From Streptomyces hygroscopicus (lineage in GTDB: Bacteria; Actinomycetota; Actinomycetes; Streptomycetales; Streptomycetaceae), in NCBI GenBank assembly GCA_002021875.1, contig CP018627.1, positions 6,014,001 through 6,078,000 of the forward strand: a stretch of DNA of 64,000 nucleotides. The letters are read 5' to 3'. Shown here piece after piece: positions 1-64,000 of the stretch. Positions within the stretch are counted from its first letter, which is position 1. Every line of letters begins with the position of its first letter. Made by a program: the position numbers and the translations under genes. The notes beneath the pieces were generated by a model. The model did not search any database and was not told the origin of the DNA. It saw nothing but the letters and a program-made list of their open reading frames with translations.

Positions 1-58
1 CGCCCCCTCCTCCTGGTCGGGGACGGAGGGGGCGGGCCGTACAAGGTGGGCGGCGAGC

Positions 59-1042
59 CTAGGCGGCGCCCGCCCGCCGGTAGAGGTCGAGGGCCTCGTT
101 GCCCAGCGTCGGGTGGTATTCGTTCGCACCGGCGCTGACGCTGATGTTGCCGATCAGATAGCCCCCGCCGCCCGAGAAGTCGGCGAGGAAACCGCCGCCG
201 CTGGACCCTCCGGTCTGGACGCAGTCGATGCCCCACATCGTGGAGCCGGGGCGACCCGCGTCGGCGAACTCATTGCCCTCGCAGTGGTTCAGCCGCTCGC
301 CGTTGCCCTCGGCGGCGGAGCCTCCGTAGCCGAAGGAGTGGACATGGCGGCCGGTCTGCGAGTTGAAGGCGATGCCCTGCGCGCCCACGGTCTCGGCCAG
401 GGTCCGGCCGTTCAACGTGTTCATGACGGCGAAGGCGTAGTCCCAGTTGGCGTTGCCCCGCGTGGAGACGTACTGGGGCTCCCAGAACAGACTGCGGGCG
501 GAGAAGGTGCCGTAGGGGCGGTTGCCGTTGTTGTAGCCCGGGATGAAGACCCAATTGCGGTAGCCCGTGCCGGTGGCCGCGTCCACGACGCAGTGGCCGG
601 CGGTGAGCACGACGGACCGGTTGTCGCTGTTGGCGACGGTGGCCGAGCAGGCGAAGGTGCCGCCGGAGTCGTTCTGGAAGAAGACCTTGCCCGCCGTGGT
701 GCTGATCAGGCCGCCGCCGGTCCAGGCGGTGGGGGAGGTGGCCCGGGTCGAGGGCGCGGAGGTGGACGCGACGGGACCCGGCAGCGGGGGCACACTCACC
801 CGCTCGCCCGTCGTGGGCGGGGCGGTCGCGAGTTTCGCGGTGCGGGCGGCGGGCAGGGCGGTGACGTCCTGGGCGGCGCGCAGCCGGTCCGTCGTCCAGA
901 AGCGGGCGGCGGCGCGCTGCTCCTCGGCGGAGACGGAGGTTCCGGCTCCCTCGGCGGAGGGGGCCGCGTGGGCGGCGGTTCCGGCGGTCCAGCCGAGGGT
1001 GGCGAGAGTGAGGGCGCTGAATAAGGTGGCGACACGTCTCAT
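59..1042 (-). CDS. secreted trypsin-like serine peptidase
   Basis: A 327-residue exported protease of the chymotrypsin/trypsin fold. The N-terminus is a signal peptide (residues 1 to about 26, hydrophobic core then AHA), followed by a low-complexity propeptide-like stretch to about 105. The catalytic triad is readable: His150 in LTAGHC, Asp201 in NWDYAF and Ser281 in GGSSGGGF. Cysteines flank the His and Ser motifs and probably pair. The ATG at 1042 is preceded by GGAG about 7 bases upstream; the frame stays open far beyond this but only this start gives a signal peptide. It probably digests extracellular protein or peptides. It is monocistronic, and a perfect 12-bp palindrome lies 42 bp upstream. 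The physiological substrate cannot be read from sequence. Confidence 0.9.
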   Translation of the reverse strand: MRRVATLFSALTLATLGWTAGTAAHAAPSAEGAGTSVSAEEQRAAARFWTTDRLRAAQDVTALPAARTAKLATAPPTTGERVSVPPLPGPVASTSAPSTRATSPTAWTGGGLISTTAGKVFFQNDSGGTFACSATVANSDNRSVVLTAGHCVVDAATGTGYRNWVFIPGYNNGNRPYGTFSARSLFWEPQYVSTRGNANWDYAFAVMNTLNGRTLAETVGAQGIAFNSQTGRHVHSFGYGGSAAEGNGERLNHCEGNEFADAGRPGSTMWGIDCVQTGGSSGGGFLADFSGGGGYLIGNISVSAGANEYHPTLGNEALDLYRRAGAA

Positions 1043-1083
1043 GCGGTGAGCTCCAAGTCCGTTGGAGGTGCCCGAGAGCGTCG

Positions 1084-1095
1084 GACAACGTTGTC
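1084..1095. promoter_or_regulatory. 12-bp perfect palindrome, LacI-type operator candidate
   Basis: GACAACGTTGTC is a perfect palindrome located 42 bp upstream of the protease start. An AACGTT core with symmetric flanks is the usual shape of LacI/GalR-family operators. Binding is inferred only. Confidence 0.4.
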
Positions 1096-1118
1096 TGTGT
1101 CGCCGGTAGAGTGCCACG

Positions 1119-1134
1119 ACTGGTCCAGACCTGC
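1119..1134. promoter_or_regulatory. DasR (dre)-like site candidate
   Basis: ACTGGTCCAGACCTGC resembles the published DasR element (ACTGGTCTAGACCA core), differing at a central base and near the end. It lies about 77 bp upstream of the protease start. One imperfect match in a GC-rich genome is weak evidence. Confidence 0.25.
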
Positions 1135-1236
1135 CATGGTGCCGGACGTCACAATTAGGGATCCCCCTAGCCGGGGCGAGCCCGCCGGAACCAGGGTCGC
1201 CTCGAAGCGCGCCTCGTAGTCCCGGAACAGGTCCGC

Positions 1237-1367
1237 GTGCCACCGGCGGGTGGCCGCCGACGAGACGGGAGGGGGCGGGCCCCCAACACCCGGCCCCCGG
1301 GCTGAACGCGGGACGAACAGGCGCCCTTGTGCCACCGGCGGGTGGCCGCCGACGAGACGGGAGGGGG
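1237..1367. repeat. 39-bp direct repeat, two copies
   Basis: Positions 1237-1275 and 1329-1367 carry the same 39 bases, beginning GTGCCACCGGCGGGTGG and ending in a run of G. They are 92 bp apart in the 590-bp non-coding stretch between the protease and idnD. No gene is seen in this stretch. Confidence 0.85.
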
Positions 1368-1387
1368 TGGGGTCGCAGGGGTGGTGT

Positions 1388-1474
1388 CCTGGACGCTTTC
1401 GCATATTTGTGGCGCCAATCCCCGGCCCACCCCACGCCCCCGGGCACCGGCGCCGTAAATATGCGGTCCAGGGC
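1388..1474. repeat. long imperfect inverted repeat
   Basis: The left arm (1388-1416) ends GCATATTTGTGGCGCC and the right arm (1449-1474) begins GGCGCCGTAAATATGC; outer bases CTGGAC and GTCCAG also pair. The spacer is about 32 bp. The AT-rich TATTT/AAATA block is unusual here. It could be a large hairpin or a remnant of a small mobile element. Confidence 0.7.
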
Positions 1475-1541
1475 GCCGCACCGGAGGCCCCACCCCCGCC
1501 ACCCACCACAACCAGCAGGCGCACCCCAGCAACCACCACAC

Positions 1542-1588
1542 ACCCGCACCCGCACCCGCACCCGCACCCGCACCCGCACCCGCACCCG
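1542..1588. repeat. hexanucleotide tandem repeat (ACCCGC), nearly 8 units
   Basis: Seven perfect ACCCGC units and a partial eighth run in tandem about 50 bp downstream of the idnD stop codon, outside any gene. A slippage-prone microsatellite. Confidence 0.95.
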
Positions 1589-1635
1589 GCGGAACGCGCA
1601 CCCAGCGGACCCCGCACCCAGCGGAACCCGCGCGA

Positions 1636-2667
1636 TCAGTCGGCGAAGTCCAACAGCACCTTGCACGACTGGCCGCGGTCGGCGGCCTGGCCGAACGCCT
1701 CCACCGCCTCCCGCGCCGGCCGCACCCCGCTGATCAGCGCGTCGAACGACGGCTCGGCCGCCAACAGCCGCAACGCGTCGTCGAACTCGGCGTGGAAGCG
1801 GAGCGCGCCGCGCAGCTCGATCTCCCGGGCGACCAGCAGGTTTCCGGCGAACGGGCTCTGCCCGGGCGGCAGCATGCCGAGCTGCACCACCACACCCCCG
1901 CGCCGCACCCGGCGCAAGCAGGTGTCGAGCCCAGCCGCAACGCCCGACGCCTCGATCGCGACGTCCATCTCGTCCGAGGGCCAGTTCGGGTCGTCCGGAT
2001 CGTCGGCCCGTACGCGAGCCGTCGCCCCGGCCGCCGCCGCGAACTCCAGGGCGCGGGGCAGCAGATCGGTCGCCGTGATGGTCGCCGCGCCCGCCGCGCG
2101 GGCCGCCGCGACGGTCAGACAGCCGATCGGACCGGCGCCGGTGACCAGCACATGGCGGCCCTTCACCGCGCCCGCCCGCCGCACCGCGTGCAGCGCCACG
2201 GCCAGCGGTTCGGCGAGCGCGGCCCGGCGCGGCTCCAGCCCCTCGGGGAGGACCCGGAGCTGCGCCGCCGGGACGGCGATCTGGGAGGCGAAGCCGCCCT
2301 GGACATGCGGGGTGCGCGCGGCGCTGCCCAGATAGCGGGTGTCGCGGCAGACGTTGGCGCGGCCGTCGGAGCACTCCGGGCACACCCCGCACGGCGTGGC
2401 CGGGTGGACGGCGACCGGGGTGCCGACCGCGGGTCCGGTCGCGCCCTCGCCGTACGCCACGACCGTGCCGACGACCTCGTGCCCGAGCACCATCGGCTCC
2501 TGGAGCCGGAAGTCGCCCACCCCGCCGTGCCGGTGGTAGTGGAGATCCGACCCGCAGATCCCGCCGTACCGGATCGCCACGAGCGCCTGCCCTGGCGCCG
2601 GTTCCGGCTCGGGGAGTTCCTCGATCCGCAGATCACCCTGTCCGTGGATCACACAGCCCAGCACCAT
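1636..2667 (-). CDS. idnD: L-idonate 5-dehydrogenase (zinc alcohol dehydrogenase family)
   Basis: A 343-residue medium-chain zinc dehydrogenase, likely oxidising L-idonate to 5-keto-D-gluconate with NAD(P). The catalytic zinc site is seen as Cys38 (GGICGSD) and His63-Glu64 (LGHEV). The structural zinc cysteines are 93, 96, 99 and 107 (CGVCPEC then NVC). The Rossmann motif VTGAGPIG is near residue 170. The ATG at 2667 gives the normal family N-terminus; further upstream the frame is open but unlike the family. It is the last gene of the gntK-gntP-idnO-idnD unit, 47 bp after idnO. The idonate assignment rests on motif similarity and on the partner idnO; sorbitol or related polyols are alternatives. 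Confidence 0.85.
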   Translation of the reverse strand: MVLGCVIHGQGDLRIEELPEPEPAPGQALVAIRYGGICGSDLHYHRHGGVGDFRLQEPMVLGHEVVGTVVAYGEGATGPAVGTPVAVHPATPCGVCPECSDGRANVCRDTRYLGSAARTPHVQGGFASQIAVPAAQLRVLPEGLEPRRAALAEPLAVALHAVRRAGAVKGRHVLVTGAGPIGCLTVAAARAAGAATITATDLLPRALEFAAAAGATARVRADDPDDPNWPSDEMDVAIEASGVAAGLDTCLRRVRRGGVVVQLGMLPPGQSPFAGNLLVAREIELRGALRFHAEFDDALRLLAAEPSFDALISGVRPAREAVEAFGQAADRGQSCKVLLDFAD

Positions 2668-2714
2668 CCGCCCAGCCTCCTCATATGATTTCAGGGTTCG
2701 GAGCCCGCCAGGGC

Positions 2715-3485
2715 TCAGAGCACGCTCGTCATGCCGCCGTCGACGTACAGGATCTGTCCGCTCACGAAGTCCGCGGCGGGGGAGGCGAGATAGAGCAGCG
2801 CGCCGACCAGGTCCTCGGTGCGGCCCCAGCGCCCGGCCGGGGTCCGTCCGCGCACCCAGGCGCTGAACTCCTCGTCCTCGACCAGCGGCCGGGTCAGCTC
2901 GGTCTCGATATAGCCGGGGCCGAGCCCGTTGACCTGGATCCCGTACCGGCCCCAGTCCGCGCACATGCCCTTGGTGAGCATCTTCAGTGCGCCCTTGGTC
3001 GCCGAGTAGGGGGCGATTCCGGGGCGGACCACCTCGCTCTGCAGTGAGCAGATGTTGACGATCTTGCCGTGGCCGCGTGTGGTCATCCGCCGGGCGGTCT
3101 CCCGGCCCACCAGGAAGGCGCTGGTGAGGTTGGTGTCCAGGATCTGCCGCCAGGCGTCGTCGGTGAACTCCAGCAGCGGCGCCCGGTTCTGCATCCCGGC
3201 GTTGTTGACCAGGATGTCGAGCGGGCCCACCCGCTCCTCCACCTCGGCGATACCGGCGGCCACGGCCGGGCCGTCGGTGACGTCGAACGCGGCGGTGTGC
3301 ACCCCCGCGTCGGCGCCGCCGAGCTCGGCGGCGGCCTTCTCGAGGGCGTGCGGATCGCGCCCGTTGAGCACCACCGTGCAGCCGGCCTCCACCAGACCGC
3401 GCGCGAGGGCGTGGCCGATGCCCCGGCTGGAGCCGGTGACCAGCGCGGTGCGGTCCGCGATGTCGAAGAGCGGATGTGTCGTCAT
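2715..3485 (-). CDS. idnO: gluconate 5-dehydrogenase (SDR family)
   Basis: A 256-residue classical short-chain dehydrogenase, expected to reduce 5-keto-D-gluconate to D-gluconate. The nucleotide motif TGSSRGIG starts at residue 17, NNAG is at 94-97, and the catalytic Ser147, Tyr160 and Lys164 (YSATK) are in place. The C-terminal YVDGG motif is typical. It lies between gntP and idnD in a gluconate-type operon, which makes 5-ketogluconate the likely substrate; SDR sequence alone would not settle it. The gap to gntP (3486-3614) holds 25-bp tandem repeats rather than a promoter I can recognise. Confidence 0.85.
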   Translation of the reverse strand: MTTHPLFDIADRTALVTGSSRGIGHALARGLVEAGCTVVLNGRDPHALEKAAAELGGADAGVHTAAFDVTDGPAVAAGIAEVEERVGPLDILVNNAGMQNRAPLLEFTDDAWRQILDTNLTSAFLVGRETARRMTTRGHGKIVNICSLQSEVVRPGIAPYSATKGALKMLTKGMCADWGRYGIQVNGLGPGYIETELTRPLVEDEEFSAWVRGRTPAGRWGRTEDLVGALLYLASPAADFVSGQILYVDGGMTSVL

Positions 3486-3518
3486 GACGTGCGTACTCCT
3501 ACCTGTGCTCGCGAGCGA

Positions 3519-3612
3519 GAACGTTCACTCGCAAGAGAAACGGTCACTCGCACTCGATCCCGGAACGGCCATTCGCACGCGAACCCGGAACGGCCATTCG
3601 CACTCGATACGG
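3519..3612. repeat. 25-bp tandem repeats between gntP and idnO
   Basis: Units start at 3541, 3566 and 3591, with a diverged copy before them at 3519. The common core is CGGCCATTCGCACTCGAT with CCCGGAA closing each unit; spacing is exactly 25 bp. It fills the gap between gntP and idnO. It may be an mRNA stability or attenuation element, or tandem protein sites. Confidence 0.85.
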
Positions 3613-3614
3613 CG

Positions 3615-5012
3615 CTAAAGCACCAGGGACAGCAGCAGGACGAAGACGAGCCCGACGACGGAGATGATCGACTCCATCACCGACCAGGTCCGCACCGTCT
3701 GCCCCACGCTCATCCCGAAGTACTCCTTGACCAGCCAGAATCCCGCGTCGTTGACATGGCTGAAGAAGAGCGACCCGGCGCCGATGGACAGCACCAGCAG
3801 CGCCACATGGGTGCTCGACATATCCGCGGCCAGCGGGGTCATCAGCCCGGCGGCCGAGATCGTGGCCACCGTCGCCGAGCCGGTGGCGAGGCGGATGGCG
3901 ACCGCGATCAGCCAGGCGAGCAGCAGCGCGGAGACGTTCCAGTCCTGCGAGATGTCCATGATCATCTTGCCGACGCCGATGTCGATCAGCGTCTGCTTGA
4001 AACCGCCGCCCGCGGCGACGATCAGCAGCATTCCGGCGATCGGCGCGAGCGAGTGCTCCACGGTGGAGGAGATCCGGTCCCGGGTGAAGCCCGCGGCCCG
4101 GCCGAGGGTGAACATGCCCACGATCACCGCCGCCAGCAGCGCGATCAGGGGAGCGCCGATGACGTCGGCGACCCGCTGGACGGTGTTCTCCGGGTCGTCC
4201 ACCACGATGTCGACGAGCGCCTTGATCAGCATCAGCACGACCGGGAGCAGCACGGTGAGCACGGTGACGCCGAACCCGGGACGCCGCTCCAGCTCCTCCG
4301 ACGGCCGCGTGGGGATCAGCCGGTCCGGCGGGGTGACCTTCACCCAGCGGTCGGCGACCCGCGAGAAGACGGGGCCCGCGATGATGGCGGTGGGCACGGC
4401 GATGAGGACGCCGAGCGCCAGGGTGATCCCCAGGTCGGCGTGGACCGCGTCGATCGCGGCGAGCGGGCCGGGGTGCGGCGGCACCAGGCCGTGCATCACG
4501 GACAGGCCCGCGAGCGCCGGGATGCCGATCCGCATCAGGGAGAAGTTGCCGCGCTTGGCGACCAGCAGCACCACGGGGATCATCAGCACCATGCCGACCT
4601 CGAAGAAGAGCGGCAGCCCGATGATCCCCGCGATCAGCACCATCGCCCAGGGCATCGTCCGGTTGCTCGCCTTGGCGAGGATCGTGTCGACGATCTGGTC
4701 GGCGCCCCCGGAGTCGGCGAGCAGCTTGCCGAGGATCGCGCCGAGGGCGATCAGCACGCCGACGCCCGCGACGGTGGACCCGAGGCCGGCCGAGAAGCTG
4801 GTGATGACCTTGTCGAGCGGGGCTCCCGCGACGGCGCCGAGCGCCAGCGAGCCGATCGTCAGCGACAGAAAGGCATGCAGCTTGGTCTGGGTGATGAGGA
4901 GGACGAGAACGGCTATGCCGACGAGGACGGCTATGCCGAGCTGTGCGTGACCGGCCGACGTGATCGGGTCGACGGTGTCCGCTGCCAGCATCTCGACGCT
5001 GAGTCTGGTCAC
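3615..5012 (-). CDS. gntP: gluconate:H+ symporter, GntP family
   Basis: A 465-residue integral membrane permease of the GntP family, importing gluconate or a related sugar acid with protons. Many hydrophobic segments span the length, with the family's conserved loop around GLVPPHPGPLAA and the C-terminal HVNDAGFWLV motif. The GTG start at 5012 has AGGAAA 8 bases upstream; an in-frame ATG at 4991 is possible. It follows gntK by 19 bp and is surely cotranscribed. The length is normal for the family. Confidence 0.93.
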   Translation of the reverse strand: MTRLSVEMLAADTVDPITSAGHAQLGIAVLVGIAVLVLLITQTKLHAFLSLTIGSLALGAVAGAPLDKVITSFSAGLGSTVAGVGVLIALGAILGKLLADSGGADQIVDTILAKASNRTMPWAMVLIAGIIGLPLFFEVGMVLMIPVVLLVAKRGNFSLMRIGIPALAGLSVMHGLVPPHPGPLAAIDAVHADLGITLALGVLIAVPTAIIAGPVFSRVADRWVKVTPPDRLIPTRPSEELERRPGFGVTVLTVLLPVVLMLIKALVDIVVDDPENTVQRVADVIGAPLIALLAAVIVGMFTLGRAAGFTRDRISSTVEHSLAPIAGMLLIVAAGGGFKQTLIDIGVGKMIMDISQDWNVSALLLAWLIAVAIRLATGSATVATISAAGLMTPLAADMSSTHVALLVLSIGAGSLFFSHVNDAGFWLVKEYFGMSVGQTVRTWSVMESIISVVGLVFVLLLSLVL

Positions 5013-5031
5013 GGGGATTTCCTAACCTGCG

Positions 5032-5544
5032 TTACTGGTGTTCGAGCCGCCGCAGTTCGGCGGCGGCCCGCTCGGTGATGAGCTCGGGTTCCGGGCCGAC
5101 GTCGACGGCGACGCCGTACTCGTCCGACTGCAGCGGTTCGAGCGTGGCGAGCTGGGAGTCGAGCAGCTCCCCGGAGAAGAAGTGGCCCTTGCGTTCCTTC
5201 ATCCGCTCGGCGATCAGCTCGCGGTCGCCGGCCAGATGGAGGAAGACGATGCCGGGCGCGGCGGACCGCAGCCGATCGCGGTACTTCCGCTTGAGCGCGG
5301 AGCAGCTCACCACGCCCCCGCCCGCGGCGTGGTCATGGGCCCAGGCGCCTATGGCGTCCAGCCAGGGGCGCCGGTCGTCGTCGTCCAGCGGGGTCCCGGC
5401 CGACATTTTGGCGATGTTGGCCGGTGGGTGGAAGTCGTCGGCCTCGGCGTACGGGACGCCGAGCTCCTCCGCCAGCAGGGGGCCGACCGTGGTCTTGCCC
5501 GTTCCGGACACTCCCATGACCACGACAACCTGGGGGGCGTGCAT
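5032..5544 (-). CDS. gntK: gluconokinase
   Basis: A 170-residue P-loop kinase (GVSGTGKT, residues 11-18) that phosphorylates D-gluconate to 6-phosphogluconate for the pentose phosphate pathway. The family motif EADDFHPPANIAKMSAG follows the P-loop, then the LKRKYRDRLR region and ERKGHFF. The ATG at 5544 matches the usual GntK N-terminus and has GAGG about 10 bases upstream; an in-frame start 15 codons earlier adds residues the family lacks. It is the first gene of the operon, divergent from the FadR-type regulator at 5677. Confidence 0.93.
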   Translation of the reverse strand: MHAPQVVVVMGVSGTGKTTVGPLLAEELGVPYAEADDFHPPANIAKMSAGTPLDDDDRRPWLDAIGAWAHDHAAGGGVVSCSALKRKYRDRLRSAAPGIVFLHLAGDRELIAERMKERKGHFFSGELLDSQLATLEPLQSDEYGVAVDVGPEPELITERAAAELRRLEHQ

Positions 5545-5611
5545 TGTGTGAAACCTCGCTGTCTTCTTCGACCTCGGCGCCGGGGACACTCAACCCCACA
5601 GATACGACGTA

Positions 5612-5640
5612 TTCAAGGGTCCGTGACTTAAAAGTCATAC
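5612..5640. promoter_or_regulatory. operator/promoter between gntK and its regulator
   Basis: TGACTT and AAGTCA flank AA at 5624-5637, giving a 14-bp dyad of the size bound by GntR/FadR proteins. On the plus strand TTCAAG (5612-5617) and CATACT (5635-5640) have a 17-bp spacer and could be the regulator's -35/-10, with the dyad overlapping the -10. This arrangement suggests autorepression. Confidence 0.5.
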
Positions 5641-5676
5641 TTATTTGATGGGCGGGTGGCCGCGTAGGCTGAGCGC

Positions 5677-6408
5677 ATGGACGAACAGGGGCCCCAGGGC
5701 CGTGGTCAGAGGCCCAGGCCCCAAGGGCTGCACGACCGGCTCCTGGAGTCCCTCGGCCCCGCGATCACGGGGGGCGACTATCCGCCGGGCACCGTCCTGC
5801 GCACCGATGAGCTGGAGCGGCGCTACGACGTCTCGCGCACGGTCGTCCGGGAGGCGGTGCGGGTCCTGGAGTCCATGCACCTGGTGGAGTCCCGCCGCCG
5901 GGTCGGGGTGACGGTGCGCCCCACCGAGGAGTGGGACGTCTTCGACCCCCAGATCATCCGCTGGCGCCTGGCCGGCCCCGACCGCCCCCGCCAGCTCCGC
6001 TCCCTCACCGCCCTGCGCTCGGCCATCGAACCGGCCGCCGCCGCGCTGGCCGCCGAGCACGCCACGCCGGAGCAGTGCGCCGAGCTCACCGAGCACGCGC
6101 TCAACATGGTCGCCACCTCACGCGGCCAGCAGTTGCCCGCGTACCTGATCCACGACGTCGCCTTCCACCGCGTGATCCTGCGCGCCTCGGGCAACGAGAT
6201 GTTCGCCCGCCTGGGCGACGTCGTCGCCGAGGTCCTGACCGGCCGGACCCAGCACCGCGTCATGTTCACCGACCCCGACCCGGAGGCGGTCACCCTCCAC
6301 GTCCGCGTGGCCGAAGCGGTCCGCGCGAGCGACGCGGAGACCGCGGAGCGCTACACGCGGGAAATCACGGTGGGGGCCCTGCGGGAGCTGGACATCCTGG
6401 CGCCCTGA
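5677..6408 (+). CDS. FadR/GntR-family regulator of gluconate genes
   Basis: A 243-residue repressor with an N-terminal winged helix-turn-helix (about residues 18-82; recognition helix around SRTVVREAVRVLE) and a C-terminal FCD ligand-binding domain (about 100-235). Metal-binding histidines expected of FCD proteins appear in HDVAFHRVIL and in the C-terminal half. It is divergent from gntK with a 132-bp gap holding a palindromic site, so it very likely controls the idn/gnt operon, with gluconate or 6-phosphogluconate as effector. Effector identity is inferred from context. Confidence 0.88.
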   Translation: MDEQGPQGRGQRPRPQGLHDRLLESLGPAITGGDYPPGTVLRTDELERRYDVSRTVVREAVRVLESMHLVESRRRVGVTVRPTEEWDVFDPQIIRWRLAGPDRPRQLRSLTALRSAIEPAAAALAAEHATPEQCAELTEHALNMVATSRGQQLPAYLIHDVAFHRVILRASGNEMFARLGDVVAEVLTGRTQHRVMFTDPDPEAVTLHVRVAEAVRASDAETAERYTREITVGALRELDILAP

Positions 6409-6454
6409 GGACGCCTGTCCAGCTGCCCAGCCCCGCATCGGCCGCCTGTCGGGG

Positions 6455-6493
6455 GCGGGTTTCGTTTCGCGCCTTCGGCGCAATTGAGCAGCG
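6455..6493. repeat. 39-bp dispersed intergenic repeat, copy 1
   Basis: Starts GCGGGTTTCGTTTCGCG and continues through CCTTCGGCGCAATTGAGCAG. A near-identical copy (T to C at one position) lies at 8152-8190. It contains a GCGCC-TTC-GGCGC mini-hairpin. From memory this kind of element is scattered through Streptomyces genomes. Confidence 0.85.
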
Positions 6494-6567
6494 GCGGCGG
6501 GCAGTGGGGGACGGGGGCGCCCCCACCGCCTGGCCTCCAAGAGATGGGCCTCATACAAGGAGGTCCG

Positions 6568-6651
6568 ATGCCGCATACACACGTGGCCGGGTGCGCCCGG
6601 GTCAGATCTGGTTCTCACCTCCGTCGACGTAGAAGTTGGCGCCGAGGATGA
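6568..6651 (+). CDS. possible 27-residue small protein with strong ribosome binding site
   Basis: An ATG at 6568 follows a near-perfect Shine-Dalgarno (AAGGAGG, 6557-6563) at ideal spacing. The product would be 27 residues, Arg-rich at its end, with no family I recognise. Its 3' half overlaps the SDR gene on the other strand. It may be a chance SD match or the fossil start of a lost gene. Confidence 0.2.
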   Translation: MPHTHVAGCARVRSGSHLRRRRSWRRG

Positions 6652-7351
6652 AGCCGCTCTGCTCGGAGGCGAGGAACGCCACGAGCGCGGCGACCTCCTC
6701 GGGGCGTCCCATCCGGCCGATCGCGGCGGTCGTGGCGAGGTGCCCCCTGGCGTCGGCCGCGTTCTCCTCGCCGAAGAGGTCCGTGATCCCCGGAGTGTCG
6801 ATCGGGCCCGGCGAGACCGCGTTGACCCGGACGCCGCGGCCCTTGAGTTCGTTGGCCCAGGTCCGCGCGAAGGACCGGATCGCGGCCTTGGACGCCGCGT
6901 ACGCGCCGAACGCCTCCGTGCCGTTGTCGGCGGCGGTGGAAGCGTTCAGGATCACCGAGGCGCCGTCGTTGAGCAGCGGCAGCGCCTTCTGCACGGTGAA
7001 CAGCGTGCCCCGCACATTGACGGCGAAGGTCCGGTCGAGGTGCTCCTCGGTGACCTCCTCCAGTGTCGCGAACGCGGCGGTCGCCGCGTTCGCGAAGACC
7101 ACGTCCAGGCCCCGGCCCCGGGCGCGGACCGCGTCGTAGAGCCGGTCCAGGTCGGCCAGGTTCGTGACGTCACCCGCCACGGCGGTGGCCCCCGCCGGGC
7201 CGATGGCCTCGACGACCGCGTCCAGCTCGGCCTTCCGCCGACCGGTGATGAACACGTGCGCACCCTCGGCCGCCAGCCGTACGGCGGTGGCCCGGCCGAT
7301 CCCGGTGCCGCCGCCGGTGATGACGGCGGTCTTGCCCTCAAGCTGTCCCAT
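6602..7351 (-). CDS. SDR family oxidoreductase
   Basis: A 249-residue classical SDR with TGGGTGIG at residues 12-19, a catalytic YAASK motif, and YVDGG at the C-terminus. NNAG is replaced by ANAAT, a common variant in this subgroup. The ATG at 7351 has GGAGG about 10 bases upstream. It is divergent from a TetR regulator at 7448 with two matching operators between, so it is presumably induced by a small, perhaps toxic, molecule. Such TetR-SDR pairs usually act on quinones, carbonyls or xenobiotics; the substrate is unknown. Confidence 0.85.
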   Translation of the reverse strand: MGQLEGKTAVITGGGTGIGRATAVRLAAEGAHVFITGRRKAELDAVVEAIGPAGATAVAGDVTNLADLDRLYDAVRARGRGLDVVFANAATAAFATLEEVTEEHLDRTFAVNVRGTLFTVQKALPLLNDGASVILNASTAADNGTEAFGAYAASKAAIRSFARTWANELKGRGVRVNAVSPGPIDTPGITDLFGEENAADARGHLATTAAIGRMGRPEEVAALVAFLASEQSGFILGANFYVDGGENQI

Positions 7352-7370
7352 GACAATGACCTCCACAGAT

Positions 7371-7430
7371 TTCGGTACCGCTCGGTACTGAAATTGAGCG
7401 TAGCGCACTTCTGCACCGACCGGTACTGAA
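7371..7430. promoter_or_regulatory. two tandem 22-bp TetR-type operators
   Basis: Site 1 (7371-7392) is half-site TTCGGTACCG, spacer CT, half-site CGGTACTGAA. Site 2 (7409-7430) is TTCTGCACCG, AC, CGGTACTGAA. Both have the same architecture and an identical right half, with start-to-start spacing of 38 bp. They fill the divergent gap between the SDR and its TetR regulator. Confidence 0.75.
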
Positions 7431-7447
7431 GAGGTATGCTCCATGCC

Positions 7448-8056
7448 ATGAACGCGCGGCAGAAGGCACCGATCGGCCGACCGAGGGGTTTCGACGCCGA
7501 CGAGGCCCTCGAACGCGCCATGCGGGTCTTCTGGGAGCAGGGCTACGAAGGCGCCAGCCTCACCGACCTGACCAGCGCCATGGGCATCACCCGCACCAGC
7601 ATGTACGCGGCCTTCGGCAACAAGGAGGACCTGTTCCGCAAGGCCCTGGAGCGCTACACCGAGGGCCCCGCCGCGTACGCGGAGCGGGCCATGCGGGAAC
7701 CGACCGCCCGGCAGGTGGCCACCGCGTTCCTGGGCGGCTCCGTCCGGGCCAACACCCGCCCCGGTTGCCCGGCCGGATGCCTCGGCGTCCAGGGCTCCCT
7801 CGCCGCCGGCGACCCCGGACGCAACGCCCGCGACGCCCTCATCGCCTGGCGCAACGAGGGCACGGCCCACCTCCGCGACCGATTCCGGCAGGCCGTCGAC
7901 GAAGGCGACCTGCCACCCGACACCGATCCCGGAGTGCTCGCCCGCTACCTCATGACCGTAGCGAACGGCATGGCCGTCCAAGCGGCCAGCGGCGCCACGC
8001 AGGAGGAGCTGCAGCAGGTGGCCGACATGGCGCTGCGCAACTGGCCGCCCGCCTAG
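7448..8056 (+). CDS. TetR/AcrR-family transcriptional regulator
   Basis: A 202-residue repressor. The HTH is at about residues 12-60 (FWEQGYEGASLTDLTSAMGI then TSMYAAFGNKEDLF), followed by a helical ligand domain. The GCPAGCLGVQG stretch near residue 105 resembles the TetR_C region of YcdC/ComR-like regulators. An ATG at 7436 is in frame but sits only one base from GAGG, so 7448 is preferred. It is divergent from the SDR, overlying two operators, and so likely represses both the SDR and itself. Confidence 0.85.
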   Translation: MNARQKAPIGRPRGFDADEALERAMRVFWEQGYEGASLTDLTSAMGITRTSMYAAFGNKEDLFRKALERYTEGPAAYAERAMREPTARQVATAFLGGSVRANTRPGCPAGCLGVQGSLAAGDPGRNARDALIAWRNEGTAHLRDRFRQAVDEGDLPPDTDPGVLARYLMTVANGMAVQAASGATQEELQQVADMALRNWPPA

Positions 8057-8128
8057 GAGGGGCCGATGGACCGTGACGCCTGCGGCAGGCCGCTCCCGTC
8101 CCTGCCGGACACCCCGTGGGTCCCGATC

Positions 8129-8566
8129 TCAGCGGGGAGTCGCGAAAACGTGCGGGTTTCGTCTCGCGCCTTCGGCGCAATTGAGCAGCGAGGCAGGGAG
8201 TGGGAGGCGCGGGTTCGCCGCCGGGCGGCGGGGCTGCGGGTGTGGGCGCCGGTGGCGGCTTTCGGGCTCGGGGGCCGGGCGAACGGTCGGCAGCCGTTCG
8301 ACCCGGGGGTCCCGCACCTCGATACGGAGGGTGGAGCCGGTGACGGTGAGTGTCAGCCGGAAGTTCCGCCCCGGGACGCGGCCGTGCAGCGCGGCGTTCG
8401 CGGCCAGCTCGGCGATGATCAACGCCGCCGTCTCATGCGGCAGGCCCCATGAGCGGATGCGTTCCGTCCCGAGGAGTCGTGCCAGGCGGGCGCCCTTGCG
8501 GGTGGCCGAGAGCAGGACGGTGAAGGGCGAAACGGAAGTGTCGGTTCGAGTGATTTGTTGGCTCAC
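8129..8566 (-). pseudogene. C-terminally truncated anti-sigma-type ATP-binding protein
   Basis: The frame starts at a GTG (8566) and encodes the first part of an RsbW/HATPase_c protein of the kind abundant in Streptomyces. The N-box is intact (IIAELAANAALHG, about residues 50-62) and LRIEVRD supplies the first Asp of the nucleotide site. The expected GRGL (G2) box and the rest of the ATP lid are absent. The frame instead runs through Pro/Arg-rich sequence and the dispersed 39-bp repeat to its stop. It is therefore probably inactive. Such genes usually sit beside an XRE regulator; here only a fragment of one remains at 8683. Confidence 0.65.
8152..8190. repeat. 39-bp dispersed intergenic repeat, copy 2
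   Basis: Same element as 6455-6493 with one base change. It lies inside the 3' end of the truncated ATPase frame, so it may mark the point where that gene was broken. Confidence 0.85.
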
Positions 8567-8682
8567 GTCACTCAGAGTGGCCGTGCGTCATTAGGCTGAA
8601 AAGTAGCGACGCCGATACGGGCAGTGACTGTCCGGCCCTGGTCCGGGCCTGTCCGGCGGCGCCGGGTGGGAGGTGGTCCCGT

Positions 8683-8745
8683 ATGGAGGATGAGGAGAGC
8701 GGCGCGGTCCTGAGGACGGTCGGCCGTCAGATCAAGTTGTGGCGG
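8683..8745 (+). pseudogene. 5' fragment of an XRE-family regulator gene
   Basis: The ATG at 8683 has a good ribosome binding site (GGGAGG, 8667-8672) and encodes MEDEESGAVLRTVGRQIKLW, the standard opening of the large Streptomyces XRE/DUF397-associated regulator family. After about 21 codons similarity stops and the frame enters the antisense of a TetR gene. The remainder of the regulator is missing. The TetR stop codon (8732-8734) lies within this fragment, so the breakpoint is near 8745. Confidence 0.7.
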
Positions 8746-9343
8746 GCCGGAAGATCCGGTCCAGGTGGTAGTGGAGGACGGCCGTGGCGGACTCGGCGTC
8801 GCGCTGGCCCACCAGGACGCTGGTGCCGAGCCCCGCGGACATGGCCAGCAAGCCGACTGCTTCGGCATGGGTGTCCGTGCCGGCCCGGAGCAGTCCGGCG
8901 TCCGCCGCCTGCCGCAGCAGCCCGGTGAGGGTGATCTCGGCGGTGTCGGGATCCTTGATGAAGGGCTGGGCCGCGAGGGCCTCGTCGGTGACCGACAGCA
9001 CGGCGTACGAGGTGTAGAGGTGATGGAACAGGCGGCTCTCCTCGTCGACTGGCAGGGCCGCCGTCAGCAGTGCCTCGATCACCGCCCGTGGCCCGGGGTT
9101 GTCGCCGGCGGCGTGGACCTGGGCGGTCACCCGTTCCCCGAACCTGTCGGCCAGATGCCGCAGTCCGAAGAGGAGCAGCTTCTCCTTGGACTCGAAGTAG
9201 TACTGCACCAGCCGCAGTGAGACGCCCGCCTCGGCCGCCACGTCCCGCATACCCACAGCGTGCAGCCCTTGCCGTCCGGCGGCCCGGACGAGGCCCTGCG
9301 CGATCTCGGTGCGTCGCTCTGCGTGATCCACGCGCTTGGGCAT
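8732..9343 (-). CDS. TetR-family transcriptional regulator
   Basis: A 203-residue repressor with an HTH at about residues 10-55 (GMRDVAAEAGVSLRLVQYYF then KEKLL) and a helical C-terminal domain. The ATG is at 9343. Its final residues are encoded by bases that belonged to the broken XRE gene, so the native C-terminus may have been altered. It is divergent from an alpha/beta hydrolase across a 38-bp dyad, and probably represses that gene and itself. Confidence 0.85.
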   Translation of the reverse strand: MPKRVDHAERRTEIAQGLVRAAGRQGLHAVGMRDVAAEAGVSLRLVQYYFESKEKLLLFGLRHLADRFGERVTAQVHAAGDNPGPRAVIEALLTAALPVDEESRLFHHLYTSYAVLSVTDEALAAQPFIKDPDTAEITLTGLLRQAADAGLLRAGTDTHAEAVGLLAMSAGLGTSVLVGQRDAESATAVLHYHLDRIFRPATT

Positions 9344-9385
9344 GGTTCGACTCTCCGCTCCTCGGATCGTGTCTCCGATTTTTGA

Positions 9386-9423
9386 TGATACAGCCGTACC
9401 ACCTTTGTGGTACGTTCGTATCA
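9386..9423. promoter_or_regulatory. 38-bp palindromic operator between TetR and hydrolase
   Basis: The arms are TGATACAGCCGTACCAC (9386-9402) and GTGGTACGTTCGTATCA (9407-9423) around CTTT. The inner 8 bp of each arm are perfectly complementary and 14 of 17 pair overall. It is centred in the divergent gap and is the likely site for the adjacent TetR protein. Confidence 0.75.
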
Positions 9424-9451
9424 CAAAAGACCGACTGCCCAGGAGGTGGCC

Positions 9452-10387
9452 GTGCCCGAGCCCACAACAGCCCGTTCCCAGCCCGATGTCGGCCGCTTCG
9501 TCAGCGACGCCTGGCGTGCGCGCTACTTCGCGGCCTGCGACGCGGTCTACGCGCTGGGCGCGCCCGCATCCTGGGAGGAGGACGTGGAGACCTCCTTCGG
9601 GACCACGCACGTCTACCGCTACGACCCCGAGGACCCGGCCGCCCGCGAGCGCACCCCCCTCGTCCTCGTCCACGGAGCCGGCTCCTGCTCCGCCATGTGG
9701 TACCCGAACACTCCCGCCCTCAGCGCCGAACGGCCCGTCTACGCCATCGACACCCCGGGCGACCCGGGCCGCAGCGTGCACCGCGCGCCCATCCACGAGC
9801 CCGAGCGCGCCGCGCAGTGGCTGGACGAGACACTCGCCGGCCTCGGGCTCGGCCGTGTGCACCTCCTCGGCTCGTCGTACGGCGGCTGGCTCGTCCTGAA
9901 CCAGGCGTACCGCGCGCCGGAACGCCTCGCCTCGGTCACGCTGCTCGACCCCGGGGGCCTGGAGAAGGTGGGACTGCGCTTCTTCGTGTGGATCTTCGCC
10001 AGCCTGTTCGCCACCTTCGCTCCCAAGGCGCTGCGGCCACGGCTCGCGTCCTGGCTGGAACAACCCGTCCTCGTCGTCCCGGAACTGCGCACCATGATCC
10101 GCACCGGCGTCCGCGCCTACCGCATCCGCCGACCCGTGCCGCGGCCCCTCACCGACGCCGAACTGGGAGCCGTCCGCACGCCGTTGTACCTGGTGCTCGG
10201 CAGGCGCAGCCTCCTGGTGCACCCCGACCGGCAGGTCGAACGCGTGCCCCGGCTGATCCCCGGCGCACGAGCCGAGATCATCTCCCGGACCGGCCACGGC
10301 CCGCAGATCGACCACGCGGAGCTGACCAACCGGAAGATGCTCGACTTCATGAACGCCGCCGACATCGGCCTGCCGACATCGCGCTGA
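9452..10387 (+). CDS. alpha/beta hydrolase
   Basis: A 311-residue alpha/beta-fold hydrolase. The oxyanion motif LVHGAGSC is near residue 75, the nucleophile elbow is LGSSYGG (near 148), and the catalytic His is in RTGHGPQIDH near the C-terminus. The GTG at 9452 is chosen because AGGAGG (9441-9446) precedes it; the in-frame ATG at 9407 lies inside the operator. It likely cleaves an ester, lactone or similar small molecule under control of the divergent TetR regulator. The substrate is unknown. Confidence 0.85.
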   Translation: MPEPTTARSQPDVGRFVSDAWRARYFAACDAVYALGAPASWEEDVETSFGTTHVYRYDPEDPAARERTPLVLVHGAGSCSAMWYPNTPALSAERPVYAIDTPGDPGRSVHRAPIHEPERAAQWLDETLAGLGLGRVHLLGSSYGGWLVLNQAYRAPERLASVTLLDPGGLEKVGLRFFVWIFASLFATFAPKALRPRLASWLEQPVLVVPELRTMIRTGVRAYRIRRPVPRPLTDAELGAVRTPLYLVLGRRSLLVHPDRQVERVPRLIPGARAEIISRTGHGPQIDHAELTNRKMLDFMNAADIGLPTSR

Positions 10388-10402
10388 GGACCGTCCCGCG
10401 GG

Positions 10403-10944
10403 TCACGAGCGAAGCCAAAGTCGGACCGCGGCTACAGTCACGGTGCCGTGAAAGACGTAGGCCCGCTTGTCAAAGCGGGTTGCTAGGCCCGGAAACTCTT
10501 GAGCTGATTGATTGTCCGCTCGACCTCGTTCCCGCGGGCGTAGCGTGAATGGCCGAAGCTGGTGGGTCGCCCTCCTCGGCTGCCGCGGTTCTGGCGGTGG
10601 GTCCGCTGGTCGCGGCACTCCGGAATGGTGGGTCTGATCTGTCGGCGCCGCAGGTAACGGCGGTTGCGGCGGGAGCTGTACGCTTTGTCGCCACTCAGAT
10701 GGTCCGGCCGGGTCCGCGGGTGTCCTCCTGCCGGGCGGGGAACGCGGATCCGGTCCAGGACCGGGATCAGATGTGGGGCGTCGCCCCACTGACCGGGCGT
10801 GACCAGCAGTGCCAGAGGCCGCAGCCCGCCTTCACCGGCCAGGTGGATCTTTGTACTCAGCCCGCCGCGTGAACGGCCGAGGGCTTCATCGGGGCGATGC
10901 TGGGCGGGCTGGGTGCGCTTACCGGGTTTCCGTGGTGCCTGTCA
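10403..10944 (-). mobile_element. IS5-type transposase remnant, 5'-truncated and frameshifted
   Basis: Read on the minus strand this is the C-terminal half of an IS5-family DDE transposase: SRGGLSTKIHLAGEGG, then HLSGDKAYSSRRNRRYL, then RGNEVERTINQLKSFR with the catalytic Glu. A one-base deletion after SFR puts a TAG at 10483-10485 in frame; the tail GLATRFDKRAYVFHGTV continues in the next frame to 10403. The N-terminal part with the first Asp is missing upstream of a stop at 10942-10944. No terminal inverted repeats were identified. It cannot be active. It separates the TetR/hydrolase pair from the LCP gene. Confidence 0.85.
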
Positions 10945-10965
10945 CGTGGACCCACCGGACAGGGC

Positions 10966-12066
10966 CTAGTCGCGGCGGGCGCCCACCGGCTGATCGTTCC
11001 GCAGCCGCCCGAACAGCCACTTCGCCCGCGCATCGTCCCACCGCACCGCGCTGCCCTTGGACGTCGCGAGGCCATGCCCCGTCACGGGGACGTTCAGCCG
11101 GTTGCCGTGGCCACGGCCATGGTCGCCCGCGACGCTCTGCATGGCCTTGAACATGGTCATGAGCGTCCGCAGGTCCATGCCCTTGTCCACGATGAGCGTG
11201 TCCAGGCAGGCGCCCACGGTCGGGAAGACCTTCCACGGGACGAGGGCCTGGCTCGGCCGTGCGGCCTGCTTTGCCAGCGCGGACAGGAACTTCTGCTGGT
11301 TCTGGCTGCGGCCGAGGTCTCCCTTGGCCTCCTGGTGGCGTTGGCGGACGAAGGCCAGCGCCTGGCGGCCGTCCAACGTCTGACACCCTGCCTTCAGGTC
11401 GGCGCCCGACTTCTTGTCCTTGATGGGCTTGTCGAGGCAGAGATGGACGCCACCGACCGCGTTGACGACGTTCACGAAGCCCGCGAAGCCGATCTCCGCG
11501 TAGTGGTCGATCCGCAGGCCGGTGTTGTGCTCGATGGTCCGCACCAGCAGCTCGGGACCGCCCGCCGAGAACGCGGCGTTGAGCTTGTTCTTCGACGGCC
11601 CGGGGCGCTTACCGGTCATGGGGTAGGTGTACGGCGGGATGGTCACCCAGGAGTCGCGCGGCAGGCTCATCAGCGTCGCGCCGCGGGCGCCGGTGTGCAG
11701 CACCATCATCGAGTCGGTGCGGCGGCCCTCGGCGGAGCCGGTGTGCAGGGTCTTCTTGTCCCGGCCGGAGAGCCCGTCGCGGCTGTCGGAGCCCACGACG
11801 AGGTAGTTGGTGCCCTTGCCCTTCGGGGGGCGGTGCTCGACCTTGCCCAAGTCGACGTCGGTGTTGAGCTTGGACCAGGCCCAGCCGTAGGTGGAGGCGC
11901 CGCCCACCAGGGCCACCGTGAGCAGGACGACCACCGTGCGCCGCAACCGCCGGGGCCACCGGCGGCGGGGCGCGGGCTCGCCGTAGCCCGAGTCGTACTC
12001 GTCGTCGTAGCCGGACTCGTAGCCGTTGCCGTTGCCGTTGCCGTTGCCCGGCCAGTCGTGGGACAT
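10966..12066 (-). CDS. LytR-CpsA-Psr (LCP) family cell-wall polymer ligase
   Basis: A 366-residue membrane-anchored LCP protein that attaches lipid-linked glycopolymers to peptidoglycan. It has a cytoplasmic head of Asn/Gly then Tyr/Asp-rich repeats, a basic patch, one membrane segment (about residues 44-66), and the extracellular LCP domain (GSDSRDG, RRTDSMMVLH, SLPRDSWV, KLNAAFSAGG, FVRQRH). The conserved Arg and Asp residues of the pyrophosphate site are present. It begins 17 bp after the MatB-like synthase, so it may anchor the polysaccharide made by its neighbours. The gene is intact despite the adjacent IS remnant. Confidence 0.92.
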   Translation of the reverse strand: MSHDWPGNGNGNGNGYESGYDDEYDSGYGEPAPRRRWPRRLRRTVVVLLTVALVGGASTYGWAWSKLNTDVDLGKVEHRPPKGKGTNYLVVGSDSRDGLSGRDKKTLHTGSAEGRRTDSMMVLHTGARGATLMSLPRDSWVTIPPYTYPMTGKRPGPSKNKLNAAFSAGGPELLVRTIEHNTGLRIDHYAEIGFAGFVNVVNAVGGVHLCLDKPIKDKKSGADLKAGCQTLDGRQALAFVRQRHQEAKGDLGRSQNQQKFLSALAKQAARPSQALVPWKVFPTVGACLDTLIVDKGMDLRTLMTMFKAMQSVAGDHGRGHGNRLNVPVTGHGLATSKGSAVRWDDARAKWLFGRLRNDQPVGARRD

Positions 12067-12083
12067 CGTTCTCCCTCACCTCC

Positions 12084-14183
12084 TCAGTTGGATGACAGAC
12101 GCTCGGCGGACCCGGCGGACCCGGCGGACCCGGCGGTCAGCCGGTCCGCGGCCGAGCCGGAGCGGTGGATGCGATGCCACCGCAACCGCGTGCCGAACAG
12201 CGCGCTGACCACGGACTGGATGATCACCAGATACATCAACTGCCGGTAGACGAAGAGTTGCAGGGGCATCGCCCACAGCCCCGTCAGCCGCTCCTTGTCC
12301 AGCCGCAACGCGTATCCGGCGCCGAGCAGTTGCAGCACGAGGAAGGCGAGCCACACCCCGATCGACTCCACGGGATTGGCGAACAGCACGCCGTACAGCG
12401 CGAAGACGTCCACGATGGGGGCGAGCAGCGGCAGCGCTACCTGGAAGAGGAAGAGATAGGGCAGCGCCCGGCGGGCGAAGCGTCCGGCCTGGCCGACCTC
12501 GCGGAGGGCGCGGCGGTGCTTCCACATGGACTGGAGCGTGCCGTAGCACCAGCGGTAGCGCTGGCGCCAGAGCTGGCCCAGGGAGGTCGGGACCTCGGTC
12601 CAGGCGATGGCGGTCTCCTCGTAGACCACCCGCCAACCGGCCCGCCACAGGGCCATCGTGAGGTCGGTGTCCTCGGCGAGGGTGGCCTCGCTGACGCCTC
12701 CGACGCCCATCAGCGCGTCCCGCCGGAAGGCGCCGATCGCGCCGGGCACGGTCGGCATGCACTCCAGCACCTCGAACATCCGGCGTTCGAGGTTGAACCC
12801 GAAGACGTACTCCAGGTGCTGCCACTTGCCCAGCAGCCGACGGCGATTGCCGACCTTGGTGTTGCCGCTGACCGCGCCGACGGCCGGATGGGCGAGGGGC
12901 TGGACGAGGCGGTGGATGGCGTCCGGTTCGAAGACGGTGTCGGCGTCGACCATCACCACGATGTCGTGGTGTGCGTGGACGAGGCCGGTGTTGAGGGCGG
13001 CGGCCTTGCCCGCGTTGGGCTGGCGGACCACCAGCACCCGGGGGTCGTCGATCCAGGTGGCGAGGTCCGCCGTCCGGTCCGTCGAGCCGTCGTCGATCAC
13101 GATGATCTGGAGCTGCCAGTGGGTGGAGGCGAGAAGTGAGCGGACGGTGGACTCGATGCCCGCCTCCTCGTTGTACGCGGGGATGAGCACCGTCACCGGC
13201 TCGTCCACCTCGCGCAGCCAGGGCGCGCCGGGCCGGAGGCGCCGGAGGCGCCGCACATGGGCCCGGGCGAAGAAGACGAGCAGTGCCAGCCGCAGCAGGG
13301 CCAGGGCGCCCGCGATGCCGAGTACCCAGGTCATGGCCTGGACGAAGATGTGCCCGATGCCCTGGACCCGGATCAGCGCCTCGCCCTGCAAGCGGCCGAC
13401 GATCGACACCGGAGTGTTGACCGGGGGCCCGCCGAGCCCTTCGGACACCGTGGCGAACCTCTCGATCTTCCGGTTCCGGAGGAGCTTGTTCGCCTCGGCG
13501 TAGCCGGTGTCGTTCTGGCTGTACTGCCGGACGACGCCCCGCTCCGGCTTCCGCAGCGGCCGGTCGGCCGCGACCAGGAGGTAGCCCTGATCGGCCGCGC
13601 GCCGGGCGGCCGTCCACTCACCGCCGCACATCGTGTCGGCCTGGGTGGTGAGCGGCAGCCGTACGAGTTCGGTGTTGATGCCGGCGGTGCCCGCGAGCGC
13701 GGTCTGGGTGAGGGACAGCTCCAGCCGGGTGCGCGGGGACGAAGCCGAGCCCAGGTCGGATCCGGTGTAGGCGCCGGAGCCGATCTCATGCCCCTCGGCG
13801 CGGATCCGCTTGACGATAGCGGGGTGGCGGACCGCCTGCGCGCCGGAGAGGAAGAAGGTGGCGTGCGCGTGGTGGCTGCGCAGCAGGTCCAGCAGGCGCG
13901 GGGTCCAGACGGGGTCGGGGCCCCCGTCGAAGGTGAGGGCGACGGTGCGGTCCGGCATCCCGGCCGTCTCGACCGTGCCGCCGCCTCCGATGCGTACGAC
14001 CGGCTTCCCGGTGTCGGCGGCCTTCGGCATGGGGCTCGTACAGGGGCGGCGCGTCGACTGGGACGCGACCTCGTGGGTGGTCCAGCCCTCGAAGACCAGC
14101 GCGGCGGCGACGGCCGAGACGACGATGATCAGCAACAGCCAGTGGCCACGCGGCTCGCGGCGGTGTGCGTGCCGGGGGCTCAC
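12084..14183 (-). CDS. matB: NodB-like domain fused to family 2 glycosyltransferase (MatB-like)
   Basis: A 699-residue membrane protein: one N-terminal membrane segment, a NodB polysaccharide-deacetylase-like domain (about residues 75-260), another membrane segment, a GT2 synthase domain (LIPAYNEEAG, IDDGSTDRT, DADT, EDTD, QRYRW) and C-terminal membrane helices. This layout matches Streptomyces MatB, linked to a poly-N-acetylglucosamine-like glycan and pellet formation. The NodB part is degenerate: TFDGGPD replaces TFDDGP, and the metal-binding His motif reads GSGAYTG, so deacetylation is doubtful. The GTG at 14183 overlaps the stop of the upstream gene (GTGA), implying coupled translation. 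The mat identification is from memory of the family. Confidence 0.8.
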   Translation of the reverse strand: MSPRHAHRREPRGHWLLLIIVVSAVAAALVFEGWTTHEVASQSTRRPCTSPMPKAADTGKPVVRIGGGGTVETAGMPDRTVALTFDGGPDPVWTPRLLDLLRSHHAHATFFLSGAQAVRHPAIVKRIRAEGHEIGSGAYTGSDLGSASSPRTRLELSLTQTALAGTAGINTELVRLPLTTQADTMCGGEWTAARRAADQGYLLVAADRPLRKPERGVVRQYSQNDTGYAEANKLLRNRKIERFATVSEGLGGPPVNTPVSIVGRLQGEALIRVQGIGHIFVQAMTWVLGIAGALALLRLALLVFFARAHVRRLRRLRPGAPWLREVDEPVTVLIPAYNEEAGIESTVRSLLASTHWQLQIIVIDDGSTDRTADLATWIDDPRVLVVRQPNAGKAAALNTGLVHAHHDIVVMVDADTVFEPDAIHRLVQPLAHPAVGAVSGNTKVGNRRRLLGKWQHLEYVFGFNLERRMFEVLECMPTVPGAIGAFRRDALMGVGGVSEATLAEDTDLTMALWRAGWRVVYEETAIAWTEVPTSLGQLWRQRYRWCYGTLQSMWKHRRALREVGQAGRFARRALPYLFLFQVALPLLAPIVDVFALYGVLFANPVESIGVWLAFLVLQLLGAGYALRLDKERLTGLWAMPLQLFVYRQLMYLVIIQSVVSALFGTRLRWHRIHRSGSAADRLTAGSAGSAGSAERLSSN

Positions 14184-14536
14184 CAGGGGCCGCCCCTGGA
14201 CGGCTCGGCATCGGCAAGGGGCTCGGTCACCTCGGCGCCGTAGGAGTAGGTGCTGGGCCAGTGCCCGGCGGCCTGGTCGCCGCCGGTGGTGCCGCCCGTG
14301 GTGCCGGTGGTGCCGCCCGTGGTGGACCGCTCGACGGTCCTGGGCGGCTCCTGGTCGGCCTGCCACAGCACCCCGGACAGGGCCGTGCCGAGAAGCAGCA
14401 GATAACCGAGGCAGGCGCAGCCGACGGCCAGCGCCGCGAGCGCCAGAAGCTGGCGCCGCCCACCGGAGGCGTTGACGAATATCTGCCCGGTCTGTTTTCT
14501 CCGCCGCCGTCTCTTTTCGGCCACTGTCGTCACCAT
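14180..14536 (-). CDS. small membrane protein preceding the synthase (MatA-like)
   Basis: A 118-residue protein with a basic cytoplasmic start (EKRRRRRKQ), one membrane segment (about residues 29-56), then a Thr/Gly-rich extracellular stretch containing GGTTGTTGGTTGG and a short C-terminal tail. It overlaps the synthase start, so the two are translated together. Position and topology suggest it is the MatA-like partner; I cannot assign a biochemical activity. The ATG at 14536 lacks a strong ribosome binding site, and the GTG codon next to it is an alternative. Confidence 0.75.
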   Translation of the reverse strand: MVTTVAEKRRRRRKQTGQIFVNASGGRRQLLALAALAVGCACLGYLLLLGTALSGVLWQADQEPPRTVERSTTGGTTGTTGGTTGGDQAAGHWPSTYSYGAEVTEPLADAEPSRGGPW

Positions 14537-14793
14537 GTGGCGGAAGTCTAGCCAGAGCTCCGCCCACCGCCGACCGACCGCGACCGCGCCCTCCCTCCCC
14601 GCAGATACTCATCTGACCTGGGCTTTTCTGTCCAGAGAGCCACCGGGCCCGGACGCCCGGCGGACCCCTCGGCAGCAGGGGCCGACGCCCCTCCCGGCGC
14701 CCATGGCCGACGAGTTGGGGCACCAGCGAAAATGAGACACGGCTCACGACGACATCCAGCCCGACGCCGACGCCACGCGGCCGCCGGTCCTGA

Positions 14794-14925
14794 TCACCTG
14801 GTAGCGCCGATCACGCAGATGCCGAGCACGGCCGCCGCCGTCACGCAGCTCACTACGACAAGACGGGCCGTCCAGTTGTCCTTCTCCATGGCCAGCTGGA
14901 TCGTCCGCCAGAACTCCCCGCTCAT
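14794..14925 (-). CDS. 43-residue single-pass membrane protein
   Basis: An ATG at 14925 with GGGAGG 6 bases upstream encodes MSGEFWRTIQLAMEKDNWTA, then one strong hydrophobic helix (about residues 22-41, containing VSCVTAAAVLGICVIGA) ending ATR. The amphipathic head with WRTIQ and DNW is not low-complexity, codon use is GC3-rich and the SD is good, so it is probably a real gene. I do not recognise its family. It sits alone between the amidase and the matA-like gene. Confidence 0.7.
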   Translation of the reverse strand: MSGEFWRTIQLAMEKDNWTARLVVVSCVTAAAVLGICVIGATR

Positions 14926-15006
14926 GTCGCCTCCCGGCATCGTCGGTACGAGTACGGACGATGACCAGTCGGCTCACGCCTTACGGCGCCCGGCGGCCGT
15001 AAAACG

Positions 15007-16422
15007 TCACACCGGCGGCTGGACGGACGGCCAGCGCTCGTACCACCGCTGGTCGGCCTCCAACTGGGCCGCCAGCGAGATCAGCACGGGCTCACTGTTG
15101 GCCGGGCCGAGGAACTGGGCGCCCAGCGGCAGCGTGCGCTCGGGGTCCGCGAACCCGGCGGGGACGTTCATCGCGGGCCACCCCAGCACGTTCCACGGCC
15201 AGGCGTACGGACACGCCGCGATCATGGCCCGATCGGTCTGCCCCCCCGACAGCGCGGCCATGGCGCCGATCCGCAGCGGGGGCGTGGCCGTCGTCGGGGA
15301 GAGGACGACATCGAAGCGCCGGAAGATCGCCCCGACCTGGCGCCGCAGCGGCTCCTCGTACGACCGCGCCCACCGCAGCGCGGCGCCGCCGAGCAGCCGG
15401 CCGTTGCGGGCGGCGTGGCGGGTGCGGATGTCGAGCAACAGCGGATCGGGGACGCGGCCGGACCATTCGAAGAGCCCGGCCGTGGCGCGCGGCAGAAAGG
15501 AGAAGCCCACGAGCCCGTAGCGCGGCTCGGCCTCCACGACCTCATGGCCGAGGGCCGCCAGCCGCTCGGCGAGCCGGACGACCGAGGCCCGCACGGCCGG
15601 GTCCAGCTTCTTCGGCGTACCGGTGAAGGCCGTCTTGAAGGAGAGGGCGATCCGCAGCCGCCCCGGGTCACGGCCCACCGCGGACAGCACATCCACCGGC
15701 TCCGGGCAGTGCAGATCCCCCTCGCGGTTGCCGCTCACGGCGTCCAGCAGCAGCGCCGTGTCGGCGACCGTACGGGCGAGCGGGCCGTTGCAGGTGATGC
15801 CGTTGAAGGACTCCGCGTCCGGCCAGGTGGAGATCCGGCCGCGTTGGGGCTTGATGCCGATGAGGTGCGTCCAGGCGGCGGGGATACGGACCGAGCCCGC
15901 GCCGTCGGAGCCGAGCGCGGCGGGGACCAGACCGGCGGCGACGGCGGCCGCGGCGCCGCCGGACGAGCCGCCGGGGGTGTACTTCGGGTTCCAGGGGTTG
16001 CGGGTGTCGCCGAAGGCGGGGCCCTCGGTGAACGGCCACTGGCCCAGCTCGGGGGTGTTGGTCTTGCCGACGATCACGGCCCCGGCCGCCCTCAGCCGCC
16101 GCACCGCCTCGCCGTCCTCGACCTTGGCCGGGAAGTCGCCGCGGCAGCCGAACGCGGTGGGCTCGCCCGCCACATCCGTATCGTCCTTGACCGCGAGCGG
16201 CACCCCGAGGAGCGGCAGCCGCTCCCCCGCCGCCAACCGCCGGTCGGCCTCGGCGGCCTCGCGCAGGGCGGCCTCGGCGCGGATGCGGCGGAAGGCGTTC
16301 AGGGTGGGCTGGGTCTCGGCGATGCGCTCGAGCGCCTGCTCGACCAGCGCATGGGAGGTCACCTCGCCTCCGGTCAGGGCGCGGATCTGCTCGCCCAGAC
16401 CCTTGGGAATGACGCTGGTCAC
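15007..16422 (-). CDS. amidase (amidase signature family)
   Basis: A 471-residue amidase-signature hydrolase. The Ser-cisSer-Lys triad is readable: Lys in VPLAVKDDTD (near residue 78), the Gly/Ser-rich loop PGGSSGGAAAAVA (near 150) and Ser in GSDGAGSVRIPA. It cleaves C-N bonds in amides such as aryl or fatty amides; it lacks the neighbouring gatB/gatC genes that would make it GatA. The start is GTG at 16422 with GAGGAGG just upstream. It is monocistronic and divergent from the 48-residue membrane protein gene at 16554. Confidence 0.88.
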   Translation of the reverse strand: MTSVIPKGLGEQIRALTGGEVTSHALVEQALERIAETQPTLNAFRRIRAEAALREAAEADRRLAAGERLPLLGVPLAVKDDTDVAGEPTAFGCRGDFPAKVEDGEAVRRLRAAGAVIVGKTNTPELGQWPFTEGPAFGDTRNPWNPKYTPGGSSGGAAAAVAAGLVPAALGSDGAGSVRIPAAWTHLIGIKPQRGRISTWPDAESFNGITCNGPLARTVADTALLLDAVSGNREGDLHCPEPVDVLSAVGRDPGRLRIALSFKTAFTGTPKKLDPAVRASVVRLAERLAALGHEVVEAEPRYGLVGFSFLPRATAGLFEWSGRVPDPLLLDIRTRHAARNGRLLGGAALRWARSYEEPLRRQVGAIFRRFDVVLSPTTATPPLRIGAMAALSGGQTDRAMIAACPYAWPWNVLGWPAMNVPAGFADPERTLPLGAQFLGPANSEPVLISLAAQLEADQRWYERWPSVQPPV

Positions 16423-16553
16423 CGTGGTCCTCCTCGGGTGAGTTCGGCCACTCCCCCTTTACCCCTGGCGGCTGCTCCGCGCACCCTGGGCAACGGTGAT
16501 GACCCGTTTCATCACTTTCATCACGATCATCGCTGAGCACAGAGGACACCCGC

Positions 16554-16700
16554 ATGACCGACATCGCGGCGCGCCGCACCGGCCTCCACTCCCGCACCGG
16601 AGGCCCCTCCGACGACCAGGATCACCTGTTGGAGCAGCTGCTCGGCTGGTCGCTCGTCGTCGTCCTCGCCTTGCTCACCACCCAGCTCGGACTGTTTTAG
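16554..16700 (+). CDS. 48-residue single-pass membrane protein
   Basis: An ATG at 16554 with AGAGGA upstream encodes a 48-residue protein: a charged head (MTDIAARRTGLHSRTGG, then DDQDHLLEQLLGW) and a C-terminal hydrophobic helix (about residues 33-48, SLVVVLALLTTQLGLF). Codon use is GC3-rich. It fills the gap between the amidase and a secreted hydrolase. The family is unknown to me; a tail-anchored membrane peptide is likely. Confidence 0.65.
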   Translation: MTDIAARRTGLHSRTGGPSDDQDHLLEQLLGWSLVVVLALLTTQLGLF

Positions 16701-16755
16701 GGGCACGCGGCCCGGTCCGGGCCCGGACCAGGGGCCCGGATCCGGCCCCGGGGAC

Positions 16756-18006
16756 CTAGTCGGCGAATCGCACCTCCGGGTAGCGGGCCGACGGCCCGTC
16801 CAGCAGCCCCGCGTCATCACGGTGGCGCAGCTCACGGTCGAAGAACGCCGGGACATACGCGCGCTGGACGGCCACCGCCCGCTCCGGGGCGACCGTGCCG
16901 ATCGCATCGGTCACCACCTTCTCCGGCAGGCCGAGCCGCGCGGCGATCCGCGGCAGCATCGACGTGGCGTCGGTGTAGGTCGCATGGGCCGAACCGAGCA
17001 GCGTCAGATCGAGGCGCGAGCCGGAGCTGTGCTCCCACAGCGCACCCCACGACGGCACGGTGTGGTGGTCGTTTCCGTCCTTGCCCATGGTCAGCACGGG
17101 ACGGTCCACCCCGTCCGCGGCGACCGTCGAGAGGGGGCCGGGGTCCTGGTCCTCCTCGACATAGGCCAGCACCCCGTCCAGATTCGCGGCCGCCGCGATC
17201 CTCCGGTCGTCATGCATCGCCTGAAGGGCCGCGAAACCGCCCGCCGACTGCCCGAACGCGCCGATGGCGGACCGGTCGAGCGGCATCGGGGCGAGTGCCT
17301 CCAGCCGGTCGAGGACGAAGCGAAGATCCGCCACCCGCACCGCACAGGTCTTCCGCAGCAGTTCGACGACCGTGCCCTCCTGCTTGGCCCGTACGTACTC
17401 CTCCGGCAGCCTGCTGGTCTCGACCCGGCCATCCGGGAACTCGACCGCCGACCCGTCGTAGGTGTGGTCGACACAGATCACGACATAGCCGCGCGAGGCC
17501 AGCTCATCGGTGAGCGTGGTGCCCAGCGAGCGCGGGTCGCCGACGCCGGGCGAGTAGAGCACCACCGGGCGCGCGGCGCCCCGGCGCTCCCGCGCGGGCG
17601 GAGCCCCCTGGTGCGCGAAGGTGCGCGTCGCCGCCCAGTCGACGCGCCCCTGCGGCACACCCCCGAAGTTGTTCAGCCGGTCGAAACCGGCCGCCTCGCC
17701 CGGCAGCAGTTGCGTGGCGCGCGGATACCGCTCGACGTCCCGGGCCGGATAGCGGACGCTGACCATCAGTTCGCGCGACGGCCGGGAGGCGACCCAGGGA
17801 TCGGGCCGGTCCTGATCGACGAGGCGATGGGAGACGGTGCCCACGGGATACGGCCCGGTGGGCGCGGGCAGCGTCAGCCGCACCCGCCGCGCGGCCGGGG
17901 CGGCGACCGCCTTCGGCTGCGCCATCCCCATGCCTACGGCGGCGAGGGCGGTGGCGGCGAGCAGTGCCCGGCGGCGGGGGCCGGAGTCGGAAGTACGTGT
18001 GGTCAT
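16756..18006 (-). CDS. secreted alpha/beta hydrolase, PAF-acetylhydrolase-like
   Basis: A 416-residue exported hydrolase. The N-terminus has a Tat-like signal (GPRRRALLAAT, cleavage near AVAAPA). The body resembles plasma platelet-activating-factor acetylhydrolase/lipase proteins: VVLYSPGVGD supplies the oxyanion region, GQSAGGFAA carries the nucleophile Ser, and GSAHATYTD carries the catalytic His. It would act on esters or short-chain lipids outside the cell. It is divergent from the B3/B4 gene across 121 bp. The precise substrate is uncertain. Confidence 0.85.
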   Translation of the reverse strand: MTTRTSDSGPRRRALLAATALAAVGMGMAQPKAVAAPAARRVRLTLPAPTGPYPVGTVSHRLVDQDRPDPWVASRPSRELMVSVRYPARDVERYPRATQLLPGEAAGFDRLNNFGGVPQGRVDWAATRTFAHQGAPPARERRGAARPVVLYSPGVGDPRSLGTTLTDELASRGYVVICVDHTYDGSAVEFPDGRVETSRLPEEYVRAKQEGTVVELLRKTCAVRVADLRFVLDRLEALAPMPLDRSAIGAFGQSAGGFAALQAMHDDRRIAAAANLDGVLAYVEEDQDPGPLSTVAADGVDRPVLTMGKDGNDHHTVPSWGALWEHSSGSRLDLTLLGSAHATYTDATSMLPRIAARLGLPEKVVTDAIGTVAPERAVAVQRAYVPAFFDRELRHRDDAGLLDGPSARYPEVRFAD

Positions 18007-18114
18007 GCCGAAGAGCGTTCCTTGTCCGGCCGTACGCCGCCATCAGGCCGCCCACCGTCTCCGGGGTGGGGGTGACCCCAGCGCTCGTGCATCACACTGC
18101 ACCACGCCGTATGC

Positions 18115-18120
18115 CATAGT
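18115..18120 (+). promoter_or_regulatory. -10 element giving a near-leaderless transcript
   Basis: CATAGT at 18115-18120 lies 7 bases before the ATG at 18128, so transcription would start at or within a base or two of the start codon. No Shine-Dalgarno precedes that ATG. A clear -35 was not found. Confidence 0.4.
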
Positions 18121-18127
18121 GGACCGC

Positions 18128-18841
18128 ATGACGAACGACGCCGCAGGCTGGCTGGACTCAGCCGCCATCGACCCCGCCGTGCACGCCCTGCGCCCCGACT
18201 ACCGGGCGCTGCTCATCACCGCCGAGGGGCTGCGTCCCGGGCCGAGCGACGAGCTGAGCGAGCGGCTGCTGGCCGACGCCGAGCAGGCGGCGCGGGAGCG
18301 GTTCGGGGACGGGCCGGTGGAGGAGCATCCGCACCTGGCCGCCTGGCGGGAGGCGTTCCGCGCCTTCGGGGCGAAGCCCCAGCGCACCCGGCCCAGCGCG
18401 GAGGCGCTGCTGCGGCGGGCGCCCGCCGGGCTGCCCCGGGTGGACCGACTGACCGACATCTACAACGCGATCTCGGTCGCGCATGTGATCCCCCTGGGCG
18501 GCGAGGACCTCGACCACTACGTGGGCGCGGCCCGGCTCGTGCGCGCCGAGGGCGACGAGACCTTCGAGACGACGGCCGGGGGCGAGCCCGTGGTGGAGCA
18601 CCCGGCCCCCGGCGAGGTCGTGTGGCGGGACGAGGCGGGCGTCACGTGCCGCCGCTGGAACTGGCGCCAATGCACCCGCACCCGGCTCACGCACGAGACC
18701 ACGCGGGCGATGTTCGTGCTGGACGCGCTGGGCCCGATGGACGACACGGCGCTGAAGGCAGCCGGTGACCAGCTCATGGAGGCGCTGACGGACGCCGGCC
18801 CGGGGGTGACGCTCGCCTCCCGGCTGGTGGGCGCGGCGTAG
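18128..18841 (+). CDS. B3/B4 (tRNA-binding/editing-like) domain protein
   Basis: A 237-residue protein of the B3_4 domain family, related to the editing module of phenylalanyl-tRNA synthetase beta chains. Typical features are EAFRAFGAKPQRTRPSAEAL near residue 78 and LPRVDRLTDIYNAISVAHVIP, where the family has LVDLYNAVSLKY-like sequence. Stand-alone members are thought to act on mischarged tRNA or amino-acid adducts, but their role is unproven. Start at ATG 18128 with no SD, consistent with leaderless expression. It converges on the small zinc-ribbon gene across a strong terminator. Confidence 0.85.
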   Translation: MTNDAAGWLDSAAIDPAVHALRPDYRALLITAEGLRPGPSDELSERLLADAEQAARERFGDGPVEEHPHLAAWREAFRAFGAKPQRTRPSAEALLRRAPAGLPRVDRLTDIYNAISVAHVIPLGGEDLDHYVGAARLVRAEGDETFETTAGGEPVVEHPAPGEVVWRDEAGVTCRRWNWRQCTRTRLTHETTRAMFVLDALGPMDDTALKAAGDQLMEALTDAGPGVTLASRLVGAA

Positions 18842-18891
18842 CGCGAGCGGTAGGCCCGGCGGGTCTTTCCCCTACCCGCCCCTTCCCGCAA

Positions 18892-18962
18892 CCAGGGGCT
18901 CCGGCCCCTGGACCCCGTGTCCCAAGCCCGCGGCGGAGCCGCATGTCGGCCCGCCGCGGGCT
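18892..18962. terminator. two stem-loops between convergent genes
   Basis: The first (18892-18911) is CCAGGGGC-TCCG-GCCCCTGG. The second has 12-bp perfect arms, AGCCCGCGGCGG (18925-18936) and CCGCCGCGGGCT (18951-18962), overlapping the stop codon of the minus-strand gene. Together they form a bidirectional terminator. The first lies in a common Streptomyces intergenic repeat context. Confidence 0.75.
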
Positions 18963-19176
18963 AGAACAGCGACTGCTGGCCCGGGGTCGGCGGCTCGTCC
19001 TCTCCGAAGAGCTTTGGCGGGGTGGTGAGCAGCGGCGCGATCCGCCGCGAACCGGGGCAGGAGATCAGCTCGAGGGCGGAGCGCCGCCCCGGCGGGTCAT
19101 GGCGGGCGAAGCGCCCACCGACGACCGCGATCTCACGGGTGCAGACCGGGCAGGCGCGGCGGGGTGACGACGACAT
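18961..19176 (-). CDS. small zinc-ribbon-like protein
   Basis: A 71-residue protein starting MSSSPRRACPVCTREIAVV. Cys-x2-Cys (CPVC) near residue 9, a His in FARHDPP and a later Cys in ISCPGS could bind one zinc. The tail is Pro-rich and ends in GQQSLF. Streptomyces carry related short proteins of unknown role. It lies 110 bp downstream of the mutase gene, separated by 12-bp tandem repeats. No function is assigned. Confidence 0.65.
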   Translation of the reverse strand: MSSSPRRACPVCTREIAVVGGRFARHDPPGRRSALELISCPGSRRIAPLLTTPPKLFGEDEPPTPGQQSLF

Positions 19177-19209
19177 GGCTCCAGTGTCACCCAACCCCCT
19201 GACAACCCG

Positions 19210-19280
19210 GCCCGGACCGGCCCCGGACCGGCCCCGGACCGACTCCGGACCGACTCCGGACCGACTCCGGACCGACTCCG
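19210..19280. repeat. 11-12-bp tandem repeats
   Basis: Repeats of CCGGACCGACTC (four clean copies) preceded by CCGGACCGGCC variants fill the gap between the mutase stop and the small zinc-ribbon gene. No coding potential is seen. Confidence 0.85.
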
Positions 19281-19286
19281 GCCGCC

Positions 19287-20876
<1,590 letters not shown>

Positions 20877-21011
20877 GGGTCCACGCCTCCTGGTGGCTGA
20901 TACCGGGCGTTCCCCCGGTACGGGGCCTTGCTCACAGCATGCGTCGATGTTCGCCTCCTGGCAGCTTCGGGAAGCATTCAGAGCAAAAAGATCAGGGAGT
21001 GGGGGGTTCAG

Positions 21012-21908
21012 ATGCACCGGACAGCGGTGGTCGGCACAGCGCTGGCCACGGCCACGGCGGCGGCACTGGTCGCGGGGTGCCGGGCGGGTGAAGCGACCGT
21101 GGACGGCCGGGGGCAGGAGAGACCGCAGGCCCGGGCCAGTACGAGCACACCCGCGCGGGAGACCCCCCGGCCGCACCGCACGTTCACGCACAAGGCCAAG
21201 CCCAAGCCCAAGCGGGTCGTGGTGCCGCCGCGCACCACGACGCCCGTCACACCGCGGCGCACCGCGCCGAGGGTGGCCCCGCCCGTGATCGCCGTCGGCA
21301 CCAGCGGGGACCGGGTGCGCGAGCTCCAGGCGCGGCTGCGCGCGCTCGGCCTCTTCAACCGGAACCCGACGGGCTACTACGGCACGATCACGCAGGCGTC
21401 CGTCAGCGCGTACCAGCGGGGCCACGGCCTCTCGGTCACCGGCTCGGTGAGCCGGCGCACCTGGACCTCACTGCGCTCGGCGACCAAGACCCCCACGCGC
21501 GACCAGCTCTATCCGCCGACCACTCTTCCGCTGGCCAAGCCGGATCCGCGGTGCCTGACCGGCCGGGTGCTGTGCATCAGCAAGACCAGCCGCACCCTGG
21601 CCTGGATGGTGAACGGGCGGGTGGTGTCGGCGATGGATGTGCGCTTCGGCTCGGAGTACACCCCGACCCGGGAGGGGCTGTTCCAGGTCAACTTCAAGAG
21701 CCGGGACCATGTGTCGACGATCTATCACACCCCGATGCCGTACGCGATGTTCTTCAGCGGCGGCCAGGCGGTGCACTACTCGTCGGACTTCGCCGCCCGC
21801 GGCTACAGCGGCGCCTCGCACGGCTGCGTGAACGTCCGCGACAAGAAGAAGATCGCTGCGCTCTTCGGGAAGGTCAAGGCGGGCGACAAGGTCGTGGTTT
21901 ACAAGTAG
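21012..21908 (+). CDS. lipoprotein L,D-transpeptidase with peptidoglycan-binding domain
   Basis: A 298-residue lipoprotein. The signal ends in lipobox LVAGC (Cys about residue 23). A Thr/Pro/Lys-rich spacer leads to a PG_binding_1 domain (about 100-160, [15 protein letters not shown]) and a YkuD catalytic domain (about 185-298) with the HGCVN active-site motif (ASHGCVNV). It forms 3-3 cross-links in peptidoglycan outside the membrane. The ATG at 21012 is chosen because it gives the lipoprotein signal, with a G-rich SD upstream. It is divergent from the mutase gene across 135 bp. Confidence 0.9.
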
Positions 21909-22340
21909 GCCCTATCGGTCTGCGGTGCGCACCTCCCGGCGGTAGCCGGGGTACGCCGAAGGGCGCCGAAGCGCATCCGGGTGCTTGGTCCTACCGGCCG
22001 GGGGCACCTCCCGGCGGTAGCTGGGGGCGAGCCGAGGGGGCGCGTCGCTGTCGAAAGGGAGACGCGCACAGGGAGCGAGGGCTGCGATCGATATGCGGCT
22101 CCGCCGCGTGGGCGACCGAGCACGTCGACCGTCGACAGCGGCTTATGCGCCCCGGAGGCGAACCGAGCCTCAAAAAAAGGGGGCGGCGCGGGCAGAGCCG
22201 GGGGAACGTGCTCTGCCCGCGCCGAATGCGCGGAGCCGTCGGTACGGGGGGAACCTCGGCTCCCGCGCGGCCGATGACCAGTCGGCCCGTTTCTTTCAGC
22301 GTCACCGCTGAAAAAAACGTCACACCTGGGTGCCGGAGTC
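21909..22340. other. non-coding gap with short direct repeats
   Basis: No gene is supported in these 430 bp. CACCTCCCGGCGGTAGC occurs twice (about 21931 and 22006), each followed by a G run. Further along a stem-loop at 22291-22319 ends the downstream gene on the minus strand. Confidence 0.6.
22291..22319. terminator. stem-loop terminator
   Basis: TTTCAGCG (22294-22301), loop TCAC, CGCTGAAA (22306-22313), flanked by T-rich and A-rich bases that extend the stem. It lies 22 nt beyond the stop of the gene ending at 22341 on the minus strand. Confidence 0.7.
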
Positions 22341-23516
22341 TCAGTCGGCACCCGTTTCCGTGGCCGTCACGGGGTCCGTTGACGCCGTTGAGTCATCTGC
22401 GGGCGCCGGTGTCGTGGTGACGGTCGGCGTGCCGGTGGTGCCGGTGGTGTCGCTCGGCGGAGGCGGGGGCGGGGGCTGGGGGACCGTGGTGTCGTCCCCG
22501 CCATCTTTTCCCGAATCGCCACCGGAATCGCCGCCGCCCGAACCGCCGCTGTCACCGGAGCCGGATCCGTCGGAGTCCCCGATGCCGCCGCCATTGTCCG
22601 AACCGCTGTCCGTGCCGCTGTTGTCGCTGCCGTTGTCCGTGCTGTCGTCGCTGCGCGGGGTGTCCGTGCTGTCGTCGGCGAGGATCTGGGTGCAGTAGCC
22701 GTGGATGGCGGACGCGCTCCCGGCCACCTTCGTCAGCTTCTTCAGCGACGTCTCGTCGAGGTCCGCGCCCCCCAACTCCGCGGCCAGGTAACGGGGGCAG
22801 ACGCGGAGGGCCCATCCCGGGGTGCCGTGCTTCCCCTTCGACGAGGGGTCCTTCGCCTTCCCGTCCTTGCCCTTGTCGCCGTCCTCCGGATCGGAGGGGA
22901 CGGTTCCGTCCTGGGCGCCGTTCGAACCCACGTCGCTGGCATCGTTGTCGCTTGAACCACTGGGACCGGGCGCCGTCGTACCGCCGTCCTCGGAGATCTC
23001 CGGGTGGGCGGATTCCCCGCCGGGTCCGGCGTCCGACATGCTCACCGAGGGGCCCGGAGTGTGGTGACTCGGCCCGAACGGGGTGGGCAGCACACCCGCC
23101 GCGGCCGCGACCGCGAAACCGCTCAGCGCACAGCCGGCCACCATCGCGATCATGCCCGCCCGCAGCGGGCGGCGCAGTCGCGGCTGTCTCTCTATGAACT
23201 GCCGGATCCGCTGTGCCCGCCGGGCCACACCCGGCTCGGCGACGGCTTCCGCTGCGGCCTCGACCTCGACACGGGCGGCCCGGAAGGCGGCCATGGCCGC
23301 TTCCTCGCCCGGAAGCGCGGACGCGCCGGCGGAGGGGGGCGCCGGGCGGCCCGCTCCGGCGACGGCGCTGAGCACGGCCGCCAACCGCTCCGCTTCGGCA
23401 TATGACTCGTCGCCCCGGCCGTCGGGAGCCCCGGGCTGCCCCTCGACCGGTTCGCCGCGAAGCAACCGCTCCGCGGCACTGTCATCCAGCCAGCTGTAGC
23501 GGTGGTCTTCGGCCAT
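22341..23516 (-). CDS. membrane partner of the adjacent sigma factor (anti-sigma-like)
   Basis: A 391-residue single-pass membrane protein. The cytoplasmic part (residues 1-120) has a helix-rich region (ARVEVEAAAEAVAEPGVARR, AQRIRQFIER) and the membrane helix is about 121-143. Outside are a Ser/Asp/Gly-rich linker, a compact module with two Cys (RVCPRYLAAELGG ... IHGYCTQILAD), then a long Ser/Asp/Gly and Pro/Thr tail. The start codon overlaps the sigma factor stop by one base (TGATG), so the two are coupled. An anti-sigma or sensor role is inferred from this pairing; no zinc anti-sigma HxxxCxxC motif is visible. Confidence 0.7.
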   Translation of the reverse strand: MAEDHRYSWLDDSAAERLLRGEPVEGQPGAPDGRGDESYAEAERLAAVLSAVAGAGRPAPPSAGASALPGEEAAMAAFRAARVEVEAAAEAVAEPGVARRAQRIRQFIERQPRLRRPLRAGMIAMVAGCALSGFAVAAAAGVLPTPFGPSHHTPGPSVSMSDAGPGGESAHPEISEDGGTTAPGPSGSSDNDASDVGSNGAQDGTVPSDPEDGDKGKDGKAKDPSSKGKHGTPGWALRVCPRYLAAELGGADLDETSLKKLTKVAGSASAIHGYCTQILADDSTDTPRSDDSTDNGSDNSGTDSGSDNGGGIGDSDGSGSGDSGGSGGGDSGGDSGKDGGDDTTVPQPPPPPPPSDTTGTTGTPTVTTTPAPADDSTASTDPVTATETGAD

Positions 23517-24217
23517 CACATGTCCTTCTGCGTTGGCGCGCATGAATCCGTCACACCAGCAGACTTCGCCGCACCCGGCTTGGTTGCGCCGCCGCCGTGT
23601 GACTCGCGTTGCCCCGGGATCCCCTCGAGCACCGCCGGATCGCCCCCCGCCGCCGGGCCGATCAAGTCGGCGAGCCGCCGCAAACCCCGGTGGGCGGCCG
23701 TGCGCACCGCCCCCGGCCGCTTGCCCAGCACCGCGGCCGCGCTCTTGGCGTCGAGGCCGAGGACCACCCGGAGCACCACCGCCTCGGCCTGGTCCTGCGG
23801 TAGCTGGGCGATCAGCCCGAGCGCCCGGCCGGTACCGAGGGCCTCCATCGCCTCACCGGCCGTGTCCGCGTCGGACGCGCGGAACTCCAGCTCCGACTCG
23901 TCGCCGCCGATGGCCGGGCGGCGGCCGCGCATCCGTATGTGGTCCAGTGCGCGATTGCGGGCTATCCGGGCCGCCCAGCCCCGGAAGCGGTCGGCGTCTC
24001 CGCTGAAGCGCTGCAGGTCACGGGCGATCTGCAGCCATGCTTCTGAGGTGATGTCCTCCGCGTCTCCGTCACCGACCAGCGTGCGCACATAGCCGAGGAG
24101 GCGAGGGTGCACGGACCGGTAGACGGTCCGGAAGGCGGTCTCGTCCCCTTCCTGCGCCGCGAGTACCGCGGCCGTCAGTTCCGCGTCGTCCGCCTGCACG
24201 CTCTCTTCCTGCCCCAC
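23516..24217 (-). CDS. ECF-type RNA polymerase sigma factor
   Basis: A 233-residue sigma-70 family factor. Region 2 (about residues 30-95) contains LVGDGDAEDITSEAWLQIARD and RFRGWAARIARNRALDHIR. Region 4 (about 140-185) contains QLPQDQAEAVVLRVVLGLD and KRPGAVRTAAHRGLRRL. A 45-residue C-terminal tail follows. It starts at GTG 24217 with a poor SD and ends overlapping the membrane partner gene. It probably answers an envelope signal passed by that partner. It lies 42 bp downstream of the DUF4328 gene, perhaps in the same transcript. Confidence 0.88.
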   Translation of the reverse strand: MGQEESVQADDAELTAAVLAAQEGDETAFRTVYRSVHPRLLGYVRTLVGDGDAEDITSEAWLQIARDLQRFSGDADRFRGWAARIARNRALDHIRMRGRRPAIGGDESELEFRASDADTAGEAMEALGTGRALGLIAQLPQDQAEAVVLRVVLGLDAKSAAAVLGKRPGAVRTAAHRGLRRLADLIGPAAGGDPAVLEGIPGQRESHGGGATKPGAAKSAGVTDSCAPTQKDM

Positions 24218-24259
24218 TCGGAGAATCCGTGGTCCAGTCGATTCCGGCGTAGCCGCGGG

Positions 24260-25330
24260 CTAGCCCTGCCCGTAGGGCGGGTACTGCTGACCGGGCTGGC
24301 CGGGTGGCGGGGTCGGCGGCATCTGGGGGGCACCGTACGGGCCGGGCCCGGGGGCCGGGGCGCCGTACGGGGCCGGTCCGGGGCCCGGGGCGCCGTACGG
24401 GTTCGGCGCCGGCATGCCGTACGGAGCCGGGCCGCCCAGCTGCGGGGGCAGCGAGGCGCGCTGCTCCTGCATCGCGGTGATCTGCCGGACCAGCAGCAGC
24501 GCGAGGACCGCCGCGGCCATGAAGATCACGATCGCGAACATGTCGAAGGCCAGGATGGAGTGCAGGCTCTCGATGTCGCTCTTCGCCTCGGAGCGAGAGG
24601 GGGCGTAGTCGTCGGCCTCCACCTTGCCCCGCAGCAGGTTGTAGCGGATGCCGCCGATGGCGTTGGTGACCAGCGCGACGATCCAGGTGACCCACCAGCC
24701 GTTGAGCAGACCGCGGCTGACGGCGTGCGGCCCCTGCGGGGAACTGGCGCGCCAGATGTCGTTGGCGATCTGCTTGGGGAACCAGAAGTTGACGACGGGG
24801 GTGAACCATGAACCGGCCGCCCAGCCGCTGCTGAAGCGGTGCTGGCCGGGCGCGAAGACCTCGGCGTTCAGCCGCAGCCGCCGGAACCAGATCGCCCAGA
24901 CCACGGCGATCGCGACGGTGAGCAGCGAGTAGATGACCTGCGCGGTGGTGAAGAGGTCGTCGGCGTCGTTGAGGTCGTCCTCGGTGATCGAGACGGACTT
25001 GCCCTCGACCGCGTCCAGCATGTCCCCGATCACGCTGTACTGGCCGGAGCGCCCCACGAAGAGGAAGACGAGCGCCGGCAGCGCCACGCCGAACAGCGCG
25101 ACGAGCGTGGTGGAAAGCCCGCGCCGCAGATCGACCCCGCCGGTCGGCAGGCCCATGGGCGGGGCCGCCGGGTAGCCGCCGGGCATCGGCGGCATCTGCG
25201 CCATCTGCGGCGGGACGGACGGCTGCTGCGGCGGCGCGGAGGGCTGCAGCTGCTGCTGGTACGTCCCGCATGCGGCACAACGCCCGTCGGGGCCGACGGC
25301 GACAGCGCGGCAGTTCCCACACGGATACAT
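24260..25330 (-). CDS. DUF4328 membrane protein with zinc ribbon
   Basis: A 356-residue protein. Residues 1-24 form a C4 zinc ribbon (CGNC and CAAC). A Gln/Pro-rich linker follows, then several membrane segments (about 75-300) with the DUF4328 signature (FAPGQHRFSSGWAAGSWFTPVVNFWFPKQIANDIWRAS). The tail is Gly/Pro/Ala/Tyr-rich with PYGAPAPGPG-type repeats. The ATG at 25330 has GGGGGA upstream. The function of DUF4328 is unknown. It is just upstream of the sigma/partner pair. Confidence 0.85.
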   Translation of the reverse strand: MYPCGNCRAVAVGPDGRCAACGTYQQQLQPSAPPQQPSVPPQMAQMPPMPGGYPAAPPMGLPTGGVDLRRGLSTTLVALFGVALPALVFLFVGRSGQYSVIGDMLDAVEGKSVSITEDDLNDADDLFTTAQVIYSLLTVAIAVVWAIWFRRLRLNAEVFAPGQHRFSSGWAAGSWFTPVVNFWFPKQIANDIWRASSPQGPHAVSRGLLNGWWVTWIVALVTNAIGGIRYNLLRGKVEADDYAPSRSEAKSDIESLHSILAFDMFAIVIFMAAAVLALLLVRQITAMQEQRASLPPQLGGPAPYGMPAPNPYGAPGPGPAPYGAPAPGPGPYGAPQMPPTPPPGQPGQQYPPYGQG

Positions 25331-25659
25331 GGTCTTTTGAGTCCCCCTGGGAACGTGACCCGCTGCGGGCCACGCGAGAAAATAAAGCCTCTGACCGCGC
25401 CCAGAGCGCGGACCTGCACGTTACGGGCATCCGACCGGTCAAGTCCAGAGCGGAACGGACCCTGGACGCGGGGTGAAGTCCCCGGTTTCGTGCAAGGGGA
25501 GGTGTGACGCAATCGAGGCGTGCGACGCTGTAAGGGGTGCGAGCCTCATGCGGGCTCTCCCTGATCGACGGTCGGGGCCTCTCCTGTGGGGGGTGGCGGC
25601 CCCGACCGTCCTTCTTTTCTCCCGCTGCTCTCCTGCTTCTCTCCCGCTCGGGCCCGCGC
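25331..25659. other. non-coding gap
   Basis: I see no gene in these 329 bp. The gap contains the upstream region of the DUF4328 gene and the hexosaminidase terminator at 25567-25610. Confidence 0.6.
25567..25610. terminator. strong stem-loop after the hexosaminidase gene
   Basis: Perfect 13-bp arms GACGGTCGGGGCC (25567-25579) and GGCCCCGACCGTC (25598-25610), 50 nt beyond the stop of the minus-strand hexosaminidase. A pyrimidine-rich run follows on the plus strand. Confidence 0.75.
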
Positions 25660-27330
25660 TCAGACCCCGAGCCGCTCGGCGAGCCGGGTGAAGTCGGACC
25701 AGCTCAGCGGCGGCTTCCCGGGGTCCCACACCCGCTGGGCCAGCGCCGCGAGCGGCAGCCGGATGCCCTGGGCCACCTGTGCGGGCGTCTGGGCCTCGGG
25801 CCGGTCACCCCAGATGGCGAAACGGGCACCGAGGATCCGGTTCGGTCCGGTCAGGGACTTGTCGGCGACGGGCGTGGAACTGCGCAGTACCGCGGGGGAC
25901 CAACTCTCGTAAATGCGTTCGCCGGTCGGGTAGGTGAAGCCGCCGGGCTCGCCGAGGACGTAGTAGAGGTACGAGTCGTTGAGGTTGACCACCTTGCGGC
26001 CCTCCTTCAGATACTCCAGCGGCGGCCGTGCCGTCTCCTTCAGCCGTCCCGTCCAGTACTCGACCTCGATGTTCTTGTCGGGCTTGACGACGCCGCCGGC
26101 GAAGAAGCCGTCGTTCCACGCCTTGGGCTGCTTGCCGAGCTGCCGCGCGAGCCGGGCCCGGTCGTTCAGCCAGCCGGTGACCAGGTCCTGCACCCGGGCG
26201 TTGGGGCCGTACTTCGCCTTCGCGGCGGCCACCAGCTTCGGGAACGACGCCTGGGGGTCCTTGACAGTCAGCGCGAGGTACTCATCGGCACCCAGATGCC
26301 ACCAGCGGCCGGGGAAGAGCGGGGCGTACTCGCGCATGAGCTGATCGACGATGCGGGCCGCGGCCGGATTGGAGATGTCCACCGACCCCTGGAACGTGGT
26401 GCCGCCCGCGTTGCGCAGCTGGAGCTGCGGATGAGCCCTGATGACGGCGCCGAGGTGGCCCGGCGAGTCGATCTCGGGGATGACGGTGATGTGCAGCCGC
26501 TGTCCGAGCGCGACGATCTGCCGGACCTGGGCCTTGGTGAGGTGCTGGGCCGAGACGATCTCGGGGTGGCTGGTGCTCTGGATGCGGAAGCCCTGGTCGT
26601 CCGAGAAGTGCAGGGCCAGCTGGTTGAGCTTGAGGTCGGCCATCTCGCGCATCCGGGCCTCGATCCACCCGGCCGAGAAGAACTTGCGCGCGATGTCCAG
26701 ATTGAGGCCGCGCTGGGCGCGCCCGGGCCGGTCGTGGATCACGCCTTCGGGGAGGCGTCCGCCGGAGCGCAGGGCCTGTTTCACGGTGCGGGTGCCGTAG
26801 AAGACGCCCGCGTCGGCCGGGCCGGTGATCCGGGCGCGGCCACCGCCGACCGTCAGCGTGTACGCCTCGCCGCCACCGCTCTGCCCCGGATCGAGGGCGA
26901 GGGAGAGATCACCGCTGCGGGCGGCGCCGGAGGCGGTGCGCAGCCCCAGTTCCGCGGCGATCGTGCGGGCCTCGTCGGCGAGCGGGCCATTGAGGTCGGC
27001 CACCACCCGGCTGCCGCTGCCGGGCCGCCAGCCCGGGCCCGTGGCCGGGGTGAAGTCGTGGACGGAGGGGATGGTGCGGGGCGGCGCGGAGGCCGCCGTT
27101 CCGTGGGGCGAGGCGGAGGCCGCCGTTCCGTGGGGCGAGGTGGAGGGGGACCGCGCCGAGGTGGCGGTCGTGGCGTGCGCGGAGTGGGCCGGCGAGGACC
27201 GAGTGCCGGCCTGGCCCTGGCCGCCGCCCGTCTGCTGACAGCCGAGGGCCGCCAGGACGAGGGTGGCGACGGCACCCGCGATGAGACCGCGGACGCAGGA
27301 CGCCTTGGTGGCTCTGAGCGGCAATCCCAT
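25660..27330 (-). CDS. beta-N-acetylhexosaminidase (GH20), lipoprotein
   Basis: A 556-residue exported hexosaminidase. The signal ends at Cys31 in AALGCQQTG (a loose lipobox). A Ser/Ala/Thr linker contains two 9-residue repeats (SPHGTAASA), encoded by a 27-bp tandem repeat near 27086-27139. A GH20b domain follows, then the GH20 barrel with LNLDIARKFF, LHFSDDQGFRIQ, IPEIDSPGHLGA and the catalytic Asp-Glu pair in WHLGADEY. It removes terminal GlcNAc/GalNAc from chitin oligomers or glycans. The ATG at 27330 has an excellent SD (AAGGAGG). It is divergent from the OHCU decarboxylase gene. Confidence 0.92.
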   Translation of the reverse strand: MGLPLRATKASCVRGLIAGAVATLVLAALGCQQTGGGQGQAGTRSSPAHSAHATTATSARSPSTSPHGTAASASPHGTAASAPPRTIPSVHDFTPATGPGWRPGSGSRVVADLNGPLADEARTIAAELGLRTASGAARSGDLSLALDPGQSGGGEAYTLTVGGGRARITGPADAGVFYGTRTVKQALRSGGRLPEGVIHDRPGRAQRGLNLDIARKFFSAGWIEARMREMADLKLNQLALHFSDDQGFRIQSTSHPEIVSAQHLTKAQVRQIVALGQRLHITVIPEIDSPGHLGAVIRAHPQLQLRNAGGTTFQGSVDISNPAAARIVDQLMREYAPLFPGRWWHLGADEYLALTVKDPQASFPKLVAAAKAKYGPNARVQDLVTGWLNDRARLARQLGKQPKAWNDGFFAGGVVKPDKNIEVEYWTGRLKETARPPLEYLKEGRKVVNLNDSYLYYVLGEPGGFTYPTGERIYESWSPAVLRSSTPVADKSLTGPNRILGARFAIWGDRPEAQTPAQVAQGIRLPLAALAQRVWDPGKPPLSWSDFTRLAERLGV

Positions 27331-27363
27331 GGCGGTGTACCTCCTTAGGCCCTCCCCGCTTCG

Positions 27364-27411
27364 GGCATTCGGCCGATTTGGGGCCGAAAAACACCCTGCG
27401 CCCCGAATGCC
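27364..27411. promoter_or_regulatory. 9-bp inverted repeat upstream of the hexosaminidase
   Basis: GGCATTCGG (27364-27372) and CCGAATGCC (27403-27411) are perfectly complementary with a 30-bp spacer, 34-81 bp upstream of the start. It may be a paired operator or a leader hairpin. No DasR-like site was seen here. Confidence 0.35.
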
Positions 27412-27616
27412 GTCCACCGCATGCAGTAAAACGTCCCCGTTCGGGTGATATCGCGTTCCCCCCGGCACACCCACCTCCCCGCATCGTTAGCGTGTACTGC
27501 TCATACGCCCAGCCATGTCTCCCGCGCCTCTCCCGGGTGTCCGTTTCTCCCGGGTGTCCTTTCTCCTGGGCGTCCGCTCCCATGCGTGTCCCCTGCGTGC
27601 CAGAGGAGTCCACCGC

Positions 27617-28198
27617 GTGTCCGAGGAGTCCACGCTGTCCAGGTCCATGTCCAGGTCCAGGCCCACGCCCAGGTCCCGCGCCGCGGCCTCCCGCCTCGAC
27701 CGGCTCAACGCCGCCACCGCCGACGCGGCCGAGGCCGCGCTGCTCGCCTGTTGCGGCAGCCGCCGCTGGGCCCGGCTGATCGCGGCCCACCGCCCGTACC
27801 CCGATCTGGAGGCGCTGCTGGCCGCCGGGGACGAGGCCAGCTACGACCTCACCCCGGCCGATCTGGACGAGGCACTCGCTGACGAGTCGGTCGTCGGCCA
27901 TGAGCTGCCGCCCGCGGAGAGCCTGGGGTCGCCGGCCGCCCACACCGCGCTCCGGGCCGCCCACGATGCGTACGAGCGTCGATTCGGTCACGTTTTCGTC
28001 ATCTGTCTGGATGGTCTGCGGCCCGAGGAGCGGCTCGACCGGCTGCTGACCGGGATCCGGAACCGGCTGGGCAACGAGCGGGAGAGGGAGCGCGACAACA
28101 CCGCCGAGGAGCTGCGGCGCATCGCCCGCGGCAGGCTCGTCCGGCTGGCCGCGAACACCTCCCGGTCCCCGGACGTATCCGGGTTCCGTATCGCATGA
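27617..28198 (+). CDS. 2-oxo-4-hydroxy-4-carboxy-5-ureidoimidazoline decarboxylase
   Basis: A 193-residue OHCU decarboxylase, the third step of urate oxidation, giving (S)-allantoin. Family features are LNAATADAAEAALLACCGSRRWARLIAAHRPYPDLEAL-type sequence (broken here: CCGSRRWARLIAAHRPYPD is the core), HTALRAAHDAYERRFGHVF, and the C-terminal ERERDNTAEELRRIARGRL. The GTG at 27617 is chosen for its SD (GAGGAG, 27603-27608); the frame is open further upstream but is repetitive. No other purine-catabolism gene is nearby, so it stands alone. Confidence 0.85.
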   Translation: MSEESTLSRSMSRSRPTPRSRAAASRLDRLNAATADAAEAALLACCGSRRWARLIAAHRPYPDLEALLAAGDEASYDLTPADLDEALADESVVGHELPPAESLGSPAAHTALRAAHDAYERRFGHVFVICLDGLRPEERLDRLLTGIRNRLGNERERERDNTAEELRRIARGRLVRLAANTSRSPDVSGFRIA

Positions 28199-28354
28199 TC
28201 GCCCGTTCGTGCTTGATAGATCACACCTGAGCCCCCCGGACGAACCTGCCGACAGCACGTCGGTACGATGGCCAGGGCCGGTGGACCGTACCCGGCCGGG
28301 CCCGACCGACCGTGAAGCCGGCAGGCCCCAAATCCGCTTCCGGAGGGTTTTTCC

Positions 28355-28735
28355 GTGCCGGCTGGAACGCTGTATCGCGGCCGGGAAGGCATGTGGTCCT
28401 GGGTGGCTCATCGAGTCACCGGCGTCCTCATCTTCTTCTTCCTGTTCGTACATGTGCTGGACACCTCGCTGGTCCGCGTCTCGCCCGAGGCGTACGACAA
28501 CGTGGTCGCCACATACAAGAATCCCGTCGTGAACCTGATGGAGTACGGCCTCGTGGCCGCCATCCTGTTTCACGCCCTCAACGGCCTTCGCGTCATCGCC
28601 GTCGACTTCTGGTCCAAGGGAGCGAGGTACCAGCGCCAGATGCTCTGGGGCGTCGTCGGTATCTGGGTCGTGCTGATGGCGGGCGCCTTCTACCCGATCC
28701 TCCAGCACACGCTGCGCGAACTGTTCGGGAGCTGA
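28355..28735 (+). CDS. sdhC: succinate dehydrogenase cytochrome b subunit
   Basis: A 126-residue membrane anchor of complex II with three membrane helices. HRVTGVLIFFFLFVHVLD carries the first conserved region and ILFHALNGLRV the second; the His residues are the likely heme ligands. The start is GTG at 28355 with GGAGGG (28342-28347). It is first in sdhCDAB. The 150-bp upstream gap contains TACGAT (28264-28269), a possible -10, without an obvious -35. Confidence 0.95.
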   Translation: MPAGTLYRGREGMWSWVAHRVTGVLIFFFLFVHVLDTSLVRVSPEAYDNVVATYKNPVVNLMEYGLVAAILFHALNGLRVIAVDFWSKGARYQRQMLWGVVGIWVVLMAGAFYPILQHTLRELFGS

Positions 28736-28740
28736 CGCAC

Positions 28741-29211
28741 ATGTCCGCCGAGACCACCACCCCCGCGAGCGACCCGGTCACCGGGTACGACGTGGATCAT
28801 CCGGCCCCGGTCATCGAGCCGCCGCGGGCCCGTACCCGCAAGACGCCCAGGGCGACCCGTACGAACTTCGAGATGTACGGCTGGCTCTTCATGCGCCTGT
28901 CCGGCGTCCTGCTGGTCGTTCTGGTCCTGGGCCATCTGCTGATCCAGCTGGTGCTGGACGGCGGTGTCACCAAGATCGGCTTCGCCTTCGTGGCCGGCCG
29001 CTGGGCCTCGCCGTTCTGGCAGACATGGGATCTGATCATGCTCTGGCTCGCCACGCTGCACGGCGCGAACGGCCTGCGCACGATCATCAACGACTACGCG
29101 GAGCGGGACACCACCCGCCTGTGGCTGAAGGCGCTGCTCTACACGGCGGCAGGATTCACCATCGTGCTCGGCACTCTGGTGATCTTCACCTTCGACCCGA
29201 ACATCCGCTAG
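28741..29211 (+). CDS. sdhD: succinate dehydrogenase membrane anchor subunit
   Basis: A 156-residue membrane subunit following sdhC by 5 bp. A 45-residue cytoplasmic head (Pro/Arg-rich) precedes three helices: LSGVLLVVLVLGHLLIQLV, a central WQTWDLIMLWLATLHGANGLR with conserved His, and a final YTAAGFTIVLGTLVIF. With SdhC it binds quinone (menaquinone in actinomycetes) and anchors SdhAB at the inner face of the membrane. Confidence 0.95.
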   Translation: MSAETTTPASDPVTGYDVDHPAPVIEPPRARTRKTPRATRTNFEMYGWLFMRLSGVLLVVLVLGHLLIQLVLDGGVTKIGFAFVAGRWASPFWQTWDLIMLWLATLHGANGLRTIINDYAERDTTRLWLKALLYTAAGFTIVLGTLVIFTFDPNIR

Positions 29212-29235
29212 GCCCCGGGGCTGAGGTATCCACTC

Positions 29236-30990
29236 ATGAAGATCCATAAGTACGACACCGTCATCGTCGGCGCCGGCGGGGCCGGAATGCGCGCGGCCAT
29301 CGAGTCGACCAAGCGCAGCCGCACCGCGGTGCTCACCAAGCTCTACCCGACCCGCTCCCACACCGGCGCGGCACAGGGCGGCATGGCCGCCGCCCTCGCC
29401 AACGTCGAGGAGGACAACTGGGAGTGGCACACCTTCGACACGATCAAGGGCGGTGACTACCTGGTCGACCAGGACGCCGCCGAGATCCTGGCGAAGGAGG
29501 CCATCGACTCCGTCCTCGACCTGGAGAAGATGGGCCTGCCGTTCAACCGCACCCCGAACGGCACCATCGACCAGCGCCGCTTCGGCGGCCACAGCCGTAA
29601 CCACGGCGAGGCCCCGGTCCGCCGGTCCTGCTACGCCTCGGACCGCACCGGCCACATGATCCTCCAGACGCTGTACCAGAACTGCGTCAAGGAGGGCGTG
29701 GAGTTCTTCAACGAGTTCTACGTCCTGGACCTCCTGATGACCGAGGTCGACGGGGTCAAGCGCACCGCCGGTGTGGTGGCCTACGAGCTGGCCACCGGTG
29801 AGCTGCACGTCTTCCAGGCGAAGGCCGTCGTCTTCGCCTCCGGCGGCTGCGGCAAGTTCTTCAAGGTGACCTCCAACGCGCACACCCTCACCGGTGACGG
29901 CCAGGCGGTCGCCTACCGGCGCGGGCTGCCGCTGGAGGACATGGAGTTCTTCCAGTTCCACCCGACCGGCATCTGGCGCATGGGCATCCTGCTGACGGAG
30001 GGCGCCCGCGGTGAGGGCGGCATCCTCCGCAACAAGGACGGCGAGCGCTTCATGGAGAAGTACGCGCCGGTCATGAAGGACCTGGCATCGCGAGATGTGG
30101 TGTCGCGGTCCATCTACACGGAGATCCGTGAGGGCCGCGGCTGCGGTCCGGAGGGCGACCACGTCTATCTGGACCTCACCCACCTGCCGCCGGAGCAGCT
30201 CGACGCCAAGCTGCCCGACATCACCGAGTTCGCGCGGACGTACCTGGGCATCGAGCCGTACACGGACCCGATCCCGATCCAGCCGACCGCGCACTACACG
30301 ATGGGCGGCATCCCGACCAACGTCCAGGGCGAGGTGCTGGCGGACAACGACACCGTCGTCCCGGGCCTGTACGCGGCCGGCGAGGTCGCCTGCGTCTCCG
30401 TGCACGGCGCCAACCGGCTGGGCACCAACTCGCTGCTCGACATCAACGTCTTCGGCCGCCGGGCGGGCATCGCCGCCGCGGAGTACTCCGCCAGGGCCGA
30501 CTTCGTCGAGCTTCCGGAGGACCCGGCCGCGTTCGTCCAGAGCCAGGTGGAGAACCTGCGGGACGCGACCGGCACCGAGCGGGTCACCGAGGTCCGCAAG
30601 GCGCTGCAGGAGACCATGGACAAGAACGTCATGGTCTTCCGCACCGAGCAGACGCTCAAGGAGGCCGTCGAGGAGATCGGCCACCTGCGGGCGCGCTTCA
30701 AGAACGTCAGCGTCCAGGACAAGGGCAAGCGGTTCAACACCGATCTGCTGGAGGCCATCGAGCTGGGCAACCTGCTCGACCTGGCCGAGGTCATGGCGAT
30801 CTCGGCGCTGGCCCGCAAGGAGTCGCGCGGCGGCCACTACCGCGAGGACTACCCGAACCGCGACGACGTCAACTTCATGCGGCACACCATGGCGTACCGA
30901 GAGGTGGGCGCGGACGGCTCCGAGTCCATCCGCCTCGACTACAAGCCGGTCGTGCAGACCCGCTACCAGCCGATGGAGCGTAAGTACTGA
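29236..30990 (+). CDS. sdhA: succinate dehydrogenase flavoprotein subunit
   Basis: A 584-residue flavoprotein oxidising succinate to fumarate. The dinucleotide motif [13 protein letters not shown] is at the N-terminus, and the covalent FAD His is in SHTGAAQGG (near residue 40). The active-site region [19 protein letters not shown] is near 240, followed by [10 protein letters not shown] and [10 protein letters not shown]. Length and order are normal. It shares TGATG with sdhB, so translation is coupled. Confidence 0.97.
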
Positions 30991-31763
30991 TGAGCACCCC
31001 CACCCTTGAGAAGTCCGACCAGGCCCCCGAGGCGGCCGACGCCACCGCCTCGCACCTGATCACCGTCACCTTCCGGATCCGGCGCTTCAACCCGGAGGTC
31101 TCGGACCAGGCGGTCTGGGAGGACTTCCAGATCGACATGGACCCGAAGGAGCGCGTCCTCGACGGTCTCCACAAGGTGAAGTGGGAGCTGGACGGCACCC
31201 TGACCTTCCGCCGCTCCTGCGCCCACGGCATCTGCGGATCCGACGCGATGCGGATCAACGGCCGCAACCGGCTGGCCTGCAAGACGCTGATCAAGGACAT
31301 CAACCCGGAGCAGCCCATCACGGTCGAGCCGATCAAGGGGCTCGCGGTTCTCAAGGACCTGATCGTGGACATGGAGCCGTTCTTCCAGGCGTACCGCGAT
31401 GTGATGCCCTTCCTGATCACGACGGGCAACGAGCCGACGCGTGAGCGGCTGCAGTCCGCCGAGGACCGCGAGCGGTTCGACGACACCACCAAGTGCATCC
31501 TGTGCGCCGCGTGCACCTCCTCGTGCCCGGTGTTCTGGAACGACGGCCAGTACTTCGGCCCGGCGGCGATCGTCAACGCGCACCGCTTCATCTTCGACTC
31601 CCGCGACGAGGGCGGTGAGCAGCGGCTGGAGATCCTGAACGACAAGGACGGCGTCTGGCGCTGCCGCACCACCTTCAACTGCACCGAGGCGTGCCCGCGG
31701 GGCATCGAGGTCACCAAGGCCATTCAGGAGGTCAAGCGCGCTTTGATCACGCGCCGCTTCTGA
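30990..31763 (+). CDS. sdhB: succinate dehydrogenase iron-sulfur subunit
   Basis: A 257-residue subunit carrying three iron-sulfur clusters: the plant-type [2Fe-2S] site (SCAHGICGSDAM then LAC), and ferredoxin-type cysteines CILCAACTSSCP and CRTTFNCTEACPRG for the [4Fe-4S] and [3Fe-4S] clusters. It passes electrons from SdhA to the membrane quinone. It is the last gene of the operon, followed by two stem-loops. Confidence 0.97.
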   Translation: MSTPTLEKSDQAPEAADATASHLITVTFRIRRFNPEVSDQAVWEDFQIDMDPKERVLDGLHKVKWELDGTLTFRRSCAHGICGSDAMRINGRNRLACKTLIKDINPEQPITVEPIKGLAVLKDLIVDMEPFFQAYRDVMPFLITTGNEPTRERLQSAEDRERFDDTTKCILCAACTSSCPVFWNDGQYFGPAAIVNAHRFIFDSRDEGGEQRLEILNDKDGVWRCRTTFNCTEACPRGIEVTKAIQEVKRALITRRF

Positions 31764-31779
31764 GCCACGGAGCCTTTTG

Positions 31780-31864
31780 GCTCCGAGCCTGCCTTTGGCT
31801 CGGAGCTTGTGGCTCCGAGCTTGTGGGCGAGGGCCCCGCTTCCCGGATTCCGGGGGCGGGGCCC
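31780..31864 (+). terminator. two stem-loops ending the sdh operon
   Basis: GCTCCGAGCC (31780-31789) pairs with GGCTCGGAGC (31797-31806). A second hairpin has arms GGGCCCCGC (31831-31839) and GCGGGGCCC (31856-31864), followed by TTGTCG. GAGCC/GGCTC motifs recur between them, giving alternative pairings. Confidence 0.75.
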
Positions 31865-31891
31865 TTGTCGTATCGGCGCACGCCGGGTGGC

Positions 31892-31923
31892 TATACACGC
31901 GATGTATACACATGGCGTATAGT
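31892..31923 (+). promoter_or_regulatory. operator dyad and leaderless promoter
   Basis: TATACA-CGCGA-TGTATA (31892-31908) is a perfect dyad; TATAC and GTATA recur at 31905-31921. TATAGT (31918-31923) is a good -10 just 7 bp before the ATG at 31931, which has no SD, so the mRNA is probably leaderless. An AT-rich dyad over the -35 area suggests repression. Confidence 0.5.
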
Positions 31924-31930
31924 CCTGCGC

Positions 31931-33325
31931 ATGGCCACCGCCTACCTTCTGCCGATCAAGACCGCCGCCGCGCTCTTCCCGCTGCTGGCACTCTTACTGC
32001 TGCTGCCGACAGCCGTCGTCCTGTACCGCCGTCATGGCGTGATGTCCCGGGGGCGGACGCTGTCGCTGTACGGCTTCCTCTACTACTCGCTCACCGCCTT
32101 CTGCATGACGATCGTGCCGCTGCCGAAGCAGACCGGCGACATGTGCGAGCGGTTCGCACCCGTGGCCCATCCGCAGTGGATGCCCGGGAACACCTTCAGC
32201 GACATCTGGAAAGAGGCCCACCACAAGGTCGGGCTCAACTCGCTCGTCCTCCAGAACCCCGCCGTCGCCGGGACCGTCTGCAATCTGCTGCTGCTTCTGC
32301 CGCTCGGTGTCTTCCTGCGCTACCACTTCGGGCGCTCGCTGCGCGCCACCGCCGTGATCGGCTTCGTGGTCTCGATGTCCTTCGAGCTGACGCAGTGGAC
32401 CGGGGTGTGGGGCCTGTACAACTGCCCGTACCGGCTCTTCGACGTGGACGACCTGATCGTCAACACGGCGGGTGCGGTGGTCGGTTGGCTGCTGGCCGGG
32501 CCGGTCGCGCGGATGCTGCCCGCCCTGGAGGCGCTGGACGGGCGGGCGCTGGCGGCACGTCCGGTGCCCTTCGGGCGGCGGCTTACGGCGCTGGTCGTGG
32601 ATGTGGCCGGATATGTCGTCGCATCGGTGTTTGCCGCGGCCGTGATGACCTATCAGGGCGGCGCGGCCCCCTCATGGATACCGGTCGGAATCTTCGTGGC
32701 CTGGTTCATCCTCCTGCCGCTGGCGACCGGCGCGACCCCCGGAAAGCGGCTGTTGCTGCTGAAGCTGGTGCCGGACGACGGCGGCCCGCTGGTGCCCTGG
32801 CGGCTGACGCTGCGCGCGCTGCTGCTCGGGGCGCTGGTGATGCCGTTCCTGTCGGGGCTGTTCCTGGCCATGCTGACCCTGCTGCACGAGCCGTGGCCGT
32901 CCGGTCTGTTCGCCACCGTCCGCGACTCGGGCGCCCAGGGCGCGGCGGCGGTCCTTACGGCGCTGAGCCCCATCCAACTGCTGGCGGTGATGACCGGGTT
33001 CGCACTGACCGCCACCTGCGCACGGAAGACGCTGCGCCACCCGGACCGGCTGGCCCCGCACGACCGTATCTCGGGCATTCACAACGCCCCGCTGCCGCAC
33101 CGCCGCGCCAAGCGGGCCGGCGCGCAGGGTGGCGGCGTACGGGCCGCCGTGCAGGCCGCCGACCAGTCGGGGCCGGTCGCGGTGGCGGTGGCGCGGGCCG
33201 TCGACGACGCACCGGCGGGGGACCTCGACCGTCCGCTGGTCAGCACGGGTCCCGTCGGTCCCAGCGGGCCTACCGGTGCCACCGGCTCGGCGGAGGTTCA
33301 GCGGTCCGCCGCCGACTCGCGCTGA
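31931..33325 (+). CDS. VanZ-like and RDD domain membrane protein
   Basis: A 464-residue integral membrane protein joining two modules. The N-terminal half (about residues 10-190) is VanZ-like, with the conserved NLLLLLPLGVFL, SFELTQW and RLFDVDDLIVNTAGAVVGW motifs. An RDD domain follows (about 215-370) with FGRRLTALVVDVAGY and ATPGKRLLLLKLV. The C-terminal 90 residues are soluble and Ala/Gly/Pro-rich. VanZ-type proteins alter glycopeptide/lipoglycopeptide susceptibility in some bacteria; the role here is unknown. Confidence 0.85.
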   Translation: MATAYLLPIKTAAALFPLLALLLLLPTAVVLYRRHGVMSRGRTLSLYGFLYYSLTAFCMTIVPLPKQTGDMCERFAPVAHPQWMPGNTFSDIWKEAHHKVGLNSLVLQNPAVAGTVCNLLLLLPLGVFLRYHFGRSLRATAVIGFVVSMSFELTQWTGVWGLYNCPYRLFDVDDLIVNTAGAVVGWLLAGPVARMLPALEALDGRALAARPVPFGRRLTALVVDVAGYVVASVFAAAVMTYQGGAAPSWIPVGIFVAWFILLPLATGATPGKRLLLLKLVPDDGGPLVPWRLTLRALLLGALVMPFLSGLFLAMLTLLHEPWPSGLFATVRDSGAQGAAAVLTALSPIQLLAVMTGFALTATCARKTLRHPDRLAPHDRISGIHNAPLPHRRAKRAGAQGGGVRAAVQAADQSGPVAVAVARAVDDAPAGDLDRPLVSTGPVGPSGPTGATGSAEVQRSAADSR

Positions 33326-33340
33326 TGCGGGGGCAGGCGC

Positions 33341-35065
33341 TCAGGTACGGGTCGAGGCCAGCTCCACGACGGTGACGTCCGGTGGCGCCCCGACGCGTAC
33401 CGGCGGGCCCCAGGCGCCCGCGCCACGGGTCACATAGAGCTGGGTGTCGCCGTACCGCTCGAGACCGGCGGCGGTGGGGTTGGCGAGCTCGGCCACATAG
33501 GTGCCGGGCCACACCTGACCGCCGTGGGTGTGGCCGGACAACTGGAGATCGACGCCCGCCTTCACCGCGTCGTGGATCACCACGGGCTGATGGGCGAGCA
33601 GCACGGAGGCACGCGAGCGGTCGCGGTCGCCGAGCGCCTTGCCGAAGTCGGGGCCCTGCCCCTCGCTCTCGCCCGCGACGTCGTTCACCCCGGCGAGATC
33701 GAAGCCGGGCAGCTCGGTGTGCTCGTTCTCCAGGGGACGCAGGCCCAGCTCGCGCACATGGTCCACCCACTCCTCGGCGCCCGAGTAGTACTCGTGGTTG
33801 CCCGTGACGAAGTAGCTGCCGTGACGGGCGCGCAGTGCGCGCAGCGGCTCGGCGGCAGGGCCGAGGTCCGCGACGCTGCCGTCCACGAGGTCGCCGACGA
33901 CGGCGATGAGGTCGGGGTTGGTGCGGTTGACCGCCTCGACGACCCGCTGGGTGTGGGCGCGGCCCAGGATCGGCCCGAGGTGGATATCGCTGACGACGGC
34001 GATCCGGAAGCCGTGCGCCTGGCGCGGCAGCTTGGCGAGCGGCACGGTGATCCTCTTGACCCGCGGCCCGCGCAGCACGGTGTTCGTCCCGTACCCCACC
34101 GTTCCGGCGGCCACGGCCGTGGCACCGACGGCCACGGCCCGCGCGACAAACAGCCGCCGGGAGGCGGCGGGCGCCGCGCCGTCCGCAGCGGCCTCCGCAG
34201 CCCCGCCCGAGACGCTTCCGGCCGCCGCTCCGCTCGCCACAGCCGCGCCCTCGCCGTCCCCGACCGCGTCCTTCACCAGGCCCGCGGCGCCTTCCGACGC
34301 CCGACCCGTGGGGCCGTCCAAGGCGGCCACCGGGCTGTCCACGGCCGCCCTGCCAGCCCAGCCCGCGCCGTCTCTGGCCGCCACCGTGCCGCTGGCCAGA
34401 GCTGTGGCCCCGCCGTCGGGCACCACCGTCGCGGCGGCCCCGCTGTCGTCGGCGAGCGCCGTCGGCACCCCGCCCGACGCCCCCTCGGATGCCAGCGCCC
34501 CACCGCCGCCGTTGCTCGCGACGGCGGCGGTGGGGCCGTCCCCGCCCGCGCCGTCCCCGGCCACCGCGCCCTCGCGGCCCTCCGTGCGGACGGCCGCCGG
34601 GGCGGGGCCGACGGCGCCGGTCTTGTCGGCGGTCACGGCCGAACCGGCATCCGTTGTCCGCCCGGCGGCGGCAGCCGCATCCGCATCCGCCGCCGGGCCC
34701 TCGGTCGACCGCACATCAGCGGACTTGGCGGACTTGGCGGAGTCACGACGGCTCAGCCATGCGCGCAGCAAGGGCCGTACCGCCTCGCCCACGAGCAGGG
34801 CGAGGGTCAGGTACAGGAGCAGAGCCAGCCAGAGGTAGCCCGGCCAGGCCAGGACGCGCTGGAGCGCGAAGGGCGCACCCGCGCGGCCCGAGATCACCGC
34901 GCCGACGCTCATCAGCGGCAGCACGAAGGCCGCCGCCGTGCCCGTACGGCGCACCCACCCCCCGCGCGCCGTCGTGTCGCCGACCAGCCGCCGCCACACA
35001 TACCAGTGGACGCCGGTCAGCAGACCCACGACGGCCAGCGCGATCAGGACGTAGAGCACGACCAT
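33341..35065 (-). CDS. membrane-anchored metallophosphoesterase
   Basis: A 574-residue calcineurin-like phosphoesterase. The N-terminus has membrane helices (about residues 1-100), followed by an unusually long low-complexity Ala/Gly/Asp/Ser linker (about 110-285), another hydrophobic stretch (ARAVAVGATAVAAGTVGYG) and the catalytic domain. Metal motifs are complete: VVSDIHLG, VVGDLVDG, VTGNHEYY and LSGHTHGGQVW. This resembles YkuE/YaeI-type enzymes that act on lipid or wall intermediates at the outer membrane face. It ends 15 bp from the VanZ/RDD gene (convergent). Confidence 0.9.
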   Translation of the reverse strand: MVVLYVLIALAVVGLLTGVHWYVWRRLVGDTTARGGWVRRTGTAAAFVLPLMSVGAVISGRAGAPFALQRVLAWPGYLWLALLLYLTLALLVGEAVRPLLRAWLSRRDSAKSAKSADVRSTEGPAADADAAAAAGRTTDAGSAVTADKTGAVGPAPAAVRTEGREGAVAGDGAGGDGPTAAVASNGGGGALASEGASGGVPTALADDSGAAATVVPDGGATALASGTVAARDGAGWAGRAAVDSPVAALDGPTGRASEGAAGLVKDAVGDGEGAAVASGAAAGSVSGGAAEAAADGAAPAASRRLFVARAVAVGATAVAAGTVGYGTNTVLRGPRVKRITVPLAKLPRQAHGFRIAVVSDIHLGPILGRAHTQRVVEAVNRTNPDLIAVVGDLVDGSVADLGPAAEPLRALRARHGSYFVTGNHEYYSGAEEWVDHVRELGLRPLENEHTELPGFDLAGVNDVAGESEGQGPDFGKALGDRDRSRASVLLAHQPVVIHDAVKAGVDLQLSGHTHGGQVWPGTYVAELANPTAAGLERYGDTQLYVTRGAGAWGPPVRVGAPPDVTVVELASTRT

Positions 35066-35111
35066 CCCCGGTCCCCTCCCCTAGCGACTACCCGACGGCT
35101 GCCCGGAACGG

Positions 35112-35363
35112 CTACTCGGAGGCGTCGTTTCGACGCAGAGCGCGCACCCCACGCAACCCGATCACCCCGATCGCCGTCCCCAAGAGAAACGAGGTGATCG
35201 CGAGCAGCAGATGCACCCAAAAGTACGTGGTGGGGTCGCCGGAGTCGTCGAAGGCGAGTCCGCTGGCGTCCTTCCACAAATTTTTGACAAAGGTGAACCA
35301 GATGACCCAGCTCCAGACCCCGAAGGCGAGCAGGAACCAGGACACGGGGCGGCTGAGCTTCAT
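35112..35363 (-). CDS. SCO4848-family membrane protein
   Basis: An 83-residue protein with two membrane helices (LSRPVSWFLLAFGVWSWVIW and YFWVHLLLAITSFLLGTAIG), matching the small actinobacterial family named after SCO4848. The ATG at 35363 matches the family start; the upstream frame is longer but not family-like. It is divergent from the D-Ala-D-Ala carboxypeptidase gene and upstream of the phosphoesterase. Function unknown. Confidence 0.9.
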   Translation of the reverse strand: MKLSRPVSWFLLAFGVWSWVIWFTFVKNLWKDASGLAFDDSGDPTTYFWVHLLLAITSFLLGTAIGVIGLRGVRALRRNDASE

Positions 35364-35469
35364 GGGATCCAGTATGGGCACGGCCCCGGATACCTCCACG
35401 CGGGGGTCTGCCGTCAATACGTCGGCGCTGCTGTCGCTCTCCTCAGCGACGCCAGGTACGTTCACCTCC

Positions 35470-36795
35470 GTGCCCACACCTTCCTTCACCAGCACTCACG
35501 TCCGAGACCGCACCCGTAAGAGCACCGGCAAGAGCACCCGCACGAGCAGTCGCCGTACCCCCGCCCGCCGCGCCGCCGCGCCGCTGGCCGCCACCGCCGC
35601 CGCCCTCCTGCTGTGCGGGCCGCTCGCCGCCGCCCCGGCGCACGCCGCCGATCAGCCGGGCGGCTCCACCGAGGCGGTCAAGCCGCCCGCCCGTATGTCC
35701 ACGGTGGGCGGGAAGCGGCTCGGCCGCCCCGGCACCCAGGTGGACCCCAAGGCGGGCGCGCCCGCGCTGCCCAAGCAGCTCAGCGGAAAGTCCTGGCTGG
35801 TGGCCGACGCCGAGTCCGGCGATGTGCTCGCCTCGCACAACGCCCACTGGCAGCTCCCGCCCGCGTCCACCTTGAAGATGCTGTTCGCGGACACGCTGCT
35901 GCCGAAGATGCCGAAGACGAAGACCCACAAGGTGCAGCTGTCCGACCTGGAGGGGATGGGTGAAGGCAGCAGCCTGGTCGGCGTCAAGGAGAACTACACC
36001 TACTCGGTCCACGACCTGTGGCTCGGCGTCTTCCTGCGCTCGGGCAACGACGCGGTGCATGTGCTGTCGGCCATGAACGGCGGTGTCCCGGCGACCGTAA
36101 GCGAGATGCAGGCACACGCGAAGCATCTGAACGCCAGGGACACCCATGTGGTCACACCCGACGGCTACGACGAGAAGGGCCAGGTCAGCAGCGCGTACGA
36201 CCTGACCCTCTTCGCCCGTTCGGGGCTGCAGAAGGCGGACTTCCGGGAGTACTGCTCGACGGCGACCGCGCAGTTCCCCGGCACGTTCGAAAAGGGCAAG
36301 AAGAAGCGCTCCAGCTTCGGCATCCAGAACACCAACCGGCTGTTGACCGGCTTCGGCGTCGAGCCCTACAAGGGCATCGCCGGGGTCAAGAACGGCAACA
36401 CCACGAACGCGGGCGCCACCTTCACCGGAGTCGCCCAGCGCGGAAGCCGGGTGCTGCTGGTCACCGTCATGAATCCGCAGGAGAAGGAGGCGAACGAGGT
36501 CTACAAGGAGACCGCGAGGCTCTTCGACTGGGGCTTCAAGGCGGCGGGCTCGGTGAACCCGGTCGGCACCCTCGTCCGCCCCGGCGCGGCGGGCGCGAAC
36601 CACCCCTCGGCCGGCGGCGAGGACGGCCACAAGCGCGCCCAGGCGTCCGTCTCCACGGACAACGGGGGCTCCGGCGGGGCATGGACCGCGGTGGGTATCG
36701 CGGGCGGCTCACTGGCGCTGCTGGGCGCGGTGGCCTTCGGGGTGCACCGCCGCTGGCCGCTGCCGGAGCTGGTGCGGCGCCGCTCGCGCGACTGA
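35470..36795 (+). CDS. D-alanyl-D-alanine carboxypeptidase (PBP5-like)
   Basis: A 441-residue S11-family peptidase trimming peptidoglycan stem peptides outside the membrane. The signal region is long and basic (residues 1 to about 58, ending APAHAADQ). Catalytic motifs: SxxK as PPASTLKML, SxN as RSGNDAVH, and the third box as GVKNGNT, where KTG/KSG would be usual. A C-terminal membrane helix (near 405-425) and basic tail anchor it. The GTG at 35470 is the best start giving a full signal, though its SD is weak; a start further in is possible. Confidence 0.88.
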   Translation: MPTPSFTSTHVRDRTRKSTGKSTRTSSRRTPARRAAAPLAATAAALLLCGPLAAAPAHAADQPGGSTEAVKPPARMSTVGGKRLGRPGTQVDPKAGAPALPKQLSGKSWLVADAESGDVLASHNAHWQLPPASTLKMLFADTLLPKMPKTKTHKVQLSDLEGMGEGSSLVGVKENYTYSVHDLWLGVFLRSGNDAVHVLSAMNGGVPATVSEMQAHAKHLNARDTHVVTPDGYDEKGQVSSAYDLTLFARSGLQKADFREYCSTATAQFPGTFEKGKKKRSSFGIQNTNRLLTGFGVEPYKGIAGVKNGNTTNAGATFTGVAQRGSRVLLVTVMNPQEKEANEVYKETARLFDWGFKAAGSVNPVGTLVRPGAAGANHPSAGGEDGHKRAQASVSTDNGGSGGAWTAVGIAGGSLALLGAVAFGVHRRWPLPELVRRRSRD

Positions 36796-36835
36796 GCGAG
36801 CCCTTACGGCCGAGCCGGCCCTCTTACGGTCGCCG

Positions 36836-37870
36836 TCACGCCGCCGCCTGCGGGCCTTCGGGCCTGCGGGCGCGGGGCTTTTCGACCTCCGGCTCGGACG
36901 GCTGGGTCCGGCCCGGCTCGAACGGCTCGGCCTGGTCCGGCCCGGACGGCTCGGCTTTGTCCGCGTCGGACGGCTGGGCCCTGTCCGCCTCCGCCGCCCA
37001 TTCGGCCTCGCGCTCGGCCTGGGCGGCGGGCGGGGTGGCGGTCCAGGCGGCGCAGTACAGCGTGAGTTTCGCGGTGAAGTTCATCCACAGCAGCAGGGCG
37101 ATGGGCACCCCGAAGGCCCCGTACATGCTCTTGGCCGCCACGTCCTTCAGATAGCTGCTGAGCAGCACCTTGAGCAGTTCGAGGCCGATCGCGCCGATGA
37201 GCGCGGCGACCACGACCGTACGGCGGGGCGGCTGCACGCCGGGGAGCCAGGTCAGGACGTAGCTCAGCAGCACGAGGTCGGCGCAGACGGCGATGGCGAA
37301 CGCGGCGATCCGCAGCAGCCAGCCGCCGATCCCGTTCTCGGGGATGCCGATGAGCCGGACGATCCGGCCCACGGCGGTGGCGGCCAGGGCGGACACGGCG
37401 AACGACACGAGCGCCACACCGCCCAGCCCGATCAGCACGAAGGCGTCCTTGACCTTGCGCACCAGCGGGTTGCCGGGGTCCTCCTCCAGCTCCCATACCG
37501 CGCGCAGGCACTCGCGCAGCGAGCCCACCCAGCTGATGCCGGTGAACAGCAGCAGGGCGCCGGCGACGACTCCGATCGTGGCGGCGTTCTGGACGAGTGC
37601 GCCCAGGTCGAGCTGGCCGGAGATACCCGGGATCTGCTGGGCGATCTTCTTCTGCAACTGGGCCATCTGCGCTTGGCTGAGCGTCGCCGCGCCGATCGCC
37701 GCCCCGACGGCGATGAGCGGGAAGAAGGCGATGAAGCTGGTGAACGTGATCGCGGCGGCGAGCCGGGTCCAGTGGACGCGGTCCAGCCGTTCGTAGGTAC
37801 GCCAGGCGTGGGTGCGCATCAGCCAGGCCATCGCGGGGCCGACGACGGGCAGCCGGGTCAACGATTCCAT
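36836..37870 (-). CDS. YihY/virulence factor BrkB family membrane protein
   Basis: A 344-residue protein of the YihY/BrkB family (once called RNase BN). It has about six membrane helices, with family motifs ITFTSFIAFFPLIAVGAAIG, FTGISWVGSLRECLRAVWE and SMYGAFGVPIALLLWMNFTAKLTLYCAAW. The C-terminal 80 residues are charged and repetitive (QPSDADKAEPSGPDQAEP-like). The ATG at 37870 is preferred; a TTG three codons earlier lies too close to the SD (AAGGGT). The transported or modified substrate is unknown. Confidence 0.88.
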   Translation of the reverse strand: MESLTRLPVVGPAMAWLMRTHAWRTYERLDRVHWTRLAAAITFTSFIAFFPLIAVGAAIGAATLSQAQMAQLQKKIAQQIPGISGQLDLGALVQNAATIGVVAGALLLFTGISWVGSLRECLRAVWELEEDPGNPLVRKVKDAFVLIGLGGVALVSFAVSALAATAVGRIVRLIGIPENGIGGWLLRIAAFAIAVCADLVLLSYVLTWLPGVQPPRRTVVVAALIGAIGLELLKVLLSSYLKDVAAKSMYGAFGVPIALLLWMNFTAKLTLYCAAWTATPPAAQAEREAEWAAEADRAQPSDADKAEPSGPDQAEPFEPGRTQPSEPEVEKPRARRPEGPQAAA

Positions 37871-38038
37871 GATCAGCAAGTACCCTTCTGCGCGGAGTCA
37901 CTCCTCGGCGCGCCGGTGCGCGATACGGATATCCGGGTTCCCCGGACAGCCGCTCCGCTCATCACTCTTTTCGGTGAGGCCGTGAGTACGGGCGCACAAT
38001 CACTCCATATGCCCCGCATCGGGGGATACGTTCACCCC

Positions 38039-38797
38039 ATGAAGGACGTAGTCGGTTCCCCGCAGTCGGTGCTCGTCCTGGGCGGCACGTCCGAGATCGC
38101 CCTGGCGACCGTCCGCCGCCTGATCAGCCGTCGCGCCCGTACGGTCTGGCTGGCCGGCCGCCCCTCTCCCGCCCTGGAGTCGGCCGCCCGGCAGCTGCGG
38201 GACCTCGGTGCCGAGACCCTTACGGTGCCCTTCGACGCGCTCGCGCCCGAGGCCCACGAGGTGACCCTCGGCAAGGTCTTCGCCGAGGGCGACATCGATC
38301 TGGTGCTGCTGGCCTTCGGCATCCTGGGCGTCCAGGCGCGGGAGGAGACCGATCCCCCGGCGGCGGTCCGCGTCGCCCAGACCAACTACACCGGCGCCGT
38401 CTCCGCGGCCCTGATCTGCGCCAACGCCATGCGCCGCCAGGGCCACGGCTCGCTGGTGGTGCTCTCCTCGGCCGCCGCCGGACGGGTCCGCCGCACCGAC
38501 TTCATCCACGCCTCCGCCAAGGCCGGTCTCGACGCGTTCGCGCAGGGGCTGGGCGAGGCGCTGCGCGGCACGGGCGTCCATGTGATGGTCGTCCGCCCCG
38601 GCTTCGTCCGTACGAAGCTCACGGCCGGGCTGCGGCCCGCGCCGCTGGCCACCACGCCCCAGGCGGTCGCCGAGGCCATCGAGGAGGGGCTGCGGCGGCG
38701 CGCCGCGATCGTCTGGGCACCGGGCGCGCTGCGGCTGACGATGGCGGCACGCCGCCTGCTGCCCCGGTCCGTCTCCCGCCTGAGCGGGCCCCGGTAG
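38039..38797 (+). CDS. SDR, DprE2-like decaprenylphospho-ribose epimerase subunit
   Basis: A 252-residue SDR resembling DprE2, which reduces the 2-keto intermediate when decaprenylphosphoryl-ribose is converted to the arabinose form. Motifs: VLVLGGTSEIALATVRRL at the N-terminus (GGTSEIA replaces the usual TGxxxGIG, as in DprE2), LLAFGILG, LSSAAAGRVRR and HASAKAGLDAF (the Tyr of YxxxK is replaced by Ser/Ala context, ASAK). VRPGFVRTKLTAGL follows. No dprE1 is adjacent. The start is the ATG at 38039; an in-frame ATG at 38009-38011 is possible. Confidence 0.75.
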   Translation: MKDVVGSPQSVLVLGGTSEIALATVRRLISRRARTVWLAGRPSPALESAARQLRDLGAETLTVPFDALAPEAHEVTLGKVFAEGDIDLVLLAFGILGVQAREETDPPAAVRVAQTNYTGAVSAALICANAMRRQGHGSLVVLSSAAAGRVRRTDFIHASAKAGLDAFAQGLGEALRGTGVHVMVVRPGFVRTKLTAGLRPAPLATTPQAVAEAIEEGLRRRAAIVWAPGALRLTMAARRLLPRSVSRLSGPR

Positions 38798-38840
38798 GGG
38801 CGCGGGGAACTGCGCGACCAGCCACGACGGACCCGCGGAT
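38797..38840. repeat. common Streptomyces intergenic element
   Basis: GGGGCGCGGGGAACTGCGCG continuing through ACCAGCCACGACGGACCCGC begins right after the stop codon of the SDR gene. From memory the same string recurs after many genes in Streptomyces genomes. Only one copy lies in this window. Confidence 0.6.
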
Positions 38841-38866
38841 GGCGCACCGCAATCCCAGCGGCGCGC

Positions 38867-39463
38867 CTAGTGGGGCGCGGCCGGACGGGAGAGACCGGCC
38901 TGACGGGGCACCACGGGCGAGGCGCCATCGGGCTGTTCGTCCGAGCCGAAGGGGTACTCGCGGTCCAGCCGCCAAACCCCGTCCGCCCCCTGCTCGTACA
39001 GCGCGAAGCCGGTGATCGTCCAGGCGGCCTCGTACTCCTTGAGCTCGACGTACGCCCGGTCCATCGCCCCCTCGTCGATGCCGTGGGCGATCGTGACATG
39101 CGGGTGGTACGGGAACTGCAGCTCCCGCGCGCACGGCCCGGACTCCACCCGGATCCGCTCCTGCAGCACCGCGCACTCCTCCGCGCCCTCGACGATCCTG
39201 ACGAAGACGACCGGCGAGAGCGGCCGGAAGGTGCCGGTGCCCTCCAGCCGCATCGGGAACGGCCGCCCCTCGGCCGCGACCCGCGCCAGATGGTCCTCCA
39301 CGGCGGGCAGTGCCGAGGCGTCGACCTCGGTCGGTGGCAAGAGGGTGACGTGAGTGGGGATGCCATGGGCGGCCGGGTCCCCGAAGCCCGCGCGCCGCTC
39401 CTGGAGGAAGCTGCCGTACGGCTCCGGGACCGCGATCGAAACGCCGAGCGTTACGGTCCCCAC
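38867..39463 (-). CDS. 2'-5' RNA ligase / cyclic phosphodiesterase-like protein
   Basis: A 198-residue 2H phosphoesterase superfamily protein. Both catalytic HxT motifs are present: PTHVTLLPP (near residue 38) and HPHVTIAHG (near 120). Proteins of this family open 2',3'-cyclic phosphates or join RNA ends in vitro; the biological substrate is unsettled. The C-terminal 25 residues are family-atypical and Pro/Ser-rich. It follows trpS on the same strand but 237 bp away. Confidence 0.87.
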   Translation of the reverse strand: MGTVTLGVSIAVPEPYGSFLQERRAGFGDPAAHGIPTHVTLLPPTEVDASALPAVEDHLARVAAEGRPFPMRLEGTGTFRPLSPVVFVRIVEGAEECAVLQERIRVESGPCARELQFPYHPHVTIAHGIDEGAMDRAYVELKEYEAAWTITGFALYEQGADGVWRLDREYPFGSDEQPDGASPVVPRQAGLSRPAAPH

Positions 39464-39584
39464 TGCGTTCTCCCTCCTGGCCCTCCCGGGCTGCTGAGTT
39501 GTGGCCGCTGCACCCGTGTCAGTGTGGCGGCTGCGCCGCCTTCGCGGCTAGATTCCTCGGTTCTTCCACACACCCATCCACAGA

Positions 39585-39600
39585 CCCCCTGGTCAGGGGG
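39585..39600. terminator. short stem-loop after trpS
   Basis: CCCCCT-GGTC-AGGGGG is a perfect 6-bp hairpin about 100 nt downstream of the trpS stop on the minus strand. The rest of the 237-bp gap shows no gene; TAGATT at 39549-39554 could be a plus-strand -10 without a gene to serve. Confidence 0.4.
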
Positions 39601-39700
39601 CCGGACCGGTGCGTTCCGCTGTCCGCGCGGGTCCGTATCCCATACGTGCGCGGGGCGCGCCGTGCTCACCGGGTGGTGCGAACGACGCTCGACGCGCCGC

Positions 39701-41801
<2,101 letters not shown>

Positions 41802-43084
41802 CCCGCCATCAGCTCGGACACCTCGGCCCTGATCTTGATGAGGGCGCCCTGGTCACCGCTCTTCGCGGCGGTCACCCCGCGGTCGATCCAGTCGGCCACG
41901 GCGGGCATGTGCTCGGTGGACAGACCGCGCGAGGTGAGGGAGGGGGTGCCGATCCGGATGCCGGAGGGGTCGAAGGGCTTGCGCGGGTCGTAGGGGACGG
42001 TGTTGTAGTTCACCACGATCCCGGCCTGGTCCAGGGCCTTGGCCGCGACCTTGCCAGGCACCTCCTTGGGCGTCAGGTCCATCAGGATCAGATGGTTGTC
42101 GGTGCCACCGGAGACCAGATCGAAGCCGCGGGCGAGCAGCTCCTCGGCGAGCGCCTTGGCGTTGGCGACCACGGCATGGGCGTAGTCACGGAAGGCGGGC
42201 TGGGCGGCCTCGTGCAGGGCCACCGCGATGGCGGCGGTGGTCTGGTTGTGCGGACCGCCCTGCAGCCCGGGGAAAACGGCCTTGTCGATGGCCTTGGCAT
42301 GGGTCTCGCGCGCCATCAGCATCGCGCCGCGCGGACCCCGGAGCGTCTTATGAGTGGTGGTGGAGATGACATCGGCATACGGAACGGGCGAGGGGTGGGC
42401 GCCGCCCGCGATCAGACCGGCGATATGCGCGATATCGGCGACGAGCACCGCGTCCACCTCGCGGGCGATCTCCGCGAAGGCGGCGAAGTCGATCGTGCGG
42501 GGCACCGCCGTGCCACCGCAGAAGATCAGCTTGGGCCGCTCCTCGAGGGCCAGCTCGCGCACCTGGTCGAAGTCGATCGCGCCGGTGTCCTGGCGCACCC
42601 CGTACCGGACGCCGCGGAACCAGGTGCCGGTGGCGGAGACGCCCCAGCCGTGGGTGAGATGACCGCCCATGGGCAGTGACATGCCCATCACGGTGTCACC
42701 GGGCTGGGCGAAGGCCAGATAGACCGCGAGGTTGGCGGGCGAGCCGGAGTAGGGCTGCACATTGGCGTGCTCGGTGCCGAAGACGGCCTTGGCCCGGTTG
42801 ATCGCCAGGGTCTCCACCTGGTCGATGATCTGCTGGCCCTCGTAGTAGCGGCGGCCGGCGTAGCCCTCGCTGTACTTGTTCTGCAGCACCGTCCCGGAGG
42901 CTTCCAGGACGGCGGCGGAGACATAGTTCTCGCTCGGAATCAGGCGCAGGGTTTCGGACTGCAGCAGCTCCTCGGAGCCGACGAGGGAGGCGAGTTCGGG
43001 GTCGGCGGCCGACAGGGCGGGATGGGAAAGGGGCAGGCTCATCGAGTCCTCCGGGGCGATCGGTGACGGTCCGGTCGTGTCCCG

Positions 43085-43178
43085 GGGTGCCCAGGCGGGC
43101 GGCACCTCGTGGCGCTAAGGCCGCGCATCGCTTCCTCGTGGTCGGTTCCACGCTCGGCTCGCCAGTCACGGTGCGCAC
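43085..43178 (-). ncRNA. ZTP (pfl) riboswitch in the glyA leader
   Basis: Read on the minus strand, the leader has the pfl-motif signatures in order: CCGTGACTGGCGA, then a P2 hairpin CGTGG-AACCGA-CCACG, then AGGAAGCG, a closing P1 strand TGCGC pairing with GCGCA, a variable linker, and the 3' pseudoknot element CCCGCCTGGGCA (43099-43088). This matches the ZTP/ZMP-sensing class, known to control one-carbon and purine genes including glyA. It begins within a few bases of the predicted start of transcription and ends 43 nt before the glyA start codon. Switch type (translation or termination) is not clear; no U-tract follows. Confidence 0.92.
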
Positions 43179-43182
43179 CCCC

Positions 43183-43210
43183 ACTCTAGCTAGTGAGACA
43201 AGGAGGACAA
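43183..43210 (-). promoter_or_regulatory. glyA promoter
   Basis: On the minus strand TTGTCC (43210-43205), a 16-bp spacer and TAGAGT (43188-43183) form a good sigma-70-type promoter. Transcription would start near 43177, exactly at the riboswitch. The -35 overlaps the rocD ribosome binding site on the other strand. Confidence 0.65.
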
Positions 43211-43211
43211 G

Positions 43212-44432
43212 ATGGGATCGGGAGGCTCCGCGGAGCGGGCCATCGCCGCCGCCGAGGCCCATGGCGCGCACAACTACCATCCGCTGCCGGTCGTCGTCGC
43301 GTCCGCCGAAGGCGCCTGGATGACCGATGTCGAGGGCCGCCGGTATCTCGATCTGCTCGCCGGATACTCGGCGCTCAACTTCGGGCATCGCAACCGCCGG
43401 CTGATCGAGGCCGCCAAGGCACAGCTGGACCGGGTCACCCTCACCTCCCGCGCGTTCCACCACGACCGCTTCGGCGCCTTCTGCTCCGAGCTGGCCGAGC
43501 TGTGCGGCATGGAGATGGTGCTGCCCATGAACACGGGGGCGGAGGCGATGGAGACGGCCATCAAGACCGCCCGTAAATGGGGCTACCGGATCAAGGGCGT
43601 ACCGGACGGCCGGGCCAGGATCATCGCCGCCAGGGACAACTTCCACGGCCGGACGACCACCCTCATCAGCTGCTCCACCGATCCGGAGGCCCGTGCCGAC
43701 CACGGCCCCTTCACCCCCGGGTTCTCGATCGTGCCGTACGGGGATCTGGCGGCGATGGAGGCGGCGCTCGACGCCGCGCCCGAGGAGACGGTCGCCGTGC
43801 TGCTGGAGCCGATCCAGGGCGAGGCCGGAGTGGTGGTGCCGCCGCCCGGCTATCTGGCCGGGGTCCGGGAGCTGACCCGGGAGCGGAATGTGCTGTTCAT
43901 CGCCGATGAGATCCAGTCGGGCCTCGGGCGCACCGGCACCACCTTCGCCTGTGAGCACGAGGGGGTGGTCCCCGATGTCTATGTGCTGGGCAAGGCGCTG
44001 GGCGGCGGGGTGGTGCCGGTGTCGGCGGTGGTGTCCTCCGGCGAGGTGCTCGGGGTGCACCGCCCCGGGGAGCACGGCTCCACCTTCGGCGGCAGCCCGC
44101 TCGCCTGCGCGATCGCCCTGGAGGTCATCGCCATGGTGCGGACCGGGGAGTTCCAGCGGCGCTCGGCCACGCTGGGCGAGCTGCTCCACCGGGAGCTGGG
44201 GCTGCTCGTGGGAAGGGGAGTTCAGCAGGTGCGTGGCCGGGGGCTGTGGGCAGGGGTGGACATCCATCCGTCACGGGGCACCGGGCGGCAGATCTCCGAG
44301 CGGCTCATGGACCGCAGAGTGCTGGTCAAGGACACCCATGGCGCCACCATCCGCATCGCCCCGCCCCTGGTGATCAGCGAGGAGGATCTGGAGTGGGCGC
44401 TGGACCAGCTCAGGGCGGTGCTGGCCGAATGA
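43212..44432 (+). CDS. rocD: ornithine aminotransferase
   Basis: A 406-residue class III aminotransferase moving the delta-amino group of ornithine to 2-oxoglutarate in arginine/ornithine catabolism. Motifs: NYHPLPVVVASAEGAWMTD, LLAGYSALNFGHRNRRL, MNTGAEAMETAIKTARKWG, the cofactor Asp in FIADEIQSGLGRTG, the PLP lysine in YVLGKALGGG, and HGSTFGGSPLACA. The ATG at 43212 follows AAGGAGG. The other strand's glyA promoter lies just upstream. The end converges on the YgiC-like gene. Confidence 0.93.
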   Translation: MGSGGSAERAIAAAEAHGAHNYHPLPVVVASAEGAWMTDVEGRRYLDLLAGYSALNFGHRNRRLIEAAKAQLDRVTLTSRAFHHDRFGAFCSELAELCGMEMVLPMNTGAEAMETAIKTARKWGYRIKGVPDGRARIIAARDNFHGRTTTLISCSTDPEARADHGPFTPGFSIVPYGDLAAMEAALDAAPEETVAVLLEPIQGEAGVVVPPPGYLAGVRELTRERNVLFIADEIQSGLGRTGTTFACEHEGVVPDVYVLGKALGGGVVPVSAVVSSGEVLGVHRPGEHGSTFGGSPLACAIALEVIAMVRTGEFQRRSATLGELLHRELGLLVGRGVQQVRGRGLWAGVDIHPSRGTGRQISERLMDRRVLVKDTHGATIRIAPPLVISEEDLEWALDQLRAVLAE

Positions 44433-44479
44433 CCCGGTACGGCTCGGTGGCCCTGTCCTGCTTGGAGAATCAGTTTGGT

Positions 44480-45667
44480 TCAGAGGATCACATGGGGGAT
44501 GAAGCGCGCGTACTCATCCGTCACCAGCCCCGCCGACTCGCGGATGCCGAGCCCCGCCGCCTCGCCCTCGACGACCCAGGTGCCGAGCACCACCCGGTTG
44601 CCGTCGAAGTCGGGCAGCGGCGCCAGTTCCTGGTAGCAGCACGGCTCATCGCGGAGGACGGGCTCCTCGCCCGGCGGGTGCACGGTGACCCCGGCGCCCT
44701 CGCGGCCGAGCAGCGGCTTGGCCACATAGCCGTTGGCGCCGGACAGTTCACGGGGGCCGTCGAGGTAGGCGGGCAGCAGGTTGGGGTGGTCCGGGAAAAG
44801 CTCCCACAACACGGCCAGCAGCGCCTTGTTGGACAGCAGCATCTTCCAGGCCGGTTCGATCCACAGCGTGGATCCGGTGCCGCCCCCGTTGTCGAGGGTG
44901 TCCAGCACCTGCGGGCCGAACCGGTCGGTGGCCAGCCACTCCCAGGGATAGAGCTTGAAGCAGCTCCGGATGAAGCGGAACCGCTTGTCGACGAAGCGGC
45001 CCGACAGCCGTTCCCAGCCGATGTCCTCCATGGAGATCGCCTCGGTGCTCAGCCCGGCCTGGTCGGCCGTCTCGCGGAGGTAGGCCACCGTCATCAGGTC
45101 CTCGCCCAGCTCGTCCCCGGCCGAATGGGCGAAGTACAGGGGCGTCCCCGGCGGCAGCAGCGCGGCCTGGCTCCGCCAGGCGTCGACCAGCCGCTCATGG
45201 AGGGAGTTCCACTGGTCGGCGCCCGGGAAGCGGTCCTCCATCCAGAACCACTGGGCGCTCGCCGCCTCCACCAGCGAGGTGGGCGTGTCCGCGTTGTATT
45301 CCAGCAGCTTCGCCGGGCCCGATTCACCGTCGTAGCGCAAATCGAACCGGCCGTAGAGGCTGGGCTGTTCGGCCCGGCGGTGCCAGGACTCTGCGATCAG
45401 CCCGGCCAGCCGCGGATCGTCGATGCCGAGGTCGGCGAAGCGGCCGGTCTCGACGATATGGGCGGCCGCGGCCAGCGACATCCGGTGCAGCTCCTCGACG
45501 ACCTCCTCCAGCGCCTCGACCTCGGGCAGCGAGAAGGCGTAGTAGGCGCTCTCGTCCCAGTAGGGGCGCAGCGAGCCGTCCGGGTAGCGGGTCAGCGGAT
45601 AGATGACCCCCTGCTCCTCCACCGTGGACTGCCAGTCGGGGCGGGGGTCGATGGTGTGGCGCTTCAT
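44480..45667 (-). CDS. glutathionylspermidine synthase-like ATP-grasp protein (YgiC-like)
   Basis: A 395-residue protein of the glutathionylspermidine synthase preATP-grasp family. Conserved features: YGRFDLRYDGESGPAKLLEYNADTPTSLVEA-type core (LLEYNADTPTSL), an ATP-binding part with EPAWKMLLSNKALLAVLWE, and VAKPLLGREGAGV, where Lys and Arg contact nucleotide. Actinomycetes do not make glutathione, so the true amide-forming substrate is unknown. It follows a small lipoprotein gene by 15 bp, the same arrangement as ygiB-ygiC of enterobacteria. Confidence 0.85.
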   Translation of the reverse strand: MKRHTIDPRPDWQSTVEEQGVIYPLTRYPDGSLRPYWDESAYYAFSLPEVEALEEVVEELHRMSLAAAAHIVETGRFADLGIDDPRLAGLIAESWHRRAEQPSLYGRFDLRYDGESGPAKLLEYNADTPTSLVEAASAQWFWMEDRFPGADQWNSLHERLVDAWRSQAALLPPGTPLYFAHSAGDELGEDLMTVAYLRETADQAGLSTEAISMEDIGWERLSGRFVDKRFRFIRSCFKLYPWEWLATDRFGPQVLDTLDNGGGTGSTLWIEPAWKMLLSNKALLAVLWELFPDHPNLLPAYLDGPRELSGANGYVAKPLLGREGAGVTVHPPGEEPVLRDEPCCYQELAPLPDFDGNRVVLGTWVVEGEAAGLGIRESAGLVTDEYARFIPHVIL

Positions 45668-45682
45668 CGTGGGGCGGCCCGC

Positions 45683-46033
45683 TCAGCCGCCGCCGGAGCC
45701 CGAGCAGCCGAAGCCGCCCCGGTCGGCCGCCTTGCTCTTGTCGAACGTGCCGTAGTCCGCCCAGCGGCCGCTGACCTCGGAGTCGTAGTACCACTCGCCG
45801 TCGGCGCTCTTCGTGCCCCGGCTCTTCTTCCCCTTGCCGCCCGTGGTGGACGAAGAGCCCTTGCAGGCGCCGGAGTCGACGACCCGGTACCCATTCACCG
45901 CGTCATAGCTGTTCCGGTCCACACAGCGCTTGTCCGGTTCCGAACCACAGGAGGTGAGCGCCGCCGCCAGCGCGCCCATACCGCCCAGGATCACCGTGCT
46001 CGACCGCAGTCGCCGCGTCGTCTTCCGTTCCAT
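45683..46033 (-). CDS. small lipoprotein, YgiB-like
   Basis: A 116-residue lipoprotein: basic head (MERKTTRRLRSS), hydrophobic core and lipobox LTSC (Cys about residue 28). The outer part has two short Cys-containing segments, a Ser/Thr/Gly/Lys spacer, WYYDSEVSGRWADYGTF, and the tail ADRGGFGCSGSGGG. Gly-rich RGGFG endings and position before the ATP-grasp gene recall YgiB/DUF1190 proteins. The lipobox decides the start at 46033. It is probably part of a two-gene unit of unknown envelope function. Confidence 0.75.
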   Translation of the reverse strand: MERKTTRRLRSSTVILGGMGALAAALTSCGSEPDKRCVDRNSYDAVNGYRVVDSGACKGSSSTTGGKGKKSRGTKSADGEWYYDSEVSGRWADYGTFDKSKAADRGGFGCSGSGGG

Positions 46034-46198
46034 CCCCGTCTCCCCCGTTCCTCTCCCCCGAGGCCATCGTCTCTCCCGAGGGCGTGGTCTCCCCGGTCTC
46101 CCGAGGCCGCAACCGCCCACCCTAGGGGGAGCTGCCGCGCCCATGGACGCCGGGGCTCGGCCGAAGAATGTGGGTGCAGGCCGCTGAAACGCATGGCT

Positions 46199-47704
46199 TC
46201 AGGGCAGCACCCGGCACAGCGCCTCCAGGGCGCCCGTGAAGGCGTGGTCGGGCGCGGTGCCATAGGCGAACACCAGCGCGTCCGGCTGCCCGCCCGGCCC
46301 CGGTCCGGGCTCGCCCGGCTCCTGTTGCCGCTCCTGCCCCTGTTCGTCGCGGTAGCGGTAGCGGGACAGGCCCTCCAGCGCCAGGCCCTGCCAGGCCGCG
46401 CCCCGCACCACGGACTGCTCCGTGCCCGGCGGCAGTTGGAGCACCGCGTGCAGCCCGGCCGCGATGCCCGTGACCCGCACCCGCGGGGCGCGTTCGGCGA
46501 GCGCCGCCACCAACTGGTCGCGGCGGCGCCGGTAGCGCATCCGCATACCGCGCACATGGCGGTCGTACGCCCCGGAGTCGATGAACTCCGCGAGCGTCAA
46601 CTGGTCCAGCCTGCCCGACTCCCACTCCCCCGTCCTCTTGAGCGCCAGGAGGTCGTCCATCAGATGGTCCGGCACCACCATCCACGCCAGCCGCAGCGCG
46701 GGCGCCAGGCTCTTGCTCGCGGTGCCCAGATAGACCACATGCTCGGGGTCGAGCCCCTGCAGCGCCCCGACCGGCTGACGGTCGTAGCGGAACTCCCCGT
46801 CGTAGTCGTCCTCCAGCACCAGTCCGCCCACCCGCGAGGCCCAGTCGACCACGGCGGCGCGCCGGTCGGGGTCCAGCGGAACTCCGATGGGGAACTGATG
46901 CGCCGGGGTGAGCAGAACGGTCCGCAGTCCGGCCGACCGGTCCAGCTCCGCCGTCCGCGCCCCCTGTTGATCGACCGGCAGCGGTACGGTCCGCAGCCCG
47001 GCCCCGCGCATCACATTCCAGTGGACGTCGAGCCCGTAGGACTCCACGGCCACCTCACGGTGTCCGGCCTTCTCCCGCACCCGACTGAGCAGGGCCAGCC
47101 CCTGGACGAACCCCGCGCAGACCACGATCCGTTCCGGCGCGGCCCGCACCCCGCGGGCACGCGCCAGATAGTCGGCCAGGATCCGCCGCAGCTCGGGCCG
47201 TCCGGCGGGGTGGCCGTAGCCGAAGGCGTCGTTCGGCGCGGCGATCAGGGCGCGCCGGGCCGCGGAGAGCCAGGCGGTCCTGGGGAAGGCCGAGACATCG
47301 GGTTCGCCGGGCCGCAGATCGTAGGTGGGCCGGGTGGCGGCCAGGGCGGCGGGCGGGAGTGTGCGCGGCGGGGCGGGCTCGGGCGGCACGACGCGTTCGG
47401 CGACCCGGGTGCCCGAGCCCTGCCGGGCGGTCAGCCAGCCCTCGGCGACCAGCTCCCCATAGGCGTCGGCGACGGTGTTCCGGGCGATGCCGAGGTCAGT
47501 GGCGAGCGAGCGGGAGGAGGGCAGCCGGGTGCCCGGGGCGAGCCGCCCGGTGCGGACGGCGTCGCGCAGGGCGCGGATGAGCGCGACTCGCACCCCGGTC
47601 CCGCCACCGGGCGGCAGATCCAGATGGAGATCCGCCCCCGGCCCGGCCGGGCTGTCCGTCCGCTGTCCGGGTTCGCCCCTCGGAGTGGCCCATGAATCCG
47701 CCAT
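46199..47704 (-). CDS. MocR-type regulator (GntR HTH fused to aminotransferase)
   Basis: A 501-residue MocR/GabR-like regulator. The wHTH is at about residues 38-105 (GTRLPSSRSLATDLGIARNT, then GWLTARQGSGTRV). The class I aminotransferase-like domain follows from about 120 (YGHPAGRPELRRILADYLARARG, LTPAHQFPIGVPL, EDDYDGEFRYD) with the PLP lysine in LGTASKSLAPALRLAW. A Gln/Glu/Pro-rich insert lies near residue 455. It is divergent from the carboxymuconolactone decarboxylase-type gene with only 46 bp between, so it almost certainly regulates that gene. Confidence 0.92.
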   Translation of the reverse strand: MADSWATPRGEPGQRTDSPAGPGADLHLDLPPGGGTGVRVALIRALRDAVRTGRLAPGTRLPSSRSLATDLGIARNTVADAYGELVAEGWLTARQGSGTRVAERVVPPEPAPPRTLPPAALAATRPTYDLRPGEPDVSAFPRTAWLSAARRALIAAPNDAFGYGHPAGRPELRRILADYLARARGVRAAPERIVVCAGFVQGLALLSRVREKAGHREVAVESYGLDVHWNVMRGAGLRTVPLPVDQQGARTAELDRSAGLRTVLLTPAHQFPIGVPLDPDRRAAVVDWASRVGGLVLEDDYDGEFRYDRQPVGALQGLDPEHVVYLGTASKSLAPALRLAWMVVPDHLMDDLLALKRTGEWESGRLDQLTLAEFIDSGAYDRHVRGMRMRYRRRRDQLVAALAERAPRVRVTGIAAGLHAVLQLPPGTEQSVVRGAAWQGLALEGLSRYRYRDEQGQERQQEPGEPGPGPGGQPDALVFAYGTAPDHAFTGALEALCRVLP

Positions 47705-47750
47705 GGAAATGGACCATACCCCTGGGCCGCCCGGCCTCTAGCGTGGAGGC

Positions 47751-48230
47751 ATGACGACCGGAACTTCTCATGCACACGGCCCACGGATGCAATTCGCCAA
47801 AGCCGCCCCCGAGGTCTACAAGGCCATGATCAGCCTGGACGCGGCCGCCCGGAAGGGCGTGGACCCGGCGCTGGCCGAGCTGGTCAAGACGCGTGCCTCG
47901 CAGCTCAACCACTGCGCCTTCTGCATCGACATGCACACCAAGGACGCCCGCGCGGCGGGCGAGTCCGAGGAGCGCCTCTACCTCCTCAACGCCTGGGAGG
48001 AGGCCGGCGACCTCTACACCGAGAAGGAGCAGGCCGCCCTCGCCCTGACCGAGGCCGTCACCGTCCTGACCGACGGCTTCGTCCCCGACGAGGTCTACGA
48101 GCGCGCCGCCAAGCACTTTGAGGAGCAGGAGCTGGCGCAGGTGATCGCCCTGATCCTCACCATCAACGCCTGGAACCGGATCGGTGTGACCACCCGCATG
48201 ACCCCCGGCGCCTATAAGCCGACCGTGTGA
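47751..48230 (+). CDS. carboxymuconolactone decarboxylase / AhpD-type protein
   Basis: A 159-residue AhpD-like helical protein. The redox motif is CAFC in NHCAFCIDMHTKDARAAGE (near residue 58), with the conserved His three residues on. Such proteins reduce peroxides or detoxify reactive compounds; true decarboxylase activity is unlikely with this CxxC motif. The divergent MocR regulator suggests induction by an amine or PLP-reactive compound. TAGCGT 7 bp before the ATG suggests a short or absent leader. Confidence 0.9.
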   Translation: MTTGTSHAHGPRMQFAKAAPEVYKAMISLDAAARKGVDPALAELVKTRASQLNHCAFCIDMHTKDARAAGESEERLYLLNAWEEAGDLYTEKEQAALALTEAVTVLTDGFVPDEVYERAAKHFEEQELAQVIALILTINAWNRIGVTTRMTPGAYKPTV

Positions 48231-48236
48231 CCATCT

Positions 48237-48266
48237 GCCCCGGTCGTCGTTGATGACGACGGGGGC
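48237..48266 (+). terminator. stem-loop terminator
   Basis: GCCCCGGTCGTC (48237-48248) and GACGACGGGGGC (48255-48266) pair with one mismatch around a 6-base loop, just after the AhpD-like gene stop. Confidence 0.7.
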
Positions 48267-48381
48267 CGTTGTCCGACGTCGGAGTCATCGCGTAACGCAT
48301 GATGGTGACAGGCCCCCGCAAGGCAGTACGGCACGAAGGCAACACAGCCAGAAGGGGGACCCACCCATGGGAGGTCTCGTG

Positions 48382-48954
48382 ATGACGGCGCCACTGCCCG
48401 ACCAAGAGTTCGTAAATCTGCTCGACCTCCATGCCCAGCTGGAGCTGCCGGATGGAATGCGGGCAGAACTCATCGGGGGGGAGATCGTCATCTCACCGAC
48501 GCCTGCGAATTTCCACAACTGGATCTATGGCCGACTCCAGCGTCGTCTCAACCGTGAGGTACCGGAAGACTGGATCATCACCAACACCGCCACGGTCTTC
48601 CTCCCCGCGACGGAAGAGAGGTTCATTCCGGACCTGCTCATCTGTGAGTCGGAAGCGCTGAAGAGCATGGAGGAATGGCAGGTCCAGGCGGGTGACGTCC
48701 TGCTCGTCGCCGAGATCACATCGCCCTCCACACGAGCTCGCGATCTCCAGGCCAAGGTCAAGGGCTACGCCCACTCCAACGTGCCGATCTATCTGCTGAT
48801 CGACCCGCACGACGACGAGGGCTCCACGACCGTGTACTCCGCACCGGACGGAAAGGGCCGCTACCGGGACGAGCACCGAGCGGCGTTCGGGGAGCCGCTG
48901 ACGCTCCCCGAACCGCTCGGCCTCGAACTCGACACCGCGGGCTTCCTCAAGTAA
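48382..48954 (+). CDS. Uma2-family (DUF820) endonuclease-like protein
   Basis: A 190-residue PD-(D/E)XK-type protein of the Uma2 family, expanded in Streptomyces and cyanobacteria. Visible motifs: GMRAELIGGEIVISPTP, FIPDLLICE with the active-site Asp, VLLVAEITSPSTRARDLQAK with Glu and the later Lys, and YLLIDP. The ATG at 48382 is preferred because GGGAGG sits 7 bases upstream; the ATG at 48367 has no SD. Nuclease activity is predicted from the fold, and the biological role is unknown. Confidence 0.88.
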   Translation: MTAPLPDQEFVNLLDLHAQLELPDGMRAELIGGEIVISPTPANFHNWIYGRLQRRLNREVPEDWIITNTATVFLPATEERFIPDLLICESEALKSMEEWQVQAGDVLLVAEITSPSTRARDLQAKVKGYAHSNVPIYLLIDPHDDEGSTTVYSAPDGKGRYRDEHRAAFGEPLTLPEPLGLELDTAGFLK

Positions 48955-48991
48955 TCCGGTTACGCGGGCACGCCCTGAGCGCGATCCGGGC

Positions 48992-49969
48992 TCACGGCAT
49001 CCACTTCTTCCAGACGTCCGGATGCGCCTCGACCCACTTCTTCGCGGCGTCCTGGGCCGACATTCCCTGCGAGGCGATCAGCTCTGACACCTCGTTCTGG
49101 TCCTGCTTGGTCCAGTGGAACTTCTTCAGGAACGCCGACGCCTTCCCGCCCTGCTTCGCGAAGTCCGCGTTGAGGTACTTCTGCAGCGGTGTGGTCGGGT
49201 AGGCGCAGTCGACGGACTCGGGGTCCTTGGTGCCCTCGTTCGCACACTTGTCGGTGTACTTGGGCAGCTTGACCTCGACCATCGGCACCTGGTTGAACAG
49301 CCACTGCGGCTCGTACCAGTACGACAGGAACGGCTTCTTGCCCTTGGCGAACTGCTTGATCTGGGTGATCTGCGCCGCCTCCGAACCCGAGAAGACGATC
49401 TGGTAGTTCAGCTTCAGGTTCTTCACCAGCGCCTTGTCATTGGTGACATAGGACGGGGACCCGTCCAGCAGCTGGCCCTTTCCGCCGCTCTCCGCGGTCT
49501 TGAAGGTCTTGGCGTACTTGTTGAGGTTCTTCCAGTTCAGCACGTCCGGATGCTTGTCGGCGAAGTACTTCGGCACCCACCAGCCGATATGGCCGGTGAC
49601 GCCGAGCCCGCCGCCCGGCACGATCAGCTTCTTGTCCTTGACGTAGCGCTGTTCCTGCTCCGGGTGGCCCCAGTCCTCCAGGATCGCGTCCACCCGGCCC
49701 TGGCTGAGCGCGTCCCACGCCGGAATCTCGTCCACCTGGACGGTGTCGACGCGGTAGCCCAGCTCATGCTCCAGCAGATACTGGGCGACCGCGACATTGG
49801 CCTGGGCGCCGACCCACGACTGGACCGAGAGCGTGACGCTCTTCGCCCCGCCCACATTGGCGTACGGCGAGGACTGCTTGGTCATGTCCGCCGCGCCGCA
49901 GCCGGTCGCGGTGAACACGGCCGCGATCCCGGCGACGGCCATCAGCAGTTGAATGCGGGTGCGAGCCAT
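48992..49969 (-). CDS. glycine betaine ABC transporter substrate-binding lipoprotein
   Basis: A 325-residue OpuAC/ProX-type lipoprotein (lipobox TATGC, Cys about 24). Binding features include SWVGAQANVAVAQYLLE, WDALSQGRVDAILEDWGH, GHIGWWVPKYFADKHPDV and FLSYWYEPQWLF; the Trp-rich motifs fit a quaternary-ammonium aromatic box. The final FHWTKQDQNEVSELIA and WVEAHPDVWKKWMP are typical of the family. It starts one base after the permease stop, the last gene of the choline/betaine operon. Confidence 0.93.
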   Translation of the reverse strand: MARTRIQLLMAVAGIAAVFTATGCGAADMTKQSSPYANVGGAKSVTLSVQSWVGAQANVAVAQYLLEHELGYRVDTVQVDEIPAWDALSQGRVDAILEDWGHPEQEQRYVKDKKLIVPGGGLGVTGHIGWWVPKYFADKHPDVLNWKNLNKYAKTFKTAESGGKGQLLDGSPSYVTNDKALVKNLKLNYQIVFSGSEAAQITQIKQFAKGKKPFLSYWYEPQWLFNQVPMVEVKLPKYTDKCANEGTKDPESVDCAYPTTPLQKYLNADFAKQGGKASAFLKKFHWTKQDQNEVSELIASQGMSAQDAAKKWVEAHPDVWKKWMP

Positions 49970-49970
49970 C

Positions 49971-51992
49971 TCAAGCCCCCTTCCTGTCGCGGCGCGAGGT
50001 CGGCTGGGTCACGCGGTCGAGCATCAGCCCCAGGCAGACGATCGCCGTGCCCGCCACCAGACCGGTCGCCAGATCGCCCTGCGCCAGGCCGAACAGCACG
50101 TCGTAGCCGAGCGCGCCCGAGCCGACCAGACCGCCGATGACGACCACGGCCAGCACCAGCACCACGCCCTGGTTGACGGCGAGCAGCAGCGCCGGGCGGG
50201 CCAGCGGGAGCTGGACCTGGCGCAACTGCTGTCCCTGGGTGGCGCCGAGCGAACGCGCGGACTCCAACGCGGCCGGGTCGACGTTCCGGATCCCCTGGGT
50301 GGTGATGCGGATGACGGCGGGCAGCGCGTAGACGATGGCCGCTGCCGCCGCGGGGGCGCGGCCGACGCCGAACAGCGCGACCACGGGGATCAGGTACACG
50401 AATTGCGGCATGGTCTGGAACATGTCCAGCACCGGTCGCATCATCCGTTCCAGCCGGGTGCTGCGCGCGGCCCAGATGCCGATCGCGAAACCGAGGACCA
50501 GCGTGACGAAGACGGCCGCCAGCACCTGGGAGAGGGTGTCCATGGACGGCTCCCACACTCCGAGCACACCGATCGCGGCCATGGCGGCGGTGGCGGTCAG
50601 CGCGGTGGCCCAGGTGCCGATCAGCCAGGCCAGCGCCGCGACGATCAGCAGCACCGCGTACCACGGGAGGCCCTGCAGCCCCTCGCGCAGCGGGTCGAGG
50701 ATCCACTTGACGTAGTGCGCGGCCCAGTCGGCGGTGCCGCCGACGACCGGCACTCCGGTGTAGAGGTGGTCGACCATCCACTCCTTGAACTGGTTGACGG
50801 GCTCCTCGATGGCGACGGTCCAGCCCGTCGGCCAGGTCTGGGAGCCGGTCAGCCGTCCCACGACGGTGATGACAGCGGTGACCACCGCGACCCCCGCCCA
50901 CGCGGGCCAGCCGCGCAGCAGCCGGGGCCCGCCCTCGGCCGGAGGCTCGCCGAGCCGCTCGCCCGCCGATCCGATGGTGCGGTCCATCACGACGGCGAGG
51001 AGCACGATCGGGAGGCCGGCGGCGAGCGCCTTGCCGACGTCCACGCTGGACAGCGCCTGGTAGACGCGGTCACCGAGACCGCCGCCGCCGATCACGGAGG
51101 CGATGACGGCCATGGACAGCGCCATCATGATCGTCTGGTTGATGCCCAGCAGCAGCTCCTTGCGGGCCAGCGGCAGCCGGGCGGACAGCAGCCGCTGCCG
51201 CCAGGTCGCGCCGAGCGAGGTCACCGCTTCCAGCACCCCGGCGTCCGCGCCGCGCAGGCCGAGGGCGGTGAGCCGGGCCATGGGTGGAGCCGCGTAGATC
51301 ACGGTGGCCAGCACCGCGCCGGGCACGCCGTTGCCGAAGATCATCACGACGGGGAGCAGATACGCGAACGCGGGCAGCACCTGCATGGTGTCGAGCACCG
51401 GCCGTAGCACCCGGAACGCCCATTCCGAGAGGCCGCCGGCCAGGCCCAGCAGTCCGCCGATGACGACGGAGGCGGTGACGGCGATGGCCATCAGCGCGAG
51501 CGTCTGCATCGTCGGCACCCACATGCCCAGCAGTCCGCAGATGGCGAAGGACACCAGGGTCGTGACCGCGATCCGCACCCCGGCGACCCGCCAGGCGATC
51601 AGGGTCAGCCCGGCGGTGACACCGGCCCAGCCGAGGGCGAGCAGGGCGACATAGACGGCGCGGACACCAATGATGATGACGTTGCTGATGTGGCCGAAGA
51701 AGTAGAGAAAGATCCAGTGACTGTCGCGGTTGTCGAGGATCCAGTCGCTGGCATCGCCGAGCGGCCCGGACACATCGACGGTCAGCGCGTGCGGCCAGCT
51801 ACCGCTCGCCCACTTGGCGTGCGCGAGCGGTATGAGCACGGCGGCGATCACCACGAGCGCCGCCAGCTTGCGCGCGGCGGGGCTGCGGACGGCGGAACTC
51901 AGCAGGGACGGGCGCGGTTCGGCCGCCGCCGTCCCGGTGGCGGCCGGGTCGGTGGCGGGGTCGGTCGAGGGGCGGGTGGCCGTGGCACTCAT
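49971..51992 (-). CDS. glycine betaine ABC permease, two domains fused
   Basis: A 673-residue permease containing two complete ProW-like units in one chain. Each has an N-terminal helix set and a BPD_transp_1 domain with the EAA loop: first around EAVTSLGATWRQRLLSARLP (near 255), second around LESARSLGATQGQQLRQVQL (near 590). Twin motifs MQVLPAFAYLLPVVMIFGNG and FQTMPQFVYLIPVVALFGVG show the duplication. Family members usually have one domain and dimerise, so this protein likely forms the whole pore alone. It is translated between proV and the binding protein. Confidence 0.92.
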   Translation of the reverse strand: MSATATRPSTDPATDPAATGTAAAEPRPSLLSSAVRSPAARKLAALVVIAAVLIPLAHAKWASGSWPHALTVDVSGPLGDASDWILDNRDSHWIFLYFFGHISNVIIIGVRAVYVALLALGWAGVTAGLTLIAWRVAGVRIAVTTLVSFAICGLLGMWVPTMQTLALMAIAVTASVVIGGLLGLAGGLSEWAFRVLRPVLDTMQVLPAFAYLLPVVMIFGNGVPGAVLATVIYAAPPMARLTALGLRGADAGVLEAVTSLGATWRQRLLSARLPLARKELLLGINQTIMMALSMAVIASVIGGGGLGDRVYQALSSVDVGKALAAGLPIVLLAVVMDRTIGSAGERLGEPPAEGGPRLLRGWPAWAGVAVVTAVITVVGRLTGSQTWPTGWTVAIEEPVNQFKEWMVDHLYTGVPVVGGTADWAAHYVKWILDPLREGLQGLPWYAVLLIVAALAWLIGTWATALTATAAMAAIGVLGVWEPSMDTLSQVLAAVFVTLVLGFAIGIWAARSTRLERMMRPVLDMFQTMPQFVYLIPVVALFGVGRAPAAAAAIVYALPAVIRITTQGIRNVDPAALESARSLGATQGQQLRQVQLPLARPALLLAVNQGVVLVLAVVVIGGLVGSGALGYDVLFGLAQGDLATGLVAGTAIVCLGLMLDRVTQPTSRRDRKGA

Positions 51993-52038
51993 ACGCGCCC
52001 CCCGGTGCGGCCCGGCGGAGAGAGGGTCGAGGCGGTGC

Positions 52039-53139
52039 TCATGCCGCGGCCACCCCCTTGCCGTCCAGGCCCGCGACGACGCTGAGCAGACACGCGTGGT
52101 CGACGACGCCCAGGCAGCGGCCGTCGTCCACGACGCGCGCGGGGCCGCCGGTGCGGGCCACGGCCTCGATCGCGTCGGCCACCGTGGTGCTCGGGGCCAG
52201 CGCCGGCCCGCCGTCCTGCTCGTCGGACTTCGCGGGGCGCATGGCGCGGCGCACGGTCAGCACCTGCTCCCGTGGAACGTCACGGACGAAGTCCCGTACG
52301 TAGTCGTCCGCCGGGGAGCCGACGATCTCCTCGGGGGTGCCGAGCTGCACGATCCCGCCGTCGCGCATCAGCATGATGCGGTCGCCGAGCCGCAGCGCCT
52401 CGCTGAGGTCATGGGTGATGAAGACCATCGTCCGGCCCTCGTCGTGGTGCAGGCGGATGACCTCCTCCTGCATATCGCGGCGGATCAGCGGGTCGAGCGC
52501 GCTGAACGGCTCGTCGAAGAGCAGCACCTCGGGGTCGACGGCGAGTGCCCTGGCCAGGCCCACGCGCTGCTGCTGACCACCGGAGAGCTGTCCGGGGCGG
52601 CGGCGCTCGAGACCGGTGAGACCGACCTTCTCCACCACTTCGGCGGCCTTGGCGCGGCGCTCGGCCTTGCCCACACCCTGGATCTCCAGGCCGTAGGCGA
52701 CGTTGTCGATGACGGAGCGGTGCGGCAGCAGCCCGAAGTGCTGGAAGACCATGGCGGCGCGGTGCCGGCGCAGATCGCGCAGCCGGGCCTTGTCCATGGC
52801 CAGGACGTCCTCGCCGTCGATCTTCAGGGTCCCGGAGGTGGGCTCGATCAGCCGGGTGAGGCAGCGGACGAGAGTGGACTTGCCGGAGCCGGACAGCCCC
52901 ATGACCACGAAGACCTCGCCCGGCTGGACGTCAAAGGAGACCTCGCGGACGGCGGCGGTGCAGCCGGTGCGGGCGCGCAGCTCGCCGGCGGGCAGCTCCG
53001 CCTCGGCGGAACCGGGGATGCGCTCGGCCTTGGGGCCGAAGACCTTCCACAGGTCGCGGACCGAGAACACCGGGGCGCGCTCGCCGCTCTCGGGGATCTT
53101 GGGGGTGTCGGGCGTCTCGGGGACCAGGGTCGTGGCCAT
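52039..53139 (-). CDS. proV: glycine betaine/proline ABC transporter ATPase
   Basis: A 366-residue ABC ATPase. Walker A is GLSGSGKST (near residue 80), Q-loop [10 protein letters not shown], signature [15 protein letters not shown], Walker [14 protein letters not shown] and the switch His in [12 protein letters not shown]-terminal CBS-like region (about 270-366) includes [15 protein letters not shown] and [11 protein letters not shown], used in OpuA-type importers to sense ionic strength. The ATG at 53139 overlaps the stop of the oxidoreductase gene (TGATG). An insert between the N-terminus and Walker A (about residues 40-62) is longer than usual. Confidence 0.95.
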
Positions 53140-54725
53140 CACGCCTCACCTCCCGGCGCGAGCGTGGCAGCCCGGTCATCGGGCCTGTGCCGTTCCCGGT
53201 CGCGATCCTCGAACAGCAGCTCAGCGCACTTCTCGCCCACCATCAGGACTCCGATCATCGGGTTCACGGCCGGCATCGTCGGGAAGACGGACGCGTCGGC
53301 GATACGGACGCCGTTCAGACCCCGGATCCGCAGATCCGGGCCGACCACGGCGAGTTGGTCCGACGAGGCACCCATACGACAGGTGCCCGCCGGGTGGTAC
53401 ACGGTGTGCGCGACCTTGCGGGCGTACTCGCTGATCTCCTCGTCCGAGGTGATCTCCGGGCCCGGGCACACCTCGCGCTTGAGCCAGCTCGCCAGCGGTT
53501 CGGTCTTGGCGATCTCACGCGCGACCCGGATGCCGTCGACCAGCGTGCGGCCGTCGTAGTCCTCCTCGTCCGTGAAGTACCGGAAGTCGAGGGCGGGCTT
53601 GACGGACGGATCGGCGCTGGTGAGGTAGAGCCGACCGCGGCTGCGCGGCTTGGGGATGTTGGGGGTCATCGACACGCCGTGCTCGGGCTTTTCGTAGCCC
53701 AGCCGCTCCGGATTGTCGGTGAACGGGATCTGGTAGAAGTGGAACATCAGGTCCGGGCCCCGGGATTCGGGGTCCCGCCGGATGAACAGGCCCGCGTCGG
53801 AGTCCATCGCGGAGTTGTCCGGGATCGGGCCGTCCGTCTCCCACACGATGACCGACTCGGGGTGGTCGAGCAGATTCTCGCCGACGCCCGGCAGATCGTG
53901 GACGACGGGAATGCCCAGCGCCTCCAGATCCGACTTGGGCCCGATACCGGAGTGCATCAGCAGCCGCGGGGTGTCCACGGCGCCCGCGCAGACCAGGACC
54001 TCGGTCTCGGCCCGGACGACGATCTCCTCGCCGTCCTTGGTGCGGACATGGACGCCGGTGATCCGGCCGGTGTCGTCCAGCTCCAGCTTGTACGCCCAGG
54101 TCTCCAGCATCAGATGGAGGTTGGGCCGGTCCAGGAACGGGTGCAGATAGGCGACCGACGCCGAGGAACGCTTGTTGTTCTCCGGGTGGTACGCGAGGTC
54201 GAAGAAGCCGACGCCCTCATGGAACGGCTTCTTGTTGAACCCCTCGACCCGCGGCACCCCGGCGGCGGACTGGGCGGCCTCGACGAAGTCCCGCGCGATC
54301 GCGTTCCGGTCCTTCTCGTCCACCGGGACAACGTTGTTGCGCAGCCGCTGGAAGTACGGATCCATGGACTGCGCGTCCCAGCCCTCGGCGCCGGCCTCGG
54401 CCCACTCGTCCCAGTCACCCGGCAGCGGCTTGAAGGAGATCAGGGTGTTGTGCGAGGAGCACCCCCCGAGCACTCGCGCCCGACTGTGCCGGATATGCGA
54501 GTTTCCGCGTGGCTGCTCGGTGGTGGGGTAGTCGTAGTCCAAGTCCCCGCCGAGCAGCCCGAGCCAGCGGCGCAGGGTCAGCACATCGGGGCGGTCGACA
54601 TCGGACGGTCCGCCCTCGATGACGGCGACACGGATGTCCGGGTCCTCGGTGAGCCGGGAAGCGATCACCGATCCTGCGGTGCCGCCGCCGATGACGACAT
54701 AGTCGTATACGACAGGTACGGACAT
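53139..54725 (-). CDS. choline oxidase-like GMC flavoenzyme
   Basis: A 528-residue GMC oxidoreductase, expected to oxidise choline to betaine aldehyde (and perhaps on to betaine). FAD motif [17 protein letters not shown] at the N-terminus. [15 protein letters not shown] contains the His that in Arthrobacter choline oxidase holds FAD covalently, within the same GGCSSHN string. The catalytic His is in [12 protein letters not shown] and the Asn in [13 protein letters not shown]. Overall it looks closer to choline oxidase than to BetA dehydrogenases. Its neighbours (betaine aldehyde dehydrogenase, betaine importer) support the role in osmoprotection. Confidence 0.9.
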
Positions 54726-54861
54726 GTGGGGTTACTCCTCGGGGTCTTACCCAAACGGCTCGCGCCGGTGCGGGACGGGGGCTGCCGCCCCTGGGGGTGG
54801 GGGTGTTGCCGGGCGCCTCGGTGTCCACGGGCTGATCCCCGCCGGTCGCCGTGATGGGGTG

Positions 54862-54903
54862 CGGCCGGGCCCGGGCCCCGGGGGACGAGTCCGGGCCCGG
54901 CCG
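54862..54903. terminator. stem-loop between aldehyde dehydrogenase and oxidase genes
   Basis: Perfect 13-bp arms CGGCCGGGCCCGG (54862-54874) and CCGGGCCCGGCCG (54891-54903) sit about 30 nt after the aldehyde dehydrogenase stop. It could terminate or lower transcription within the operon, or protect the upstream mRNA. Confidence 0.6.
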
Positions 54904-54931
54904 AGCCCCGGGCGGGGCCGGCGGTGGGGCG

Positions 54932-56434
54932 TCAGCCGGCGAACCAGCGCACCGGGCTCGGTCGCAGGTTCTCGTAGACGTGCTTGGTCTCGCGGTATTC
55001 GTCAAGGCCCGCGGGACCGAGCTCGCGCCCGACCCCGGACTTGCCGAAACCGCCCCATTCGGCCTGCGGAAGGTAGGGGTGGTAGTCGTTGATCCACACG
55101 GTGCCGTGCCGCAGCCGGGCGGCGACGCGGCGCGCCCGCGCGGTGTCGGCGGACCAGACGGCGCCGGCCAGTCCGTACTCCGTGTCATTGGCGAGTGTGA
55201 CGGCCTCGTCCTCGGTTTGGAAGGACTCGACGGTCAGAATCGGCCCAAACGTTTCCTCCCGCACCACCCGCATCTCGCGGTGACACTGGTCGAGCACGGT
55301 CGGGAGATAGAAGTAACCGGTGGCCGGGCGGACCTCGTTGGGCTCCGGCTGCTTGCCGCCGCACCGCAGCAGGGCGCCCTCCTCCAGGGCGGACGCCACA
55401 TACGCCTCGGTCTTGTCCAACTGCTGGGCCGAGACCAGCGGACCGCATTCGACACCGTCCTCGGTGCCGCGGCCCAGCTTGATCTTCTCCGCGCGGCGGG
55501 CCAGCTCGGCCACGAACCGCTCGCGCACCGACTCCTCGATGATCAGCCGGGCACCGGCGGAGCAGACCTGACCGCTGTGGATGAAGGCGGCGTTCAGGGC
55601 CTGGTCGACGGCGGTGTCAAAGCCCTCGGCGGTGGCGCAGGCGTCGGCGAAGACCACATTGGGGTTCTTGCCGCCGAGCTCCAGCGCGACCTTCTTGACC
55701 GTCGGCGCGGCGGCCTGGGCGACCTTGGTGCCGCTGATCAGCCCGCCGGTGAAGGAGACCAGGTCCACATCGGGGTGCTCGGACAGCCGGGCGCCCACGG
55801 GGTCGCCCGTGCCGGTGACCAGGTTGGCCACCCCGGCCGGCAGCCCGGCCTCGGCCAGCAGCCGCACCAGATGGACGGTGGACAGCGGGGTCACCTCGCT
55901 GGGCTTGATCACAAAGGTGTTCCCGGCGACCAGCGCCGGGGCGATCTTCCAGCTGGCCTGGAGCAGCGGATAGTTCCAGGGGGTGATCATCGCGCAGACG
56001 CCGACCGGCTCATGGACCACGACGCTGTGCACATCGGGGGTACCCGCGTCGATGACCCGCCCGGCGGACTCGCCCGCGGCCAGGTCGGCGAAGTAGCGGA
56101 AGGCGTTGGTCACGTCGTCGACGTCGACCCGCCCCTCCTCCAGGGTCTTGCCGGTGTCACGGCTCTCGATGAGCGCGATCGTCTCGCGGTCGCGCTGCAG
56201 CAGCTCGGCGACGCGGCGCAGCAGCGCCGCCCGCTCGGCCACCGGCGTCCCGGGCCAGGGGCCCTGGTCGAAGGCGCGGCGCGCGGCCGCGACCGCCGCG
56301 TCGGTGTCCTCGAGGCCACCCTCGGCGACGACGGCGAGGGTCTTGGCGTCCGCGGGGTCGAGAACCTCCCGCTGCGCCCCGGACGCGGCTGCCTGCCACA
56401 CCCCGTCCACATGAATGGTCTCGACTGCCGCCAC
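54932..56434 (-). CDS. betaine aldehyde dehydrogenase
   Basis: A 500-residue NAD(P)-dependent aldehyde dehydrogenase converting betaine aldehyde to glycine betaine. Motifs: ITPWNYPLLQASWKIAPAL, SFTGGLISGTKV, the general base Glu in ALELGGKNPN, the nucleophile Cys in FIHSGQVCSAGAR and EETFGPILTVESF. The start is GTG at 56434 with GGAAGG upstream, itself inside a long leader hairpin. It is the first gene of the five-gene choline/betaine operon. Substrate is assigned from context and subfamily likeness. Confidence 0.92.
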   Translation of the reverse strand: MAAVETIHVDGVWQAAASGAQREVLDPADAKTLAVVAEGGLEDTDAAVAAARRAFDQGPWPGTPVAERAALLRRVAELLQRDRETIALIESRDTGKTLEEGRVDVDDVTNAFRYFADLAAGESAGRVIDAGTPDVHSVVVHEPVGVCAMITPWNYPLLQASWKIAPALVAGNTFVIKPSEVTPLSTVHLVRLLAEAGLPAGVANLVTGTGDPVGARLSEHPDVDLVSFTGGLISGTKVAQAAAPTVKKVALELGGKNPNVVFADACATAEGFDTAVDQALNAAFIHSGQVCSAGARLIIEESVRERFVAELARRAEKIKLGRGTEDGVECGPLVSAQQLDKTEAYVASALEEGALLRCGGKQPEPNEVRPATGYFYLPTVLDQCHREMRVVREETFGPILTVESFQTEDEAVTLANDTEYGLAGAVWSADTARARRVAARLRHGTVWINDYHPYLPQAEWGGFGKSGVGRELGPAGLDEYRETKHVYENLRPSPVRWFAG

Positions 56435-56443
56435 GTGAATTCT

Positions 56444-56517
56444 GCCTTCCGGTTCTGCGAACTTTGCCGCTGGTCCAAGCCAGCAACATGGACCCCTAAC
56501 CGGAAGGCGGGAACCTA
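56444..56517 (-). promoter_or_regulatory. promoter and RBS-covering hairpin of the betaine operon
   Basis: GCCTTCCGGTT (56444-56454) and AACCGGAAGGC (56498-56508) are perfect 11-bp arms; inside them GGTCCA (56472-56477) pairs with TGGACC (56489-56494). The strand nearer the gene contains the GGAAGG ribosome binding site of the aldehyde dehydrogenase. TAGGTT (56517-56512 on the minus strand) is a likely -10. It could be a translational switch or a wide operator. Confidence 0.55.
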
Positions 56518-56636
56518 TGCGCGATTCGCAAGAGAAAGTGGGCCGGCTCACGTGATCCGAAGGCGGAACCGGCCTCCCCGGTCATGATCGGCCGATCTGT
56601 CAAGAGCTGGTGCACGTCGATCGGTGTCAGGAGGCT

Positions 56637-56722
56637 GCCAGGAGCCCGCGGTAGGCGGTCCCGGTGTGGGAGGCCGTGCGGTAGGCAGCCGGCGTCAGGA
56701 AGCCGTGCAGTAGGCGGTCGGG
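56637..56722. repeat. degenerate copies of a gene 3' end
   Basis: Three roughly 29-bp units (starting near 56637, 56666 and 56695) share GTAGGCGGTC or GTAGGCAGCC cores. The last is the 3' end of the gene at 56695 (codons for CPTAYCTAS and stop). The other two lie downstream, so the coding tail seems to have been duplicated beyond the stop codon. Confidence 0.7.
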
Positions 56723-57516
56723 CAGAAGGTGTCCACCGCCGCCTGGTGGACCTCCCGCTCCTCCGCCCGGTCCCCGGAGGGGCCGATCACCAGCACCGCG
56801 TACATCGTGCCGTCGGGGGCGGCGAAGCGGCGGTCGAGTATCCGGCGGTGGCCGTCGCTCTTGGACTGGTACGTGTATTCGAGCTGTGCCGGGTCCGTGG
56901 CGGCCGAGCCCAGCCGGGTGAGGGCGATCTGCTCGTAGTCGCGGTGGGTGGAGGCGATCCGCTCGGCCTCCTGGGCGGACTCGTACGGCGTCGACTCGGG
57001 GCCGTGCAGCTCGAAGACCTGGATCACGGTGCTGTCGTCGGGCGAGGTGTAGTAGACGCTGGGGCCCTCGGTCGTCCGCCGCCATCCGTCCGGGACCGCG
57101 AGGTGGTATCCGGCGGGGTCTTCCTGGGTGCTGTAGCCCGCGGGCGGGGCGGCGCCGGTCAGAGACGGGGAGGACGGGGTACCGAAGGGCGTCGCGGACG
57201 GGGACGCCCCGGTCGGCGGGTCCGTGGGGAGATCGGCCGGAAGACCGGTGGGCCCACCGGTCTCGGGACCGGGCGAGGGATAGAGATCGCTCGGCTGGGA
57301 GACCTCCGCGCTCGGCGTGGCCGTGGGGCTCTCTTGGTCCCACGGCAGCGGCCCCGCCTGATGGCGGGAGGTGCCGTCGCCACCGAAGGCCACCCATCCG
57401 GAAAACGCGATCCCCCCGACCAGGAAGATCGTCACCGCCAACGCCCGCAGTGCCCGCCGGGCGTCCTGCCCAGGCCCTCCCGGCCCTCCCGGCACTCCCC
57501 CGTCATGCATGCTCAT
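56695..57516 (-). CDS. membrane-anchored protein with kinase-sensor-like domain, paralogue 1
   Basis: A 273-residue single-pass membrane protein: short cytoplasmic head, membrane helix (about residues 24-44), Pro/Thr/Ser-rich linker (45-130) and a compact outer domain (about 135-273). The outer domain (GYHLAVPDGWRR, VYYTSPDDSTVIQVFEL, YEQIALTRLG, LEYTYQSK, RRILDRRFAAPDGTMYAVLV) resembles the extracellular region of some Streptomyces Ser/Thr kinases. The extreme C-terminus is FCPTAYCTAS. It is similar to the next upstream gene product. Function unknown; ATG at 57516 with GGGGGGA. Confidence 0.75.
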   Translation of the reverse strand: MSMHDGGVPGGPGGPGQDARRALRALAVTIFLVGGIAFSGWVAFGGDGTSRHQAGPLPWDQESPTATPSAEVSQPSDLYPSPGPETGGPTGLPADLPTDPPTGASPSATPFGTPSSPSLTGAAPPAGYSTQEDPAGYHLAVPDGWRRTTEGPSVYYTSPDDSTVIQVFELHGPESTPYESAQEAERIASTHRDYEQIALTRLGSAATDPAQLEYTYQSKSDGHRRILDRRFAAPDGTMYAVLVIGPSGDRAEEREVHQAAVDTFCPTAYCTAS

Positions 57517-57728
57517 CTATCCCCCCGATAGTGGAACTCTGCTCCCCTAAGCCGACAAGCCGCGCCGACCGACATCGGTGTACCCGGTTCGAGGGCCGCC
57601 CCACCCTCCGTCACCCCACCGATACGGATATGTCGCCTTAACCGTGCCGTCCTGTGCCTGCCACTGCCTGCCGCCGGTCGTGCCCGCGCCGGCTGCCACA
57701 GATCGTGCCCGCCGCCCCCTGCCCCCCG

Positions 57729-58523
57729 TCAGGTGGCTGGGCAGTAGGCGGTGGGGCAGAAGGAAGCCAGCACGATGCGCTGCCGCTCCCGCTGCTGCGG
57801 CCAGTCGTCGGCCGGGCCCGCGACCAGCACCGCGTACTGCACCTGGTCCGGGCCGGTGAAGGCACGGTCGAGTATTCGGCGCGGGCCGTACTTGGCGCTG
57901 CGGTAGCCGTACTCCAGCTCCGCGTCCGCGTCATCGCCGGGGCCGAGCCGCTTCAGCTCGTACCGCTGGTAGTCGGGGTTCTTCTTGAGCCCCGTCTCCG
58001 CCTGGCGCAGCGCCTCGTACGGGGTGACGTCGGGCTCGGTCAGCGCGAAGACCTGGATCAGGCTGCTCGCGTCGGACGACTCGTAGAACACCCCGGTATC
58101 ACGCTTGACCCGCTGCCAGCCCCTGGGCACATCCAGCCGGAACCCCTCCGCGTCGGTGGTGCGCGCATAGTCCGCCGGCGGCTCCTGCGGGCTGTCCGTG
58201 GACACCGACGGCGGCGCCGAGGTCGTCTCCGAGAACGGCCCCGACGGCATCACCGAGGGCTGCTCGGTCGACGGTGACCAGGACGAGGCCGAGGGCGAAC
58301 CGCCGTCCGCCCCGGGCTTGTCATCCCCGCCGCCCGACACCAACTTCCAGGCGCCGACGCCGATCCCGCCGACCAGCACCACGGCGAGTACCGCCAGAAG
58401 CACCGTGCCCAGATGCGGATTGGGTGGTCTTCGGCCCGGGGCCGGCGGCTCCGCGCCCTCGCCCACCCAACGCTGGGCCTCCTCGTTCCATCGACGGCCC
58501 CCCTCGCCGCCCGGTGTGCTCAT
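57729..58523 (-). CDS. membrane-anchored protein with kinase-sensor-like domain, paralogue 2
   Basis: A 264-residue protein with the same plan as paralogue 1: cytoplasmic head (RRWNEEAQRWVGEGAEPP, Trp-rich), membrane helix (about residues 38-60), Ser/Pro linker, and outer domain (GFRLDVPRGWQRVKRDTG, VFYESSDASSLIQVFAL, YELKRLGPGDD, RRILDRAFTGPDQVQYAVLV). It also ends FCPTAYC, then PAT. It begins one base after the stop of the small GDHN gene (TGAG-ATG), so it belongs to that operon. The 212-bp gap to paralogue 1 may hold a terminator or second promoter, none clear. Confidence 0.75.
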   Translation of the reverse strand: MSTPGGEGGRRWNEEAQRWVGEGAEPPAPGRRPPNPHLGTVLLAVLAVVLVGGIGVGAWKLVSGGGDDKPGADGGSPSASSWSPSTEQPSVMPSGPFSETTSAPPSVSTDSPQEPPADYARTTDAEGFRLDVPRGWQRVKRDTGVFYESSDASSLIQVFALTEPDVTPYEALRQAETGLKKNPDYQRYELKRLGPGDDADAELEYGYRSAKYGPRRILDRAFTGPDQVQYAVLVAGPADDWPQQRERQRIVLASFCPTAYCPAT

Positions 58524-58524
58524 C

Positions 58525-58989
58525 TCAGCCGCCCAGGAGCGCGCCGACCGCCTGTCCGACGGCGACGCCGGAGGCGAGCATGCCGACGCTGGCGCTGGCG
58601 TCCTGCAACATCACCCGGATCCTGGCAAGTCGGCCGGCCCCGGCCCGGCCGGTGCGCTGGATCTCGTCCTGGGCCTGGTCCAGTTCATCGGAGAGCGCGC
58701 CGACCTCCGGGCTCGGGACCACCCGCCGCAGATCGTCGGTGAGCTGTCGAACGGCCTCCAGCAGCTCCTGATAGGCGGGGTCGCAAGGGGCCTCCCCCTG
58801 CCGTCCGTTCACAATGTGGTTGTGGTCGCCGATGCCGACGGCGCTGCCGCTCACCTTGCCGAACCTGATGTCGCCGAATGTGCGCCCGCCGCCGCCCGCC
58901 GGGCCCGCGCCGCCACCGCTCGCGCCGGCCGTGTGGTCCGCACCGCCGCCGCCCACGCCGCTGCCGTCCTCCGTGTCAGCCATCGCCAT
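58525..58989 (-). CDS. small protein with GDHN motif and helical C-terminus
   Basis: A 154-residue protein. The N-terminal 40 residues are Gly-rich; residues about 40-65 hold TFGDIRFGKVSGSAVGIGDH then NHIVNG, a turn-rich motif shared with the C-terminus of its neighbour. Residues about 75-140 are predicted helical (LLEAVRQLTDDLRRVV, ALSDELDQAQDEIQR), and the tail ASVGMLASGVAVGQAVGALL is hydrophobic. The ATG at 58989 has GGGAGG 6 bases upstream and overlaps the end of the large membrane protein gene by 14 bp. I do not recognise a characterised family. Confidence 0.7.
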   Translation of the reverse strand: MAMADTEDGSGVGGGGADHTAGASGGGAGPAGGGGRTFGDIRFGKVSGSAVGIGDHNHIVNGRQGEAPCDPAYQELLEAVRQLTDDLRRVVPSPEVGALSDELDQAQDEIQRTGRAGAGRLARIRVMLQDASASVGMLASGVAVGQAVGALLGG

Positions 58990-60805
58990 GGCCGCCTCCC
59001 GCTCCGTTGGTTCCGGTGGTGTTGCTGATGGTGTTGTGGTCACCGAAGCCGAAGGCGCTGTTCGCCGCGGACTCGATGAAGACCCCGCCGCCGCTCACAT
59101 TGATGACCTTCTGCTCGAACTCGCCGGTCTCCCAGCCGGCTTCGTCGAGCGCCCTTCGCACGCCGTTGGCCACCCGGTCCTCGACGCTTTTCAGATAGCG
59201 GCTGACATCCATCTCCTGGAAGAGCGATGCGCCTGCGTCGCTGCCCAGCTCCCGCACCGAGATCCAGGGCCCGTCGGGGATGGCCGCCTCATAACCCCCC
59301 GCGTACATCCGCCAGACGAAGGCGGCCGAGCGGAAGGCGTGGATGACCGCCTGGCCCGCCGCCGTCGGCGTCCGCCCGAGCGCCCAGACCGCCTTGCCCG
59401 GCAGTCCGCCGCGACGGTGGGAGTCGGAGAGCCGGTCGACCGCCCGGAAGTCCGGGCGGATCGGGCGCAGCACATGGGGGGCGAACTCCAGCATCAGCAT
59501 GCCGCCTTGCGTATGCACCCGCACGAAGACGGTGGTGACCACCTCTTCCCGCCATGCGCCGACGCGGATGCGCAGAAAGTGCCGGCGGACCTCTCCGCCC
59601 TCCTCGACGGCCTCCGCCCGCTCCCGCGCGAAGTCCGCCTCGCCATACGGCACGAAGGAGCGGCTCCGCAATCCGGTGACCTTGAGGAAGACGCATTCGT
59701 CGAGCTCCAGGCCGCGCAGCCGGTCGCGGCTGGCGGCGGCGGGCCGGGCGGTGCCCTGGACGGAGGCGGTGCCCTGGGCGGAGGAGGCGCCTTGGACGGA
59801 GGAGGCGCCCTGAGTCGAGGAGGTGCGCAACTTCTCGACCAGCGGCCGGATCCGCTCCAGGATCACGCGGTTGTCCAGCGGCGCCGGATCGCCGCCCTCG
59901 CGCGGCCGCAGCTCGACGGCGAGGGTCCAGGTGTCATGGGCGGCGCCCGCGCCGAGGAAGGGGTGCCGATCGTGGTAGAGGATCACCGGTGAGTGCTGCT
60001 CGCGGCGGATCAGGGCCCGCACTCGCTGGAAGCGCCCGCCCTCGAACCGCTCCGCGGGGTCCGCGGCGGGGTCGGCGAAGGTCTCCGGCTCCAGGTCGGT
60101 GGCCAGCACTCGGGCCACATGCTCACGGTGCAGGGCGACCGCGGTGGCCATCATGGCCGGGATCACCAGCGCGAACCAGGCGGCGCTGGTGTCCGGCCCG
60201 GTCGCCAGGGCCGGTGCGAAGCCCTGCAGCCCGCTCGTAGCGGGCTCGCCCGTGAACGCCTGCGTCAGGGCAGAGACCGCATAGGACAGCAGGATCAGGC
60301 AGCCGAGCACCCGCAGCACCGCGGCCGCCCGCCGCCGGGTGACGGTGACCCCGTCGGCCCCGGGATAGTCGGCGCGGAAGGGGCCCATGGCGCCGCCTCT
60401 GGCCCAGGCCGCCAGCAGAAGCAGCGCACAGGACAGCAGGAACAGATAGAAGAACCCCTGCGCCAGCAGAAAGTCCAGCACCCATAAGGACACCAGCAGC
60501 GCGGTCCAGCATGCCTCCAGACGGCGCGCGCGCAGCGCGTGCGCGAGCACCCGGGCCGCGTCGATGCCCAGCGAGGGCGCCACGGCCCGCTCCTCGTGGA
60601 CATACAGCTCGTCCAGGACCGTGTCCCGGAAGTCGTCGTCCAGATAGGCGCCCGCGCACAGCAGCCGGGTCGCCTCGCTGGTGGCGTAGGGGGACGCATC
60701 GTCGGCGGCGCGAGGAGAGGGGACGCCAGGTAAAGGCTCCGGCCGCGGCTGCGGCAGATGAGACGAGTGGCCGCCCAAAGAATGATCATCGCGCGTATTG
60801 GCCAT
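58976..60805 (-). CDS. large multi-domain membrane protein of unknown function
   Basis: A 609-residue protein. A cytoplasmic N-terminal region (about residues 40-105, YATSEATRLLCAGAYLDDDFRD) precedes four membrane helices in two pairs (about 110-145 and 170-245). A soluble domain (about 255-560) with a SSVQGASSAQGTASVQGTA-like repeat insert includes ELDECVFLKVTGLRSRSF and a region with MLMLEFAPHVLRPIRPDFRA. The end has ISVRELGSDAGASLFQEMDV, VINVSGGGVFIESAANSAFG, then FGDHNTISNTTG, the motif shared with the next gene. It heads a four-gene operon. I know no function. Confidence 0.75.
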   Translation of the reverse strand: MANTRDDHSLGGHSSHLPQPRPEPLPGVPSPRAADDASPYATSEATRLLCAGAYLDDDFRDTVLDELYVHEERAVAPSLGIDAARVLAHALRARRLEACWTALLVSLWVLDFLLAQGFFYLFLLSCALLLLAAWARGGAMGPFRADYPGADGVTVTRRRAAAVLRVLGCLILLSYAVSALTQAFTGEPATSGLQGFAPALATGPDTSAAWFALVIPAMMATAVALHREHVARVLATDLEPETFADPAADPAERFEGGRFQRVRALIRREQHSPVILYHDRHPFLGAGAAHDTWTLAVELRPREGGDPAPLDNRVILERIRPLVEKLRTSSTQGASSVQGASSAQGTASVQGTARPAAASRDRLRGLELDECVFLKVTGLRSRSFVPYGEADFARERAEAVEEGGEVRRHFLRIRVGAWREEVVTTVFVRVHTQGGMLMLEFAPHVLRPIRPDFRAVDRLSDSHRRGGLPGKAVWALGRTPTAAGQAVIHAFRSAAFVWRMYAGGYEAAIPDGPWISVRELGSDAGASLFQEMDVSRYLKSVEDRVANGVRRALDEAGWETGEFEQKVINVSGGGVFIESAANSAFGFGDHNTISNTTGTNGAGGGHGDG

Positions 60806-60873
60806 GTTTCCCCCCGAGGCCGTAGCAACTACCTCCACGTTAGGGGAAGATGGCCCGCGATTACAGTGAATGG

Positions 60874-60919
60874 CCGAAGGGTCACACTCCGGAGTGAATA
60901 CCGGAATGTGACCCTTCGG
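60874..60919. terminator. strong stem-loop after mdh
   Basis: CCGAAGGGTCACA (60874-60886) and TGTGACCCTTCGG (60907-60919) are perfect 13-bp arms with a further inner pairing CTCCGG/CCGGA. It lies 22 nt past the mdh stop on the minus strand. Confidence 0.85.
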
Positions 60920-60940
60920 AAATGGCCTCGATGCGGCCCG

Positions 60941-61987
<1,047 letters not shown>

Positions 61988-62069
61988 TCAGGCTATCCGA
62001 CGGCACCTGACCAAGGTTCTCTCGGGCCACTGTGTAACCGCTCACCGCGCGTTCCGTCCTCGCGCACTT

Positions 62070-62110
62070 GGGCGGCCGCCTGCCAGGAGGGGGAGTGCAG
62101 GCGGCCGCCC
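62070..62110. terminator. strong stem-loop after the HTH gene
   Basis: Perfect 14-bp arms GGGCGGCCGCCTGC (62070-62083) and GCAGGCGGCCGCCC (62097-62110), extended by CACT/AGTG. It is about 100 nt past the stop at 62212. Confidence 0.8.
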
Positions 62111-62211
62111 AGTGCCGCACCCGTGGGGGGCTCGGGCAGCGCCTGCCCCGATTCCCCTGGCTCATTCCCCCTGTTTCCGAATTCCCCCGGACGGGCTTCC
62201 CTCGCCCGCGC

Positions 62212-63300
62212 TCACCCCTGGGCGCCGGGAGCCGTGCAGGCGCGCGTACCGCCCGTGAGAGTGGCGCAGGCGGTGGTCCGCGCGGTGGCGTCCACCGAGA
62301 TCATCTTGGTGTAGGCGTCGCCGTCGGCGCCGACCCTGCTGTTCTGCGCGCGGGCCGCGCCGCCCCTCGCGCCCGGCGCCTTGATCTGGATCACATCGTC
62401 CGGAGCCGCCCGGGTGATACGGGCCCAGGCCGCCCGGCAGGTCTTGCTGTAGCGGACCTCGACATACGCGGTGCCGACGGTGACGTTCGCGGTGGTCGTC
62501 GCGGCTGCGCCGCACCCCATGGCCTGCGGATCCTGACCGGTGCAGTCCTCCCCGGCGCACTTCACGCCCGCCGGCAGCTGACGCGCGCTGGTGGTCGGTG
62601 CGGTGCTCGGCTTCTCCCCGCGCTTCTCGCCGTCGCCGCCCGCATCGATCAGCAGGACGGCGCCGGCGACGAGTAAGAGCGCGCCGACGAGCCCCCCGGC
62701 GAACAGCGCGACGCGCTTCCGCCCCGTCCCGGAAGGCGAGGGCGGCCCCGACGGGAAGGTTGACGGTGACGGAGCGGACAAGGCGGGCGACGGCGGTTCG
62801 GAGGAGCCCGGTGCCCGCTCGGCCGGCGGCGCCGCGGGAGCCGAGAACACCGGAGCCGTCGCGACCAACGGCTGCTCGGGTTCCGGCGGTTCGACACTCG
62901 ACCGCCCCTTCCCCGGATGACGGCCGTTCTTCCGGGCGCCCACCCCCTGCGCCGCCGGGTCGAACTGCTCGATGGCGGCGCGTGCCTGCGCGACGCTGAT
63001 GGCCTCCATCGTGACGTCGTGGCGCATCTCGGAGCGGCTCCAGGCCCGCTCCGCCAGCTCCCACAGCGTGCTGAGGTGATGGACATCGGCGCCCGTGGCC
63101 TCGGCCAGGGCCTCCACCGCGCCCTGCGGGGGCAGCAGCCGTCCGCCCAGATAGCGCTCCCATGAACTCTTGCTGTAGCCGGTGCGGTCGGCGACGGCGA
63201 CGACGCTCAGCCCGCTGCGCTCGACGATCGTGCGCAACTGGCCGGTGAACTCCTGTACCTGCGGATCGAGTCCCTCCGGCAGGTCCCTCCAACGAGGCAT
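62212..63300 (-). CDS. HTH membrane protein with DUF2690 domain
   Basis: A 362-residue single-pass membrane protein. Residues about 10-75 form an XRE-type HTH (LRTIVERSGLSVVAVADRTG, YSKSSWERYLGGR). A Pro/Ser/Ala-rich stretch follows, a membrane helix is at about 197-218, and the outer DUF2690 domain (about 245-362) has paired cysteines (CAGEDCTGQDPQAMGC, TCRAAW, TTACATLTGGTRAC). The design links an outside domain to a cytoplasmic DNA-binding-like head. The ATG at 63300 has GGGGAGG. Function unknown. Confidence 0.85.
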   Translation of the reverse strand: MPRWRDLPEGLDPQVQEFTGQLRTIVERSGLSVVAVADRTGYSKSSWERYLGGRLLPPQGAVEALAEATGADVHHLSTLWELAERAWSRSEMRHDVTMEAISVAQARAAIEQFDPAAQGVGARKNGRHPGKGRSSVEPPEPEQPLVATAPVFSAPAAPPAERAPGSSEPPSPALSAPSPSTFPSGPPSPSGTGRKRVALFAGGLVGALLLVAGAVLLIDAGGDGEKRGEKPSTAPTTSARQLPAGVKCAGEDCTGQDPQAMGCGAAATTTANVTVGTAYVEVRYSKTCRAAWARITRAAPDDVIQIKAPGARGGAARAQNSRVGADGDAYTKMISVDATARTTACATLTGGTRACTAPGAQG

Positions 63301-63582
63301 TGCCTCCCCCTGTCCCCCCGCACGTGCCTGTGTCAATCTCCCGCGCTACGGCCCCTGTTGGCGCCTCCGGGCCCCGAACTGACTACCCAAAGGGACGCCT
63401 TGCCCCAGGATGTCAGCTCCTCGGGTGGGGGCGCATCGGAGCATTTCGTGCACCGGTGTGTACTCCGCCGCGCCCGGCTCGTCGTTGCACAGCCGAGACC
63501 TCGTGCTGGAACGGTCACTTCCGCGCCACAGGATTCTGCCGGTCATTGATCCGGCACAGTCCACACACAACCCTGATTACCA

Positions 63583-63690
63583 GGCGGTCCGTCCTTCTTC
63601 GGGGGAGAGGGCGGACCGCCGCCGGACCGTTCGGATCCGGCCACAACGACGGCGGCCCGTCCTTCCACGGGGGAGAGGACGGGCCGCCGT
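63583..63690. terminator. two tandem homologous stem-loops
   Basis: Hairpin 1: GGCGGTCCG (63583-63591) and CGGACCGCC (63612-63620). Hairpin 2: ACGGCGGCCCGTCC (63649-63662) and GGACGGGCCGCCGT (63677-63690), perfect 14 bp. Both loops contain TCCTTC then GGGGGAGAG, so one seems to be a copy of the other. They follow the DUF3017 gene on the minus strand. Confidence 0.85.
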
Positions 63691-63703
63691 TTCACGCCGT
63701 CGG

Positions 63704-64000
63704 CTAGCGCACCGTGAAATGCACCACGTCGTCCAGGAACGGGATCGATACCCACGGATCCGGCTGGGCCATCAGGGACAGCAGCACGATCGCCGCGCCC
63801 AGCAGCCCGTAGGTCAGCATGTCGGTGAAGCGCGACCGCACCGCGAGCATCCCCACCTCGGGCAGCGCCCACCGTATGAAGGCGCCCGCCAGCAGGGACA
63901 GCCCGATCACCACCGTGCCCGCCCGGAACGCGTCCAGGGCGACGATCAACAGCCCCAGGCCCACACCGCCCATCACCGCGAGCAGCGGCCACTGCCGGGC
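63704..64000 (-). CDS. DUF3017 membrane protein, 5' end outside the window
   Basis: The visible part encodes about 98 residues with three hydrophobic helices (LLAVMGGVGLGLLIVALDAF, TVVIGLSLLAGAFIRW and LTYGLLGAAIVLLSLMAQ) and the DUF3017 motif FIRWALPEVGMLAVRSRFTD. The reading frame is open to the window edge (ARQWPLLAV before the first internal Met), so the true start lies beyond 64000. In Streptomyces this gene typically follows folD. Function unknown. Confidence 0.85.
   Translation of the reverse strand, partial: ARQWPLLAVMGGVGLGLLIVALDAFRAGTVVIGLSLLAGAFIRWALPEVGMLAVRSRFTDMLTYGLLGAAIVLLSLMAQPDPWVSIPFLDDVVHFTVR

What the first reader, a model, noticed from the sequence alone, without database searches (positions are those of the whole stretch)
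56695..60805. Four-gene operon of unknown function: large membrane protein, GDHN protein, two sensor-like paralogues
The first three genes overlap or are one base apart, so they are coupled; the fourth follows on the same strand and duplicates the third. None matches a characterised system I know. A multi-pass protein, a small helical protein with the same terminal motif, and two anchored proteins with kinase-sensor-like outer domains suggest an envelope signalling or conflict complex.
Basis: inference. Interest (0 to 1): 0.75.

Follow-up and report, generated by a model that had tools for sequence, protein, structure and literature searches.

The report
Membrane receptors with effector-matching sticky motifs
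In Streptomyces and other actinobacteria, a family of predicted membrane proteins ends in a short sequence that matches, locus by locus, the start of the protein encoded next door (in some relatives an immune-type TIR or nucleosidase domain), so the two would likely signal by stacking like on like, perhaps as a prion-like switch that works without the usual NLR receptor.

Summary
The four ORFs are real. A (58976-60805) is a predicted multi-pass membrane protein; B (58525-58989) is small and predicted helical; C and D are paralogues with one predicted anchor each and a possibly PsbP-like outer domain. A-B-C is the conserved unit: B follows A in 80 of 80 loci fetched (79 titled Streptomyces), and a C-type gene follows B in 73 of 80. 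D is a second copy in 12 of 80.

The shared 'GDHN' motif is the key. A's C-terminal and B's N-terminal motifs change together between lineages and match within each locus (0 of 20,000 permutations reach the observed match). Neighbouring segments do not match, and codon identity argues against recent gene conversion in most loci. Among 69 loci of distant A relatives, 9 carry nucleosidase, 6 TIR, 3 EAD1 and 14 DUF5955-like matched partners; 24 partners have other or no known domains, one is a remnant, and 12 loci show no match.

Best reading: A is an NLR-free membrane receptor or hub that likely recruits and triggers a motif-matched effector by homotypic beta-stacking. Pair-matching is shown; binding, amyloid nature, triggering, ligand and B's toxicity are inferred. 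Similarity of the window motif to a BASS3/RHIM-like reference peptide was tested and is not significant.

The parts
58976..60805 (-). A: predicted multi-pass membrane protein, 609 aa, proposed receptor or hub
   Evidence: conserved family without Pfam/NCBIfam name; hydropathy and AlphaFold (mean pLDDT 80.9) give membrane helices, then a large alpha/beta domain
59021..59107 (-). A's C-terminal matching motif (VINVSGGGVFIESAANSAFGFGDHNTISN)
   Evidence: co-varies with B's motif within loci; two weakly predicted strands
58525..58989 (-). B: small protein, 154 aa, proposed effector; overlaps A by 14 nt
   Evidence: directly after A in 80 of 80 fetched loci
58807..58875 (-). B's N-terminal matching motif (GDIRFGKVSGSAVGIGDHNHIVN)
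58528..58779 (-). B's four-helix domain with conserved C-terminal GxLASGVAVGQAVGALLGG
   Evidence: four helices predicted (pLDDT mostly 65-79); DUF5955-like in relatives
57729..58523 (-). C: single predicted anchor, cytosolic RWNEEAQRW motif, possibly PsbP-like outer domain
   Evidence: C-type gene after B in 73 of 80 loci
56695..57516 (-). D: paralogue of C (38% identity), clade-specific second copy, not part of the conserved unit
   Evidence: second downstream copy in 12 of 80 loci

Best explanation
A predicted multi-pass membrane protein (A) and a small protein (B), encoded by overlapping genes, carry a locus-matched motif of some 20-30 residues at A's C-terminus and near B's N-terminus, and A likely works as a membrane receptor or hub that recruits and switches on B, a predicted four-helix effector, by homotypic beta-stacking of the two motifs. 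Shown: the conserved gene order, the pair-specific matching of the motifs, its restriction to the motif, and the exchange of B for TIR, nucleosidase or EAD1 proteins in some relatives of A. Inferred: that the matched motifs bind each other, that binding is amyloid-like or solenoid stacking, that it is triggered by a signal reaching A (in this subfamily perhaps through C), and that the activated partner harms or arrests the cell as an abortive response.
For: (1) Synteny: A-B in 80 of 80, C-type gene after B in 73 of 80 fetched loci. (2) Co-variation: 85 loci, own pairs score 69.2 against 41.8 (sd 1.5) when permuted, 0 of 20,000; 26 representatives at 70% A-body identity 67.0 against 41.3, 0 of 20,000; permuting only within clades (58 representatives) 67.8 against 48.0, 0 of 20,000. 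(3) Specificity: three comparisons using segments beside the motifs are at chance (3422, 4960 and 2226 of 5000 permutations reach the observed value). (4) Selection rather than copying: codon identity at identical residues is 0.585 in 43 distant loci against 0.589 expected from codon usage. (5) Independent distant loci: 49 loci 70.7 against 37.9 and 31 non-redundant 71.5 against 38.0, 20 later loci 64.2 against 35.9, 0 of 20,000 each, with the best downstream ORF allowed in the null too. (6) Partner swap: of 56 full-length partners, PNP_UDP_1 9, CAP12-PCTIR_TIR 6, EAD1 3, DUF5955-like 14; the 4 nucleosidase partners given to PADLOC all match its PN-superfamily effector model. (7) A-family members whose tails lack the motif, e.g. 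L126 in the window's own genome, have no matching neighbour (scores 27-32).
Against: No binding, amyloid or toxicity data. The window motif is not significantly similar to a verified BASS3 peptide (A z 0.4, B z 1.6). AlphaFold leaves B's motif disordered and A's with pLDDT about 55-62. B's C-terminal helix is only marginally hydrophobic (1.63). The Streptomyces unit mostly sits at one core place, unlike a defence island. C-type genes were found in 14 of 49 distant loci, none of them the nucleosidase or EAD1 ones, so C is not needed in general (flanks were short). Only 18 of 56 partners carry a named immune-type domain; 24 have other or no Pfam matches. With only seven representatives 6 of 20,000 permutations reach the observed match. 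Some pairs match weakly (L123 score 36, L154 43, L122 44).
Confidence: 0.6

Rival explanations
1. A and B form a constitutive structural complex. The matched motifs are a static beta-solenoid clasp that holds a housekeeping envelope or osmotic-stress assembly together, with C outside the membrane; no switch or cell death is involved.
For: Fixed place between malate dehydrogenase and betaine genes in many loci; C follows in 73 of 80; no known toxin domain in B.
Against: Fast, pair-private motif change is unexpected for a static clasp; relatives of A use TIR, nucleosidase and EAD1 partners through the same arrangement.
Confidence: 0.22
2. A restrains the effector: the matched motif holds B, or the TIR or nucleosidase, inactive at the membrane, and loss of A or of contact with it sets the effector free, as in a toxin-antitoxin pair.
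For: Equally consistent with pair-specific matching and overlapping genes.
Against: In known motif-matched pairs the motif activates rather than restrains (PMC7889193, passages).
Confidence: 0.12
3. The matching is concerted evolution of two neighbouring DNA stretches by gene conversion, without functional meaning.
For: A few loci have near-identical codons (L039 16/16, L029 15/15; L139 11/11, L132 21/24). In L104 the partner is a 41-aa remnant whose end repeats A's tail.
Against: Codon identity in 43 distant loci equals the codon-usage expectation; L083 and L086 match in protein with 31% and 33% codon identity; segments beside the motif show no matching.
Confidence: 0.06

Closest known systems
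Bacterial NLR/Bell amyloid signalling pairs (BASS1-10, with RHIM-related BASS3)
   Same: Adjacent or overlapping genes whose products share a short pair-matched motif at protein ends; small helical partner; TIR domains also occur as effectors there (PMC7889193, PMC8086366, passages).
   Different: A has no NLR/NTPase domain and is membrane-embedded; the motif is at the receptor's C-terminus and the effector's N-terminus, the reverse of NLR/Bell; similarity to a BASS3 peptide is not significant for the window.
Fungal NLR/PNP_UDP pairs with PUASM motifs
   Same: A nucleosidase-type PNP_UDP effector coupled to its receptor by a matched amyloid motif (PMC9815663, passages).
   Different: Receptor is a NACHT NLR; motif at the effector's C-terminus; fungi.
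EAD-coupled conflict systems and the EACC1 two-gene system (Kaur et al. 2020)
   Same: Homotypic adaptor coupling between a core protein and swappable effectors; EAD1 itself occurs in three partners here (PMC7159879, passages and section 33; Pfam).
   Different: Coupling there is by globular EAD domains; EACC1 has a single TM helix and a caspase-type partner; A has several predicted membrane helices and no EACC1 match in Pfam.
CAP12/Pycsar TIR effectors
   Same: Partners in 6 of 14 later loci (L148, L153, L155, L160, L161, L164 by reading) belong to this Pfam family.
   Different: Here the TIR protein starts with a receptor-matched motif and is encoded beside A, not beside a nucleotide cyclase (the latter recalled).

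Membership tests
NLR/effector amyloid signalosome (BASS type) | Two adjacent genes share a short motif specific to the pair | tested here: met
NLR/effector amyloid signalosome (BASS type) | Receptor is an NLR (NB-ARC/NACHT) with the motif at its N-terminus | tested here: not met
   No NTPase family in A or in the distant A proteins scanned; motif is at the C-terminus
NLR/effector amyloid signalosome (BASS type) | Effector carries the motif at the C-terminus of a Bell domain | tested here: not met
   B's motif lies N-terminal to its helices; no Bell profile was available
NLR/effector amyloid signalosome (BASS type) | Motif forms amyloid and templates the partner | not testable with these tools
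   Needs peptides and seeding assays
RHIM / BASS3 motif | Significant similarity to a verified BASS3 motif | tested here: inconclusive
   One Frankia peptide used: window A z 0.4, B z 1.6; of five Streptomyces loci tried beside L086, best z 2.7. Single-peptide test, so weak
RHIM / BASS3 motif | Glutamine before the hydrophobic-G step (core V-Q-[IV]-G recalled) | tested here: not met
   Window has FGFGD and VGIGD: glycine, not glutamine
DUF5955 (B) | Pfam gathering score | tested here: inconclusive
   Window B 12.6 against 27.1 bits; L117 26.2 and L128 25.9; 14 of 56 partners at E<=0.01, best E 2.6e-10
PsbP-like outer domain (C) | Pfam gathering score | tested here: inconclusive
   Window C 13.6 against 23.5 bits; L083 C 23.7, just over; 4 of 21 C-type proteins at E<=0.01
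T7SS Rv3446c family (TIGR03931) | NCBIfam cut-off | tested here: not met
   C: 28.4 against 47.6 bits, E 1.8e-6
Kinase-linked sensor | Kinase or kinase-associated sensor family in C or D | tested here: not met
   No such Pfam or NCBIfam match
EACC1 two-gene system | Single-TM EACC1 protein with caspase-type partner | tested here: not met
   A has at least three hydrophobic segments and no EACC1 match; B has no caspase match. Description read in PMC7159879 section 33

The most novel reading that the evidence does not exclude
A new class of NLR-free immune receptors: membrane-embedded actinobacterial proteins that sense envelope or phage insult and fire interchangeable effectors (TIR NADases, nucleosidases, EAD1 adaptors, four-helix killers) by templating a private, fast-evolving prion-like motif shared only by each receptor-effector pair.
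Probability: 0.42. Interest if true: 0.93.

Novelty: new variant of a known kind. Interest (0 to 1): 0.84.

Why it matters
A 2021 review of amyloid signalling asks outright whether fungi and bacteria have signalling amyloids in proteins and pathways not dependent on NLRs (PMC7889193, passage read). This family is a concrete, testable candidate: an unnamed membrane protein family, frequent in Streptomyces, with dozens of naturally matched motif pairs and at least four kinds of partner. Each pair is a ready-made specificity experiment. If right, it adds a receptor class to bacterial immunity or cell-death signalling and gives many unannotated Streptomyces genes a working hypothesis.

Tried and rejected

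Counts dropped or kept: lists of homologues were capped at 120 of 1022, 120 of 133, 120 of 261 and 80 of 328. The 85-locus test left out L001 (the window again), L084 (no partner found) and L088 (partner not seen within reach), and kept both copies of a duplicated S. apocyni stretch (L033, L035). The 69 distant loci are L097-L145 and L147-L166; L097, L099, L108 and L109 are second fetches of L083, L084, L085 and L086, so the distant set shares three pairs with the 85. Twelve of the 69 are called without match: L099, L126, L140, L141, L143, L144, L158, L159, L162, L163, L165, L166; L140 was probably read in a wrong frame, and these calls are by score and eye. One partner (L104) is a remnant. 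Downstream DNA was only about 1.5 kb in most of L097-L125, and the genome search scored only a few candidates per genome, so absences are soft.
Full report
WHAT IS THERE. The window lies in one 12.0-Mb contig; the nearest relatives of A come from Streptomyces such as S. yatensis, S. antimycoticus and S. violaceusniger. On the - strand, between a malate dehydrogenase gene (60941-61930, Pfam) and an aldehyde dehydrogenase gene (54932-56551, named betB from recall), lie A (58976-60805), B (58525-58989), C (57729-58523) and D (56695-57516). A and B overlap by 14 nt, B and C are one base apart, C and D 212 bases (coordinates). None has a Pfam or NCBIfam match above cut-off or a PADLOC match.

SYNTENY. 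A profile of A found 328 related stretches in the species-level genome collection; the best 80 loci were kept, 79 titled Streptomyces and one 'Actinobacteria bacterium'. B lies directly downstream of A in 80 of 80. A C-type gene lies downstream of B in 73 of 80; in six of the seven others (L026, L030, L049, L053, L060, L061) the contig ends within 0.5 kb of B, and in L070 none was detected. A second copy (D) is downstream in 12 of 80, all with an A at least 73% identical to the window's; ten loci have a C-type gene upstream of A instead or as well. The malate dehydrogenase gene was found in 71 of 80 and the aldehyde dehydrogenase gene in 50 of 80 loci. Among relatives 31 of 41 genomes had some A-family match, and 14 of 25 of the same genus had one with E below 1e-60. 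In a class-wide sample 51 of 296 genomes (19 of 114 genera) had a match, some only to a motif-less paralogue; in a phylum-wide sample, with a narrower query, 7 of 246. Named relatives of one distant A (L132) include Nocardiopsis and Kitasatospora.

THE MOTIF CO-VARIES. Reading A's end against B's beginning locus by locus shows that the motif differs much between lineages but the two copies in one locus change together. Examples, A then B: window SAFGFGDHNTISN / SAVGIGDHNHIVN; L029 GNVTLGSHNTVTS / GNVTIGDHNTVTS; L025 GAFAFGEHGVANN / GAFAFGAHGVANN; L054 NAQGATFAVGDKSHVSSH / NAQGATFAVGDNANVTSH; L057 ISGSNNNVAAGMQNSASS / ISGSNNNVAAGSNAHAES. Across 85 loci the mean local alignment score of own pairs is 69.2 against 41.8 (sd 1.5) when partners are permuted, 0 of 20,000 permutations reaching it. 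With one representative per cluster at 70% A-body identity (26 loci) it is 67.0 against 41.3 (sd 2.5), 0 of 20,000. With permutation only inside clades (58 representatives) it is 67.8 against 48.0 (sd 1.6), 0 of 20,000. With seven representatives, 6 of 20,000 reach it. The own partner is the single best in only 18 of 85 loci of the full set, since close relatives share motifs, and in 12 of 26 representatives. The signal is confined to the motif: three comparisons using segments beside it are at chance.

NOT SIMPLY DNA COPYING. If one motif-coding stretch had overwritten the other, shared residues would share codons. At identical residues codon identity is 0.698 within loci, 0.659 between loci and 0.589 expected from codon usage (84 loci), and 0.585 in 43 distant loci. 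Some loci do look copied (L039, L029, L139, L132, and the remnant partner in L104), so occasional conversion probably occurs, but it does not explain the rest.

DISTANT RELATIVES SWAP THE EFFECTOR. With a wider A alignment I looked at 69 loci of distant A relatives. In 56 a full-length downstream ORF was taken as partner; one more is a remnant; 12 loci show none. In the first 43 pairs the match has a median of 31 residues and 48% identity, starts at residue 7 of the partner and ends 8 residues from A's end; some single scores are weak. Letting the null also choose the best downstream ORF, own pairs score 70.7 against 37.9 (49 loci) and 71.5 against 38.0 (31 non-redundant), and 64.2 against 35.9 (20 later loci), 0 of 20,000 each. 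Pfam places the 56 partners as PNP_UDP_1 9, CAP12/Pycsar-type TIR 6, EAD1 3, DUF5955 at E<=0.01 14, and 24 others, nearly all without a match. The 4 of 9 nucleosidase partners that I gave to PADLOC all match its PN-superfamily effector model. The pairing can be striking: L133 GATFHGGRHSFSGSTFGSGDIHHHTPP in A, GATFHGGRHSFSDSTFGSGDIHHHTPP in the nucleosidase; L153 NNSFVNGNNNTTNSGTQN in A, NNSFVTGDNNTTNSGTQN in the TIR protein. A-family members whose tails lack the motif, one of them in the window's own genome (L126), show no such neighbour.

PROTEINS. A (620-aa form): AlphaFold mean pLDDT 80.9; long helices 94-126, 128-147, 166-196 and 217-248, a mostly well-predicted alpha/beta domain from about 268 to 570, then two weak strands in the motif. 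Hydropathy gives three clear membrane-like segments. No solved relative by sequence or Foldseek. B: N-terminus and motif are disordered in the model, followed by four helices (mean pLDDT 57.5); the conserved last helix is only marginally hydrophobic. C: a cytosolic RWNEEAQRW motif, one anchor, a Pro/Ser-rich spacer and an outer domain with a weak PsbP signal in 4 of 21 members. C-type genes were also found in 14 of 49 distant loci, none of them the nucleosidase or EAD1 loci; the later 20 loci, which hold the TIR partners, were not searched for C.

MECHANISM, WITH WHAT IS SHOWN AND INFERRED. Shown: gene coupling, pair-specific motif matching that codon data do not explain by copying, and partner exchange with immune-type domains. 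Inferred: the motifs bind homotypically as stacked beta-arches; A, held in the membrane, nucleates the stack when triggered; clustering or templating activates the partner; in the window's subfamily C may report the envelope state to A; the outcome is damage or arrest of the cell. I put about 0.85 on A and B interacting through the motif, about 0.6 on A acting upstream of B as an effector, and about 0.4 on a true amyloid or prion-like fold. These are judgements, not computed values.

COMPARISON. It works like NLR/Bell and NLR/PNP_UDP amyloid signalosomes (PMC7889193, PMC8086366, PMC9815663: passages; PMC12261475: passages and one section) but is not a member: no NLR domain was found, the motif positions are reversed, and the window motif is not significantly similar to the BASS3 peptide. 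It differs from EAD-coupled and EACC1 systems (PMC7159879, passages and section 33). Hence 'new variant of a known kind', the novelty being the receptor class.

LIMITS. All evidence is from sequence and prediction. The fixed genomic place of the Streptomyces unit leaves a housekeeping role open. What A or C senses is unknown.

Noticed in passing
own genome, G000:C1:3066856-3068262 (locus L126): A distant A-family paralogue whose tail carries no matching motif and has no matching neighbour; similar motif-less members are in L141, L143 and L144.
   Followed up: partly
L104:3159-3281 (+): Partner gene reduced to a 41-aa remnant whose end repeats A's own tail, suggesting recombination between the two motif-coding stretches.
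   Followed up: no
L099/L084: A good A relative with a motif-poor tail and no B found downstream: a possible natural case of motif decay after loss of the partner.
   Followed up: no
L111:3237-3809 (+): B-type partner that seems to carry two copies of the motif in tandem; L112-L114 look similar.
   Followed up: no
window 57729-58523 (C) and C-type proteins of many loci: Conserved cytosolic RWN-x-ET-Q-x-W motif ahead of the anchor, absent from D: a possible docking site for A or B.
   Followed up: no
L037, L048, L051, L053, L057, L060, L064, L067, L077, L078: A C-type gene lies upstream of A in these ten of 80 loci, so C-type genes occur on either side of the pair.
   Followed up: no
L139 and L145: Very divergent A relatives whose shared motifs (FGNHGIN / FGDHNQN; PFGDHNTQ / PFGTGNVQ) look closer by eye to glutamine-containing RHIM/BASS3 motifs than the window's own.
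   Followed up: no
window 62212-63336 (-): HTH_31 plus DUF2690 membrane regulator gene upstream of malate dehydrogenase; a relative was found in 65 of 80 loci.
   Followed up: no
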